Assembly: GCF_004359215.1 (NCBI RefSeq)
Contig: NC_090627.1
Coordinates: forward strand, 1,793,984 to 1,857,983
Source: Bremia lactucae
Lineage: Eukaryota > Oomycota > Peronosporomycetes > Peronosporales > Peronosporaceae
Reading direction: 5' to 3'
Length of the DNA: 64,000 nucleotides
Shown: piece by piece, positions 1 to 64,000 of the stretch
Position numbering within the stretch: the stretch's first letter is position 1
Layout: every line of letters begins with the position of its first letter
Program-made: the position numbers and the translations under genes
Notes under the pieces: model-generated
Databases searched by the model: none
What the model saw: only the letters and a program-made list of their open reading frames with translations
What the model was told of the DNA's origin: nothing

Positions 1-430
1 TGAGGCCTTACCGCGCAGATGCGACATAGCGTACGACACCATCCGGCTGTCGTCCTCGATGAGCTGGGCGACACCGCATTGCTCCACGGCTAAAAAAGCC
101 AGTTGACAATCGTGTGCGCCACAGTTCCATCGAACTTGGGCGGGTCCATCCGGATGGGCCTCGGCTGATGCGGTCGGGCAGAGAGCATCTCAACAGTCCT
201 TTTAATAGTCTCGCTCCGAGCCTGCTCATGCCTCAGCTCATCCTGAGTCTGAGTGACGGACTCCGCCGCAGCATGGCTCTGTCTCGGACGCGGCCCTCCG
301 CTGTCCGAGCACGAATGCCTCAAACTGCTCCAATTGAGCAACATGTTGCTCAGGAGGGCTACCCAGGAGCCTGACCAGGGCTTGTTCACCAAGTCCCTGC
401 GCCATTAGCCCTGCCACCTCGCGATGATGT
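1..430 (-). pseudogene. gag fragment of a Gypsy element truncated by the window edge
   Basis: Minus-strand reading gives gag residues also found in copies D (48.0 kb) and E (28.8 kb): AAESVTQTQDELRHEQAR, then MDPPKFDG and VEQCGV-like segments. Frameshifts break it (the frames at 90-392 and 8-229 must be combined). It lies just downstream of the LTR at 531-1061 in the minus direction, as a gag should. The rest of the element is outside the window. Structural protein of the retrotransposon particle by family; non-functional as read here. Confidence 0.75.
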
Positions 431-530
431 TCGGAGAGGTGGGGAAAATGAGCCTAATATATATTGAGGCTCATCCTCACGTACACACGCAGAGACGCGG
501 GTCGTGGGAAGGATTTCTAGTGCTACCAAG

Positions 531-1061
531 TGTAGGCGGGCACGTCGTAATGCGGCCACGCTCTACTTAAGCACACACCCTAGCACAGCGAGGAAGCGGT
601 TAAACCTGCTTCTCTTGCGTGCAGTGAGGTACTTGTGGTGGGCGCGCAAGCGACTCACCCAACACACTAAGAACTCTGATAAAGTGTCGTCACGGGAGCG
701 GTAATCCGTCTCCTGGTGCGCACTTACCAAGAAGGAAGTAGTATTCAGACTGATTTATATCTAATAGAATTAAATACAAATACATTTTTTTACCAATTAA
801 AATGTTATCTCTATAGATATCATTTAATATGTATTGCGAGCGTATCTTTATAGATACCTCGCGTAACGGATGACGCTGGGCGTCATCCCTCCTAATGTGG
901 AGGCACCCATGCGCATCACATCCACAAGGGTTGGTCACAAATGTGCACCACACCCGAATGTTGGACCTAATTACTATTATTTAGTAATTGACCATCCCCT
1001 TAAGTACACCAAGTGTACTTAACGAAACTGTGTAACATTAGGGCAACTTTAGCCCGTTACA
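531..1061 (-). repeat. LTR1, 5' LTR of the left-edge Gypsy element
   Basis: Reverse-oriented copy of the LTR seen at 47303-47831. Its start (TGTAACGGGC on the minus strand) is at 1061 and its end (CCTACA) at 531. Immediately inside, at about 511-528, is the complement of TGGTAGCAC, a candidate primer binding site pairing with a tRNA CCA end. Length 531 bp against 529 bp for the copy at 47.3 kb. Confidence 0.85.
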
Positions 1062-1433
1062 TTTGGTGCCTCGCCTCACTCTACGTAACTAGTACGTGCA
1101 GGGGGGAAGACTCTCTTTAAAACACTTGCTTTAAAGAGGGATAATTAAAAACTGTATTATTATAATTCAGTTCTTCTTGTCTATCTACTTAATATTAACT
1201 TGATTAGAAAGTAATATAAAGCATGTACTAAAAGTCTTATCTGTCTTTCTCTATGCGCGCGCCAGCGTTGACTGGACTGCGGAGAAAGTAGATATAATGG
1301 CCTGTAACTACCAATGGATACGCTTTTAGAATATTACCATATTAAGTAATATTCTCCAAATTTTATCTACCTTTTAGATTATATATTAATTTAAAACCTT
1401 TAATTGTTAATTTCAAGTAACGATACCGTTACA
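1062..1433 (-). repeat. LTR3 fragment, interrupted by the left-edge element
   Basis: Similar along its length to 38650-39019, including the GCGCGC-CAGCG-TGACTGGAC segment and the TAATATATTAATT stretch. It ends at 1433 with CCGTTACA, the reverse complement of an LTR start. It lacks roughly 70 bp of its other end, where the LTR1 element begins at once, so that element probably inserted into this LTR. Confidence 0.7.
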
Positions 1434-2039
1434 CTTAACAAGAAAATGCTTCGCAAAGACAACACCTAGTAAGTCTCGAATTACAGTGGTAGACCTTTTC
1501 GCAAAGCCAACATGCCCTCTTTACGAATCACTTAAATAACGCAGTGATAAGCACCTCGGTACTGCCGTCTCTCTAATCGGTTCTCAAGCTGCATTTGCAA
1601 TCGATTTCGTACGAGCTCTCCAGTTTACCACCAGGATGGCATTGGCACCACCATCTATCTCTCCAGCAATTAAAGACAATACTGTTGGGATGAGCACAGG
1701 TTGAAGCAGTGGAATGAAAGGAAGCACGTTATTACGAAGCGTGGACGATGTGGTAAAGATGATGGCTTTGTACACTCCCTGACTTTAGAATGGAGTAAGA
1801 AGCCTTAAACAAGCCACGCGTCGTCTCTCTCTGGACGGTTCGCTGGATGCAATGAAAGAAGCAGCGGGAGTGCGCTGGGAACACCTGCAGCCGCTGACAA
1901 GTAGTATCAAACAAATGACGAACTGCCACGCTTGTTATGCCTGAGACGGAGCCAGCGAGCACGAAGAGTCGAACATGCTTTGAGAAACTTGACATTAAGG
2001 ACTTTTATTAGATTTAAAAGTAATTAATCACAAAAAATG
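1434..2039. other. no recognisable feature
   Basis: Only short ORFs occur here (for example 1732-1995 minus, 87 codons). I see no domain, LTR or RNA gene. Confidence 0.5.
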
Positions 2040-2315
2040 CTCTTAGAAGCGTGAGGAAGCGTAAGAAAACTCGCCACAGGGCTTAAAAAAAGAACTTTGC
2101 CATTGCCTATACTCCATACGCGAATCTGAATGGTCTCGCACAGAAATCGAATTGAAGCGTTCGGCGACGTCATCACAGAAATGCTTGTGCACTGCACGAC
2201 TAGCCTCGCCAATGGAGCATAGACCATGGGGAACAGGCTGCTTGTAATTGACACTCGGGGCTACGTCTGGGTCAATGTGCAACGAATTGTAATCACCTAA
2301 GAGGCGGTAGATTTA
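2040..2315 (-). pseudogene. MaoC-like / 2-enoyl-CoA hydratase 2 remnant
   Basis: The minus-strand reading contains YRLLGDYNSLHIDPDVA followed about 12 residues later by HGLCSIGEASRAV. This is the hydratase-2 signature (GDxNPLHxDP, then LHGLC) of MaoC hot-dog enzymes, including the hydratase part of peroxisomal multifunctional beta-oxidation proteins. The Asp and His of the motif are present. After NSISVR the homology continues in another frame as ETIQIRVW, corresponding to the PGET strand of the fold, so there is a frameshift. A stop lies just upstream of YRLL. No other exon is found; it is a short relic of a once coding gene. The family match is by motif only. Confidence 0.7.
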
Positions 2316-2637
2316 CGCTTGTGAGGCGATGTCTGAAATTCATCGAAAATATTCGGCTGACGCATGGGAATCTGCACGCGAGGCGGAAGCTTGCGACTTT
2401 GTAGTGGCCATGGTGGCATTATCTTTGCCGCAAATCGAGCAATTTTTAGTCCCTGGTGAGTATAGTTGCCCGTATCCCTTCTCGATGCTCATAACGGGCA
2501 AATGCGCCGAGAATGAGTTGGCAGCCGAAGCTAAGGAGCTTCCGAAGTATATTTTGGACCAGTTGCGCATGTGAATTTAATTACATAGTCGACAATGTTT
2601 AAATGAATGATCTTTACTCATCCTTTATACTTGCATG

Positions 2638-2978
2638 TATGATCGTTCGGACGAGACGTCGCCAATTCTTCTTGCAGTTGGTGGCAAAGTACGTGGCAAT
2701 ACTATATAGCACAAGGAGATCGGTGTTCATGGATGCACATTGCTATAGACTCTCGACGTGACTTTAGGTGCCAAATTCTATGGCAAGGGCAAATCCTACC
2801 GCATGTTTGCGGCAACAGTACGGCAGACTCATTTCTGATTTCTGGAAATGAAGTGTATAAAACGCGATTGATCGGATTACTTTCGGTTTTGCAGGCCTGC
2901 ACACGCACTTGGGTACGTGGCTCGCTCATATCATTCACGAGCAATTTGATAATGGAGATTGATATTTACCGACGGTAG
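2638..2978 (+). pseudogene. cytochrome b5-like MAPR (progesterone-receptor-membrane-component family) fragment
   Basis: Three exon-like blocks join with canonical introns. Block 1 (2638-2688) reads YDRSDETSPILLAVGGK. The intron 2689-2748 runs GTACGT to TATAG. Block 2 (2749-2817) reads LDVTLGAKFYGKGKSY. A second possible intron, 2818-2894, runs GTACGG to TGCAG. Block 3 reads ACTRTWVRGSL and then stops at 2978. The order YDGSD, ILLAV-G-K, DVT-G-KFYG, Y-FA is the heme/steroid-binding core of membrane-associated progesterone receptor and neuferricin proteins. The usual FAGRDA is degenerate (FAATAC) and neither a start nor the C-terminal part is found. I call it a partial, probably dead gene; a functional 5' exon further upstream cannot be excluded. 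Confidence 0.6.
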
Positions 2979-3529
2979 GTGTGTTGAAATATAGGACATT
3001 CATGCGAGCGACACATTAGTGTGACTCCTTTACGACCTCAAGACCGACAGCAAGTGCTGCAAACGTGGCTTCGACTTGCTCCAAACTATCCGAGCGCTGT
3101 TTTCGTGGCTTGTTGCGCCGACTTCGCCAAGGTTTGTAGGAAGGAGTTAACAGCGGTTACGTTTAAATCAATTGAAATGTCAAATTAGCGACTATGAATG
3201 AAAGAATTATTATTGAATGGTAAAAACAGCGTAGACGCCTAAGCAAAGTAATGTCAAGTTATCACTCGTCGCAGCAAGACAGATGAGAATCTATAGGAAT
3301 GTCAACTCTCGGACCTGCACACACAAGTAAAATTAGTGTAAGAAGACGTTTTCCAATTTCTTTTCGACTGATTGCACTTCCTTTTGGGTACTATTCGTAG
3401 AAAAACGTGTTGGTTTTCAGAGCTCTTTCAGCTTTTTCTCATTAAAGTCCGAGACGTCGTAGAACGATTGCCTTAGCACTTATTGGATTCGCTTATTGCC
3501 AGTAAATGTTGTCAGTAGTGCGTACATCA

Positions 3530-5760
3530 GTTTTGAGAGCGAGTCAAAGAGAGTATTGGGACACTTTATAGCAAGTGCTTCAATAAGACGATTGGTCCAT
3601 ATTTGGTTTCTATAGCATCCAGTACACTAGCGTTAATCGTTGAAGTAAATAAATCGAACTTGAACGCGCTTTCGTTCAGCAAAAAGATTAAGAATATACA
3701 ATTGCATTCGTCAAGGGACGATCCTGATTGCCCATGCAGGCTAAGCTGAGTTAAAAAAGGAATGGAAATTCGGCAGTACAGAGGACTGCAGCAGGCCATA
3801 GGTGCAGAAAGCGGCAAGACAATTCAAGGAATGAACGCAGTACCTCTGGTGAAGCGATTAAAAAAATGAAGTGTGAAAAATTAATAAGGCCGATTGACTC
3901 AATGCACCCATTAAACCACAAAAAAACTCTCGACAATCTCAGCGCTTGCATCCTTCGCAAATACATCAACAGCTACAGAAGCACACTCGGGCGACAAACC
4001 GTCGCTGCTCAAACACTCGTACAATTGAAGTCGCAATGCCACCAAGCTCAGGTGCCATGTCCTGCATGAGAGTCTGCAAACACCATCCATACAGCACAAA
4101 CAACGATGTAATCACTGCCTCATTGGCTTCAAATCGTTGTGTATGGGATTCAAGTGAGTTTAAATTAGCTTTACGATCCACAAAACGCATCACCTTCCCA
4201 AACACCTGTAGTTCGCTGCAAACAATACTAGCTACAGCCACATCATGGGCCCCTGTTTCTTCCAACGCTTGATCTAAACGGGTCAACGAGTCAGAAAGCA
4301 CAGTCTTTATAATTATCAAGCAATGAGGCGAGACAGCCGCGCCGCGGACATGTCCCTCTTTAACATATAATCGATCCTCGATCGGCATCATTTCGTGGTT
4401 AAGCAAATCAAATTGCTGAACGCTAGCCACAAGGATGTTAGGATGCATTTCAGCAAGACAATTGGGGCAGCTTGTTAACACTTGCGTAAAACTCTTGGCA
4501 GCATTTAAACCACTTGCATCAAATCCGAGCGCATTCGTTGTAATACAGCTCCGATTACCAAGACCTTTTCATTGATCCAGGCACTAAACTGGCCCAGTAG
4601 CCGAGAGGCTGTCGCAATCACCAGTGTGTGCGTGTTTAATGTTGTTGACAAAACAGTTAATATCATTTAAAGCATCATGTTCTCAAGCTCTGGGGTGTGA
4701 GTAGAAAGCTTTTTCTTGATTTCATCAGCAGCTAAAGAAACAGCAAAATTGCAACTTCAATACTCTGTCAATCACTTGGTCGTGTCGTCACAAACAGAGA
4801 AAGTAAATGAGCAAGATATTGCTCTTTTAGAAGCGACAAAATCGATATGAAGACTTCCGTGACACCATGGAGGCCTTTTCGAAAAGCTCTGAGGTCGTCG
4901 AGCTCCAATGCATCCATTTCCTCTGCACTTCCTGATGGAAACTGGCATAGCTTCAGCATGACTTTAAAAAGCTGTACAAATGCATCATGTTGCAAAGAAA
5001 CGAGCTCGCCCCGCGACAAGTCCATTTTGAACGACCATTCAGAACTCAAAGTGAGCGACCAATTTGCCAGCGTGGGATGAGAGCCCAGGTATAATATGAA
5101 TTCACCTAGAGCTTGAGACTCCTGAGGATTCTCTTCCCCAACAAAATGCTGAAATGACATCTGTAAGCGCATAGCTCACTTCGTCTTCTTTGGCAGCAAC
5201 TACATTTTGACAAGTATTTTGTGTCTTAAGCAGCTTTTTAGCTACAAAACACAAGGTCTCTTCTAAGTGAGCAGGAATCGGATATGAAGCGACTCCAATA
5301 AATTTTGTTAAGACTTAGCACATACGCGTATAGAAGGCTTCCAAAAGCATAGCTTTTCCTAAGCAAACAATGACGCAAGGGATAGACCTGCTCGTCCAAC
5401 CCACTCATTTTAAGGACATTGAAGCTTTCCCATGAAGACTAGCCACGCGTGCATTCTGATTTATTTTAGTGAGCACGATTTTACCAATTAAAGCTACCAT
5501 TTCTCCGCTCAGCGCATTAAGATGCATTTCCATTGCATCTTTATCAATAAAAGCATCGTCCACCTCCTTACATACAGAGCGAGAAAAGATCAGCAAAAAC
5601 GCAAGTTTTCCAGCATCTCCAGAAATTGAGGAACTAGCCAGCAATTGCGACAGATGGGCAACTCGAACTCGTCGGAACCAAATAGCGGCCATTCTAAAGT
5701 GTTGGCATTTTTGTCGTGATGTAAAAAACATAATTTTGCGATTTTAAGGTCTAAAATCTT
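3530..5760 (-). pseudogene. transportin-3 / Mtr10-like nuclear import receptor, decayed
   Basis: Minus-strand frames at 5405-5731, 4768-5172, 3966-4481 and 3566-3969 follow one another in the order of an importin-beta HEAT-repeat protein. The 4768-5172 part has LELDDLRAFRKGLHGVTEVF, like the DFxEFR segment of TNPO3. The 3966-4481 part has LLNHEMM...YVKEGHVRGAA (a helix resembling SPEAAVGLLKGTA) and APELGGIATSIVRVFEQRRF, like [21 protein letters not shown]. A later frame has SPEVLRSFLELSCRFLHLWP, like VDDLFRLATRFIQRSP. Many stops and frameshifts separate these blocks. TNPO3/Mtr10 imports SR-type splicing proteins; this copy cannot. It lies head to head with the effector at 5806. Assigned from remembered family patterns, not by alignment. 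Confidence 0.6.
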
Positions 5761-5805
5761 GGTTTTTGTAAATTGCAAATTGAATTCATCGCCACCACTA
5801 AAGCA

Positions 5806-7695
5806 ATGGTCAAAGCGCGTTGGGGCTCGTTCATACTGATATGCAGTCTCGCTCTGCATGCATGCAACGAGGCTGTACGGGTGCGAGGGATGTCGGTATC
5901 CTACGCTGTCAATGAGTCAACAAAAGGGGAGGAATCAAGGAGCCACTTTGAGGAAAGGGCTCCAGGTGACATGAATTCAATTAGCGAGATACTCCAAACT
6001 GCTCTATCAAATATTCAAAGCGGTCTCAACGGTCAGCTCGTCAAAAATGAGATTGAGTTTGTCAACTTAATTAAAGATGCCTTGCATGATTGGGTGATGG
6101 GGACCAAAATATCCTTATTTGATGATTGGAGGGTGGGGACCAAAAATTCTGCCTCGAAAGCCGAAATCGAAGAGATGTACCAACAATCTGTGCAACTGTT
6201 TAATGCATTCAAAGCTCAATTCTCTGAATTTGATCGAGCTCGCATCATCGCTACGAGTTTGAATGTTCGAGCTGGTAGACTTGTTATTGATCAACACATA
6301 AAAGATATGTGGGAACTTTTGATGGAAGAATGGAAGGCGAAATCGCAAGAACAAGTGTACAATATGTTAAGGCTTGACGCGACACACTCCGACTTTTTGA
6401 CGAGTTCGATGTTCCAGCTTTTTGTCAAGTTTCTTGATAAATACCATAATAAGAACTACAATATCCTGCGTGACAAGCTGATGGAGGCCTACGTGGATAA
6501 TAGACAAATGTTGCTTGATCGTCTTAAAAACGTTAAGGGTATTGGTAAAACGTTGTTGGGCATGATACCACGTAAGTATTGGGACAGCCCTACTTTTTAC
6601 CCGGCAATTTTGCAATTGGGGAGGTTTGAACTTGTTCACCTCTCGGTTAAGGAGCTTGTGCGATCTCCTTCTCTAGAAGCATGGTGTTTTCTAGCAGAAA
6701 GTAATGGGGAGAAACCGTATCGCATCTTGGTTGATAAGTTGCTTGTTGAGAGAGATAATTTAGAGTTCACGAAAGAGCTTGAAGCAGCATTGAAAGAAGA
6801 ACCGTCTGGAAATTTATACGGGAAACTTAAGCAATTGGAAAATGCGCTATTTCAGCACTGGATGGATGTTGTAAAGTTTACACCAATTGAATTTGAAAAG
6901 TTTTTGCTGCTTGACACTGTCAAAGAAGACGCATTCTTCAGAACGCCGCTTAGTTGGATCTATCTGTCATACATTAATTATCGTGGTTTCAATGTGAAAA
7001 ATACCATTCTGCAGAAGTTGGAAACAAAATATGGAGGGGTGCGTCAAGTGATAGATGTAGCAAAAGAGATTGATCCCCGAATTGCGTCGATGGTGATAAC
7101 TATGTATTACAGACACTGGAAAAATTTAAAAAATGCGCTCATGGATCTCAATCTCATGGATCTAAATCTCACTTTAGGCGTGCTAAATGGTCGGTGGGTT
7201 GCACACTGGATAGAGTTTGTATTTGAATCCAAAAAGACCCAAGACCCCATAAATTACGTGATCAGCTTTGCTAAAAGAAAATACTCGGAGCAAGGAGCAG
7301 CGGTTTTGCTAATAAGTGCAATTGAAAAAGCGCCAACGATAATCGTCAAAGAGCTGGTGTTGAGTGTTTTTTTAGAGTACATGAAACAAACGCCCGCGAA
7401 AAACGTATTGGCAGGCTTAGGGCTCGACCAAGCTGGCGATAACCTTTTTAGTACCCGGAATATCATTTATTGGATCATAGGTACCAAGCCGTGGAATGAA
7501 GCAAGGCTTAAATTTGATCCGTTCAGGGACTTCTACACGGAAGACAAACTTTTGAAATTATCATCGAGCGCAAGCACTGCAGCTAATTCTGTCGCAGCTG
7601 TAAAATCCTTTGCTGATGAAATGATTCAATATTTGGAGGCTCTCAGCGTAGAGCCTCCAAACAAACGTCTGCGCACGTCAGCGCACACTCCGTGA
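5806..7695 (+). CDS. secreted EER/WY-type effector candidate (no RXLR)
   Basis: 629 codons, one exon. The open frame extends upstream to a TTG at 5773, but the first ATG is at 5806 and is directly followed by a signal peptide (MVKARWGSFILICSLALHAC). No RXLR is present; an EER sits at residues 49-51 (SHFEERAPGD), at the usual distance from the signal peptide. The rest is helical with several WY/LWY-like units: a W-x(many)-LRLD...SSMFQLFVKFLDKY block near residues 180-220, and HWMDVV...FRTPLSWIYLSYINYRGFN near 360-420, matching the W and Y helices of the WY fold. The C-terminus is basic (PPNKRLR), a possible nuclear signal. By family, such proteins enter host cells and alter immunity; the target is unknown. 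The gene is intact between a pseudogene and repeats. Confidence 0.85.
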   Translation: MVKARWGSFILICSLALHACNEAVRVRGMSVSYAVNESTKGEESRSHFEERAPGDMNSISEILQTALSNIQSGLNGQLVKNEIEFVNLIKDALHDWVMGTKISLFDDWRVGTKNSASKAEIEEMYQQSVQLFNAFKAQFSEFDRARIIATSLNVRAGRLVIDQHIKDMWELLMEEWKAKSQEQVYNMLRLDATHSDFLTSSMFQLFVKFLDKYHNKNYNILRDKLMEAYVDNRQMLLDRLKNVKGIGKTLLGMIPRKYWDSPTFYPAILQLGRFELVHLSVKELVRSPSLEAWCFLAESNGEKPYRILVDKLLVERDNLEFTKELEAALKEEPSGNLYGKLKQLENALFQHWMDVVKFTPIEFEKFLLLDTVKEDAFFRTPLSWIYLSYINYRGFNVKNTILQKLETKYGGVRQVIDVAKEIDPRIASMVITMYYRHWKNLKNALMDLNLMDLNLTLGVLNGRWVAHWIEFVFESKKTQDPINYVISFAKRKYSEQGAAVLLISAIEKAPTIIVKELVLSVFLEYMKQTPAKNVLAGLGLDQAGDNLFSTRNIIYWIIGTKPWNEARLKFDPFRDFYTEDKLLKLSSSASTAANSVAAVKSFADEMIQYLEALSVEPPNKRLRTSAHTP

Positions 7696-8837
7696 AGAGC
7701 CAGCTTTTTTTTGGAGACCCTGAGCACGCTCGCGCCGTCCAAACATATGCTCGCTTCTGCATTTTCTACACTTTATGAAAGAATAAGAGTGTAATTAATT
7801 GCCTAAAATTAAATACACGTATTTTTCTTGCGAAGTTGGTGTACGATTTAAAGTGTCTCGAAAATTGACAAATGACTTAACTAAGCGCATTCGGCCATCA
7901 GCAGCCTCTATTTTGCTACCGTTCGGTGTTTTTGAGCTTCAATTTGCGCAGATCAATCCCTTTAGTCGGACGTAAGTCTTTTATTACAAGTACTTACACA
8001 GGAGGAAGGATTTTTGCAAGATTGAGGCCGACCAAAATGCCCAACATGGACGTCAATTCAAGCAAATCCAAGGTTTCATGAGCTATATTCATTCATTGTT
8101 CGTTAGAAAAGCTCGGAGGCAGTCGCAAATTTGCGGAAAAGACCTACGCTTCGTGAAATGTTGCGGCTTCCGAGTGATTGATTTCTCACAATACGCGGCA
8201 ATTCGATGAAATTTCGACAGGTTCTTCAGCTCAATATTCACAATATTCTCACCAGGCGTATATTCTTTCACCGTAAGGCTTTCTTACTTTTCAACGCAAT
8301 TACCATGAAAGTATGCTGTAGTGTCCGATTCCTGCAAATGCAAAAGTCGGAGCAGAGATCGTTCGCAAAAGGGCTTGGACTCATTGACGAGATTTCCAGC
8401 TAGCAGTCGGTACAATAAATACTTTAATCTATCCAAACACGCTATCACGGAGATCAATTGTGTGGATGTATAGGCAGTGGCCAATACATTTAAGCAGTCG
8501 GCACGAATTAATGCCAGCCACAAGGTTGAACATTCTCGGAAGGAACGCGGGCGAAGAGGAGAAGTGCACACACAAACGGCAAGAAAAAGTTTGGAAAATA
8601 TCCAACAGACCGGCATATTGGTGCAAAATGCCTCGAATTGCTCCTTCCTATTCTCCAGGAGCTCACTTTCTTCACGACGACTCTTCTCTATAGCGCGGTG
8701 CTTAGCAACGCCACCTTAAAAAGGCACCCATCCCGGATCACAATGCAAGCTCTAATGCTTCGTGATAAATAGTGTAAGTTACAAAAAACTAAATTGTAAA
8801 AATATTCTAGAAGATTTTGAAAGCCGTGTTATATAGT
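7696..8837. other. AT-rich intergenic DNA after the effector; nothing recognised
   Basis: Short overlapping ORFs only (largest 8284-8616 minus). No retroelement motif, splice-joined gene or RNA structure was recognised. Confidence 0.5.
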
Positions 8838-10080
8838 GTAACGGGCTTAAGTTGCCCTAATGAAACACAGTCCCCGTTCAGTACACTTGGTGTACTTAAG
8901 GGGATTGTAGCGGAGCTACCTCGCTCCTAGAGTCAGAGGAAGACTTTCAGACTGAGCGAGTCACTTGGTTCTATTGAACTAACGGGTTTAACGACTCAAG
9001 GAGTCGTACAAGCTTTTAAAGCTTAAGGAATCCTAGTTCAAAAAATTTAGGGGCTCATAGGACCAAGTGGAAACTAGTGCCCAAGAGGATATACCTTAGA
9101 AAGGCTTCTATCTCTTTCACATTATTGCGCAAGCCTCAGGAAAGCACTTAACGCTTTAAGATCAAAACGGGAACTGCACTATATTTAATTATTTAAATCT
9201 AAAAACCCTACCCTAGCTAAATTTTAAAATAGATTTTGGCCGCCAAATTTATATCTGGCGGCGACCACATTTGCTGCCCATAATAAATGGGAATTAAGTA
9301 ACTAACTAGTTTAAATTAGGTAAAAGGGTATTTTACCCATAAAGTCAATGAAACACAACAACGGTTCTCCGACCGATGTGTGCCCCATTACACCCTCCCC
9401 CACCAGACTGTTGACACTGAGTGACAACATTCGCTTCATTTCCTCTTTGAGGTTAAAACCTCAACAGCTAACCGTTCGGTTGTGTTTTTCATTCCTTTGT
9501 CTCATGACAATCAAGCGTGAGTCACAGACTCTTAGCACCTCCCTCGACGATGAGAGAATGGTGGCGATCTCCTTCGGCGTCCTCGCCGGGTCACCAGAGA
9601 TCCAGATGGCCAAGCTATAACCCGCTATCACTTTGAGACGCTCGTCCGCACTAAGCGGAGTGAATCTATATTAACTATGAGCTTTAGCTTTCGCTATCTC
9701 GGCAGCTCGACGACGAGCTCTTTCCTCTATGAGGATTACCTGCTCTTTCTCTGCATCGAGGGATTTGTAATGATGTTGGATTCAGGGTCCCTTGTCCTGC
9801 TCAATGCAATTAAGACAATAGCGTCACCTCGTTCTGGGAACGAATTCGGGACCCGCCGACGTTCATCCGGAGGAGAAGGCGTGAGCGAACGACTCTCTTT
9901 CTCCTCCTCCTCTGATTAAGAGTGACTTTCAAAGTCCAATACCTTACGCCAAAGGTAATGACGTGAAGCCAGTATTTGACGCGTTTACGTGATCAATCCC
10001 GTGGGGCTTCGGTGACCTCCATGAGGAAAATTCCGAGCGTTTTGTTTTCAAACGAAACAAGGAGTGGAAACGAAGTCTCA
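8838..10080 (+). repeat. composite repeat: LTR1-like start plus fragments shared with element D
   Basis: 8838-8905 begins TGTAACGGGCT and carries AGTACACTTGGTGTACTTAAGGGG, as in the LTR1 copies. 8950-9040 matches the reverse complement of about 42780-42860. 9348-9558 matches the reverse complement of about 53773-53970, while 9735-9945 matches 53555-53773 in the same orientation. Conserved peptides are TLSDNIRF and TIKRESQ on the plus strand, and SPPDERRR and ESNIITN on the minus strand. In element D both parts read on one strand, so one of the two copies is rearranged. Confidence 0.6.
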
Positions 10081-10101
10081 TTTGAGAACTGGGTCCACTG
10101 A

Positions 10102-13100
10102 CTACACCAGATACTGGTATTGACCCTCACGACGACGTCGCTTTAAAAGTTTCTCCACATGAAACTGAAGGTTCCCCCGCGCATCAAGCAGCGCGGAAGG
10201 GGGCCGAAATTTCGGCGGAAGCATTTGATGCTCTACGGCACGAGGTGCAAATTCTTCGTGAGGTCCTTGCTCGGGTTGAGAGCTCATTTGAGGCGGTTCA
10301 GGACCGTCTTTCGACACTGGAGCATCAGCAGCCTCGCTTGGAGAGCCAGTTGAATATCCTGGTGAGGATGCAGCAATCTGCGGCACGACCGCCTGTCTCG
10401 GCGCAAGCGCCTTCAAGTCCACGTGGGAAGGGTCCGAATATGGCTTAAGTAAGCCAACGTAATACACTGGGTGTGTACGCAGCTTGCTAGAAGGTTGAGC
10501 GTATAAGTTAGGCCCTTCTTGGCCACGACCGTAAATGGTCCAATAAAGCGACAATACCGGAGTTACTGGCTAAAGCTTTCGGTAGAGAGAAAACAAAATC
10601 CATATTAATGGACTCCCAGCAACCCATGGGGACGGGAAGGCTTGCCAGTGGCGCAGCAGCATGCGCCGAGGGTTTAACCCGTTGGCAAGTTTCGCATGTC
10701 CGGACATATGTGCTGACCCATTTATAAAGTTTATGCCACCAATAACTCTGGCTTATAGAGCCGTAGGTCTTTTCTCTACCGAGATGACCACCAAAGACAT
10801 TATTGTGTGCCTCATAGAGGATTCGGTACTTCAAATTCTTATCATGAGGAACAACGACGCGCGGAGGGTCCGCGATGTCTGTGCAATAAAGCAACAGGTC
10901 GTTATCTATAGAAAATCGACGTAACCTTGCACGCAAACGTGCCGCAATTTAATACCCGAATCAAAGTTCTTTAAAGCTCGTAGCAGAGCTACATACTGTA
11001 CATACTTAGCGTAAGCCGAACGGATTAATTCAGGAATAGGCGACGAGATAGTCGTTAAATGAGAAAGCTCATAATCCGGCCTGCGTGATAACGCATTGGC
11101 CAAAGCATTCTGCTTGCCAGGCTTATACTTCACCTCGAAGTTATATTTGGCGAAAAAAGGATAGCCATCGGGACATTCTCTGTGGGGCGACTTAGTCGCC
11201 GTGCGTAATTACGCGTGATCTGTATATCACAGACGGCTTAGAGCCGAGCACATGAACTCTGAATTTGACGAAAGCATACTTCATAGCAAGTAACTCATTG
11301 TCATGAACTGGGTAGTTCTTTTCCGCAGCTTCAAGCCATCTAGACTCGAACGCAATAAAACGTTCATGCCCATCAATATCTGTAAGTAACAGAGCACTAC
11401 CAATGGCAAAATCTGATGCATCACAGACGACACTGAAAGGCCAATTTGGGTTTGGCAGTGCCAGAATAAGGGCATGGATAAGGCTATTCTTTGCTGCTCG
11501 AAATGCATTATTTTCGGTGCTAGTCCAGTACCATTCTGTATCCTTTTTAAGGAGATTAGATAATGGCCTAGCCATATCAGCGTAATTTTCGCTATACTTG
11601 TGTAAATAATTGGCGAAACCCAACCACTTACGCAAATCCTATTGGTTTTTAGGAACCGGCCAATCTACTATGGTTTTTACCTTAGCGGGATCCGCTCTAA
11701 GGCCTAGCTTTCCAATGAAGCATCCTAAAAAAGGCTCTCCGTCTGCGCCAAAAATGTATTTAGATGCATTGGCATACAATTTATTTGTGCGCATACACTC
11801 GAGCACTGCTCGCAAGTGGTCTAAATGGTTGTCCATATCCGACCGACTCTGCTCCGCACGACTATGGACAAAACTTTCATCGAAATAAGTCTGTGCATAA
11901 CCTCTATGAGGGCAAAACAGTTGCGTCACTAGACGATTAAATGTTGCCGGGGCGTTGGAAAGCCCTTGTGGCATAACCAGCCACTGCCATAACATGCCGC
12001 TTGGAGTGCTAACCGCTGTAAGCGGGATATCGCTAGCTCGCATGAGCAATTGGTAGTAACAATCGACTAAGTCCAATGCACTGTACATTGTACATCCCAC
12101 GATATTGTTCCGAAGAACATCCTTTCTAGGCATGGGGTTTGTGCTGGTATAGTGACAGCATCAAGCTTATTTTAAGCATGTACAATGCGTCATTTACCAT
12201 TTGACTTTTTGACACATAATGTCGGTGTTGAATGAGGAGATTTGCTCTCTCGTACCATTCGAGCCTCGTGCTTAGCACGGAAGAAATCGTCAATGACGTC
12301 ACGCTGCTTCCTTGGTAAAGGCCATTGTCTTGTGACACAGTATTTGGTTCCCGGAACCAAGTCAATTTCATGACGATCTCCATAATCCGGAGGTAAAACA
12401 GATAGTGGATTATTACATACTACATCTTGAAATTCCGTAATCAAGGAATAAAAGGGATCCGCTGGATCTTTTAGGATCAATGGTTCATTTCGCGCAATAA
12501 GTGCAGCTTTTGTGTCATCCAGGACAGCTTCGTCTAGAAGTGACGATGAGTTTAACTTAATTGTTGGTCAAATGATCACCATTTCAGATAAGTCGCCAGC
12601 CTTTAAGGCTCGACCGCACTCATCAATAGCCTTTTCGTTAAGCTCTAAAAGAGCATGTAACGAAGGGATTGCCGCAAGGCTAACTTCTCCCTCAATGTTA
12701 GCGGTTACACCATTTACAAGCGTATGTAATCGCTCACTCGTATCCCTTGGTGAGGGTATACACGCTTCGTGTCCATCCTGTCTTGGAGTGGAGACAAATA
12801 TGGGCCTCGTAGAGGCCGGGACATTCACGTCCCCGGGTTTTCCAGCCTGTATTGGTTTTTATACAACACATGGTGTCTAATTTGACATCCGATAAGGGGT
12901 TAGGTAACTCAACTTCCTTGTCCAGCAACCGATACGTGTCACTCCACGTACATTAGAAGGGTTTCACCCGAAATGCCCTGGCGAACCACCAAAAGTGTCA
13001 CTATTGACACTCAGTATGGTGCCACCTCGGCCGACAAGAATCGGTGGACTAAGATGTGCCACTCCACGTATATCAGGTATAACAAACCCTTGATGACTGG

Positions 13101-13650
13101 GCCATAGGCTAACAATGCCTGCAGCATTAAGTTAATCGTTATTACATCGAGTGTCACTCGACGGAGTACGTGCCGTTCCACATATTTCTGCTGAGTCGGG
13201 TTCAGAATTGATGTTTTTAATTTAAGAGTTTATTAACTCAGACAGGCCAATGTCTAAAACACTGACATACTCATTCAATGATCCGCGCCAATAGTGCTTG
13301 TGTTGCCTGGCAAAGGTGGGTTCATGACTCTCCAAAATTTTGCTAGGAACATTGCGCGTGGCGCCTAATGTTATAGACTTTCAATCGATCCATGGCTCAT
13401 GGTGTTCTAACCAGGCCATACGAAGAATGAGATCATATCTTGAATCCAAATCAAGGACGAGATAGCGTTCCATACTGTCAAAGTCCAGAAACGTTATACC
13501 TAAGTTCAATGGAACTTTGGGAACAGTGACACGAGTCCCAGTCGCTAAGCGAACAGTGATTGTATCGCTTTCATGCGCTTTAAGCGCCATAACGTATTGT
13601 TGACTTCAAGGGAAAGGCGTCGAGTATAATTGCAAGACGCTCCTGAGTCA
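10102..13650 (-). mobile_element. Ty3/Gypsy element A, degenerate pol
   Basis: Reading leftwards. Retropepsin-like piece at 13590-13381 (VRLATGTRVTVPK, then LDLDSRYDLIL). RT entry at 12480-12190 (LVPGTKYCVTRQWPLP, ending in a CVKKSNG piece). RT core at 12133-11639 with MLWQWLVMPQGLSNAPATF and YFDESFVHS, where the second Asp of the catalytic YxDD is replaced by Glu. RNase H at 11635-11192 (FSVVCDASDFAIGSALL; VHDNELLAMKYA). Tether YKPGKQNALANALSRRPDY. Integrase zinc finger with CETCQRVKPS and a core that stops after MDFVF...VALLD. Then the integrase C-terminus and start of a chromodomain at 10554-10102 (LRTHPVYYVGLLKPY; HVEKLLKRRRREGQYQYLV) ending in a stop. Most of the integrase core is deleted. 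No clear flanking LTR pair. Confidence 0.85.
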
Positions 13651-15079
13651 ATCAAAATTGACCACGGCTAATCAAAGCCCTTAACAGTCGCTTGAGCGAC
13701 TATCAAGCCAGGCATGGAAGATCGTTACTATATAAATTGATACAGCTTGTTTTTTTCTCTATTCTAAAGACTTAGTATAGACCTTTAAGTGAAAGCCCTA
13801 AGCTTCATCGAAACCTTACCCTGTACTCTTGTATACGAGAAGTTTTGAGGCACCTTACCTACCCTGTTATCAGTGTAAGATTAACTAGAACTTATCAGTT
13901 GTAGTGAAAGGTGCCCCGTTACATCGCGGATACTTCCACTTTCTTTAAAGTTTGAGCGACTTCTTGCCTATTATAGAATTTGCCATCAACAATTCAGTGC
14001 ATGCTTCTACAAAGCAACATTGCCTTTTGTAAGTGGCTTACGCCATTCACGTATACCTACCTTGTTTGAGAGTAAGTCTTATTCAAGGGGAGAGAATTCG
14101 CTCAACTAAAGAATAATCTAGCTCTTGCTCATCAGGCATTAGCCAGAAGGTCAATGCGAAGGATATTAATGTTGATTCAATCAGCATTGAAGTCGACAAA
14201 CTCAGTTATAACAATAATGCTATTACTCTTTGATAACGATGCTGAAAGACTCAGATCGAAAAAAAATATTGACGAGAACGATAATACTCTCAATAATGAG
14301 GAGATTCATATTTTCGTAGTGCGAACCAGTCGCACTGAAAAAAAAAGAGTCAGCAGGTAATTTCATGCTGACAAGAGAAGCCAGTGATCCGTTTTTCGTA
14401 CAGAATTCCATCGCTGATGCAGTGGACCGACAGAAACGTACCTCTGACGCAACTGAAGAGCAAATATACTTTCATTTTATATTAATGATCTAGTCCTACT
14501 GTCTACGGTAAGCTACCAAAACATGTAGTAACAATGGGGCAGAAATAAAGTACTACCCAGGTATATCGGCCCGTTTCGTGTACTACATCGCCAAGGCAAT
14601 GTGTACACGATCGAGCTGCCTCGCAGTATGAATACCCACCCTACATTATATTTCGGGCGTCTCCGCCCGGGCCATCAGTACGAGGCTCCGTATTATACCG
14701 AAACGGACTTAAGCATCCGGCAAATGTCCCGAGCCAAAGCCTAATGACTCGGGTCAAAGACAGATTCATAAGAGCCAGAATACTCTTTTTAAAGAAGAGA
14801 CCGTTTGACGAGTGTCACTAGTCGTACTGGACTTTTCTGCATTCGGCAGGTGATCACGCAACATGCGAATAGTTTTTCATTTTTCGGAAAAACACTCAAC
14901 CGTCTCACTAAGTCGGACGACGGGATCGCACGTATCTCGCTCCCGTAATTAATGGATGACATTATCTAGTCACGATGTTGACTCGGTTTGCGAATGAGCG
15001 GCCCGATTTTTCGTCCCCATCACATCCATTGACGGATTCGATTGGTAGAGCGTTTTTTTAGTGAACTCTGAGCCACCGT

Positions 15080-16100
15080 GGTGTAAAAAGGGACTGAACG
15101 AGTTATCTCGTTCGATACGAGGGTATCTACCCTCGCATGATAATTGGGAACCTCGTCTTCAACTTATAATGAACGTCCCGAATCTCATAAGACGTTAGGA
15201 CGTACTCGACGGAGGGTCCATCAAAGGACGAGCGCTTGCTGCGCTCATTCTCAATACTTTGTCATCTCGCGAGAGATGAGGGTTCTCCAAGAGGGTTGTT
15301 AAGGGAGTATGCCTCGTTAAGGGTATGTATGACCTGCACCATTAAAGGGCATGAGCATGAGTCCCCCATGAGAGGTAAGGTTATCCTACCTCTCTAGACA
15401 AACGGTGCAGCTTGTAGCGTGCACCGACCACGGTCTGTTTTTCGTACCTTGCCCGGAAATCGTCCTGTTTGTCAAGCCAGGCCTCGCGGCCTATATGTTT
15501 TGCACATTCTCTACAAACATTTTCCAAGCTTGGAACAAAGGAGTATAATTCTTTACCCGCTTACATGTGTACCACCGATACCGGAAAAATGCATTGATGG
15601 TATCCCATTTCGTCCTTAAGGAGCCTGGATGAGTTGAATAGCGGAATATGGTATCGATCGTTGGTCGTACCAGACCAACTAATTGAGTTTTCTTTGGAGG
15701 ACAACCAAGGCCTCTTTTCAGGAGCGAACCGCAGCGCATTGCGGTCCCTCTCTCGTTGCTCGTGCTGACGTTAACACTACTTTTACTCTCGAGGTGATCC
15801 TAATAACACCACCGTCCCTAGTAATGCATACTGATATCACCAGAGTCATCATTGTTCATGGAGGCATCAATGGATGCCTTCGCACCCAAAAGGCTTTGTC
15901 GAAGTGTCAAGGAACTTCGTTATCACCTCCTTGGTCGTCACGTTAAAAATTGTAAGTTTAATGAACGTGGCCCCGATTGATCAAGTAGCCTGAACAGTTG
16001 CGACCGAGTCAGGCGATGACGCCGACTCATCCCAGTCACCTACAATGGGAGTTGACACTGCCACCTGCAATGAGACTAGCATATACCAGTCACCTTTAAT
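15080..16100 (-). pseudogene. antisense ORF remnant of element B
   Basis: The minus frame 15739-15491 contains YRWYTCKRVKN and FQAWKMFVENVQNI, followed after a stop by a degraded MGDSCSCP. The same order occurs antisense to pol in element G (HRSYICKRAKN, FQPWTAFVQNAQNIG, WGDSCPCC) and in element C (HRWYSGNNKR, MQAWSALF, QDIGREAWL, WGDPCPCC). Function unknown. Decayed here. Confidence 0.6.
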
Positions 16101-16377
16101 TGGAGTAGGGGGTGACTTTTTATCCACAGTAGACGCGCATGGTAGACACGTCTACTGAAACTTCTGCATTTTCAGCACCTGCACGAGTCCGTACAGCTGC
16201 CAGCTTTTCGACTTGCAAGCTACGCGCACGGGTTTCAACAGCATGCGCAAACGAATAATGCAATAAAACTGGAGTTTTAAATAAGAAAGCAATATTGAAA
16301 AAGTTACAGGGGAAGACATAATAGTGTTTCTCTGTCACTCCATATCAGTCACTATTGTGACTGTTAATTAAGGGGGA

Positions 16378-16888
16378 TGTAACGGGGTGTCCCGTTACAT
16401 AGATAGTTTTTCCTATAAGAAGAATAACTTGTATTATATTCTATAATAGAAAATTAACAAAGAATACAAAATTATTATCTTTATTAATTTTGACTTTGAC
16501 AGTTCCAACATTACTAAATATATTGTTTGACGCAATAACACATTAGTTCGATTAATTGGTTGAGCTAAGTTTTAAATCAACCCCGCCAATCGTCATAAGA
16601 CACGAATGTGCGGTGCGCAAATAGGCGCCATAAATAATTTGTTATCAATATATTTAGTCAGTAGTAGATAGAAGATCGTTACGTAGGATCTTCATAAATT
16701 AATACAGTTTTATTCTTCATTTATTCTAAAAGCCTTGTAATGTGCTTCAGTAGCTGGGACTTCTAAGCTACTTAGAACCTTTCTCTGCACGTCGTGTACG
16801 TAAAGTGGTCGAGGCGCCCCACTTTCGCTGTAATCAGTGTAGGTTGACTAGTACTTTTATCAGTACTGATAAAGAATGATCCGTTACA
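16378..16888 (+). repeat. LTR2, 3' LTR of element B
   Basis: 511 bp from TGTAACGGGGTGTCCCGTTACA to GATCCGTTACA. A purine run (AAGGGGGA) directly precedes it, as expected of a polypurine tract. The first 22 bases form a 9 bp stem with a 4-base loop. Related copies: 20253-20750 (reverse) and the split copy 38241-38580 + 47142-47290. Confidence 0.85.
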
Positions 16889-19142
16889 GAAAGGTTCCTT
16901 CTCCCACGATAGCTCATGCACCGAACGCACTCGTCTAGCGCTCCCCTCCGTCGATGCTCATGCGAGAGATCATGAGCGAGTGCAGCAAATTCACCATTGT
17001 GAGCTCTTTGCCAGCTAAAAAAATCACTACTTGTGACGAAGACAGCGCCAACCTTGCAACTTACTTATAAACACAGTCATCTGCGTGGCCAGTAGAAGTC
17101 CTAACTTATCTTAAGATAAGTCTTCTTGCGTCCACGATGACCACTTCTTGGTGCACGGTGGCACTCATTCATGATTCGCAATCGCAAGTCATAATGTGTG
17201 GGGATGGCAGTGTAGTACAATAAATTTTTGCGTGTTGTATATCGATCTGTTGAGGATCGATACAATTTCGACAATTCTTTTAAGGGTTATTGGAATGGAT
17301 ATCTAAGGTAATCTATTAAACCTTTCGGAGCATTATCGTCTTGATAAGCTCTTCTTACGTCGTCGAGCAATGTTGACGGCGGAACACTTATTGATGCAAC
17401 AGTGGCCTTGCTGCTTTCTGTCAATTTGCGCAGCCGGATCAAATCGGGCCGGCGGGAAAGGGTATCAGCGAAGACGTCACGTCATCCTGGTTTATACTCC
17501 ACGAGAAGCTATACTCCGCGAAGAAAGATAACCATCTCGTCATTGTTTTTGAGAGGCGTGGACCGTGCGTAAAGGCGCATCGTCCATATACACAATGAAT
17601 GGTCTATCTCCAAGAGATAAACCCTACATTTAGCCAGTGCGTATCTCATGGCAAGGAGCTCCCTGTCATGCACTGGATAGTTGTGTTCCGCTGGTTGAAG
17701 CTGACGCGATTGATTACATACAACGCGCTCTGCGCCGTCTGTATCATATTGCAATAACTTACAGCCGATTGCGAACTCGCTGGCGCCACAGACCTCATGA
17801 AATGGTTGGTCTTGCGGACCAAGACCGACCATTCCATGAGGTCTCTGCTGCCAGGATTGGCGATCGGATCAAGCTTTACTTAATTTATTCAAAGTAACGC
17901 TGACACTCAACGTTTCATGGCCTTTTTACATTTCTCTTCAACAAAGAATAAATATGTACTGTCATTTCGGCATAATTGCGTGCAGGTACGCCGCTAAGCC
18001 GAGGAACTTTATAGCCCATAAAAATAGACTTATACAGGCCATCGGCGATCGCCTTGATATTTTCCGGATCCGAGCGTTTTTAACGACGATGCACCCAAGA
18101 AGTGGTCCTCTTCGCTTGCAGCATAGATACACTTCTTGAGATTTGCATACAACTTGTGCTTACGCATAAGTTTTAGAACCTTTTGGACGTGGGTACAATG
18201 TACTTCAACGTCCGACTTTCCATTCATGGTTCTGCTATGAACGAAGACATCACCAAAATAACTCGGTGCGAAATCCAGCATTGATCTTTACAGTGTAGTT
18301 ACATATCGGTTGAATGCCGCAGGGGCATTGCTAAGTCCCTGTGGCATGAATAGCCACTCCCATAGCACACTGCATGGGATGCTTACTATGATATCCTGTT
18401 CGCACATAGGGATCTGATAAAATCCATCCATCAGATCCATTAAGAAAAGATAATACTCTTTGACATTTTATTAATGATAACGACTTTTCGTGTTATCGGC
18501 ACAATCCGCCATCCTAATGTTGCTTTACGCACACAGAAGGTCGGAGAGCTAATGTGGGGAAGTTGACCCGCTCGCATGTCCCCCTGCTAAGCGATCGGCA
18601 AAGAATTTTCGATTGCTATTACGTGTTCACGAGGCGATGACTATTGCTTCATGACACAGTATTTCGAACCTGGGATCAGATCGATTTTGTGTCGAGCGCC
18701 TTTATCCTTAGGCAACTCGCACGGTACTGATTCAGGGCACATCCTTAAATTCTATTAAATATTTACATAAAAGGTTTGTCTTTAAAGACTCCCAAGATTG
18801 GGACGTAAACCGTTTAATCCGAGTCTTCTCATCATGGACACTTTCGTCCATCGATGAGCTGCTGAGAACCCGTTGATTCTGAGGAAATAGTATTGCCTTC
18901 CGATTATCGGTCACGTAGTTGTCATCTGTGACAAGTACGCAGATCTGCTTGACATTGCCACTACGCAGATCACGCAAGAACCGTTTGGAATCAAGCGTTG
19001 GCAATTGAGTTATCTCCGAAGTTAACATCGGAGGCGCTATTAGATCAAGTGTATAAGCGCCTGCACTTGACTCATTGCTTACTTAGACATTTATTTTCTC
19101 AATTTCTCTTTGGAACTTACTTTCAAAGGTACCTGGGAACCT

Positions 19143-20211
19143 TTAAGAACTGGTTTCTGGGGACTTATTCACACCGATTCTTTTGGACTTATTCTCAAAT
19201 TTTATTTGAAGAGTGTCCTCCTTAACTGCCTCAAGTTGTGGTTGGGCTACCGCAGCAAGATCCTTAACGATCGACTCTCCAGTCGATCTAGGACTTTTGC
19301 TCTGTCTCCAAAAGGGAACAAAAGCCTGATTAAGACCGAAGTCCTCCTGCTCCGCTTTAGAGATCGCTTGGTCTAGCAACTTTAATTCTAGCCGGAACCG
19401 GTGGGTTTTAACAGGACCGTCTGCAAGACTTCTAATAAACACAATTACCTGTGTTTGTTCATCAATTGGATGACTCAAAATTCAACTAACCAGGTATCGT
19501 ATATGTTGGGCAGAGGCGTGTAAAACACGCTTGCCCTGCTTCAAATCCAGGAGATCGGCTCAAGCCCTGAATTCGGCATGTGGCGGCTCAAATATTGTCT
19601 AAGTTGTGTCTTAAAGACCTCATACGACCCAAAGATTAATGGATATTGAAGCTTGAGCCCCACGGCCTAACATTTGGCACGTCCGGCTAAGTTGGACATG
19701 CCAAATTTCACTTTCGTCGTATCATCACTGATGATCGTCATATCACTGATACGACGAGCTTCAACGGCGTCGTCTGATTCGACGAGCCTTCTCAAAAGGG
19801 AGTCACTCTCAACTGCCTTACACTTAAAGATCTCAATCTTTAAGCTTTCGGGTCGACGCGGAAGCGTCGGCCCATTGGCAGCATGTAAATGCTGCTGTCT
19901 TAACAGTTCCAAATGTTGAGCACATGACTTTTCAACACCTCTGTGTGTGAAGGGCCTTGCTGGTGAAGCAAGGATACTTTCTCTTGGGCCCCGTCGAGTT
20001 CGTGTGAAATGAACTCGGCTATGGCCGTGTGCTGTTCATTTGTGTTCAGGGTGAACAGCATAGCGCCAACGGCTGGCCCGCCTCGTACCAAATTCATTTG
20101 TTTGATCGCTCTCCATTCGAGGTCACACAAATGAGTAAACCTTTCACGCGTTGCGTGAAAACCTTTTTGAGGGGCTTGAAAGCTTCCTCCTTTCACATCC
20201 AACATGTCCAT
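19143..20211 (-). pseudogene. gag of element F
   Basis: Starts at ATG 20211 (MDMLDVKGGSF), the same start as gag of element C (MDMLDDGRN at 45877). It continues with FISHELDGAQEKVSLLHQQG and, after frameshifts, with VFIRSLADGPVKTHRFRLEL, matching VFMQGLAEGPVKTHLFRLEV of element C. Structural capsid protein by family. Broken into at least three frames. Confidence 0.75.
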
Positions 20212-20252
20212 GTTGGATTGAACGTGCGTGGGCCATCGAAAGGACTTCGAAG

Positions 20253-20750
20253 TGTAGCGGGGCACCTTCCACTAGTACTGGTAACATTACAAGTAACTTT
20301 ACATGTAGGTGAAGTGCTTCGAAATTTCATGTACATTAGAAAGCAGGGAAGGTTCATATGAAGCTAAGGGACTTTAGCCTAAAGGTCCAGACCAATGCTT
20401 TATAGCAGAGAAAAAGTGAAACTGTATTAAAATATTTAGTTTCCTACGTAACGATCTTCTATTCACTACTGAACTTATTATATCAATATCAATTAAGTTT
20501 GGCGCCTCCTTGCGCACCGCAGTCGTGTCTTGTGACGATTTGCGGAGTGGATCTAGACTTTAATCCACCAATCAATAGAGATAATGTGTAATTGCATCAA
20601 TATAACCTAATTTGGTATTATCGGAACAATTTAAGTAAAAATAAATAAATCGAATAATTATGTACAACTTTATTCATTTTCTCTTATAGGAAATGATTAT
20701 TGTTGCTCTTTTTATAGGAAATAGTACTTATGTAACGGACACCTGTTACA
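20253..20750 (-). repeat. LTR2, 5' LTR of element F
   Basis: 498 bp. On the minus strand it begins TGTAACAGGTGTCCGTTACATA at 20750 and ends AAGGTGCCCCGCTACA at 20253. It carries the TCCTATAA-type and TAATACAGTTTCACTTTTTCT segments shared with the other LTR2 copies. Confidence 0.8.
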
Positions 20751-21536
20751 GTGAGTGCCACGTATGTTACCATAATTACTGGATTTTGATGATAATTTGG
20801 AATTTAAATAGAAAAAGGTAAATTAGCTCAAAACGTGTATCAACCGAAGTTTCTTAAAGTGTTATGGCCTTGTTTTGCGCCTTTTTCATGCAAAGTCCTT
20901 TGGAAGTCGCAGTCACAACTTGTGGAGAGCTTTCTAAAACGGCTGCTTACTATTAATGGTTTATATTATTGAAAATGCATGTCTGCTCATTGAATTATTT
21001 GCAAAACCATTTTGCATTTAATTTTGTAATACTCACCTTTGCGATAGTCGACTTTTGTATGTGTTTCAAATGATCGAGCCCGGAAATATAGCTTGAACAA
21101 ATGTCAGAATTGGTTATGTTCACTAGAATCTCTGATCGTAATGATGAATCGATCATTTGCTGCTTGTGGATTCCGACTTCGAAATTTGTTATCTTCAATA
21201 AATTTTCTATGATATGTTATCCAGAAGACCAGTCGTTTCGAGCTAGGTATTCTTTTTCAACGTTGACACCTATATAGAAGACCATTCGTTCCGAGCAATG
21301 TGTTCTTTTTCGACCTAGTACACCATCAGTCTATACTTCGATTTGAGCACGAAGTTGTAAGAAACTTAAAGATAAAATGGTAGTTTCCTTGGAAGAACTT
21401 TTTTATTCAAATTTAAATTCTCGGCTCACGCTTCGCTATGACTCGCTAGCAAAATCAACGGTAAAGGAACCAATTGGCCGTAAAACAACGCAATGATCTT
21501 CCTTGCGCATATTTGCGCTCTTAAACAATAATTGCT
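20751..21536. other. AT-rich DNA, nothing recognised
   Basis: No ORF above 67 codons and no recognised domain. A short GACC(A)GTCGTTTCGAGC / GACCATTCGTTCCGAGC pair near 21228 and 21278 hints at an old direct repeat of about 50 bp. Confidence 0.4.
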
Positions 21537-21797
21537 TTACCAGTTTCTTTTTGGACGTACAAACTTAGGACGTCTCCAGTACCACTTCGGAAAACGTGGA
21601 CGTGGGCGTGGACGTCCCCAACCGTACCACTCCTGGTCATCGTCCGGTGAATCATCTTCCCCAGGCTCCGCATACGACTCGTCATCCGGAGTAGGTGCGA
21701 TGTTTGCATCAGCCAACGCTCGTAGAGCAGGAGTGTCATTAGCGGCGACATTGAGTGCAGCGAGCGTCGCCGCGACAGCAAAAATAGCACATTTCAT
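21537..21797 (-). CDS. small secreted protein, acidic centre and Arg/Pro/Trp-rich tail
   Basis: 86 codons from the ATG at 21797; the frame stays open further upstream, but this Met starts a clean signal peptide (MKCAIFAVAATLAALNVAA, likely cut after VAA). The mature part has an acidic stretch (DDESYAEPGEDDSPDDDQEW) and then a tail of alternating Arg, Pro and aromatics (GRPRPRPRFPKWYWRRPKF) ending KRNW. It has no cysteines, so it is not a disulphide-stabilised effector, and no RXLR-EER is present. It lies 253 bases downstream of the IK gene on the same strand. Function unknown; candidate secreted effector or wall-binding peptide. Coding status rests on the signal peptide and strong composition bias. 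Confidence 0.55.
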   Translation of the reverse strand: MKCAIFAVAATLAALNVAANDTPALRALADANIAPTPDDESYAEPGEDDSPDDDQEWYGWGRPRPRPRFPKWYWRRPKFVRPKRNW

Positions 21798-22050
21798 AAT
21801 TCTGGCAATTGATCCGTAACCTTCACGCTTCAAGGCAACTTGCGTTATGCTTGTTGGCATCCATTGCAATGGTCTTGGTCGGGATTCCAAGAAACTTCGT
21901 CGGGAAGCTGCGTTAGCAACGTTGCTACCAACTGCATAAAAGTCATTCTACGGAAAGTTACGGCGTTTTTCTTACTGCAAACTTAATTAAGTGCTCGATA
22001 TGCTACTTTTGTCATAAGTTATAAATTGTATCACCGATTATGCAATGTAA

Positions 22051-23471
22051 TTATTTATTTGACTTGTCTGCCAGAATCTAGACGGACACACACATAAATC
22101 AGTAAAACCCATAAAGACGAAACACGCGCATTTACTAAGTACCTTGTTGATTTTATGAAGTGCATTTGCTAGCTTGCTGCTTTGTTTCTGCTTTTTCCGA
22201 CGTATTCTCTCTTCCGGGTCGCTCAAATCCTTTCGATTTTGAAGTCCTGCTGCCTTTCGACGCCGTACAGTTTCCTCGTCATCTTCGTTGTCGCTGTCTC
22301 CTCCTAGAGCACCAATACTTTGATACTCTGCGTAGTCATCGCCTTCACCCGTCATTCTAGCCGCCTTCTCCCTCCGCTCCTTTTCACGCTCAACCCTCTT
22401 TTGTGACTCGACAGCATTTTCTAGTGTCGCTTCCCATGCCCGCTCTTTAATTTTCTCTTTCTTGCGTGCCACGTCCTCTTTCTCAGTTAGGGCAGCACTC
22501 AAATTTGAAAAGTACCCGACCTTCGCAATTGTTTCTTTGTTCAATTTCTCATTAATTGCATCATCCGACCGCAGATCAATTGGAACATATTCTTCTAGAT
22601 CCGGGAATATATCTTCATCATCAACTGCAGCTTTTGTCTCATCCATTGCAATCTCTGTCTCGTGGCCAAGACCATCACTCTGCTGCACTGCCGGAGAATG
22701 ATGGTGATCGTTTACTCTTTTGTGCTTTAATTTGCCAGTTTGTTTCATTTTCATGATGTCGACCACCTGACCAATCAATGAATCGTCTACAAAGCCACTA
22801 ACAACGTCATCAGACACGGGAGCATCCTCTTTGCTACACTGTACACTGACTGGGATACTTTCCACTTCCGTACGTGATAGGATAAATGTATAATACATTC
22901 TTCCAGGCAAGAAAAGCTCCGACTGGGTCGATTCGGTGTTCTTAAATGTGCTTTGACACGCGTGGTAATGCACGAGCCGTCCTAGCCGCGTCTTAAATGT
23001 AATATTGCCATTCTGTGGCATTGACATCTTTTGGACACCGGAACTAGTGGTATTATCCAGCTGCTTTTGCTTTGTAGCAAGCAATTGCTGCTTCTCACGC
23101 TTTAGCTGACCCAACAGCGCAAAGTCCAACCCTTTGACCAAATGCGTGTGCTCCAAGTCTCCTCCCAAGAATTTGCTTTGCTCGATATCCAAGTGTCGAT
23201 ACTCTTTTAATTCAGCCATGTCTCCTGTTGTGCCTTTACGTCGCTCAGCCGCTCGATCTCGATACTGACTCGGAGGAGACAAACGATTAAGTGCGTCGGT
23301 TGGCATTGCATGCTTGGGTTTCTTGTCCTTATTCTTCGGTTTTTTCACAAGCAGTTTTTTAATCTCTGCCATATCCGCTTCAGATAAGTTGCGCTTCCCT
23401 CCATAGCTGCTTTGCTTAGCGACTTTGGCCTCACGGCTCGAGACCATCTGCCGAAAGTCATCTTGCATCAT
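22051..23471 (-). CDS. IK/RED-type spliceosomal protein
   Basis: Join 23471-22143 and 22077-22051, 451 codons. The RED N-terminal region has DDFRQMV near the start, YRDRAAERRKG at 70-80, and then SKFLGGDLEHTHLVKGLDFA (residues 99-118), a near-perfect match to the family signature. A charged middle and a K/R/E-rich tail follow (EKERREKAARM, RRKKQKQSSK). RED acts in the spliceosomal B complex in the nucleus. A 65-base intron 22142-22078 (GTACTT to TCTAG) replaces a spurious tail by ILADKSNK. The first ATG is 23471; the frame is open to 23543 without an ATG, and a GTGAGT at about 23590-23585 suggests a 5' leader intron, so a short upstream coding exon is possible. Divergent from BTF3. Confidence 0.88.
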
Positions 23472-23825
23472 GGCCGGCGTAAACAGGTTACGAGAAACAG
23501 GTACCGGTTCTCTGGAACAGCCCTCGTGATATTTTATAGCCAATCAGATAGCATGAATTTATCCACTGGTTGAGAGCGTCTGGAACTCACCCTTTAAAGT
23601 GGGGTGTTCAAGTGCGCGGACAAATTAGAAGCGCCCACCCACGTTTTAGGCTACAAATTACAAAGCGTGTGGTCTCTCCACTCAAACAGCCTCATTTTTA
23701 CGCTGCCGATACGACTTAACTCCGGGTTTCTACAGCAAAGGTACGTCCTTCTAAGGACTTGGTCATCCAAAGCAACGCTTTCTTCTCCGCTAACTGACTG
23801 TGTAACCTGCTAGTATCATCAGAAA
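23472..23825. promoter_or_regulatory. bidirectional promoter region, IK and BTF3
   Basis: 354 bases between the divergent start codons. CTCATTTTTAC at 23691-23701 resembles the oomycete initiator (TCAYTYY) about 130 bases upstream of the BTF3 ATG. No TATA box is evident on that side. Assignment is by position and this one motif. Confidence 0.4.
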
Positions 23826-24314
23826 ATGGCGGACGCTATTACTCTTGCGCGTGAACGCCTTGCGGCCAAATTTGGTGACGTTCGCACGGGCGGAAAAGGC
23901 ACTGTACGCCGAAAGCACAAAGCCGCTCACAAGACCGCGACGGCCGATGACAAAAAGCTCGGTGCGACCTTAAAGAAGTTGGGGGTCACGCCCATTCCTG
24001 GGGTAGAAGAGGTGAATCTTTTCAAGGCGGACGGCCAGGTGATTCACTTTCAGGGACCCAAGGTACAGGCTTCGATCGCGTCCAACACGTTTGCTGTCTC
24101 GGGCTTTAACCAGACCAAGTCGTTGCAAGAGCTCTTGCCAGGCATTATTAACCAGCTTGGCCCAGACAATCTTGCGAATCTTAAGCAGATTGCGGAATCG
24201 TACACGGCTGCTCAAAAGGCCGCCAAAGCCGCATCGGCTACTACTATTGCTGAAGATGATGACGAGGTGCCGGACCTCGTGGATAACTTTGAGGATGTGA
24301 GCCAGCAAGACTAA
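23826..24314 (+). CDS. BTF3: nascent polypeptide-associated complex subunit beta (BTF3)
   Basis: 162 codons, intronless. Basic N-terminal ribosome-binding segment [10 protein letters not shown] at 28-37, then the NAC domain (about 43-110) with [20 protein letters not shown] and [20 protein letters not shown]. The C-terminus is acidic ([16 protein letters not shown]), typical of the beta subunit. NAC-beta pairs with NAC-alpha at the ribosome exit tunnel and shields new chains. Length is normal for the family. The ATG context (AGAAAATGGC) is good and no in-frame upstream ATG competes. Shares a promoter region with the IK gene. Confidence 0.95.
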
Positions 24315-24726
24315 GAAATTACGCGTGCGACGCGGTAGTTTGCAGCTGATAACGACACGAGGGGGCCGGACTCGTGTGGCTTGAATGTCACGTTTCGCAT
24401 AAGGCGGTTTTGCTTATTACAATCGCCGTTGATCTTGTAGCTTTTGCATCAAAGCGCTTATTTTCTTAAGAGAATTGTAGTACAACTAGTATACCAGGCT
24501 TTTTAAATTCGGAGCACGTGAGTACTTGCATGTGTATATTTGATAAAAAAAAGAAAGAGCTTTGCCAGCATTTTAGATAAATGATCTGCTTTGATGACTA
24601 AGAAATACTGACAGTCTTTTACTTGCACGAATTAGCCAAAGCTTTTAATATTTAGTCACTGAGATTTAAACTGCTCATGTGCCCTCCCTCTACAGAGCTA
24701 TAAAATCTGGGTTTCACGTGCCTATC
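24315..24726. other. convergent 3' flank between BTF3 and uL23m
   Basis: 412 bases, AT-rich, with an A run (TGATAAAAAAAAGAAAG) near 24540. No gene recognised; probably the 3' UTRs of both neighbours. Confidence 0.5.
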
Positions 24727-25067
24727 TTACTCCTTCAGAGTCACAATTGCCTTTTTCCAGTCTTTTTCCTTGTACACGTACCGACCTCGGAAAGCGCGCT
24801 TAAATTTGCCTACCACAAAATGGAATTTATGTCGACAATTAGTACAAAATTAGGTGGTCGTTCATTGCTAAACGCACCTTCGTAATTCATGGTGTTGACT
24901 TTTGCCACTGGCAGGTCGTAAATTTTCGTCAAGTACTCCTTAATATCGTGTTTTGTATAATGTGGCTCAACGCGGAAGACATACTGGTTGTCACGCAGTC
25001 GTGTACGCGCGTTCTTACCCATAAAAGTCACAGCCATGTTGGGAAACTTGACACGGTTCCATACCAT
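24727..25067 (-). CDS. mitochondrial ribosomal protein uL23m
   Basis: Join 25067-24878 and 24809-24727, 90 codons. The first exon carries VKFPNMAVTFMGKN, FRVEPHYTKHDIKEYLTKIY and VAKVNTMNYEG, the L23/L25 fold that binds 23S rRNA at the peptide exit. A 68-base intron (GTGCGT to GGTAG, 24877-24810) interrupts the Gly codon. Without it the protein ends in an unrelated tail; with it it continues KFKRAFRGRYVYKEKDWKKA and stops at 24727, which is the expected basic C-terminus. It probably acts in the mitochondrial large subunit; no separate targeting peptide is seen, as is common for this small protein. Divergent from MED18 with 122 bases between start codons. Confidence 0.88.
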
Positions 25068-25189
25068 TTTAGCCTATACAGATTGTTCGTTATCGGTTTA
25101 ATTTGTTTTAAGCCAATGGACTATCGTAAATAAGTGTTTTCGCATTGCTTGATTTTGACCAATTATAAACATTTGTTTTGGCTTTCGAA
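25068..25189. promoter_or_regulatory. compact bidirectional promoter, uL23m and MED18
   Basis: Only 122 bases separate the two divergent ATGs. The stretch is AT-rich and holds two CCAAT motifs (AAGCCAATGG near 25111 and GACCAATTA near 25158). Inferred from gene positions. Confidence 0.45.
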
Positions 25190-26281
25190 ATGGCGCGAGC
25201 AGGAAAGTGTTTCGAGTGCGTGCTACAGGGCGAAGTGGTGCGTCTTTGTGCAGAGGATACGTGAAACGTATCCGTAGAGCCTAGTAGCTTAATTTTTTTT
25301 GGGCGTGCCGATTGCGCGTAGAACTTCCAGCACTTTCCTTCATTCGTTGAGCGTCTTAGCGGGCTGTGCGACGAAAACGTCGTCAAGGTACCCACCTCAC
25401 ATCCTCTTTAGCCTAAAGGAAGCCAATTAATTTCTATGTCGGTATTATATTGGCTCGACAGGAAGATATCGCCTACAAAGAGTATGTCTACAACTTCGAC
25501 GACAAATGCCCGCAGTATATCAACGGCGTACCGCACTACGAAGTTCGCGCGCGGCATGTGTTTTCAGGATCGACAACGTTTCAAGGGAAAGCTGTTGAAA
25601 TGCCGCTAGATGGAGGGCAAAAGTGGTAAGCTTATAGCAGTGATAGCTTCTGAAGACTGTCAAGAGTCTAACGTTACTTAAACAGGGAGCTGCGGTATAT
25701 CGGAAGATGGGAGCGAAAGAAAATGTCCGAGCATGTCGGCAGCGCTTCGCTTGGTGTGCCTTTCCGGAGTCAAATTGCCGTCTCAGTCGGACAAAATGTG
25801 CGTTCGTTCCTAAGTACGCTTGGCTTCCGGTATGCAATCATTCATTATTTCTTAAAGCCCTAACTTGAAAACTAATTTCACTACTTCATTATAGTCATAG
25901 CTATCGGTATATGCGACTTGGTACGAGATGGCAATTTCCAAACGGTATTACTATCGAAGCGACACGCATGAAAGCGGTATGGTACCAAGGTTTTGTGACA
26001 TTTGTCATTGTGTTAATAACAATATTACGCAGTTACATAATGAGGATGAAAAAGACCAATATCGCCTCGTAGACTTGGAAAATCTACGGGTTGAAGCGCT
26101 GCTCGTCGAGATCTTTGCGCTTACGACCGACGAATTCATTGACGAGGTATCACAGAAAATTCGTCGTTTTGCTGTGGATCTCGATCCGTACTTGATCGAA
26201 CGTCCATCCGAAGGCAAGGAGATTTTACATAGTACCGCGACGCTAGCTGCCGAAGTACGTCGCAAACGCCCACGTCAGTAG
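25190..26281 (+). CDS. MED18: Mediator complex subunit 18
   Basis: Six exons: 25190-25237, 25322-25387, 25462-25625, 25686-25829, 25895-25976 and 26033-26281, 250 codons. All five introns (84, 74, 60, 65 and 56 bases) are GT-AG and keep the frame. Exon 1 ends LQGEV and exon 2 reads FVERLSGLCDENVVK, spaced exactly as LQGSV...LIHRLRGLCD in animal MED18. Exon 4 starts with ELRYIG and ends FLSTLGF. Exons 5-6 give GTRWQFPNGITIEATRM and LRVEALLVEIFALTTDEFID, then IRRFAVDLDPYLIERP, the closing helix of the family. MED18 is a head-module subunit of Mediator, in the nucleus. The fifth intron is the least certain splice. The annotation depends on homology from memory; RNA data would settle it. Confidence 0.85.
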
Positions 26282-26375
26282 TAGAGATTAAAACGTGATC
26301 AATTGAAGGTTACGACTTTGAACATTGATGCTTTGAAAAAAAGAGACAAAAATTACTTGGCAGGTCTTACGTCAT

Positions 26376-27401
26376 CTAAGTGCAGTCACAAGCAAATTTC
26401 TTTTGCTTGATAGCTCGGTAGTGCGGCGGAGCTTCAGTCAAATGAATCACCCCAGGTGTAGCCTGTTCAGATCCTTTAACGCTACTACTGCTATCGTTGT
26501 TTCTAGTACTTTCCTTTTCGATGCGATAAGTATCAACCATTCGGTCAATCAAGCATTGAAAGGCTTCCGGTATGCGTTCCCCACTCTTGGCCGATGCACG
26601 AAACCATTCGACAATCTTGTTCTTTTCAACACACTTTTGCATATTCACCCCAATATCCAACGCTTTGATAGGATCCATCAGCAAGTCGCTTTTATTCGCA
26701 ATCATTACTACTGGAATGGCCGTTTCGTGCTTTAAATCCTTGCAGCAAGTATCAATCTCGTGTTTCCACTTGACAACCGCGTCAATTGTGTTTGTTCGCG
26801 TGATATCGCACACAATCACAGCACCTCGGGCTTCCCGAAAATACCCGCGCGTGAATTTAGCAAATCGATCCTGCCCGGCAATGTCCCAGAGTTGCAAACT
26901 TATGGTCAAGTTGGCATCATACCGGATAATCTTCTCCACAAAGTCGGCTCCAATGGTGCTCACATACTCCTCCTTAAATTCGTTCTTTGTAAATCGACGT
27001 ATGGTACTGGTCTTTCCACAACGAGCATTGCCGACAATCAAAACTTTGAGAATTATTGTCTCGTGCTCATCGTCTTCGGACCCACTGCTTTCGGAATCGC
27101 TCGAGTATTGAGCCAGCATTTCGTCTTCTTCATCCGAGGTCGAGCCAGGCGAATTTGCAACCGCTGCAAGCGGTTGCTTCACCTCATGACGGCTTCGTGC
27201 AGCACTGCCTGACTGCAACAAATCAGTTGCCTCAATTGGATGTCGAGTAGTCATTAATGAACTGGAATAATCTTTTGACTCTTTAACGATAATTAAATCT
27301 GGAGCGTGCGAAGCGATGCTAGTATTACTGCTGCGATGCTGCTGAATGATTCGTGCCGAGTGCTCCGAGAACATTGCAGTTATATCAGTGCACTCATCCA
27401 T
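26376..27401 (-). CDS. Rab32/38-like small GTPase with long N-terminal extension
   Basis: 341 codons, one exon. Residues 1-115 are a serine- and acid-rich extension (SPGSTSDEEDEM, SDSESSGSEDDEHE). The GTPase domain follows: P-loop GNARCGKT at 124-131, switch I STIGADF, DIAGQ at 173-177 with the catalytic Gln, NKSD at 236-239 and SAK at 270-272. LQLWDIAGQDRF, TRGYFREARGA and AVVKWKHEID are typical of the Rab32/38 group, which works at lysosome-related and mitochondrial membranes. The C-terminus ends FACDCT, so a CxC-type prenylation site one residue from the end is plausible but not canonical. Convergent with MED18 (94 bases between stop codons). Confidence 0.88.
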   Translation of the reverse strand: MDECTDITAMFSEHSARIIQQHRSSNTSIASHAPDLIIVKESKDYSSSLMTTRHPIEATDLLQSGSAARSRHEVKQPLAAVANSPGSTSDEEDEMLAQYSSDSESSGSEDDEHETIILKVLIVGNARCGKTSTIRRFTKNEFKEEYVSTIGADFVEKIIRYDANLTISLQLWDIAGQDRFAKFTRGYFREARGAVIVCDITRTNTIDAVVKWKHEIDTCCKDLKHETAIPVVMIANKSDLLMDPIKALDIGVNMQKCVEKNKIVEWFRASAKSGERIPEAFQCLIDRMVDTYRIEKESTRNNDSSSSVKGSEQATPGVIHLTEAPPHYRAIKQKKFACDCT

Positions 27402-28139
27402 GATGACTGCAGGAGACTCGTTTTCTCGTTATCTTTGCTTTCTGGGACGGGCCTTGTTTCACTTCGGAGCTCTTCAACTTGGTAAAGTTTCATCCAATCC
27501 CAACTTGACAACTTTCATTTTGTGTTTATTTCTTACGCATTATCGCTTTAAATTAGCAGGATAATTTACTGGGGACAGTAGAGGTTCCTGTATGCTAAGG
27601 AAAATGTGCACAAATAAGCTTTGAAGCACAACATTATATTCGGTCATTATGACATCAATATAACGGCTTAAACAAAATCTGCAGCTATACGAAGGACATC
27701 CGCTTTGTCACATTCGCTGCTTCTTAGGTTGCAAAGCTTGCGCTTCACCTTGTATGATTCGTTAATCTTTCGCTTGGACGCTTTTCTAGCGTCGATGAGC
27801 ACGACACGGTCAAAATGCGTAGTTCCTTTCAGTCACTATTGTCTCGCTGGGCCAAAACTTCCATATTTTTGGAGGTTTCAAGAAGGCTAGGGCAACGTTT
27901 GTTGTTGTCGACCATCAGTTGCTCGCAAAAAAATGAATTCTAATAGTCTTTGATTGAAAGAACTACACGGCTACTACAAATTATATGAATTTCTTTTCTG
28001 TGTGTCAAGCGCGGTGAGGTAGATGATAACCGATTGATGAAAGCTTAGCGACGAGAAGCGACTTGATCAAGAAAAAACGCGATTTAAGTGTATGTATTGA
28101 GATATTATTCATCAATGCAAAGCTACTCCTCCGTTTTTT
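27402..28139. other. intergenic, nothing recognised
   Basis: A minus-strand frame 27850-27672 reads a basic peptide (VVLIDARKASKRKINESYK) with no start and no family I recognise. Possibly a relic exon. Confidence 0.35.
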
Positions 28140-28619
28140 AAGCGTTGCCCTGATGTTACACTTGGTCAATTGCTTATGTAATTGTACCTACCACTTGGGT
28201 GTGATTTACATTGTGACCCACTCTTGTGTATGTGATGTCCCTGAGGGCATTCACATTAGCGGGGATAAAGGCTAGCGTCATCCGTTACGCGAGGTATCGA
28301 GAAAGACACGCTCGTAATACACATTAGTGTTATCTACAGAGATGACATATTATGAGGGTTAAACATAGGTATTTAACTTTAATACGATTAAATATAAATC
28401 AGTCTGAAAACTAGTTCCTACTTGATAAGTGCGCACGAGGAGCCGGATTACCGCTTCCGTGACGACACTTAACCAGAGTGCTTAGTGTGTTGGGTGTTGC
28501 TTACGCGCCCACCACAACTACCTCACTGCACGCCAGAGAAGCAGGTTAAATTGCTTCCCCGCTGTTCTAGGCTGTGTGTCTAAGTAGAGCGTGGCCGCAT
28601 TACGACGTGCCCGCCTACT
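28140..28619 (+). repeat. LTR1, degenerate 5' LTR of element E
   Basis: Matches the LTR1 copies from the GTTGCCCT-ATGTTACA segment to GTGCCCGCCTACT at 28619, but lacks the first bases and has an internal deletion. It includes ATTCACATTAGCGGGGAT, GGCTAGCGTCATCCG and GCGCACGAGGAGCCGG, shared with the 3' LTR at 32201-32711. A primer site TGGTAGCAC follows at 28622. Confidence 0.8.
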
Positions 28620-31600
28620 CATGGTAGCACTCAAAATCCTTCCCACGGCCAGCATCTCGGAGCATGTACGCGAGGATGAGCCTCAATATCGATTGGGTTC
28701 ATTCCCCCCCACCTCTTCGAACATCATAGGAATGTGGCTGAGCAGATGGCGCAGGGACTTGATAAACAAGTCCAGGCCAGGCTTTTGTGTAGTCCTCCTG
28801 AGCAACATGTTGCTCAGTTGGAGCAGTTTGAGGCAATCGTGCTCGGACGGCGAAGGATCGCGTCCGAAGCACAACGCCATGCTGCGGCGGAGTCCGTCAC
28901 TCAGATTCAGGATAAGCTGAGGCGGGAGCAGGCTCGGGGCGCTCTCCGTCCGGCCGCATCCACCGAGGCCGTTCGAATGGACCCGCCCAAGTTCGATGCA
29001 ACTGCAGCGCACACGATCATCCACTATATGTTCGCCTTGGAGCAATGCGGTGTCGCGCAGCTCATCGAAAATGACAGCCGTATGCTGTCGTACGCCATGT
29101 CGCACCTGCGCGGTAAGGCGTAATAGTGGGCTTACTAGTCACTTATAGCAGACGGAAAGGCTTTCCCTACATTAGCAAACTTTAAGAAAAAGATTCGCGC
29201 CATGTACCAGCCGCCGAACGACGAGGTGTTGCTTCAAGCGCGCTTCTTTGAAGTGTTACAGGCGAAGGGATCTCTGCAAGTTTATGTACAGGAGATGCGG
29301 CTACCAATACCCTAGGTCCGATTCCGGAGCAAATTAAAGTGCTTACGTTTATGAACGGACTACAGCATAGCCCATTGCGATAGGCCGTTATCAGAAAGGT
29401 GCCGTCGACGATGCAAGAGGCAATCGAAATTGCCTTAGTTGAGGAGCAATCCTACAACAGTGCCTCGGCGACAGCTCGGTTTAAGCCGTCGGCCGAGAGG
29501 CAGATGCCACTCCCATGGGATTGGACAATGCAGATGTTGTCTATTACAGATGCGGTGAGCGCGGCCAAATGATGGCTCGCTGCTATGCCAGGGTCCATGC
29601 TGGGGCAAAGATGCCAACCAAGAGGACTCCCTTCCCGAAAGGCAATGGCAAGACCAGCGTGCGAGACGCATGAGTTCTGCATCGACCACTGAGGGGTCGG
29701 AAAATGCAGGAGCGCAGTAGGGACGGGGTGCCCTACTGACGCGGACTCTGGAGCTACCCCTAAGTTCAAAGTCATCATATAATTGGACAGCATAGTCCCT
29801 GAGGTCTCGAAATCTCGGACTTCAACCCTGCTAATCAATAGCGCTCAAGTACGAGGCTTTGACCAGGTGATGACCCTCCCAGTGGATTCGGGTGCGTCAC
29901 AAAGTTCTGTAAAACGCGCGGCTCTAACAATAGACCGGCGATGTACGAGTCGCTTAGCCAGGATGGCAAGCGAGGCAACCGTTCGTTTAGCGAACGGCGC
30001 GCTCGTAAAGTCTGAGGGAGTTCAAGTAGAACTCGCCTTCAGTTTAGTATGGTTCAGTTGGAAGTGTACCGACTGGATGTTAGGTGACACAAAGTCCTAC
30101 CCAGCTCGTGAAGACTGAGATAAGGAAAAGAACGAAGATAAGTAGTCATGGGTCCGAGATGTCCTGCACAGCCAAGAGCCTGTGGCAGTAGACGGGAAGC
30201 TCACAGGAAGTCAAGCGTTGCATGAACCGGCACAGTGCCTAGAGCCTAGTGCGGTTGGAAGGGGTGCGTTAGTCAGGAGAGCAACAGCACACGCTTCCCA
30301 GTAAAAGGTCGTGGTGACTTGAAGAACGAGTACCCGACAGATTAGGACGATCAGAAGCACGTCAAAACGAGTTATTTTTGGATCAGATCCTCTCAAAGAG
30401 GACGGGCCTTCGAATGAGGTGTTTGACGCCGTCATCGACAAAACTGCTGAGGCATCCTCAGTTGAGGTTCTCCAGCAAGTCTTTAAATCCGCCGAGGAAA
30501 TTTCAAACTCCCGGAGATGTAGTTGGAACTGCTCGTCGCCGAATTAAAAGAAAGAAAAGATCCACGAAATAGTCACACCAGTTCCAGAAGAGAACATGGT
30601 GGACTGTTGCTCGTCGTCTACAATGGACAAGAGCGTTTTACAAGCGGACAGAAAGAAACGTTTCGCTCAAGGCTGGGATCCCTTGAGAGACAGTCCGTCC
30701 TTTGAGGTTCTGTGGAAACATTACGATGGGATCCCGGAAGTAGTGCCAAGCCGCCTACCAGCAGATAGGAGAATCGGGCACGAGATTGACCTCGAACCTG
30801 GCACTTAGTATTGTGTGACCAGGCAATGGCCGCTGCCGAAAGAACAAGTCAATTACATCAATGAGTTCTTCGACAAGCGAGCCAAGGCGGGTAATGTGCG
30901 TGAGAGCAAATCGCCTCACTGCAGCCCGACCTTTTGTGTACGTAAAGACACAGGTAGATGGCGCGTGGTTCATGCTTACAATAAGCTGAACATGTCGATT
31001 ATACCGGCGCAAACGCCAATCTCGCGGTAAGATGTTCTGTTGAACTCCAGGAGAAAGTCCACTATCTTTTCCATGTTAAATTTGAAAGATGGCTACTATC
31101 AGGTACTCATGAGAAAGTCAAATGTAGCTAAATCAGCTGTAACCATCCCAAGCAATTGGCTTAGGGAGTGGCTTGTGATGTCACAAGGTTTGAAATCGCA
31201 CCAGCGACATTCAACCGAGTGTTGGTTCACGTGATGCGTCCTACGCGCCCCATTACTTTGACGATGTATTCGTTTACAGGACCGAGGACGGGCTGAGCGC
31301 ATTATAGATTCGCCCAAGCGTCATTAAGACGCTGTGTTGCAGACTCTGGAGGACGCCCAATTTTACGCCAACTTGCAAAAGTGCGTCATAGGGGTCCCCG
31401 AAATACCTGTGCTGGGCTGCATCGTAGGTACACATGGTGTACGAGCAGACCCAGACAAGGTAAAATTGGTATAGAAATTGACAATCCCACGACATATGAG
31501 CAGGATTTGCGCCAATTTCAAGGGCTCGCTAATTACTTACATAAGTATAGCAAGACTTATGCTGAGCGAACCAAACCATTATCTGAACTACTTAAAAGAC

Positions 31601-32200
31601 GCAAAATGGGCTTGAATGAAAGATTAAGAAGACGCATTCACATCAGTAAATAATCTTTTGTAGATGCACCGGTCTTGGAATTCTTAGCCGCGGATAAGCC
31701 CTTTAGCGTCGTTTGCAATGCAAGTAATTATGTAATCGGCAGCGCGCTCATGCAAAAGGATGACAACGGCATTGACCATGCCCTTTCTTATCAGTCCCGG
31801 CTTTTAAAACCGACGGAACTGAATTACTTCATGCATGACAAGGAGCTACTTTCAATAAAGTATGCTCTTGTCAAGTGTTGAGTGCACCTATTGGGCACCG
31901 AACCATCTATGGCTTATACGGAGCACGCACCATTGTGGACAGCAACAGCAGCTGTCTGCGCTGTAACCGAGGCACTCGGCGATTGCGTCGTGTCAACGCG
32001 GCGCGTAGTTGAGTGGGTGTCTTCACGGACGACCCATTAATTTTGCCTCTTTCTAGGAAACATGTTCGGCTCCGTGTAAGAAACAGGTAGCAATAGGGAA
32101 TAAGAGAACTAAGCGGCGCGTAAAGTAGCTCGTAGCTCGCTTCCCTCTACCTCTTTGACGAATTTGAAAAAAAGTAAATTCATTCATAAAGGGGAGATGG
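28620..32200 (+). mobile_element. Ty3/Gypsy element E, internal region, non-autonomous
   Basis: Gag 28734-29520 (EQHVAQLEQFEAIVLGRRR, MDPPKFDATAAH, MYQPPNDEVLLQARFFE) with stops. Retropepsin 29815-30120 (MTLPVDSGASQS). RT about 30780-31480 (KDGYYQVLMRKSN; an HYFDDVFVY stretch is readable near 31252). RNase H 31675-31880 (FSVVCNASNYVIGSALMQKD; LLSIKYALVKC). At about 31950-31985 the RNase H region is joined directly to the far 3' region, so the whole integrase and most of the antisense ORF seen in element D are deleted. A purine run (AAAGGGGAGA) precedes the 3' LTR. Confidence 0.85.
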
Positions 32201-32711
32201 CTTAACGGGCCAAAGTTGCCCTACTTTAGACAATCCCCGTAAAGTACACTTTGTGTACTCAAAAAGATGGTCAATTACTTAAGTGATGTGATTAAACCTA
32301 CCATTTGGGTGTGGTTCACATTGTGACCCTGATGGCATTCACATTAGCGGGGATGACGGCTAGCGTCATCCGATACGCGAGGTAACGAGCAAGATACGCT
32401 CGCAATACATATTTGTGTTATCGACAGAGATGACATATTATGATTGGTTAAACATAGGTTTTAACTTGTAATACGAATAAATTAAATCAGTCTGAAAACT
32501 ACTTCTTACTTGGTAAGTGCGCACGAGGAGCCGGATTATTGCTACCGTGACGACACGTATATCAAGTACTTGGTGCGTTGGGTATGGTCGCTAAAGGCGC
32601 CCACCGCAACAACCTTGCTGCACGTAAAATAAGTTGGTCAAACCGCTTCCTCGCTGTGCTAGGGTGTGTGCTTAAGCATTGCGTGGCCGCATTAAGACGG
32701 GCCCGCCTTCA
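32201..32711 (+). repeat. LTR1, 3' LTR of element E
   Basis: About 511 bp, from CTTAACGGGCC (degenerate TGTAACGGGC) to GCCCGCCTTCA. Shares all inner blocks with 28140-28619 and 47303-47831. Confidence 0.8.
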
Positions 32712-32933
32712 CTTTTCATAAGCGTGGTATATTGTACAATAAGATGCCCAGTTATAGCCTCGACGTGACCTTTCTGATGAGAGTTTAGAAGCGTTTCCGA
32801 AAATTATCAGTCGTACTGAATCTATTTCGATTTTTCATTTTGGTGAGAGCCGGATATTGACTGCTTCGAGATTTTCGAACCAATTTGTTTTTATTTTTTA
32901 AATTTTTATGCGCTCAAAACCTAGTTCTTGAAA

Positions 32934-34249
32934 CAGTCTAACCTCGAATAATGATCCTTAAAAAGCATAATCCTCCAATAATCAATAATTTATTGGTCGG
33001 TGATAGCGACTTTTAAAAGCTGCAATGATTCTAGCATTCGTAGGCTGAATCCTTGATGTTGCATCTGGCGGGAGTGAGATTAGCTCATTATTAGAGATTT
33101 TCAATTTTTCAAGGGTGAGCGAAGGCGCATCATCGTACAAAAATGCGACTCATGGATTCTTTGCTTAGCATTCATCGTCAAAGCGCTTTAGCCACTCTTG
33201 GAAGAGTTTTCCGTCACTCGGGCTTTCTCGTTCGAATGACAAAAAAAGCCTACAAATTCTTTAATAAAAGCTCAAGGTTTTTGCGCGTGACCGATGATGT
33301 ACAGTTTAAGCCGATGTGAGCCATCTGCATTTGCTTTGTTTTCTTTGACCGTTAGATTTGCGTACGAGCAATTGTTTGTCTGGAGCCATTCGATAGAAGA
33401 AACAAGTCTTATTCAAGATAGCTGTCGCGTTGCTCGTAGTGTTGAAGCGTTTCTTTCAGGGCTGGTAGCGCTTCTTCGATCGTGTCCATGTCAGCAGATC
33501 CGCTCTTGCCGTGCGACTTGAAAGCCTTAAAGCCATGGCAAGACTTGAACATCTCAATCCATCCTTTTGAAAAAGTTACCGCGTTTCTGTTATTTGGTCT
33601 GCGAACTTTGCAGCTTTTGACTTGATAAGCTCTGTTGTGATACAGACACGCCGAACTTCGAATTCAAGAACTCACTCTGTAAACGTTTGATCTAGTTCGG
33701 GATGTTTTGGCAGTGCGAGCGCGCTACAAGCTCATATACAGTATCGGCAGCCATTTGTGTAAGAGAATAAAACAAGATTTCTCAAAGATAATCTAACTTT
33801 GCCTCGAGGCTGGTTGAATCCATTGCTTCCTATTTGCATCGCTTTTTCAAGGTAGAACTTATTGGTGTTTTGAGTAGGAGACTTTGGTAGGTTAAATTCT
33901 TGTTTTGCCCAAGCGCAAAGAGCAGCTTGAGTTAAGCGTGGCAACTCATCATACTTTTGGCAGATTTTAAGCTTTTCCTGGTTCGTAAAGCAGCTTCGAG
34001 AGCTAACTTGCTTTGAAGACATCTTGTGTGGGGGGTTGGGGTGTTGGGATTTTGATTTTGTTGAGTTCTGAGTCGAAAGGAGTAAGAGCAGTTTGACGCT
34101 TTTTTCGATTTTGTTGCACATGGCACTCCTAGCAAATCAGAGTGCGCGCCTCTTTTGTTTGATAACTCATCAATTATTAGAGGCAAATCACGTAACTTGT
34201 ATCCTCCGATACTTGATACGAGAAATACCTTTTAACAGAGGTTTGACTG
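32934..34249 (-). mobile_element. Pogo/Tigger-type (Tc1/mariner superfamily) DNA transposon relic
   Basis: The minus-strand frame 34121-33732 starts at MSSKQVSSR (about 34023) and reads LKICQKYDELPRLTQAALCA, WAKQEFNLPKSPTQNT: the CENP-B-type helix-turn-helix of Pogo transposases. Further left, in several frames, come GWIEMFKSCHGFKAFKSHGK, FYRMAPDKQ, LFQEWLKRFDDE and SRIQPTNARIIAAFKSRY, the order of the DDE domain. The ends are inverted repeats: CAGTCTAACCTC at 32934 and GAGGTTTGACTG ending at 34249, with TA just outside on the right. Many stops; not active. About 1.3 kb. Confidence 0.85.
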
Positions 34250-34559
34250 TAATTCTTGAAATTTATGGAGATTTTAGTCTGAGAAAAGAATATGCTGTAC
34301 GCTATTTTTCTTTTCTGTTCTCTTTCTGATGCAAGTATCGCAAGCTGAGCATTTTGCTCCGTCCACACAATCAACGAACAAAAGTTTGTTTTTATGTAAA
34401 TGTAGAACATGAGATATATCATTCTTAACATGCCCTTGCAAGGTATCGCAGCCGAAGCGAGCCGCGACCACTGCGTCCTCCATGCATTCCCATCCGACAA
34501 CAAGTTTGTACTCGAATCCTGGATGCAGCGAGTTTTTTGCGCAACGTTGATGCTGCATC
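34250..34559. other. no recognisable feature
   Basis: Between the Pogo relic and the first readable part of element G. Probably decayed retroelement DNA; no motif found. Confidence 0.4.
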
Positions 34560-36889
34560 TCGACGCGCGCCATGAACTGGCAGCATCAAGCCGTAACGAT
34601 GCCTGCCTTTCGTTCATCAGGTTGTCATCTAATGACAGGTGTCTTGTTGTTGATTTTGCTTGAGTATGGCGATAGGCACGTTATCATCAGTTTTTCGCAC
34701 CAGATGTTAGCTGGATTAGAGTTGCGCTATATGCAACAGCTGGAACTGTATTAACCACACACTATGTACCGTGGCGTCGTTGGCGGCGTGTTGAAGCGCA
34801 TACACCAAGACGAAGCGGCAAACGTGTTGATTGCATTATCTGACGGCCCGCTTCTTTCAAAACCTGCAGATGCGGTAAGAATTAGTGTCCAAATATAGCA
34901 CGGAATGCGGCAAAGTAGTTGCGTATGCGTGCCAGCAAATTGCGTCGTTTGTTGACGATGTTTTTTGGGCGGACGCTGTGATTCTTGGATTCCGAGCTAT
35001 AAATACAAACGTAATGAGCCAAAGGTATGAACCGCAGCAAATTTGATTAGACTTGTTTCGCAATTTTCTGGTTACTGATAGCCAGAATGAGTTCATCCGC
35101 AAGTACATACGGGCTTGCGAAGTTTATAACCGCTAAAGCCTAGTGCTTCATCGCGTGTTCCTTTACAACCTCTGCCTGTTCCGGCAGAGTGTTGGCAGTC
35201 CGTATCTATGGACTGCGTCTTCGAAATTTTCGAAGACAACCACAAATTAATGGTATTCTTGTTTTTCGTTGATCGTTTTAGCAAGATGGTACATCTTGCT
35301 GCCGTCTCGGAGTCGATCACAGCCAAAGGCTGTGCACGTGTCTTTGTTGACACAATAATTCGACTCCATGGGCTACCCCGTTTACTGGTCTCAGATCGAG
35401 ACCCTAGGTTCACGGCTGAATTTTGGCAAGCAGTGCTTAAATCACTTGTCACATAGTTAAAACTGTCAACTTCTGCCCATCCTGAAATAGATGGGTAAGA
35501 TGTAGCATGCTAATCGTATCATCGAAGAGATAAATCGTGGATACGTCCATTTTTTAAGAGTTGAGGCGGGTTCTTGCCGACGGTAGAATTTGCAATCAAC
35601 AATGCAGTGCATGCTTCTAGAAAGCATACACCGTTTTCGTGAATGGCTCACGCCACCCACGTATACCTACCCTACTTGAGAGTAATTCCTATTCAGAGGG
35701 GGGTAAGACTTGCTCGAGCAAAGAACTTTCAAGCTCTTGTTCATCCCGCATTAGCCCAAAGGTGAATTCGAAGGATACCAATGTGGATCAAATTAAATTT
35801 AAAGTGGACAAACTGCTATTACTGACTTTGATAACGATGCTGAAAGACTCAGCATCGAAAACAAAACAAAATGAGAACAATAACACTCTTCACAATAAGG
35901 ACATTGATATACCCCCAGTGCGAACCGGTCGCACTGAAAACAAAAATAAAATCGAGTCAGCAGGTAATTTTCTGCTGGCTAGAGAAGTATTGGTCCGTTT
36001 CGAGAAGAATTCCATCGCTGATCCGGTGGACCGACAGAAACGGAACAAGGGCAAACATACTTGCATTCACTGTAAATAATCATACTGTCCACGGTAAATC
36101 TACCAAAACACGTAGTCACGAATGTGGGCAGTAATAAATTACTGCTCAGGTATATCGGTTCGTTACGTGTACTATATCACCAATGCAATGCGTACATGAT
36201 TAAGCTGCTTCGTAGGATGCGTACGCATCCTACGATTTATGCTGGGCGTCTCTGCCCGTACTATTAATACGAGGCTTTTTTCGATTCCGGATTACACCGG
36301 AATGGTCTAGGGCATCCGCCAAAGCCTGATGGTCCCGAGCCAAAACCTTTCTGTCTTGGGATAGAGTCCGATTCCCATCAATTAGACGATCCACTCTTTA
36401 CTTCAAGGAAAAGATCTTCTGACGAGCTGTCACCAGCTCATTATAAAGGGACTGATGTGTACTTTTGTTCGCTAGTTGATCAGTCACAACTTGCGCACAA
36501 TTTCTGAACTAACCACGAGAAACATTTTCAACCGACCACCCTAGCTAGTGGCGACGGGATCGCTCGTGATCATGATCCTACCTTACTAAATAAAGGGTGT
36601 GATTTAAATCACAACAACGGGATCGCTCGTGATCCCGATCCTCATTTACTTAATAAAGAGTGTGATATAAATAACAATGTTGATCCGGGTTCGTCGAACG
36701 AGGCAAACCCGATTTTTCGTCCCCCTCCACCTTTATTGACGGATTCGGGTGGTGAGAAGCGTTTTCTTGTTATAAGCTTTTTGATCCACCGTGAGGAAAA
36801 GGGGTTCGAACGAGTTATCTCGTTAATTGGCGAAGGTATTCACACTCGCAGAATAGTTGGAAACCTCGCTCCCAACTAATGATGGACGT

Positions 36890-37800
36890 TCCGGGTCTAG
36901 TTCTGCAGTACGACGAGACCTACCCTCTTCGACAGAAGGTCAATCAAAGAACAAGCGCATCCCGCGCTCATAAAAGGATTGGAGGTTCTCAATACCTTGA
37001 CGCATCTCGTAAGAGATGAGCGTCCTCCAATGATCGTTATCAAGGGAATTGGCTTTCCAGGGGCATGACCTAAGCCCTTAAAACAGCATGGACATGAGTC
37101 ACCCCACAAGAGGCAACGTATTCCAGCCTCTTTAGACAAACGGTGCAGCTTATAGCGTGCACCGACCACGGTCCGTTTTTCGAACCGCTCACAAAAAGCG
37201 TTTACCTTGTCCAGCCAGACCTCACGGCCTATGTTTTGTGCATTCTGAACAAAGGCTGTCCATGGTTGGAACAAAAATTTAACATTTTTTGCCCGTTTAC
37301 AAATGTACGACCGATGCCGGGAAAAGGCATCGATGCAGAATTCTGTTTCATCCTCACCAGGATTGTGAAGCCTGGATGAGTCGAATTACGGGATGTGGTA
37401 TTGATCGTTGGTCATGCAAGACCAACGAATTAGGTTTCTCTTAGAGGGCAGCCCATGCCTCTTTTTAAAAGCGAATCGCAACGTATGCGGTCCCTCTCCT
37501 GTTTGATCATGTTAAGTTTAACGCTAACTTGGCCCTTAAAGCGATCCCTAGAATCCCTCCTTCCCTGGTGATGCAAACTAGCAGCACCATCAGCACTCTC
37601 CCCTTCACGATCAGTTAGTTCCTGGTGCATACACTAACGTTACCGAATGATCATCGCCCACGCAGTCATCATCAAATGACTCCCCACTAAAGAGGTCCGA
37701 CGAGTCGAACAACCTCGTCATTACCTCTTTGGTAGTCACGTTAGGATTCAAAGGCTTAACGGACTCGGCCTCGGCCCCGGGTGATCTGGCGGCCTTCAAG
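36890..37800 (-). pseudogene. antisense ORF of element G
   Basis: Minus-strand coding block opposite to pol. The 37274-36897 frame reads FVQNAQNIGREVWLDKVNAF, FEKRTVVGARYKLHRLSKEA and LLWGDSCPCC. Upstream, in a neighbouring reading, are DETEFCIDAFSRHRSYICKR and KFLFQPW. Further upstream frames 37630-37430 and 37799-37611 are acidic or charged. The same block occurs in elements C and B. The Trp-Gly-Asp-x-Cys-Pro-Cys-Cys motif could bind metal. I do not recognise the family. Confidence 0.6.
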
Positions 37801-38240
37801 TCGCCACTGAGTCGGAAGATGACGGTGACTTGGACTAGTCACTTACAATTGGTGTAGCAGGTGACTTGTCACCGTCATCTGCAATGTCATCGACACATGA
37901 CATACCCCAGTCACCTCCAATCGGAGTAGGAGGTGCCGTATTCCGCACAGTAGACGCATTCGCGTCTACCATTTCGCACAGCAGACGCATTCGCGTTTAC
38001 TAAAACATTTGCCTTACCAAAAGCTACACTGATTCGTGCAGCTCCCAGCTTAGCGGCCTCGCCGCCCACGCGTAATACTTGTTCGCCGCCATGTTAATTT
38101 TAGCCAAAATCGATAATGCAAATAAATTCGGTATTTTAATGAGAACCAATAATGCAAAATTACAGGGAAAGAAATCGTAGTATTTCCGGCCATTATGCAT
38201 CAGTCACTATAGTGACAGTTTTTTAAGAAGAAGGGGGTGA

Positions 38241-38580
38241 TGTAACGGGGTGTCCCGTTGCATAAGTAATATTCCTATAAGAGGAATAACAGTTATTATT
38301 TCCTATAGGAGGAAACCAAAAAAGAAGTGCAAAATTATTTTCCTGCTTAAATAGTTCCAACATACTAAATTTGGTAATAGTGATGCAATAAGACATTATC
38401 TCTATTGATTGGTGAATTTAAGTCTAAATCAACCCCGCCAATCGTTACAAGACACGACTGTGTGGTGCACAAGGAGGCATAATAAGTTCAGTAGTAGATA
38501 GAAGATCATCACGTAAGGAAACTAAATATATTAATACAGTTTACTTTTCTCAATTTTAAAGACTTAGTCAAGACCTTTAA
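38241..38580 (+). repeat. LTR2 left part, 3' LTR of element G
   Basis: Begins TGTAACGGGGTGTCCCGTTGCA and matches 16378 onward up to ...AAGACCTTTAA at 38580, where LTR3 of element C starts. The missing end of this LTR is at 47142-47290. Confidence 0.85.
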
Positions 38581-39019
38581 CGTTACGGGGCACTGCCGAC
38601 TTGTACTGCTTCAGTACAAGTCCACTTCGCACTGCTTCAGTGCGAGTGGTGCCTCACGTCGCTTCACGTACTCTAGTATGTGCAGAGGAAGACTCTCTTC
38701 AAAACACTTGCTTTAAAGAGGGTTAAAAGTAAACTGTATTTAATATAATAAAGTTCTTCTGTTTCTGTCTATTTAATATTAATTTGATTATAAACTAATA
38801 CAAAACATGTAATAAAGTCTTATCTGTCTCTCTCTTTGCGCGCGTCCAGCGCTGACTGGACCGCGGAGCAAGGGATATAATGGCCTATACTTACCAATGG
38901 ATAAGCTTTTTAATATTACTACGTAAGGTGATATTCTCCAGATACTATCTACCCTTTAGATAATATATTAATTAACAACCTCTAAGTGTTAATTTCATGT
39001 AGCGATAAACCCCGTTGCA
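38581..39019 (-). repeat. LTR3, 3' LTR of element C
   Basis: 439 bp. The left end is CGTTACGGGGCAC (degenerate TGTAACGGGGCAC, the reverse of the LTR end) and the right end is AACCCCGTTGCA. It contains a perfect hairpin, 10 bp arms ACTTGTACTG with loop CTT, at 38599-38621. Confidence 0.85.
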
Positions 39020-39135
39020 TCACTCCTCTCTTAAACGACAATCACTCTTACTGTCATTGAGAAGAGTGGTCACTATATGACCACTTAATTGAATTCGATG
39101 TTGATTGGTCGAACCATCATTCTTAATTCTATCGC

Positions 39136-40152
39136 ATGGTTAACAAGTCCATGCGGTATGCGAATAGTGTGATGCCTTCGGCTGCGGTTCATGCAGACGC
39201 TAGCGCATTACTGTCTCTTGCGGTAGACGTTCCGTCTGCCGAAATGTCATCTTCTGCTGCAACTCTAAATGATGCGGGTGCACATGGTGATACACCACGT
39301 GAATGCGACCCCTTTTTAAAGGTCGACTACGAATGCGAGTCGGACGAAATGGCCGACTCGGGGAGAAGAGAACAGTCGCCTGATCATCGTTAGGCGGCTG
39401 ACTGTGAGCCTTCGAATGAGGCCGCTCATCGGGAAGTCGTGCTAATAGCATTCGCTAAAGCATGTTCGATTCTGACGATGAGGATGATTCCTCGTCGCCA
39501 GCACCGTCTTCTGTGCCGTCACCTGCACATATTTTGGTGCGTGGTGATGACGATGGCGAAAGCCATCTTAATAAAAGTTCTTGTGGTAACCCTGCTTCAG
39601 TGTGTACCACTCTGGGGAGCGTAGACAATAAAATGTCTCGTCTTGCCCCTGAGAAAACCGTGGCTTTTTGCCCGAACGGCTTGTTAGTAGCTTGTCTGGA
39701 GAGACTACTACTCACAATCAATATCCTTTTTTTTATTGTGACAAAGCTACAGGGCCTTGATCCCAGCGCGAAGAAATTTCGCGCTGAGAAAGATTTTTAT
39801 CTTTATGCTTTTCTTAAGCATCGATGGTATAGTGGCAACAACAAGCGAAATTAAATCTCGCTGATGCAAGCCTGGAGCGCTTTATTTGCAATGTCAAGAC
39901 ATTGGACGCGAAGCCTGGCTACAAAGACTTAACGCGATTCGCGTTAAGTTTGAGAAACGAACTTCAACTGGTGCAAGGTATATATTGCATCGGTTGTCTC
40001 GTGAGGCAGGATGTCTCACGTGGGGTGATCCCTGTCCATGTTGTGTTGACAACACGAAACGAGTAAAAGGGGATGTCTATTTTCTTTCTTCGCCCTGGGA
40101 AAAAGCTGCATCTCTATCGAGATGCGCGATGCGATTGACGTTTTGCAATTAA
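39136..40152 (+). CDS. antisense accessory ORF of element C (frameshifted)
   Basis: Plus strand, opposite to pol. Three overlapping frames: 39136-39393 (acidic, Ser/Ala-rich), 39462-39854 (starts MFDSDDEDDSSSPAPSS and ends LKHRWYSGNNKRN) and 39886-40152 (QDIGREAWLQRLNAIRVKFE, KRTSTGARYILHRLSREAG, CLTWGDPCPCC). Conserved positions shared with elements G and B: RWY/RSY, Q-W--F, IGREAWL--LNA, FEKRT--GARY-LHRLS-EAG, WGD-CPCC. It lies between the integrase end and the 3' LTR. Antisense ORFs are known in some plant LTR elements, but I do not recognise this protein. Slightly broken; an intact relative should exist elsewhere. Confidence 0.65.
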
Positions 40153-40699
40153 TTTACAGGCGCCAGGGGCGCGTGTTTTCCGATAGACCTTCTGATCCAT
40201 CGGATGGGTCTCGTCATACTGACGGACGAGGCCCTCAACGTCAACAACCAGCTGGGAACGAGGTTCCCAGCTGTCATGCAAAGGTGGATAACCGCGCCAA
40301 CGAACCAGATAAATCGTTCGCTCCCCTTCACATCACGTTAAAATAGAATACGTTCTACAAGGAAACGTTGACCACCGTAGGAATCTACTAATGGTTGTGG
40401 TGGAGGAGGAAAATTAGATCCATGTGTCTGATCAAGAGTCAAAGATCGACAAACTCGTCCGCTACCTCCATGTATTGAAGGAGGGTCTTGAACACGAGCG
40501 CGGTAAGCGCCACTCGTTGGAACAGACGGTGCAAGCTCACTATATCGAGCGGTTGGAAAACCATGCGAAGAGTGCGTACTCAATGTTGGAGTGCGAACGG
40601 AAGTATCACGGTCTTCGTGATGCGCTGTCGTCATATCATCGCGGTTTCGAGGATCTTTGAACCCGACATCAGAATCTCCAAATTCAGCATGAGAATCTG

Positions 40700-42361
40700 G
40701 TTAGTGACCACAAGAATCTTTTAGGGATTCTTGAAAAGGGTGGTCAGATCCGTCCTCGGAACAAATCGCGTACAGATGGTACGGGCGGTGCCGACCAACG
40801 TAAAACGTAGGATGCGTTCGCATCCTACGTGGCAATTCTATTGTGTACGCATTGCCTTTGCGATGCAGTACACGGAATGGCCCAAATGAACTTGGATAGT
40901 AGCTTACTGCTACCCACATTAGTGACTACACGCTTATGTAAGTTTACCTTAGAGAGAAGTACTAGGTCATTAATTTTATATATTTTATATGAAAGAAAAT
41001 TTGCTCTTCCATGTTTGTATGCGTTACGTTTCAGACGGTCCACTGCATTAGCAATGGAATCCTGTACGAAACGAATTACTGGCTCCCGCGCCAGCAGAAA
41101 TTCCTCTGCTGACTCATTTGTTTTGTCTTTTCAGTGCACTTTGTGCGCACTGCCTTGAGATCTTTCTCATCTTCGATGTCGATACTTTGACATCGACATC
41201 ATTCGCGTTGTTAATGAAATCGATGCGTGATGAGCATGAGCCAGAAATGGTTTTGCTCGTGCGAGTCCACCCCCCCCCCTAAACAAGAGGATCCCATTAA
41301 TTGGGTGGGTATGTGTGGATGGCGTAAGCCATTCACGAAGAACGGTGTATGCGTTGTAGACGACTGCAGAAATTGTTGATGGCGACTCGACCATCGGTAT
41401 AAACTCGCTTCATTTCGGATACGGTTGAACGTGACCTTGAAGTATCTCTTCGAGAACGCGATTTACGCGTTCCGTCTGACCATCTGTCTCTGGATGATCA
41501 GAAGTTGACATATTCAGCCGTGTTCCGAGAGATCCGAACACGGATTGCCAAAACTCCGCCGTAAACCGTCGATCTCTATCCGAGACCAGTTCACGGGGTG
41601 AACCATGACGTTTGAATACCGTGTTGATAAGTGGATCTCTATTCGAGACCAGTTCACGGGGTAAACCATGATGTTTGAATACCGTGTCGATAAGTGGATC
41701 TCTATCCGAGACCAGTTCACGGGGTAATCCATGATGTTTGAATACCGTGTCGATAAGTGGATCTCTATCCGAGACCAGTTCACGGAGTAAATCGTGGCGT
41801 TTGAATACCGTGTCGATAAAGACACGGGCACAGCCTGGAGCCGTGATCGACTCTGGTATTGCAACAGAATGTACCATCTTGCCGAATCTGTCTACCAAAA
41901 CAAGGATTCCATTGTTTTTGTGATCGTCTTCGGGAAATCCGAAGACGAAGTCCATAGATACGGACTGCCAACATTCTGCCGGAATCGGTAGAGGTTGGAG
42001 AGGTGCACAGGATGAAGGGCTAGGCTTCACCCGTTGAAATATGTCGCAAGCACGAATGTACTTGCGCACGAACTGATACTGGCAGGGCCAGTTACTGTGA
42101 TATATGTTTTTTCACGTCCACGATGTCCACTTGTTGATGCATCGTGACACTCATACATGATGCACAAGCGCAAATCATTGCGAGTAGGGCGTTGCTAAAA
42201 TAATAGTCTCCAAAATTATTGGAGATAACGACACGTGGAGTGTCGCCGGCAACGGCTGTGTAGAACAGTAAGCCGTTGCGTGTTGTGTATCGATCGGATG
42301 AAGATCGATATAAAGCTGGTAAATCTTTAAAAGGTCTATGGGATGGATTCATCAGATCCAT
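40700..42361 (-). pseudogene. integrase of element C
   Basis: The zinc-finger part near 42361-42069 is degraded (ACASCMSVTMHQQVDIVDV), then CDIFQRVKPS. The core (42069-41410) reads WQSVSMDFVFGFPEDD, LVLVDRFGKMVHSVAIPES and SDHPETDGQTERVNRVLEE, with Asp, Asp and Glu of the DDE triad readable. The stretch around the second Asp is repeated four times (see 41571-41822). The C-terminal module at 41043-40700 has VLLSKVNLHKRV and, after a frameshift, FGPFRVLHRKGNAYTIELPR and MRTHPTFYVGRHRPY. Confidence 0.85.
41571..41822. repeat. 63-bp in-frame tandem repeat, four copies, inside the integrase core
   Basis: The block GATCTCTATCCGAGACCAGT recurs with exact 63-base spacing; GAGACCAG begins at 41582, 41645, 41708 and 41771. 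On the minus strand each unit encodes LIDTVFKHHGLPRELVSDRDP with small changes (RHD/HHG, SDRD/SNRD, VSDRDR in the last). The unit includes the second catalytic Asp region. Confidence 0.95.
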
Positions 42362-42599
42362 TAAACGTGGAAGGCATTTATCTTATGTGTAGGCTTTCTT
42401 TATGTCATCAATTAAATTTGATCACGAAACAATGAGCAACAGTGGGATTATTTTCACTGTCGGAGTGCGCAGCCGACTCAAATCGGGTCGGCGTGATGAC
42501 GCATCAGTGACGACATTAAGTCGTCCTGATGCGTTGCACCACTGTCGATCGCCCACATCCCTCGAAAAGCCTGATCAGGCGGTGCAAAATGCTGGTCAT

Positions 42600-42900
42600 T
42601 TGCTGTTTCAGCGTTTCCCATGAGGTAAATTTTGTGGCTTGGTCGTTATCACGATTCTACAAGACTTTGTTCGATGATAGTGGCTCTGTCTCCAGAACAC
42701 CAGAAGAGCCACACCCAACTAAGCCCAGAAAATCGTCAAGCAATCCTGCGGCTTAGTGGACGAGAACAAGCTTTAAATTGCTTCTATAATCTTTTACGAC
42801 TCCCTGAGTTGTTAAACCCATTAGTTCAATAGAACTAAGTGGCTCTTTGAGTCTGAAAGCGACCACCGACTAGCCCACGTAAGTCGGTGGTCGCTTTTAT
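42600..42900. repeat. inserted block with perfect hairpin inside pol of element C
   Basis: Interrupts the RNase H-to-integrase tether. It contains a 16 bp perfect stem, AAAGCGACCACCGACT at 42856-42871 and its complement at 42882-42897, with a 10-base loop. The adjacent 42780-42860 matches the reverse complement of about 8950-9040. Possibly a short non-autonomous element; its ends are not defined. Confidence 0.5.
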
Positions 42901-43300
42901 TCCATGGCGAAATCATACTCCGAGAAGAAGGATAGCCTCCTCGCCAGTCTTGCGTGAGGTGTGGGCAGTTTACGGCCGTGCATAATGGCGCATGGTCCGT
43001 ATATACGATGAACGGTCTATCTACTCGGAGATAGACCTTAAATTAAGCCAGTGCATAAGTCATGGCAAAGAGTTCCATGTCATGCACTGGGTAGTTGCGT
43101 TCAGCTGGTTGCAGCTGACAGGATTGGCAACAGACGACGCGCTCCGCGCCGTTTGTATCGTTTGCATTAACGCACAGCCGATTGCGAAATCACTGGCGTT
43201 ACAGACCACATAGAATGATCTGTCTTGATCTGCAACCGCCAATATTGGCGATTGCATCAAGCTTTGCTTGATACCTTCAAAAGAACCCTGACAATCAGCG
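42900..43300 (-). pseudogene. RNase H of element C
   Basis: FYVVCNASDFAIGCALMQ (43260-43200) is followed in another frame by a VHD-LLAMTYALA-like stretch and then YTDHAPLCTAV-like residues. Frameshifted. The normal position is just after RT on the minus strand. Confidence 0.7.
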
Positions 43301-43389
43301 TTTCATAGCCATTTCGCGTCATTTTTCAAGAAACGAGAAATGAGCTGTCATCTCGGCATAATTGCGGGAGTACGTGTGCAAGTACGCCA

Positions 43390-44109
43390 CTAATCCAAGG
43401 AATTTTTTAAGTCCCTTGACATCGACTGGAAATGGCCAGTCGGTAATTGCCTTGATCTTTTCGGGATCAGTACGCACGCCGTGTTCACCGACGATGCACC
43501 GAAGAAGTGGTATTTCGCTTGCAGCGAATATACACTTCTTGAGATTTTGTACATCTTATGCTCATGCATAAGTGTAAGAACCTGACGAACGTGAGTTTTA
43601 TGAACTTTCACGTCCGTCTTTCCGTCCATGGCCCGGCTATGGACAAATACATCGTCAAAATAACTCGGTGCGAATTCTCGCACCGGTCTCAACAGATTCG
43701 TTACGCATCTGTTGAATGTTGCAGGGGCGTTACTAAACCCCTGTGGCATTACTAGCCATTGCCAGAGCATCCCACTGGGAGTGCTCACTGTTGTGTACGG
43801 GATGTTCCGTTCATGCATGAGGATCTGATAAATTTCACCCATCAGATCCATCGACGAAAAGATGGTACTCTTAGACATACCATCTATGATTACGCCTTTT
43901 CTAGGTATCGACGTTTGAAACGGTACCGTTGCAGAATTTAGTTTATTGAATGCGTGCACTATCTGCCACCCTCCTGTGGACTTTCGTACACAGAAGGTCG
44001 GAGAGCTATGTGGGGAGGTTGACTTTCTCACATGGCCCGCTTTAAATCGATCGATAAAGAATTTATCGATCGCAAGTACTTGTTCACGAGGCAGTGGCCG
44101 ATGCCTCAT
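43390..44109 (-). CDS. reverse transcriptase of element C
   Basis: 239 codons open. RHRPLPREQVLAIDKFF at the start, SPHSSPTFCVRKSTGGWQIV, MLWQWLVMPQGFSNAPATF and the catalytic SYFDDVFVHSRAMDG, followed by the thumb. The YFDD motif is intact. Ends frameshifted before the connection domain. Makes cDNA from element RNA in the family. Confidence 0.88.
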   Translation of the reverse strand: MRHRPLPREQVLAIDKFFIDRFKAGHVRKSTSPHSSPTFCVRKSTGGWQIVHAFNKLNSATVPFQTSIPRKGVIIDGMSKSTIFSSMDLMGEIYQILMHERNIPYTTVSTPSGMLWQWLVMPQGFSNAPATFNRCVTNLLRPVREFAPSYFDDVFVHSRAMDGKTDVKVHKTHVRQVLTLMHEHKMYKISRSVYSLQAKYHFFGASSVNTACVLIPKRSRQLPTGHFQSMSRDLKNSLD

Positions 44110-44722
44110 GCGCAGTAAAATGAGCCCGGTTTGAGCTCGATATCATGTCGAGTGCCTTAATACTAAGGCAACTCGCATGGAATTGTTTCAGGGAATACAT
44201 CCTTGAATTCAATTGAATCCTTGTATAAAAGATTTTTCATAAGTACCTCCCAGGATTAAGTAGTATATCTCCCAATCCGAGTCTTCACATCGAGGACACT
44301 TCGTCCATCAATAAGCTGCTGAGAACCCATTCGTTCTCTGCAAAATTACCGCTGACCGAATATCGGTTATGTATCCGTCCTCTGTGACGAGTACGTAGAT
44401 CTGCCTGATTCTACCACTATGCAGATCTATCAAGAACCGCTTGAGTTCTAGGATTGGTAATTGAGTTATCATCGAAATTAACTTCGGAGGCGCGTACAGA
44501 TCAAGAGTATAAGCGCCTACTCATGATCCGTCTTCAAACAAGACATTCGATGTCTCGGTTTCTTCCTGGGATTTAACAAAAGGCTGCCGAGGATTTGATA
44601 TCTCGGGATGCTGAAGTCTAGTCACTTCTGCGTTAACTATTTGAGAATATTTTCCTTAAGTACGTAGGGACTTATTCCCTCAAAATTTTCCGACTGTGAT
44701 CGCTCTATTGCAGTCGGGTCCT

Positions 44723-45410
44723 CTACGTCGACTCTCTACTCGACCTAGGATCATCGTGTTGCCCCTTTCCTACAGACGGTATATTCCTTGAATGTCGGCC
44801 GCTGGGAGTACATTCATGTCTTAATCCACTCGATGTATTCGAGTAGTGGACCTTCGGCGCTGCTTGTGCATCCGCACAGCCGCCGGCAGCTGACTCCACA
44901 GTGTGATTAGCAGTCACACTATGATCTTGTGCAGTCGTACTAACGACTGTACCACAAGTGAGGCCACCGCACTCCCTCGTTGTACATCCATACGCTTGTG
45001 GACGCTCCAAGATTTTCATCAGATGGCCATCTGATGAACAAGTGGCAGGCATCTTCACGGATCGATGCTGCCAGCTGATTCTTGGCTCATATTTCTGAGT
45101 CAAGGTAAACCAAGGATGACATCAATTTTGTCATCCAAATCCAGTACGATAAAATCATCATCGTACTGTAATTTCTTTAACGTGTAGTGAAATTTCACTA
45201 CGCGTTTCATTACTGTTATCGATGCGCCTGTCGCTAGACGCACCGTCATACTCGTTGGAGGGATGTCACGCTCAACATATTTGAAAAAACTACGACCCTC
45301 TAGCGACTGGCGACGAATAAACTTTATTCAACGCCCACAGTCCACGAGGGCTGTAAGTAACAATTCAAGTGTCACGTTTAATTCTAAGGTGATGAGACCT
45401 ATTTCATAGC
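44723..45410 (-). pseudogene. protease and linker of element C
   Basis: The retropepsin piece reads ALVDCGR (active-site D-S/T-G altered to DCG), VRLATGASITVMKRVV, and IVLDLDDKIDVILGLPWLTQ in neighbouring frames. The linker 45103-44723 follows (ISWQHRSVKMPATCSSDGHL). Needs at least one frameshift to join. Confidence 0.7.
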
Positions 45411-45611
45411 CAGGTGCGGAGACACATAATGTTGTTTGTCTGGAGAAACTTTTGTCAAGAGATTTGCAAATTTTCTTGAGGTTGCTGGATCAGTAGGGCG
45501 TTGCGCCTCTACTGACCCCGACCGTTTTTTGGCGGTCCGCCGCGTTGTTGCGATTTCGCAACAACATCGGACCCGCGACCGTTGCCTTTATGGCATTCAG
45601 TCCTAGTAATG

Positions 45612-46909
45612 TATAGATAAAACAGAAGAACTTAATTATATGAAATACAGTTTACTTTATATTCTCCTTAAAGCAAGTGATTTAAGAGAGTCTTCCTCTT
45701 CACGTACACTAGTACGTTCCTCTGCACGTACTAGTGTACGTGAAATAACTTAAGGCACCACTCGCAACTGAAGCAGTGCGAAGTGGACTTGTACTGAAGC
45801 AGTACAAGTCGTAGTGCCCCGTTACACCTGGTAGCACTTTGTAGTCCGTCCAAGGATCACATTTTTCTCATCTAGCATGGACATGTTAGATGATGGTAGG
45901 AATACGCATCACGTTTCCCGTGAAAGCTACTCCTTTCTAAGTGACATAGAAAGGAGTGCGGTCGAACGAATGAGTCCGACCGTAGGAAACGATGCAATCT
46001 TGGCAACGCTGTCCAATTTGGACAGAGATGCCCTCCATTCAGCCATTGCCAAGTTCATACAACATGAACTTAACGAGGCGAAGGGGAAGGTAGCCTTGCT
46101 AAATCAGCAAGGCTCTCAACATGCAGAATTGTTGATGTTACAACAGGTACAGACCCCTGTAGCTGGGATGATGCACAGGAGTCGTCCCGAAACCTTTAAT
46201 ATAGACATCTAAGTATACAGGAGTGGAAGAAGTTTCCTTCTTAAGATTGTTTGTTGAGTTGGACGATGCCATAAGGGCTCGTACATCGTCGACGAGTAAA
46301 TGCAAGTCGCATTTTGCTCAGTCAAATTTTGAAGGTTGTGTCAAAACTTGGGCACTACGCTTTAAGTCGCGCGACCCATATGTCTTTGAATCGCTTGAGG
46401 CTTGTAAATCCCGGCTCAAACAGACGTTTGAACCGCCTAGGGCTGAGTTCAGAGCTTGATCAGAGCTTCTAAAATTAAGCAAGGCAAGCGTGATCTTCAC
46501 GCTTATGCCCAGCACATAAGACTCTTAGCGAGTTGTATCACGAACAACCCAGTTCATGAGCCCACGTTGATTACGGTGTTCATGCAAGGTCTTGCGGAAG
46601 GTCCCGTAAAGACCCATCTATTCCGCTTGGAAGTGGATACGCTTAAGGAAGCAATATCCGTTGCGGAACAGGAGAAATTTAGCTTGAGACAGGCTCAAGC
46701 TAGTTCGTCATCGTATCGACCTCCAAGACGACACGATTTTGAAAGTCCAGATCCTATGGATCTCTCTTATGTCAATAGTGAGAAACCTCGCTTTTCGAAC
46801 AATAAGCGATTGCAGAAATGCAATCGCTGTCAAAAATTAGGACACTTCGCTCATGAGTGCAGTGCCCCACGCCCAGTACCGAAAGGTACTGAACGTAATT
46901 ATACTTAAT
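45612..46909 (+). repeat. inverted segment of element C (LTR3 second half + gag)
   Basis: 45612-45826 is the second half of LTR3 in plus orientation, ending GTAGTGCCCCGTTACA. A primer site TGGTAGCACTTTG follows at 45829, then gag on the plus strand. The remaining LTR3 half is at 46910-47141 in minus orientation. The two halves (about 215 and 232 bp) add up to about the 439 bp of the complete LTR at 38581-39019, so the segment was flipped in place. Confidence 0.8.
45877..46908 (+). pseudogene. gag of element C (on the inverted segment)
   Basis: Starts MDMLDDGRNTHHVSRESY (45877) and runs with short breaks through 46223-46459 and 46456-46908. It holds FIQHELNEAKGKVALLNQQG, VFMQGLAEGPVKTHLFRLEV and a CCHC zinc knuckle CNRCQKLGHFAHEC near the end, the nucleic-acid-binding part of nucleocapsid. 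It is cut a few residues after the knuckle, exactly where the inversion breakpoint lies; the following pol-side reading is on the other strand at about 45590. Confidence 0.85.
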
Positions 46910-47141
46910 GATGTACTAATAAAAGACATGTAATAAAGTTTTATCTGTCTCTCTCTTTGCGCGCGTTCAGCGCTGATAGGACCGCGAGCAAGTAGATATA
47001 ATGGCCTATATCTACCAATGGATAAGCTTTACCTTATTACTACCTAAAGTAATATTCCCCAAATATTATCTACCTTTTCGATAATATATTAATTAAAAAA
47101 CCTTTAAGTATTAATTTCATGTAATGATACACCCCGTTACA
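46910..47141 (-). repeat. LTR3 first half, 5' LTR of element C
   Basis: Matches 38790-39019 (ACATGTAATAAAG, GCGCGCGTTCAGCGCTGA, GGCCTATATCTACCAATGGATAAGC) and ends ACACCCCGTTACA at 47141. Confidence 0.85.
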
Positions 47142-47290
47142 TTTTAACTAAAGACAATTAGCTACACAGAAACCTTCCTCTGTACCCTTGTGTACGTGAA
47201 GTTTCGAGGCGCTAAAAAAATTCTACACTGTAATCGGTGTTAAGTTAACTAGTACTGTTATCAGTACTAGTAAAACGGTGCCCCGTTACA
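47142..47290 (+). repeat. LTR2 right part, 3' LTR of element G
   Basis: TTTTAACTAAAGAC..., then CTCTGTACCCTTGTGTACG, ending GGTGCCCCGTTACA. Matches the last part of the LTR2 copy at 13705-13923. Together with 38241-38580 it gives about 485 bp. Confidence 0.8.
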
Positions 47291-47302
47291 GTAAATCTAA
47301 GA

Positions 47303-47831
47303 TGTAACGGGCTAAAATTGACCTAATGTTACACAGTCTCCGTTAAGTACACTTGGTGTGCTTAAGGGGAAGGTCAATTACTTAAATTAATTAATTAGAC
47401 TCACCACTCGGGTGTGGCTCACATTTGTGAACAACCCATGTGTATGTGATGCACATAGGAGCATTCACATTAGGTTGGATGACGCCTAGCGTCATCCGTC
47501 ATGACGGCTTGCTACATCAGTTACGCGAGTTATCTAAAAAAAACGCTCGCCAAACATAATAGTGTTATCTACAGAGATGACTTTTTGATTAGGTATTTAT
47601 ATTTAATACGACTAAAAGTAAATCAGTCTGAAAAATGCTTGCTACTTAGAAAGTGCGCACGAAGAGCCGAATTACACTCCCGTGGAGTATGTAGTACGTT
47701 GGGTGAGGTAGCTAAGGCGCCCACCACAACTACCTCACTGCACGCAAGAGAAGACGGTCTAGCCGCTTCCTCGCTGTGATAGGGTGTGTGTCTAAGTAGA
47801 GCGTGGCCGCATTAAGACGTGCCCGCCTACA
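47303..47831 (+). repeat. LTR1, 5' LTR of element D
   Basis: 529 bp from TGTAACGGGCTAAA to GCCCGCCTACA. Reference copy for this family in the window. Confidence 0.9.
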
Positions 47832-47833
47832 CT

Positions 47834-47851
47834 TGGTAGCACTTGAAATCC
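47834..47851 (+). other. primer binding site of element D
   Basis: TGGTAGCACTTGAAATCC two bases after the LTR, beginning with TGG as needed to pair with a tRNA CCA end. Similar sites follow the LTRs at 28622 and 45829 and precede the one at 531. Confidence 0.7.
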
Positions 47852-47878
47852 TTCCCACGACCCGCATCTCTGCGTGTG

Positions 47879-48975
47879 TACATGAGGATGAGCCTCAACA
47901 TCAATTGGGCTCAATTCTCCCGCCTCTCCGAACATCATTGGGGGCTGGCAGGGCACTTGGCGCAGGGATTAATGAACAAGCCCTGGCCAGGCTCCTGTGC
48001 AGTCCTGAGCAACAAGTTGCTCAGTTAGAACAGTTTAATGCATTTATTCGGACAGCGGAGAGCCGCGTCCGAGGAACAGAGCCGTGCTGCGGCGGAGTCC
48101 GTCACTCAGACTCAGGATGAGCAGAGGCATGAGCAGGCTCGGAGCAAGGCTCTCAACAAGACTGTTGAGGTGCTCTCTGCCCGGCCGCATCAGCCGAGGC
48201 CCATTCAGATGGACCCGCCCAAGTTCGATGGAGCTGCAGCGCATGCGATTGTCCACTGGCTGTTAGTCGTGGAGCAATGCGGTGTGACGCAGCTCATCGA
48301 GGATGACAGCCGTATGCTGTTGCACGCTACGTCGCACCTGCGCGGTAAGGTTTCAGAGTTGGCTTACTAGTCGCTTATAGCAGACGGAAATGCTTTCCCT
48401 ACATGGGCAATCTTTAAGGAAAAGATTCGCACCATGTACCCGCCACCGAGAAACGAAGCGTTGCTTCAGGCGCGCTTCTTTGGAGCGCGACAGGCGAAGC
48501 GATCTCTGCAAGAGTACGTGCAAGAGATGCGCTCGCTGTCAGCATCCATAACCGTAGGTCCGATTCCGGAGCACATTAAGGTGCCCACGTTTATGAACGG
48601 ACTACGGCATAGCCCATCGCGACAGGCCCTTTTCAGAAAGGTGCCGTCGACGATGAAAGAGGCAATCCAAATTGCCTTAGTTGAGGAGCAATCCTACATC
48701 AGTGCCTCGGCGACAGCTTGGTATAAGCCGTCAACCGAGAGCTCAGATGCCACTTCCATGGTGTTGGGCAATGCAGCTATAAATGCGACAAGCGCGGCCA
48801 TAGGATGGCTCGCTGCTATGCCAGGGTCCCTGCTGAGTCAAAGATGCCCAGGAAGAGGACTCCCTTCCCAAATGGCGATGGCAAGAACTAGCGTGCGAGA
48901 CGCATTAGTTCTGCATCGACCACTGAGGGGTCGGAAAATGCAGGAGCGCAGTAGGGGCGGGATGCCCTACTGACG
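47879..48975 (+). pseudogene. gag of element D
   Basis: Frames at 47879-48028, 48038-48370 and 48434-48973 in series. NINWAQFSRLSEHHWGLAG, AAAESVTQTQDEQRHEQAR, MDPPKFDGAAAHAIVHWLL, MYPPPRNEALLQARFFGARQ and EYVQEMRSLSASITVGPIPE. A stop after SELAY separates two parts. No clear zinc knuckle remains. Confidence 0.8.
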
Positions 48976-49059
48976 CGGACTCTGAAGCTACCCCTAAGTT
49001 CAGAGTTGTGGAACAAATGGGTAACATAGTCCCTGAGGTCTCGAAATTTTGGACCTCAA

Positions 49060-49733
49060 CCCTGCTGGTCTACAGCGCTCAAGTACGAGGCTATGACCAG
49101 GTGATGGCCCTCCTAGTGGATTCGGGTGCATCACAAAATTTTGTGAAACTCGCTGCTTTAAGAAAGAGACCGGCGATGTTTGAGTAGCTTTGCCAGGATG
49201 GCGAGCGGGAAAACGCGACCGTTTGTTTAGCAAACGCCGCGATCATTAAGTCCGATGGAGTTTAGGTAGAACTCGCCTTCAGCTTTAGTGACTTCTCTTG
49301 CAAAGAAAAATTCACCGTGCTAGGTATGGAGAGTCCGTATGACCTCATCCTAGGCATGCCATGGTTGGCTAAACAACAACCATGGATAGACTGGCGTACA
49401 CGCACAGTTGCGAACTCCAAGCAGGACACCGGAAAGAATGTGCTCCTGCGAAAGGCGTATGCAACTGATGTCGTGTCGAACACAGTTGAGGGTGCGTTGA
49501 TGGGATGTCAAACGTCACAAATTCCTACCCAGCTCATTGAGACTGGGGTAGTGAAAAGGACGGTGACAAGTAGTCATGAGTCCGAATGTCCTGCACAGAG
49601 CCAAAAGCCTGTGGCAGTAGACGGCGAGGTGACAGGACGTCAAGCGCCGCATGACCCGGCACAGTACCTAGAGCCTGGTGCGGTTGGAAGGGGTGCGTTA
49701 GCCAGGAGAGCAACGGCACCCGCTTCCCATTAG
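49060..49733 (+). pseudogene. retropepsin of element D
   Basis: MALLVDSGASQNFVK has the DSGAS active site at about 49103-49145. After a stop, it resumes with FTVLGMESPYDLILGMPWLA (49317), followed by a linker rich in VTGRQAPHDPAQ. An in-frame stop at 49186 breaks it. Confidence 0.75.
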
Positions 49734-50199
49734 AAGGTCGTGGTAATTTGAAGAACGAGCACCTGATAGATTAGGACGATCAAAGGCACGTCTAAACGAG
49801 TGAGCTTTAGATTACATTCTATTAAAGAGTTTGGGCTTCGAACAAGGTGTTCGAGGCCGTCAAAGACGAAATTGCGGAGGTATCCTTAGTAAAGCTGCAT
49901 CGGCAAGTCTTAAAATCTGCCAAGGAGATAGTAAATCTGCCGAGGAGATAGTAAATCTCCCGGAGATGTTGTGGGATCTACTCCTAGCCGAATTAAGGAA
50001 AGGAAAGATCCAAGAAATAGTCACACCAGTTCCAGAATAGAACTTGGTGGACTATTGCTCGTCGTCCACAATGGACGAGAGCGTCCTAGAAACGAACAAA
50101 AGAAAGGTTTCGTTCAAGGCTGGGATGCCTTTAGAGACAGTCCGTTAGTTATGGTTCTGTGGAAACATCGCGATGTGATCCCGGAAGAAGTGCCGAGCC

Positions 50200-51867
50200 G
50201 CCTACCAACAGATAGGGGCATCGGGCACGAAATAGACCTCGAACCTGGCACCAAGTATTGTGTGACCAGGGAATGGCCGATGCCGAAAGAACAAGTCGAT
50301 TATATCGATGAGTTCTTCGACAAGCGAGCCAAGGCGGGACATGAACGTGAGAGCAAGTCTCCTCACTGAAGCCCGACCTTTTGTTTGCGCAAAGCCACAG
50401 ATGGATGGCGCGTGGTTCATGCTTACATAATATGAACACGGCGACCATTCCGGCGCAAACGCCATCCCGCGGAAAGATGTCTTGTTGACCTCCATGGGAA
50501 AGCCATNNNNNNNNNNNNNNNNNNNNNNNNNNNNNNNNNNNNNNNNNNNNNNNNNNNNNNNNNNNNNNNNNNNNNNNNNNNNNNNNNNNNNNNNNNNNNN
50601 NNNNNNNNNNNNNNNNNNNNNNNNNNNNNNNNNNNNNNNNNNNNNNNNNNNNNNNNNNNNNNNNNNNNNNNNNNNNNNNNNNNNNNNNNNNNNNNNNNNN
50701 NNNNNNNNNNNNNNNNNNNNNNNNNNNNNNNNNNNNNNNNNNNNNNNNNNNNNNNNNNNNNNNNNNNNNNNNNNNNNNNNNNNNNNNNNNNNNNNNNNNN
50801 NNNNNNNNNNNNNNNNNNNNNNNNNNNNNNNNNNNNNNNNNNNNNNNNNNNNNNNNNNNNNNNNNNNNNNNNNNNNNNNNNNNNNNNNNNNNNNNNNNNN
50901 NNNNNNNNNNNNNNNNNNNNNNNNNNNNNNNNNNNNNNNNNNNNNNNNNNNNNNNNNNNNNNNNNNNNNNNNNNNNNNNNNNNNNNNNNNNNNNNNNNNN
51001 NNNNNNNNNNNNNNNNNNNNNNNNNNNNNNNNNNNNNNNNNNNNNNNNNNNNNNNNNNNNNNNNNNNNNNNNNNNNNNNNNNNNNNNNNNNNNNNNNNNN
51101 NNNNNNNNNNNNNNNNNNNNNNNNNNNNNNNNNNNNNNNNNNNNNNNNNNNNNNNNNNNNNNNNNNNNNNNNNNNNNNNNNNNNNNNNNNNNNNNNNNNN
51201 NNNNNNNNNNNNNNNNNNNNNNNNNNNNNNNNNNNNNNNNNNNNNNNNNNNNNNNNNNNNNNNNNNNNNNNNNNNNNNNNNNNNNNNNNNNNNNNNNTTG
51301 TTGAACTCCATGGGAAAGTCAACTATCTTTTCCGCGTTGGATTTGAAGGATGGCTACTATCAGGTACTCATGAGAGAGTCCGATGTAGCCAAAACGGCAG
51401 TAAGCACCCCAAGCGGTATGCTTTGGGAGTGGCTTGTGATGCCCCAAGGTTTGAAAAACGCACCAGCGACATTCAACCGAGTGGTGGCTCCCGTGATGCG
51501 TCAGCACCGTGCCTACGCGCCTCATTACTTTGACGATGTATTCGTGCATAGTAGGGCCGAGGACGGGCTGAGCGCAATAGAGTCGCACAAGCGTCATTTA
51601 GACGCTGTGTTGCAGACTTTAAAGGACGCCCAATTGTACGTCAACTTGCAAAAGTGCGTCATAGGGGTCCCTGAGATACCTGTACTGGGCTGCATCGTTG
51701 GTACACATGGTGTACGAGCAGACCCAGACAAGGTAAAATCAGTAAAGGAATGGCCAATCCCACGGCATGTGAAGGATTTGCGCCAATTCCTAGGGCTCGC
51801 TAATTACTTGCATAAACATAGCAAGAATTATGCTGAGCAAACTAAACCATTACCTGACCTCCTTTAA
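50200..51867 (+). pseudogene. reverse transcriptase of element D, split by an assembly gap
   Basis: The left part ends with EIDLEPGTKYCVTREWPMPK and a broken VRKATDGWRVVHAY-like stretch. After the Ns (51298) it continues LNSMGKSTIFSALDLKDGYY, MLWEWLVMPQGLKNAPATF, HYFDDVFVHSRAEDG and CIVGTHGVRADPDKVKS to a stop at 51867. The catalytic YFDD is intact. The flanks of the gap overlap in sequence, so the true gap may be tiny. Confidence 0.85.
50507..51297. other. assembly gap (791 N)
   Basis: Run of N. Left flank CTTGTTGACCTCCATGGGAA (50481-50500); right flank TTGTTGAACTCCATGGGAAA (51298-51317). Confidence 0.99.
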
Positions 51868-52375
51868 AAGGACGCAGTATGAGTTTGGTTAAAAGAACAA
51901 GATGATGCGTTCACATTAGTGAAGCAATCTCTTGTAGAGGAACTGGTCTTGGCATTTTCAGACGCGGATACGCCCTTAAGCGTCGTCTGCGATGCAAGAA
52001 ATTTTGCAATCGGCAGCGCGCTCATGCAGAAGGATGACGACGGCGTTGACCGCGTCATCTCTTATCAGTCCCGCCTTGTAAAAGCTGCGGAACTGAATTA
52101 CCCCGTACAGAAAGCTACTTTCAATAAAGTATGTTCTTGTCAAGTTTCGTGTGCACCTGTTGGGCATCAAATCATTTGTGGTTTATACGGATCACGCATC
52201 ACTGTGGACCGCAATAAAATCACCTCACCTCTCGCCTACAATGGCAAGATGGCTTGGATTCTTCTCTGAATTTAATTTCAAAGTTGAATACAAGCCGGGT
52301 TAGTCCAATGTATTGGCTGACGCTTTATCGCACAGACCAGACTTCGAGGTAAGACACCAGGAACGTCTTTGTAGA
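51868..52375 (+). pseudogene. RNase H and tether of element D
   Basis: LSVVCDARNFAIGSALMQKD, VISYQSRLVKAAELNYPVQ, then in another frame LLGIKSFVVYTDHAS-like residues and FNFKVEYKPG, SNVLADALSHRPDF. Frameshifted. Confidence 0.75.
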
Positions 52376-52388
52376 CAGCCTGAGCAAA

Positions 52389-53144
52389 ATGGTGCATTTA
52401 GCACCATGTAAAACATTGATCACAGGCAAGAAGGCAGCTCTCTTGTTCCTGGATCATGTTTCCCGACTACACGGGATGCCCGAGTCCATAGTATCGGACC
52501 GGGTTCCACGTTTTACGTCTATTTTTTGGCGACATGTGTTCGAGCTGCTAGGTAGCAAGCTCCACATGTCAACCACAGATCATCTCCAGACCGATGACCA
52601 AACAAAACGTGCCAATCGGGTCGCGGCGGACATCTTACGCACTATAGCAAATCCCAAAGAATGGAGCAAGCACTTACCCTTTGTAGAGTTTGCCGGTACG
52701 GGTGAAACACCGTTATATATTAACGGACGGCGCCATCCTCGGACGCCAGTCTCGTTTGTGTGCAGCCCGAGTTTTACTGGGAGAGCTACCTGGAGGTACT
52801 ACGAAGTTGTTGCCGCGTTTCATTGGGCCCTTTATGGTGGTAGAAGAGGTAAGAGACCTAAATTATGGCTTATCCTTTCCCCGTATATGAAGACGCACCC
52901 CGTATTTTACGTGGGTCGTCTGAAACGGTATGTAGACCGAAATGGGGCCACAACCCCTATCTGTCTAAAGAGACCGATGGTGACGCCGACTGTGAGTCGA
53001 ACGTCGTTGGGAGAAGGACGGAGAAGGACTAAATATATCAGCCGACCAACTCCTTCCCCACAAAAAACAGGACTCGGAGAGCGAGGGACATCATGCAATA
53101 AACGCGGATCCCTCAGCAGTATCTTCTCCATAAGGTTCAAGTGA
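52389..53144 (+). pseudogene. integrase core and C-terminus of element D
   Basis: MVHLAPCKTLITGKKAALLF, MPESIVSDRVPRFTSIFW (second catalytic Asp region; DRDP changed to DRVP) and STTDHLQTDDQTKRANR, where the usual TDGQTERVN has Glu replaced by Lys, so the DDE triad is broken. Then GRRHPRTPVS and the C-terminal MKTHPVFYVGRLKRYVD. The zinc finger and first Asp region are missing upstream. Confidence 0.85.
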
Positions 53145-53329
53145 GTCTTCAGGCGTTCATAATCCTGACGAGCCTTCGCTCGGACATATAAAGATCTGAG
53201 GTCAGTCGCAAGACTTTAACCTCGAGATCCACAATACGTGGTTCAGCAGCCCTTAACGCCTACGACTGAACAGAGGAAGGTTAGGCAGCGCGAGTAGGTG
53301 GGCGAGATCGCCACTCCTATTGGGCGCTG

Positions 53330-54872
53330 CCTGCACTAATGGATGCGGGTGGGAATCAACGCTTCCTTGTTGGAAGGCTGCTTGCCCACCGCTCCGTGAG
53401 GCAAAGGTAACAGATCCTCGTCCAATGGAGAGGTTACCCAAAGAGTTTTGTTACCCGAAGAGTTTTGATTCTTGGGAACGGATCGATACCGTACGTATTG
53501 ATGTGCCCGGCTTGGTGGCTGCCTATGAAAAGGAGCACCAAGCGGAGGCCTCTTCGCTATGAGGATTGCCCGCTCTTGTACTCCATCGAGCGAATTCGTA
53601 ATGATGTTGGACTCAGAGTCCTGATACTTGCTCAATGCATTTAAGATATCAGTGGCACAACGTTCTGAGAAGGAATTCTGAGCCCGCCGACGTTCATCCG
53701 GAGGAGAAAGCGTATAAGAGCGACGCTCTTGTTCCTCATCCTCTGATGGAGTTTGACTTTCAAAGTCCACCATTTTTCATCGTCGAGGAAGGTGCTCAGC
53801 ATCTGCGACTCACGCTTAATTGTCATGGGACAAAGGAAAGAGAAACACAACCAAACGGTCAGCTGTTTAGGTTCCAACCTCAAGAGAAAATGAAGCGAAT
53901 GTTGTCACTCAGTGTCAACAGTCTGATTGGGGGAGGGTGTAATAGGGCAGACATCGGTTGGTGAATCGTTGTTGTGGTACTCTCAAATGGTCTAGCTGAA
54001 GCAGCGCTGTGAGAAGAATCAGGGGTACAGTACCGCCCATGATTTCTTTCACACGCTAGGGCGAAATTAATTTGCTGCGGCCGCTGTTTCATCGCATCGG
54101 AATGCGGAGGAATGTGACGCGTAAAGACCGCCTCGTATTGGTCGGGCGTTTAATTTGAACGCAACACGACCGGGATTGGGAAAATACGCCCAAGCAATTT
54201 CCTCTGAGCCTTCCATGATTTAAAAGCGCCATATTATTTATGAGCGTCTAGAAGTGGGCGCTTTAGGAGCGACGCTCTTGGACCGTTTAAACGAGGCCAT
54301 TTAGATGGAGGGAGCATCGGTGATATGCCACCCGTCATATAACCACGTTCAAAACGACTAGCACGTTCACGTGTCGTCGGCGGAGCTTTAGGCTCGGAAT
54401 TCTCCATATCAGATTTATTATGGATAACGGTCTGAGCTTAAAGCATTGTGGCTGTACCCAACGGAGAAGCAGCTGCGCCGTTATGGGCAGCGCTCTCATT
54501 AATGGTCGCTGCGCTAGCCAGCGCAGACGACGAGACAGCATTCGTAAATGTTGCTGTCCCCACCTTGTGAGCAATGAAAGAAGTTTGGATGGGCAATAAT
54601 GCGTTATCATCCTTCCTCATGAGCTCGTTATCCATGAGGTGACGGCAAGGGTGTCGACTCACTGTAGTCGACAATGAGCGACGGATCAACATCCTCACTG
54701 TTAACGTGGGAAAATCCATAAGCCCCGATAACGCGACAGCAGCAGTAGCTGTCGGCGTTTCGACTAAGGCATTGGACACTGCCGACGTGTTATTGCGGCG
54801 CGTGCGCTTAGCGCGAGGTTTAGTAGCTGTCTTTGTAGACGACCCACCAACGTGGCTACTTTCAGGTGGCAT
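53330..54872 (-). pseudogene. long antisense ORF of element D
   Basis: Read on the minus strand from 54872 (MPPESSHVGGSSTKTATKPR, RAKRTRRNN) through DMENSEPKAPPTTRERASRF, DQYEAVFTRHIPPHSDAMKQ, RPQQINFALACERNHGRY and RLLTLSDNIRF, then TIKRESQMLSTFLDDEK and FESQTPSEDEEQERRSYTLS, PPDERRRAQNSFSERC. About 500 residues with a few stops and frameshifts. Lies between integrase and 3' LTR, opposite to pol. Part of it recurs at 9348-9945. Basic start, acidic end; no domain recognised. Confidence 0.55.
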
Positions 54873-54998
54873 CTTTGATGTATGAAAACACAGGTCGCTA
54901 AATTGACTGAGACAACTAGCGGCGCGTTAATAGCTCGCAGTTTCTCCTTCCCCTTTGACAAATTTTAAAATGTAAATTCGCTTTAAAAGGGGGGATAG

Positions 54999-55331
54999 TG
55001 CAACGAGCTAAAGTTGCCCTAATGTTACATAGTCCCCGTTCAGTACACTTGATTTACTTAAGGGAATGATCATTTACTTAAATAAAAAAGTAATTAGACC
55101 CACCACTTGGGTGTGGTTCACATTTGTTAGCAACCCTTGTGTATGTGATGCACATAGGTGCATTCACATTAGGAGGAATGACGTTTAGAGTCATCCGTGC
55201 TGACGGCTAGCGTCATCCGTTACGCGAGGTATATAGAAAGATACGCTCGCCATACATAATAATTTTATATACAGAGATGACATTTTTGATTGGTAAAAAT
55301 AGAAATTTATATTTAATACGATTAAATGTAG
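54999..55331 (+). repeat. LTR1 first part, 3' LTR of element D
   Basis: Starts TGCAACGAGCTAAAGTTGCC after a polypurine tract (AAAAGGGGGG) and follows LTR1 to ATTTAATACGATTAAATGTA at 55331, then stops. The second part is found reversed at about 56085-56275. Confidence 0.85.
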
Positions 55332-55515
55332 GGAGATATTATTTTCACCGGAGATTTTATTATCCCCACCGGAGTTTAGGAGTTTTTCTAATTTCTAGAG
55401 ATTACTGGGCCACATATGTATATAATGTTACGATTTTGTGCTGCTGATCGAAGGGGGCATCTGTGACTGGCCCTGGTTTGCCTCTAATCTGAAGAAGGTC
55501 TCATCCTTAATTTTT

Positions 55516-56205
55516 GCAATCGAGGGGGTGCCTGTTGATACTCTGCTGTTATTCGTTCAACTGACTGGTGGAAGGATGGTGTATGGCTTGTGAACGCAAC
55601 TGGCAAGGTGAGTTTAGTCTCACCTCCAATCACATGACCATTTTTATTAACATTTCGATACCAGTGAGTATTTTATGAAATTTTGATGTGAAATGCTAAC
55701 GGAAAAATCTAAGGCACCCTTGCCATTATCGACCTCTCATGTAGGCAGGCACGTCGGCACGCTCTACTTAGACACACACCCTAGCACAGCGAGAACGCGG
55801 TTAGACCGTCTTCTCTTGCGTGCAGTGAGGGAGTTGTGGTGGGCACCTTAGTGACCTCACCCAACGCGCAATCGAGGGGGTGCCTGTTGATACTCTGCTG
55901 TTATTCGTTCAACTGACTGGTGTATGGCTTGTGTACGCAACTGGCAAGGTGAGTTTAGTCTCACCTCCAATCACATGACCATTTTTAGTAACATTTCGAT
56001 ACCAGTGAGTATTTTTATGAATTTTTGATGTGAAATGCTAACGGAAAAATCTAAGGGCACCCTTGCCATTATCGACCTCTCATGTAGGCAGGCACGTCGG
56101 CACGCTCTACTTAGACACACACCCTAGCACAGCGAGAACGCGGTTAGACCGTCTTCTCTTGCGTGCAGTGAGGGAGTTGTGGTGGGCGCCTTAGTGACCT
56201 CACCC
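55516..56205 (+). repeat. tandem duplication of about 350 bp
   Basis: 55516-55867 and 55868-56205 are near-identical: GCAATCGAGGGGGTGCCTGT, AAGGTGAGTTTAGTCTCACC, then the reversed LTR1 end TGTAGGCAGGCACG to CCTCACCCAACGC. The second copy lacks 11 bases (GAAGGATGGTG region). Both include a reversed part of LTR1. Confidence 0.9.
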
Positions 56206-56809
56206 AACGCACTAAGTACTCTAGTAAAGTGTCGTCACGGGAGCTATAAACTGGCTCCTAGTGCGCACTAATACGATATTCGCACTACTCGCTCAGAAAT
56301 GTATGGAAAGGGTGTGGAACAGCCAATGAAGAGCATTATTTTGGTTGCAAACATCATGGGAGCTACAAGTATGAGGGACATGGTGCAAGGCCTCCACAGA
56401 AATTAAGGAAAACAGGTTGCCCTTTTAGAGTGAAAATAGTACGGGACTGTGCTGGGATTCGTCACGTCAATGAGTTTGAGAATACTTGGACTGTGAGAGT
56501 TGTTGAACCAGGACACAACCATGAACCTGCTAATGTAGCAGCATATCCTCGAGTGAGGAACAAGGCAATCCACCAGAACATGCCGCTCATTATGCAACAA
56601 ATCCTTGCAGGTGTTGTACCTCGCAATATTTTGCGCACTCTGCAACTTGCTGACCAAAGTAGCTGTGCAACTGCTCAAGATTTATACAGTGCAAAACAAT
56701 TGTTGCGACGACAGGAACTTGGAGGCCACCCACCACTGGAAACACTGCTTGACCATTTAGCAAACTCCGAGGTCAAATGGGTAATGAAGCGAGACGATAA
56801 TCAAATTTT

Positions 56810-56876
56810 AACGCACTTGTACATAGAGCCCACCACAACTACAACAGTTGTGGTGGGCTCTATGTACAAGTGCGTT
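56810..56876. repeat. perfect 31-bp inverted repeat with 5-base loop
   Basis: Left arm 56810-56840 (AACGCACTTGTACATAGAGC... to CAACT), loop ACAAC, right arm 56846-56876, its exact reverse complement. It lies inside the transposase where the catalytic Asp strand is expected, so it replaces coding sequence. Confidence 0.95.
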
Positions 56877-57669
56877 TGCACAGTGGTGTGGAAATCAGGT
56901 GATTGTTACGAATTCAACATACAAGACAAACAAGCACAAAATGCTTCTCTTTCACTGCGTCTCCTCAACTCCCACCAATCAAACAGACACTGTGTTCTTT
57001 TGCTTCGTTCCGGCGAAAACTAGGGAGCACTATGAATGGGCCTTGCACGACTTCAAGCGGTAAGCAGCATTTTCCTTGTCTATTCCTTGCAGTGTTTAAT
57101 ATCTTTCTTATTACTGATGCAGTTCCTTAAAATTAGAGTTTGGGTACCTTGCAATTATCTCGTCTTTGTTCGCACCGTGAGCTTGCCCTCATGAATGGAC
57201 TTGCAATCCTGTTCCCCTCTTGCAAAAATATGTTATGCATTTGGCATATTGAAAAAATATTCTCGGAAATGTTCGCAAGCATTTTCCTGCTGAAAGTGAA
57301 GGATAGATGGCATTTGATTCATTGATAAAGGAGCATCAAAATGCAGCAACCGAAGAAAGGTAGCAAGAGGCAGTGCAATCCCTCTGGCAGTTTTGCCCTG
57401 CAGAGGCCTTCAATTATATTCAACAGCAATGGTTGCCTTACAAAGAAAAAAATGTCAGGGCATGGTTAAAAACAATTAATCATTTTGGGTACACTTCGAC
57501 ACAACGAGTGGAGAGTGCACACTACGGTCTTACGAGATTGATGCAGTCTTCAACAGGTGACCTACTTGTCATTCATAAGATAATCGACGAAGCCTGCCTA
57601 GTTAAATTTAATGAGATAAAGAAGAAAATTGCAAATGACAAAAAAAACTTGCCGCCTTGCCCCTTGTGA

Positions 57670-58435
57670 CCAACGAGTCTAAAGTCAAAAATGGGCTGCC
57701 GCCCTATCATACAGCGAATTGTACAAGAATTCGAATACTACACTCACAAGGTTTGAACACCGATTGATAATAGAATCACTCGACTCATAGAGTGTGATTT
57801 TTTTCTCGACGCGTTCGCAAAATTCAATGCCGCATTATCCTGCAGCAAGACGTCAGATTAGATTAGCGACTGAACGTAAGCCCGTTCTAACTGTTGTACG
57901 CCCGCGAGCACTTGATACAGCACGTGGAAGTTGCGTTCGCGACTTCGGCAGTCAATAATGCACGATTTTTCAAAATAATGGGTCGTGAACCGATGGCAGT
58001 TGTTGCTGCTGGTTGATCAAGCCACAAGTGCTTGTTGAAGTTTTCCACAGAGAGCGGGGCAGGAAGGAGGAATCGATGCACACAGGGCCATCCCATACTA
58101 CATATCATCAGTTGCCAACAGCAATCACCATCACGGTACCAAGTTCAGCTTCAAAACGGCGTAATGACTGCTGGTGTGCTGCTTTTAATGCATGACTGGA
58201 GATCTAAAGATGTCATAGTTAGGAAAAGTACATTGTGAGATCTGGAATACAATGAGACATATTTTTTACATATTTTTGGCTCACTTTTTTATCACATGCT
58301 GCTATAATATCCCGTAGTTGATCAACACATCCAAACTTTTTTACTTTCCATAGATTATAAGAATATTCCTACCACTACTTTCGCCCAATCCAAAGCCTAG
58401 CTGAGGCGCCTTCCTACAATCAGTAATCTCCAAAC
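57670..58435. other. no recognised feature before UMP synthase
   Basis: Short ORFs only. Probably contains the decayed right end of the MULE and the UMP synthase promoter in its last few hundred bases. Confidence 0.4.
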
Positions 58436-60055
58436 ATGCCCGCGAGCTTTTTTAGCTTCTTACGTGCTCGTGTGTCGGCCGTCGACTCGCTCTTGTGTGT
58501 GGGATTAGATCCACACATCACCGAGCTCCCTGAGGCCACAGCAATTGCTGCACAGGCCTTTTGTATTAATCTTATCCAGCAAACGCAGCATGTTGCGGCA
58601 GCTTACAAGCCCAACTCGGCGTTTTTCGAGGCCTTTGGCGCCGAGGGTATCACCGCTTTGCACGCTGTCATCAAGGCAATTCCTGTCGGCATTCCTGTCC
58701 TACTAGATGCAAAGCGTGGCGATATTAGCACCACAGCGGCTGCGTACGCCGTCTCGGCGTTTGAAAAGCTGGAAGCGCACGCCATCACGTTGGCTCCGTA
58801 CATGGGAGTCGACTCTATCGACCCATTTGTGCGTGGCCACCCAGAGCGTGGCTGCTTTGTGCTATGTAAGACGTCCAATCCAAGTGCAAATGATTTTCAG
58901 ACGCTTTCGATTGGTTCGCGCGCATTGTATGAGGAAGTAGCAGCGAAGTGCGAGCAGTGGAACTCGGAGGATAACGTCGGTCTTGTAGTAGGAGCCACAG
59001 ATATTAACGCGCTTCATCGCGTGCGCACTTTAACACCTCATTTATGGATTTTAGCCCCTGGAATTGGCGCCCAAGGTGGCAACTTGGAAGAGGCAGTCGA
59101 AGCGGGTTTGTCAGCTAATGGGTTGGGTTTGCTCGTACCTGTATCGCGTGGAATCTCTAAAGCCACAAATCCGAAAAAAGCGGCCGAGAATTTGCGTGAT
59201 GCCATTAATGCGGTTCGCAAAAAGAAAATGGCTACATTGACAGTTGCTGTAGCCAAGTTGAATTGCAATGTCTTTATTAAGTTCGCACTCTCGTTGGGCG
59301 TGCTTAAGTTTGGCGAGTTTACGTTAAAATCGGGACGTAAGAGTCCGTATTTCTTCAATGCGGGTCTCTTTCGCACAGGTCGTGCACTTAGCCAGCTTGG
59401 AAGATTCTATGCCGAAGCCATTTACGTACGTTGGTTGCATACTGCCAACTGATGAAAAGGATTGATATGTTTTTCTTTTCTTATACAGAACAGCGGAGTG
59501 CAATTTGATGTGCTCTTTGGCCCCGCGTATAAGGGGATTACATTGGTGGCGGCAGTGGCGATCGCATATGCTGACATGTATGGCGTTGATATTCCTTTTG
59601 CGTACAACCGCAAGGAGGCAAAAGACCATGGTGAGGGAGGTGTTCTTGTCGGTGCCGACATGACTGGCAAAAAGTAAGTTGTATTGAAATCATTGCATCA
59701 TTCGAGTGGCAACTCATATTTGCAACTTTGTACATTATCCAGAGTTTTTATCATTGATGATGTAATCACTGCCGGAACCGCCATACGTGAAGCTTTTGAC
59801 CTTTTACAAACCACAAATGCCCAAGTCTCGGGCGTTTGCATCTCGCTAGACCGTCAGGAAAAGGTTTCAAGCGAGGACGTTCGGTCGGCCATTGACCACG
59901 TAAGGGAGAGCTTTAACATCCCCGTGGTGAGCATTGCCACACTTGACAGCCTCGTTGAGTACCTTGAGACCTTGGATGCAAATGTAGACACGAATGCCTC
60001 CTTTCTGCCCGTAATTCGCGCCTATCGCACCGACTATGGCGTTTTGCAGCAATAA
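58436..60055 (+). CDS. bifunctional UMP synthase, OMP decarboxylase - orotate phosphoribosyltransferase
   Basis: Join 58436-59425, 59489-59673 and 59743-60055, 495 codons. Introns are 63 and 69 bases (GTACGT to TACAG; GTAAGT to TCCAG). The N-terminal OMPDC (about 1-270) has GLDP at 23-26, YKPNSAFFE at 57-65, the catalytic DAKRGDI at 91-97 and PGIGAQGG later. The C-terminal OPRT starts near 275, with [29 protein letters not shown] and the PRPP loop DDVITAGTA at 397-405. Together the halves carry out the last two steps of pyrimidine synthesis, orotate to OMP to UMP. The domain order is opposite to the animal and plant enzyme. All key residues are present. The ATG at 58436 precedes the first helix by only a few residues. 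Confidence 0.95.
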
Positions 60056-60197
60056 TTTTTGCTACAATCTACAAATCACTTCCGTCTTTTTAAAAAGTAA
60101 TCCACATATACTAAACTTTTAAAAATTGAAATATTTGTTGGTAATTGAAATTAAGCAAAACGAAGCTTGAAAAAAATCGCCAGGAGCTCCGATAAGC

Positions 60198-60662
60198 ATG
60201 TTTCAACGCCGACTTCTTACAAGCACGAACGCCATCGAGCGTAAGGCTAGCAATCGGCAAATTCGCCGCAAAACTCGCCACCCTGCGAATCTTCGCGCGT
60301 TGCAGCGCCAGCCACAAGAAGAGCTCATTGTGCCACCTCTTAAGTACGAACCAACGTATGTGCCGGAAAAAGTGAGCTTTAATGGCTGGTCTCCAGCTCC
60401 GGAGGCACCGTTGACTGGCTTGCCATTCCATGTAAAGCGTACGGCTACAGGCCTCCAACTACCCGTCTACAGAGACTATCGCAACGGTCGCACGCGTGTG
60501 CTGACCATCTTACGCCGCTACCGCGGTGATGAACATGAACTGCGGGACGAAATGTCCAAGATATGTGAAGGAAAAGAGGTGGTTATACGTCCTGGACGCA
60601 TGGAAGTCGTAGGAGACCATTTTAGCGACGTCCGCAAGTGGCTCGTTGGCTTAGGGTTTTAA
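60198..60662 (+). CDS. mitochondrial ribosomal protein mL49 (Img2 family)
   Basis: 154 codons, one exon, 142 bases after UMP synthase on the same strand. A basic N-terminus without acids early (MFQRRLLTSTNAIERKASNR) suits mitochondrial import. The Img2/mL49 domain follows: LPFHVKRTATGLQLPVYRDY, GRTRVLTILRRYRGDEHELR and IRPGRMEVVGDHFSDVRKWL, ending GLGF as in relatives. Component of the mitochondrial large ribosomal subunit. Convergent with the ARID gene (107 bases between stops). Confidence 0.88.
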   Translation: MFQRRLLTSTNAIERKASNRQIRRKTRHPANLRALQRQPQEELIVPPLKYEPTYVPEKVSFNGWSPAPEAPLTGLPFHVKRTATGLQLPVYRDYRNGRTRVLTILRRYRGDEHELRDEMSKICEGKEVVIRPGRMEVVGDHFSDVRKWLVGLGF

Positions 60663-60769
60663 ACCCAAGAAAATATATCGAAAAAAACGGTTTTTTTAGT
60701 AACGTAGCCAATAAACCCAGTCGATTTTCGGGCTTTTGTATGAAATAGTCGTTTTAATTAAATCGACTT

Positions 60770-62790
60770 CTATAATGAATGCATGCCGTAGACATCTGCA
60801 ACGACGTTATTAAGAATATCCGACACACTCACGTCGGAACAGGCTACGAGAATCAAGTCTTTTTCAATCGCCAAGAAAAAAGGAAATGTCGCGCGATTCA
60901 TGGAAAGATTCGACAACGTCGCGACTATAATTCGAGCAGCTTCAGGCTATAAAACACACAGTTAGCTAATAAAACCGACCCAAGAGCAGCATCAATAGAT
61001 TAATGTACCCGTCCAATGCACGAGAGCAACGAGCCCGCAAGTCGTCGCAAACACGTTGAATGTTGAGCCATCCGGAGTTTCATGGCATCGTCGTAGTCCG
61101 AGAGTCGAAAAAGCACCTCTAATGCAGCGTCTCGCATTTCGTGGTCTAATTCTTCATCAAATGCCATTGCGTGGGCAGCACGAGCGCCATTAATATGAGG
61201 TGAGGAAGTCGTATGGCGAACTCCTTCGGGACTTACGTACACGACGCCAAAACCCACGCCCGAAGGCAATCCGTCGTTTTCCCACGGAGCAGGCCATCGA
61301 CTATTATCGTCTCCATCAGTCGTATTGTCCGAGTCCGAGTCAGCATAATTAATGTCTTCGTGAGCTTCGTTTGAATCACGTTCTTGGCGTTTAAATCGAG
61401 ATTTATGCGGCAAAAAGTCTTGTCGTGAACACCCAAGTAATGCGACCATTCGGTCAAGAAGGGCTGGATCCTTTAGTGCTTTGCTTGATGCAAGAAAAGA
61501 CTTTAATGCAACGTCACGGCAAACGTTTGTCAGGACTTCACACGCACGTAAGAGAATCGAGCGGCGCTGTTGTTGCAATGGACGATTCACGAGGATTCGA
61601 CATAGTTCTCGTAATAAACACTCGAGTGGAAAGATTTGTTCGTGTTGCCATAATTGCGTGCTGAGTTGGTATTGAGGATGCCAGACTTCTAACGATGCAG
61701 GTGGATGCAGCGCGAGGAAATCAATGCGTCTTGAAATGGCACAGAGTGTGTCCAGGATATGGTCCCCGATTTCCACGGATGCACGTCTGTAGCCATTTCG
61801 AAAGCCTCGATTGTTGACACAACGGAGCATGACGATTAGAAATACACACCATTCCTCATTCGTCGCCAAAGGTTTTTCATTGGCACTTATGATCGCGAGA
61901 TTCCGCACAATATTAAGCACTAGTAATGCTTTTGAATCCAATAATTCGCGTTCGCCATCATCGATTTTCAAATTTAGCAACTGGCGTCGTACTTTAGGCG
62001 AATGCCAGTCGTTAAATTGAGGCAAGACTTTGCACGAAATTATTTGCCGATAAAGTGCATCGAGTAACCCGGGTACGTTATCCACCATTAAAGTATTTTC
62101 CAGAGCTGTGGTATTAACGGACGTACCCCGTGTAACCTGATGCTGTTCCTCCATTCCGTCCCCATAGGACAAGACTGTGAGTAGATTCAAAGCCGAGAGC
62201 TCCTGTTCTGGAAGATTTGAGTCCAAGGCGAGTACGATGTTATGAAGCGTGCCAAGGTGCGTCTGAAGCTCTCGTTGGGCCTTAAATCGTTTGTTTACTC
62301 GTGGCAATGGCGTCCCACCCATACCGCCCTGAGCATCCTGAAGATCTTGCATTGTAGCGACAGGAGCCGCATCGTCTTCCTCTTCGGCGCCACGCTTACT
62401 TGGCAGTACGCTCATGGTAGTCTCAGACACTGGGGCGTCTCGTCCGAAGAGTTGTTTCTCCTCAAAAGCGCGTAGATACCGGTCGTAATGAGCTGCTAGT
62501 TGGTAGGGCATAAGCCCCTTGATATTAAGTCCATTAGGTCCTAACACATCGGACCACTGTCGACGCTGGGAGACAATCGCAAAGCCTCCACGAGCCACTA
62601 CTTCTTCGTACAGCTTAAGCCAGTCAATAGCACCACCGGATGGCAGTTTCGGCAGGGATCGGAGCAATGAGACCTCTTTACGACTCTCAACGAATTTGAT
62701 CCAATCGCGAAGGATGCATTCCCGCGCTGAATCACCCCGGCAACTGAGCTGAAGCGCCAGTAGCGTCTCTTTCGCCGCTACTGCCGCCAT
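60770..62790 (-). CDS. ARID-domain chromatin protein (ARID2/Rsc9-like SWI/SNF subunit)
   Basis: Join 62790-61009 and 60946-60770, 652 codons. The ARID DNA-binding domain is at about 23-116 (RDWIKFVESR, LPSGGAIDWLKLYEEVVARG, QWSDVLGPNGLNIKGLMPYQ, HYDRYLRAFE). The rest is a helical armadillo-like region with LNLLTVLSYGDG, LLVLNIVRNLAIISANEKPL and LEVLFRLSDYDDAMKLRMAQ. A 62-base intron (GTACAT to TATAG, 61008-60947) near the 3' end adds PEAARIIVATLSNLSMNRAT and IEKDLILVACSDVSVSDI; without it the protein stops two residues into the intron. ARID plus armadillo repeats suggests the ARID2/Rsc9 subunit of PBAF/RSC-type remodellers in the nucleus. The subfamily is inferred; the ARID call is firm. Confidence 0.85.
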
Positions 62791-64000
62791 GGCCGTCTCA
62801 CTAGAAATAATGTGTATTGCGGTATTCTAATGAAAAACACCGTTTCATGATTTTTTATTAAATAACACAAGTTTTTTAAAGTGATTAGAAATTAAAATTC
62901 GAAGCTGTGATTGATCCAGCGACGTCAAAAGAATTTGCAGGCCTTTTAAAAAAAAATGCTCCCAACACACAGACACTGTGTGTGAAGACAGCATCGAGGG
63001 TGATATTCCCGTTTACGCCCGAGTTGCTTATGCGTACAATCTGTTTTCTTCAGTCGCGTTGTTTGAGAATGCAGCTTGTGATTTTTACTGTTAAAAATGG
63101 CATTATTCTATTCGTTTCACACTAGTTCCGATTCTAACATTGCCCGCTTGATTTCCCATAGTAAAAGCACTTCTTAACTTGCCAAGTTATGTAATATTTT
63201 AGAAATGCCTGTAAAGACATGATGAGATAGATGAAGGTAACGGCCAACGATTTGGCGCCTATTGGATTGCAAGCTTAGGTCAGCTTCGCTTGTAGGAAAC
63301 GGCTGGAATGGACAAGAAGGAAAAAGGTAAGACAGATAACGCAAAATATTAATGACATAGTCCTTTTACTTCAGTGCTACAGACTTCCTCTTTGACCCAC
63401 TAAGCAAGTTTGCCAACGGTACGTGTCTCCTTTCCTAATGTCGACTCTTCCACATGAGCGATAACACTCTCTTCCAAAAGCACGTCCTGATCGAGATTTT
63501 ATATCAATCGTCCGCGCAAAGCGCGCTAAGTCTTTATCATGCACGAGGCATTCGATGCGATTCGTCTGATACTTTGCCAATCATAATTGTTAGTACTTCA
63601 GGCGAAGCATAGCGTACGATGTTGTCAATCACCTGTTGCTCGGCCCCTCCAGCTGTATTGCTGACCGCGACGAGATACAAATAATGTTTTGGCAACAAGG
63701 GCTCGAAGGCCGTAAATATTTGTTTGTTTGAGCGGCAGTGATGTTGGTCTTGAACGTGTCACGCATACGCTGCACCACGTACTGCAAAGTCGGTAGCACA
63801 GCCTACCAAGTGTCGACTTGCTTATTAAAATAGAATTCCGCAATGCTTGTTAATTGTACTGTCCAAGTACATCTGTCTTCGCGGTTCGGTCCAGAGAAAT
63901 CCGCACTATTCTTGAGTCATGTCCACCTGTCGCCAAAAAGTCTTGACCCAATCAAAAAAGCCAGACTTGAGTCCAATATATACCTCAATTCCGTCGAACT
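62791..64000. other. no identified gene; possible unresolved exons or relic near the right edge
   Basis: On the plus strand, 63308 begins MDKKEK followed by GTAAGA at about 63327 and TTCAG at about 63375, then a block reading ATDFLFDPLSKFANG before GTACGTG. The frames do not join cleanly. On the minus strand, 63850-63580 reads LQYVVQRMRDTFKTNITAAQ, LYLVAVSNTAGGAEQQVIDN and IVRYASPEVLTIMIGKVSDE in shifting frames, which looks like decayed coding DNA. I recognise neither. Confidence 0.35.

What the first reader, a model, noticed from the sequence alone, without database searches (positions are those of the whole stretch)
36890..40152. Antisense accessory protein shared by three Gypsy copies (elements G, C and B)
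Between integrase and 3' LTR, opposite to pol, elements G (36890-37800), C (39136-40152) and B (15080-16100) all encode the same protein block: R-W/S-Y, Q-A/P-W--F, IGREAWL--LNA, FEKRT--GARY-LHRLS-EAG, WGD-CPCC. The residues are conserved although G and C lie in opposite chromosomal orientations and each copy has its own frameshifts. That suggests the antisense reading was under selection before decay. Antisense ORFs are known in some plant LTR elements, but I do not recognise this protein, and its Cys motif could bind metal.
Basis: partly seen in the sequence, partly recalled or inferred. Interest (0 to 1): 0.8.

Follow-up and report, generated by a model that had tools for sequence, protein, structure and literature searches.

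The report
Antisense gene in oomycete Gypsy retrotransposons
A family of jumping genes in what is probably an oomycete (water-mould) genome carries a second, real gene written backwards on the opposite DNA strand, part of which uses the same letters as the element's own main gene.

Summary
Opposite to pol, copies G, C and B carry remains of one protein. The reading runs on across the sense chromodomain and the linker before it; in C the two readings share about 700 nt.

The antisense frame was under purifying selection in two element families. Variants shared by three or more copies pile up at its third codon position (positions 1/2/3: C core 22/19/42, C coiled coil 18/22/44, G coiled coil 25/20/42); single-copy variants are flat. 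The N-terminus shows no such signal. In the overlap that position is pol's second codon position, so the antisense product is the more constrained one there. Antisense frames of 360-584 codons exist in this genome, none cleanly complete. Proteins of up to 496 aa in Peronospora are homologous.

Anatomy: acidic disordered N-terminus, helical core with C-x6-C-x-C-C, coiled coil, basic C-terminus. No Pfam or PDB relative was found.

This is a new family of a known kind, the antisense ORF between pol and 3' LTR, with an unusual dual-coding overlap. Expression and function are untested.

The parts
39136..40807 (+). Element C: antisense gene, decayed and in several frames: N-terminal part 39136-39390, acidic/SP part 39459-39854, core with CPCC 39865-40085, tail to 40346, coiled coil and basic C-terminus 40349-40807, stop 40808-40810
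   Evidence: three-frame reading and tblastn pieces
36897..37385 (-). Element G: core of the antisense protein, open for 162 codons
36233..37026 (-). Element G: tail and coiled-coil C-terminus of the antisense protein (broken), ending in the basic stretch
   Evidence: tblastn, tail_C 37026-36787 E 1.9e-11 and cc_C 36769-36233 E 6.6e-6; reading shown
37611..37838 (-). Element G: acidic N-terminal part of the antisense protein
   Evidence: open frame; match to the L067 ORF from 37799 down
15216..16028 (-). Element B: remains of a G-type antisense protein in several frames
   Evidence: tblastn pieces
40114..40332 (-). Element C: sense chromodomain and pol stop codon (40114-40116), overlapped by the antisense gene
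   Evidence: Pfam PF00385 E 1.8e-9; ORF
40341..40700 (-). Element C: sense integrase-chromodomain linker, overlapped by the antisense coiled coil
   Evidence: ORF; no Pfam match
36795..37019 (+). Element G: sense chromodomain and pol stop codon
   Evidence: Pfam PF00385 E 2.2e-7; ORF
41413..42111 (-). Element C: integrase
   Evidence: Pfam rve E 3.8e-7 (30.8 bits, cut-off 32.6), Integrase_H2C2 0.003
43393..44142 (-). Element C: reverse transcriptase
   Evidence: Pfam RVT_1 E 1.4e-15
38647..39019 (-). Element C: part of the 3' LTR, inner edge read as 39019; the antisense start codon (39136) lies 117 nt inside it
   Evidence: repeat pairs 38794-39020 with 46915-47142 (86%) and 38647-39007 with 1064-1425 (83%); edge read
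39020..39032 (-). Element C: polypurine tract candidate next to the 3' LTR
   Evidence: sequence read

Best explanation
A lineage of chromodomain-bearing Ty3/Gypsy elements in a genome that is probably an oomycete's carries a further, genuine protein gene on the strand opposite to pol. It starts about 0.1 kb inside the 3' LTR, reads away from that LTR and ends inside the pol gene, so that about 230 codons (the chromodomain and the linker before it) are used on both strands. The protein has an acidic disordered N-terminus, a helical core with a conserved C-x6-C-x-C-C motif, a coiled coil and a basic C-terminus. Shown here: homology along the length, long open frames, purifying selection on the antisense frame of core and coiled coil, both strands kept open in the overlap. 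Inferred: the gene is transcribed from an antisense promoter in or near the 3' LTR; the protein oligomerises through the coiled coil, enters the nucleus through its basic tail, and regulates the element's own transcription or the fate of its pre-integration complex in trans, as HBZ does for HTLV-1 transcription and as proposed for plant antisense ORFs. The confidence given is for the gene being real, selected and overlapping; for the regulatory mechanism I give about 0.4.
For: Homology of G, C and B and copies genome-wide. Antisense frames of 428, 426, 360, 392, 400, 584 and 389 codons in the seven stretches fetched, which were picked for their open frames; Markov null maxima 245-301 in 200 draws each. 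Shared (three or more copies) against singleton variants at antisense positions 1/2/3: C core 22/19/42 against 106/112/95, C coiled coil 18/22/44 against 102/101/101, G coiled coil 25/20/42 against 97/104/92; Fisher P 0.0007, 0.002, 0.005. Stop rate in the overlap (linker and coiled coil): C antisense 0.62%, pol frame 0.47%, the other four frames 2.9-6.9%; G 1.2%, 0.8%, 2.8-7.5%. Permuting synonymous codons of the pol piece of L071 gives on average 9.8 antisense stops, and 0 of 2000 permutations stay open. dN/dS of the core 0.30 (C-C), 0.42 (G-G), 0.20 (C-G, 7 of 36 pairs usable). Homologues of 496 aa in Peronospora matthiolae and 493 aa from an unnamed contig, with coiled coil and basic end. 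Helix 393-471 of P0104 has pLDDT up to 97.
Against: All three window copies are broken, and none of the seven stretches fetched for their open frames is cleanly complete: L075 (584 codons) has a stretch of its coiled coil in a shifted frame and runs past the usual stop to the end of the fetched piece; L070 ends before the coiled coil; L071 lacks the N-terminus. The N-terminal part shows no codon-position signal (C 35/41/45, G 38/49/54), nor does the tail over the chromodomain (17/20/24). The G coiled-coil result is P 0.01 at three or more copies but 0.56 at two or more and 0.056 at four or more. Three antisense positions in C carry a stop in three or more copies (core 2, tail 1). Nine G-type matches with one score and the same four stops in the antisense core look like copies that were amplified all the same, so the product is not needed in cis by every copy. 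One sense frame over the core also has low dN/dS (0.40-0.49), though it has about five times the stop rate and is the frame whose third positions coincide with the antisense ones. There is no RNA or protein evidence, and no DNA of another species was available, so orientation and overlap are shown in this genome only. The mechanism is inferred from anatomy.
Confidence: 0.82

Rival explanations
1. The antisense protein is real but is not a regulator: it is a structural or nucleic-acid-binding partner of the particle or of the integration complex (for example a partner of the chromodomain integrase).
For: Coiled coil, basic tail and Cys motif would suit such a role as well.
Against: The acidic disordered N-terminus and opposite-strand placement are in my view more usual for regulators (recalled; HBZ in PMC10186651, passages). 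Nothing tested here separates the two.
Confidence: 0.3
2. What matters is the antisense RNA (dsRNA and small RNAs, or promoter interference); the open frame is a by-product.
For: PMC7264820 (passages read) names this as a possible role of antisense transcription in LTR elements.
Against: An RNA role does not predict variants at antisense third codon positions or protein conservation between genera.
Confidence: 0.06
3. The antisense frame is open only as a shadow of sense-strand constraint (pol overlap) or of an unrecognised sense ORF or RNA structure 3' of pol.
For: A sense frame of 93 codons lies opposite the G core; one sense frame over the core has dN/dS 0.40-0.49.
Against: Sense frames over the C core have stop rates of 2.7-7.2% against 0.55% antisense. 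In the overlap the fast positions are pol second positions, the opposite of what pol constraint alone gives. Synonymous permutation of the pol piece never left the antisense frame open (0 of 2000).
Confidence: 0.03
4. A host gene captured in antisense and carried as a passenger, without a role for the element.
For: Capture is one proposed origin of additional ORFs (PMC7264820, passages). Origin was not resolved here.
Against: The rows listed by three protein searches show no gene of known function that looks like a host source (120 rows shown of 274 and of 191, so this is weak). The protein is conserved in two diverged families, and a passenger would not be expected to end inside pol.
Confidence: 0.08

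Closest known systems
Antisense additional ORFs between pol and 3' LTR (aORF-3R): maize Grande gene23, rice RIRE2, Silene Retand, Phaseolus PvRetro13, Botrytis Boty (PMC7264820, PMC11963269)
   Same: Position between integrase and 3' LTR, antisense to gag-pol, in many copies, no settled function; nuclear localisation is reported for the Grande protein and an SMC domain for PvRetro13 (PMC7264820: passages and section 5 read; PMC11963269: passages).
   Different: Protein unrelated by sequence as far as tested (no PF04195 in 39 members); relatives in downy mildews; long overlap with the pol chromodomain and linker ('overlap' 0 hits in the main text of both papers).
HBZ of HTLV-1 (and APH proteins of HTLV-2 to -4) (PMC10186651, passages)
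   Same: Antisense gene transcribed from the 3' LTR side; N-terminal activation domain and C-terminal bZIP in HBZ, a layout that resembles the acidic N-terminus and C-terminal coiled coil here.
   Different: No bZIP Pfam match here; no sequence relation shown; retrotransposon with chromodomain pol; regulation untested.
ASP of HIV-1 (PMC10186651, passages)
   Same: Antisense coding in the same region as a sense gene (env).
   Different: ASP is a hydrophobic protein of about 190 residues; this one is about 490-580 codons and partly coiled coil.
Chronos elements of oomycetes (PMC5348765, section 5 and passages read)
   Same: Ty3/Gypsy elements of Peronosporales and Pythiales with a chromodomain after integrase.
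   Different: No antisense ORF is mentioned ('antisense' 0 hits in the main text). The archaeal-type RNase H that defines Chronos was not identified in the broken window copies, so membership is open.

Membership tests
Ty3/Gypsy element with chromodomain | RT, RNase H, integrase core, C-terminal chromodomain in this order | tested here: met
   C: RVT_1 1.4e-15, RT_RNaseH_2 1.9e-12, rve 3.8e-7 (just under cut-off; above it in G), Chromo 1.8e-9; gag and protease not tested
Chronos | second, archaeal-type RNase H next to the Gypsy RNase H | tested here: inconclusive
   only RT_RNaseH families found in the six pieces scanned; copies are broken
Antisense aORF-3R of LTR retrotransposons | ORF between pol and 3' LTR, antisense to gag-pol | tested here: met
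   but its 3' part also overlaps pol
Antisense aORF-3R of LTR retrotransposons | kept as coding sequence in family copies | tested here: met
   not significant for the N-terminus
Antisense aORF-3R of LTR retrotransposons | antisense transcript from its own promoter | not testable with these tools
   no RNA data
Retand aORF (TRP28, PF04195) | TRP28 domain | tested here: not met
   none of 39 members matches PF04195 at E 0.01
HBZ-like antisense regulators | C-terminal bZIP (basic region plus leucine zipper) | tested here: inconclusive
   long helix with pLDDT up to 97 but no bZIP Pfam match; the basic stretch lies after the helix
HBZ-like antisense regulators | nuclear, represses 5' LTR transcription | not testable with these tools
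   needs experiment

The most novel reading that the evidence does not exclude
Oomycete Gypsy elements independently evolved a retrovirus-like two-strand gene plan: a nuclear antisense coiled-coil regulator whose C-terminal third was overprinted on the pol linker, with the antisense frame now the constrained one and the pol linker left free to drift as long as it stays open. The gene family spans several downy mildew genera and lies unnoticed in their gene sets as over a hundred 'uncharacterized proteins'.
Probability: 0.4. Interest if true: 0.78.

Novelty: new variant of a known kind. Interest (0 to 1): 0.64.

Why it matters
The antisense ORFs described for LTR retrotransposons in the two papers consulted (PMC7264820, PMC11963269, passages) are mostly from plants and have no settled function. 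Here many copies in two diverged families give an internal control: variants shared between copies follow the antisense codon frame, private decay does not. The roughly 700-nt overlap with pol is, as far as I recall, unusually long for a retrotransposon and lets one ask how two frames share constraint. It also warns that many predicted proteins of downy mildews are this retrotransposon product. It makes testable whether non-retroviral LTR elements use antisense regulators as HTLV-1 does.

Tried and rejected
Very long open frames (up to 10258 aa) listed looked like a giant host gene that contains the block; in the one I fetched, L069, they come from a run of N (assembly gap or withheld stretch). 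I did not check the others.

The viral-contig scan with P0104 found no relative. Paper searches for an earlier description (listings seen) and passages of the Bremia lactucae genome paper (PMC6570648, 'antisense' 0 hits) and of the Chronos paper showed none; only open-licence papers were searched. Rows over 97% alike were dropped before counting: one search used 29 of 31 C rows and 28 of 38 G rows, 36 of 38 C rows, 27 of 37 G rows. The protein searches accept only lengths of 0.55 to 1.75 times the query (at most about 497 aa), so longer homologues would be missed.

I considered that the organism is Bremia lactucae because of the assembly size (116 Mb; 115 Mb in PMC6570648). That it is an oomycete is inferred from the named relatives.

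Full report
What was claimed and what is there. It is there. In G the frame 36897-37385 on the minus strand is open for 162 codons; in C 39865-40149 on the plus strand for 95 codons; in B pieces lie between 15216 and 16028 on the minus strand. The sense strands of G and C carry integrase and a chromodomain, in C also RT and RNase H and in G an RNase H piece, so these are chromodomain-bearing Ty3/Gypsy elements and the block is antisense to pol. Protein searches of the window's own genome (116 Mb, unnamed) returned matches for 150 of 150 scored candidates with each query; the first look had 3903 and 5409 candidates. The named relatives listed are all downy mildews, so the host is taken to be an oomycete (inference).

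The gene is longer than reported. Reading C frame by frame and comparing pieces gives this order from the 3' LTR inwards: N-terminus 39136-39390; acidic, SP-rich part 39459-39854; core with WGDPCPCC to about 40085; tail to 40346; coiled coil 40349-40807 ending in a basic stretch and a stop. The pol stop codon of C is at 40114-40116, so the two readings share about 700 nt: the chromodomain and the linker between integrase and chromodomain. Both frames are broken in C itself. G shows the same layout: its antisense coiled coil matches at 36769-36233 and ends in a similar basic motif. The 3' LTR of C ends at 39019, followed by a polypyrimidine stretch (polypurine tract candidate of the element), and the antisense ATG is 117 nt further in.

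Open frames. Seven stretches picked for their open frames have antisense frames of 428, 426, 360, 392, 400, 584 and 389 codons; a first-order Markov null of the same stretches never exceeded 301 in 200 draws each. None of the seven is cleanly complete: the 584-codon frame of L075 contains a stretch of coiled coil in a shifted frame and runs past the usual stop to the end of the fetched piece, L070 ends before the coiled coil, and L071 lacks the N-terminus. In L071 the antisense frame (426 codons) and the pol frame (293 codons in the fetched piece) are open over the same DNA. Permuting synonymous codons of pol gave on average 9.8 antisense stops and 0 of 2000 open frames; the reverse permutation gave 4.5 sense stops and 5 of 2000 open.

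Selection. Copies are expected to decay freely after insertion, so variants private to one copy measure neutral decay, and variants shared by three or more copies mostly go back to active lineages. In the C family (36 of 38 rows after dropping near-duplicates) shared variants at antisense codon positions 1/2/3 number 22/19/42 in the core (P 0.0035) and 18/22/44 in the coiled coil (P 0.0009); singletons 106/112/95 and 102/101/101 are flat (Fisher tests). Cut-offs of two or four copies give P 0.0012 and 0.0027 for the core, 0.0023 and 0.0005 for the coiled coil. In the G family (27 of 37 rows) the coiled coil gives 25/20/42 (P 0.01) and flat singletons 97/104/92, but P 0.56 at two or more and 0.056 at four or more copies. 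The G core gave 29/27/46 (P 0.041, 28 of 38 rows; 0.08 at two or more). In the overlap, antisense position 3 is pol position 2 and antisense position 2 is pol position 3, so pol constraint alone would give the opposite pattern. The N-termini (35/41/45 and 38/49/54) and the C tail opposite the chromodomain (17/20/24) gave no significant bias.

Stops and dN/dS. In C the antisense frame has stop rates of 0.55, 0.52 and 0.62% in core, tail and overlap; three positions carry a stop in three or more copies. Over the linker and coiled coil the pol frame has 0.47% and the other four frames 2.9-6.9%. In the core the next best frame is a shifted antisense one with 1.2%; sense frames have 2.7-7.2%. In G the antisense and pol frames of the coiled coil have 1.2% and 0.8%, the others 2.8-7.5%. 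NG86 dN/dS in the antisense frame of the core is 0.30 among 15 C pairs, 0.42 among 15 G pairs and 0.20 for 7 of 36 C-G pairs that could be used; the two shifted antisense frames give 0.81-1.62. Two sense frames give 0.96-1.38 and one gives 0.40-0.49, as expected of the frame whose third positions coincide with the antisense ones; that is the weakest point of the dN/dS test.

Relatives. A search with eight natural sequences found 274 proteins; of the 120 listed 108 are uncharacterised proteins of Peronospora matthiolae and 12 come from unnamed contigs (lengths above about 497 aa could not be found). Five of those read are 481-496 aa long with the same order of parts, and one from an unnamed contig has 493 aa; some P. 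matthiolae models lack a short stretch after the core, perhaps a predicted intron. A search centred on the G type also listed Peronospora effusa and Hyaloperonospora arabidopsidis among its 120 rows of 191. No genome DNA of these species was available, so their orientation relative to pol is not shown.

Anatomy of the protein. The model of the 493-aa homologue (mean pLDDT 62) has a mostly disordered N-terminal part, a helical core (about residues 124-240, pLDDT about 70-84) and a helix 393-471 with pLDDT up to 97. Conserved cysteines in the core alignment: C132 26 of 26 rows, C139 22 of 23, C141 19 of 23, C142 21 of 23. The C-terminus keeps a stretch like RKK-RTDGT in both families and in Peronospora. 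No Pfam, PDB-sequence or fold match stood out.

How it most likely works. An antisense transcript would start in or near the 3' LTR (inferred). Its protein would oligomerise, be nuclear because of its basic tail, and act in trans on the element (inferred; like HBZ, PMC10186651 passages, and as proposed for plant antisense ORFs, PMC7264820 passages). Action in trans would also fit nine G-type matches of one score that carry the same four stops in the antisense core; those may equally show that the gene is dispensable. A structural or integration role is the main rival.

Novelty. [quoted passage not shown] This protein family, its presence in oomycetes, and the long dual-coding overlap in which the antisense frame is the more constrained one were not found in eight paper searches of an open-licence library (listings) or in the passages read of PMC5348765 and PMC6570648. 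I rate it a new variant of a known kind.

Noticed in passing
L045-L053 (nine places in G000): Nine G-type matches with one score and the same four stops in the antisense core: apparently a subfamily that amplified with a broken antisense gene, perhaps helped in trans.
   Followed up: partly
P0154, P0159, P0173: A Hyaloperonospora arabidopsidis relative of this retrotransposon protein bears the source label 'RxLR effector candidate protein'; two P. matthiolae relatives are labelled 'Protein yippee-like' and 'ASX DEUBAD domain-containing protein'. These may be annotation noise from transposon ORFs; not examined.
   Followed up: no
L069:2815-4501: The pol side of this copy is a run of N (assembly gap or withheld), which makes apparent open frames of hundreds to thousands of codons.
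   Followed up: yes
window 37700-39140: The 3' ends of elements G and C face each other, with decayed LTR stretches between the two antisense genes; parts match 15913-16136, 16255-16710, 20380-20750, 13727-13788, 45613-45825, 1064-1425 and 46915-47142.
   Followed up: partly
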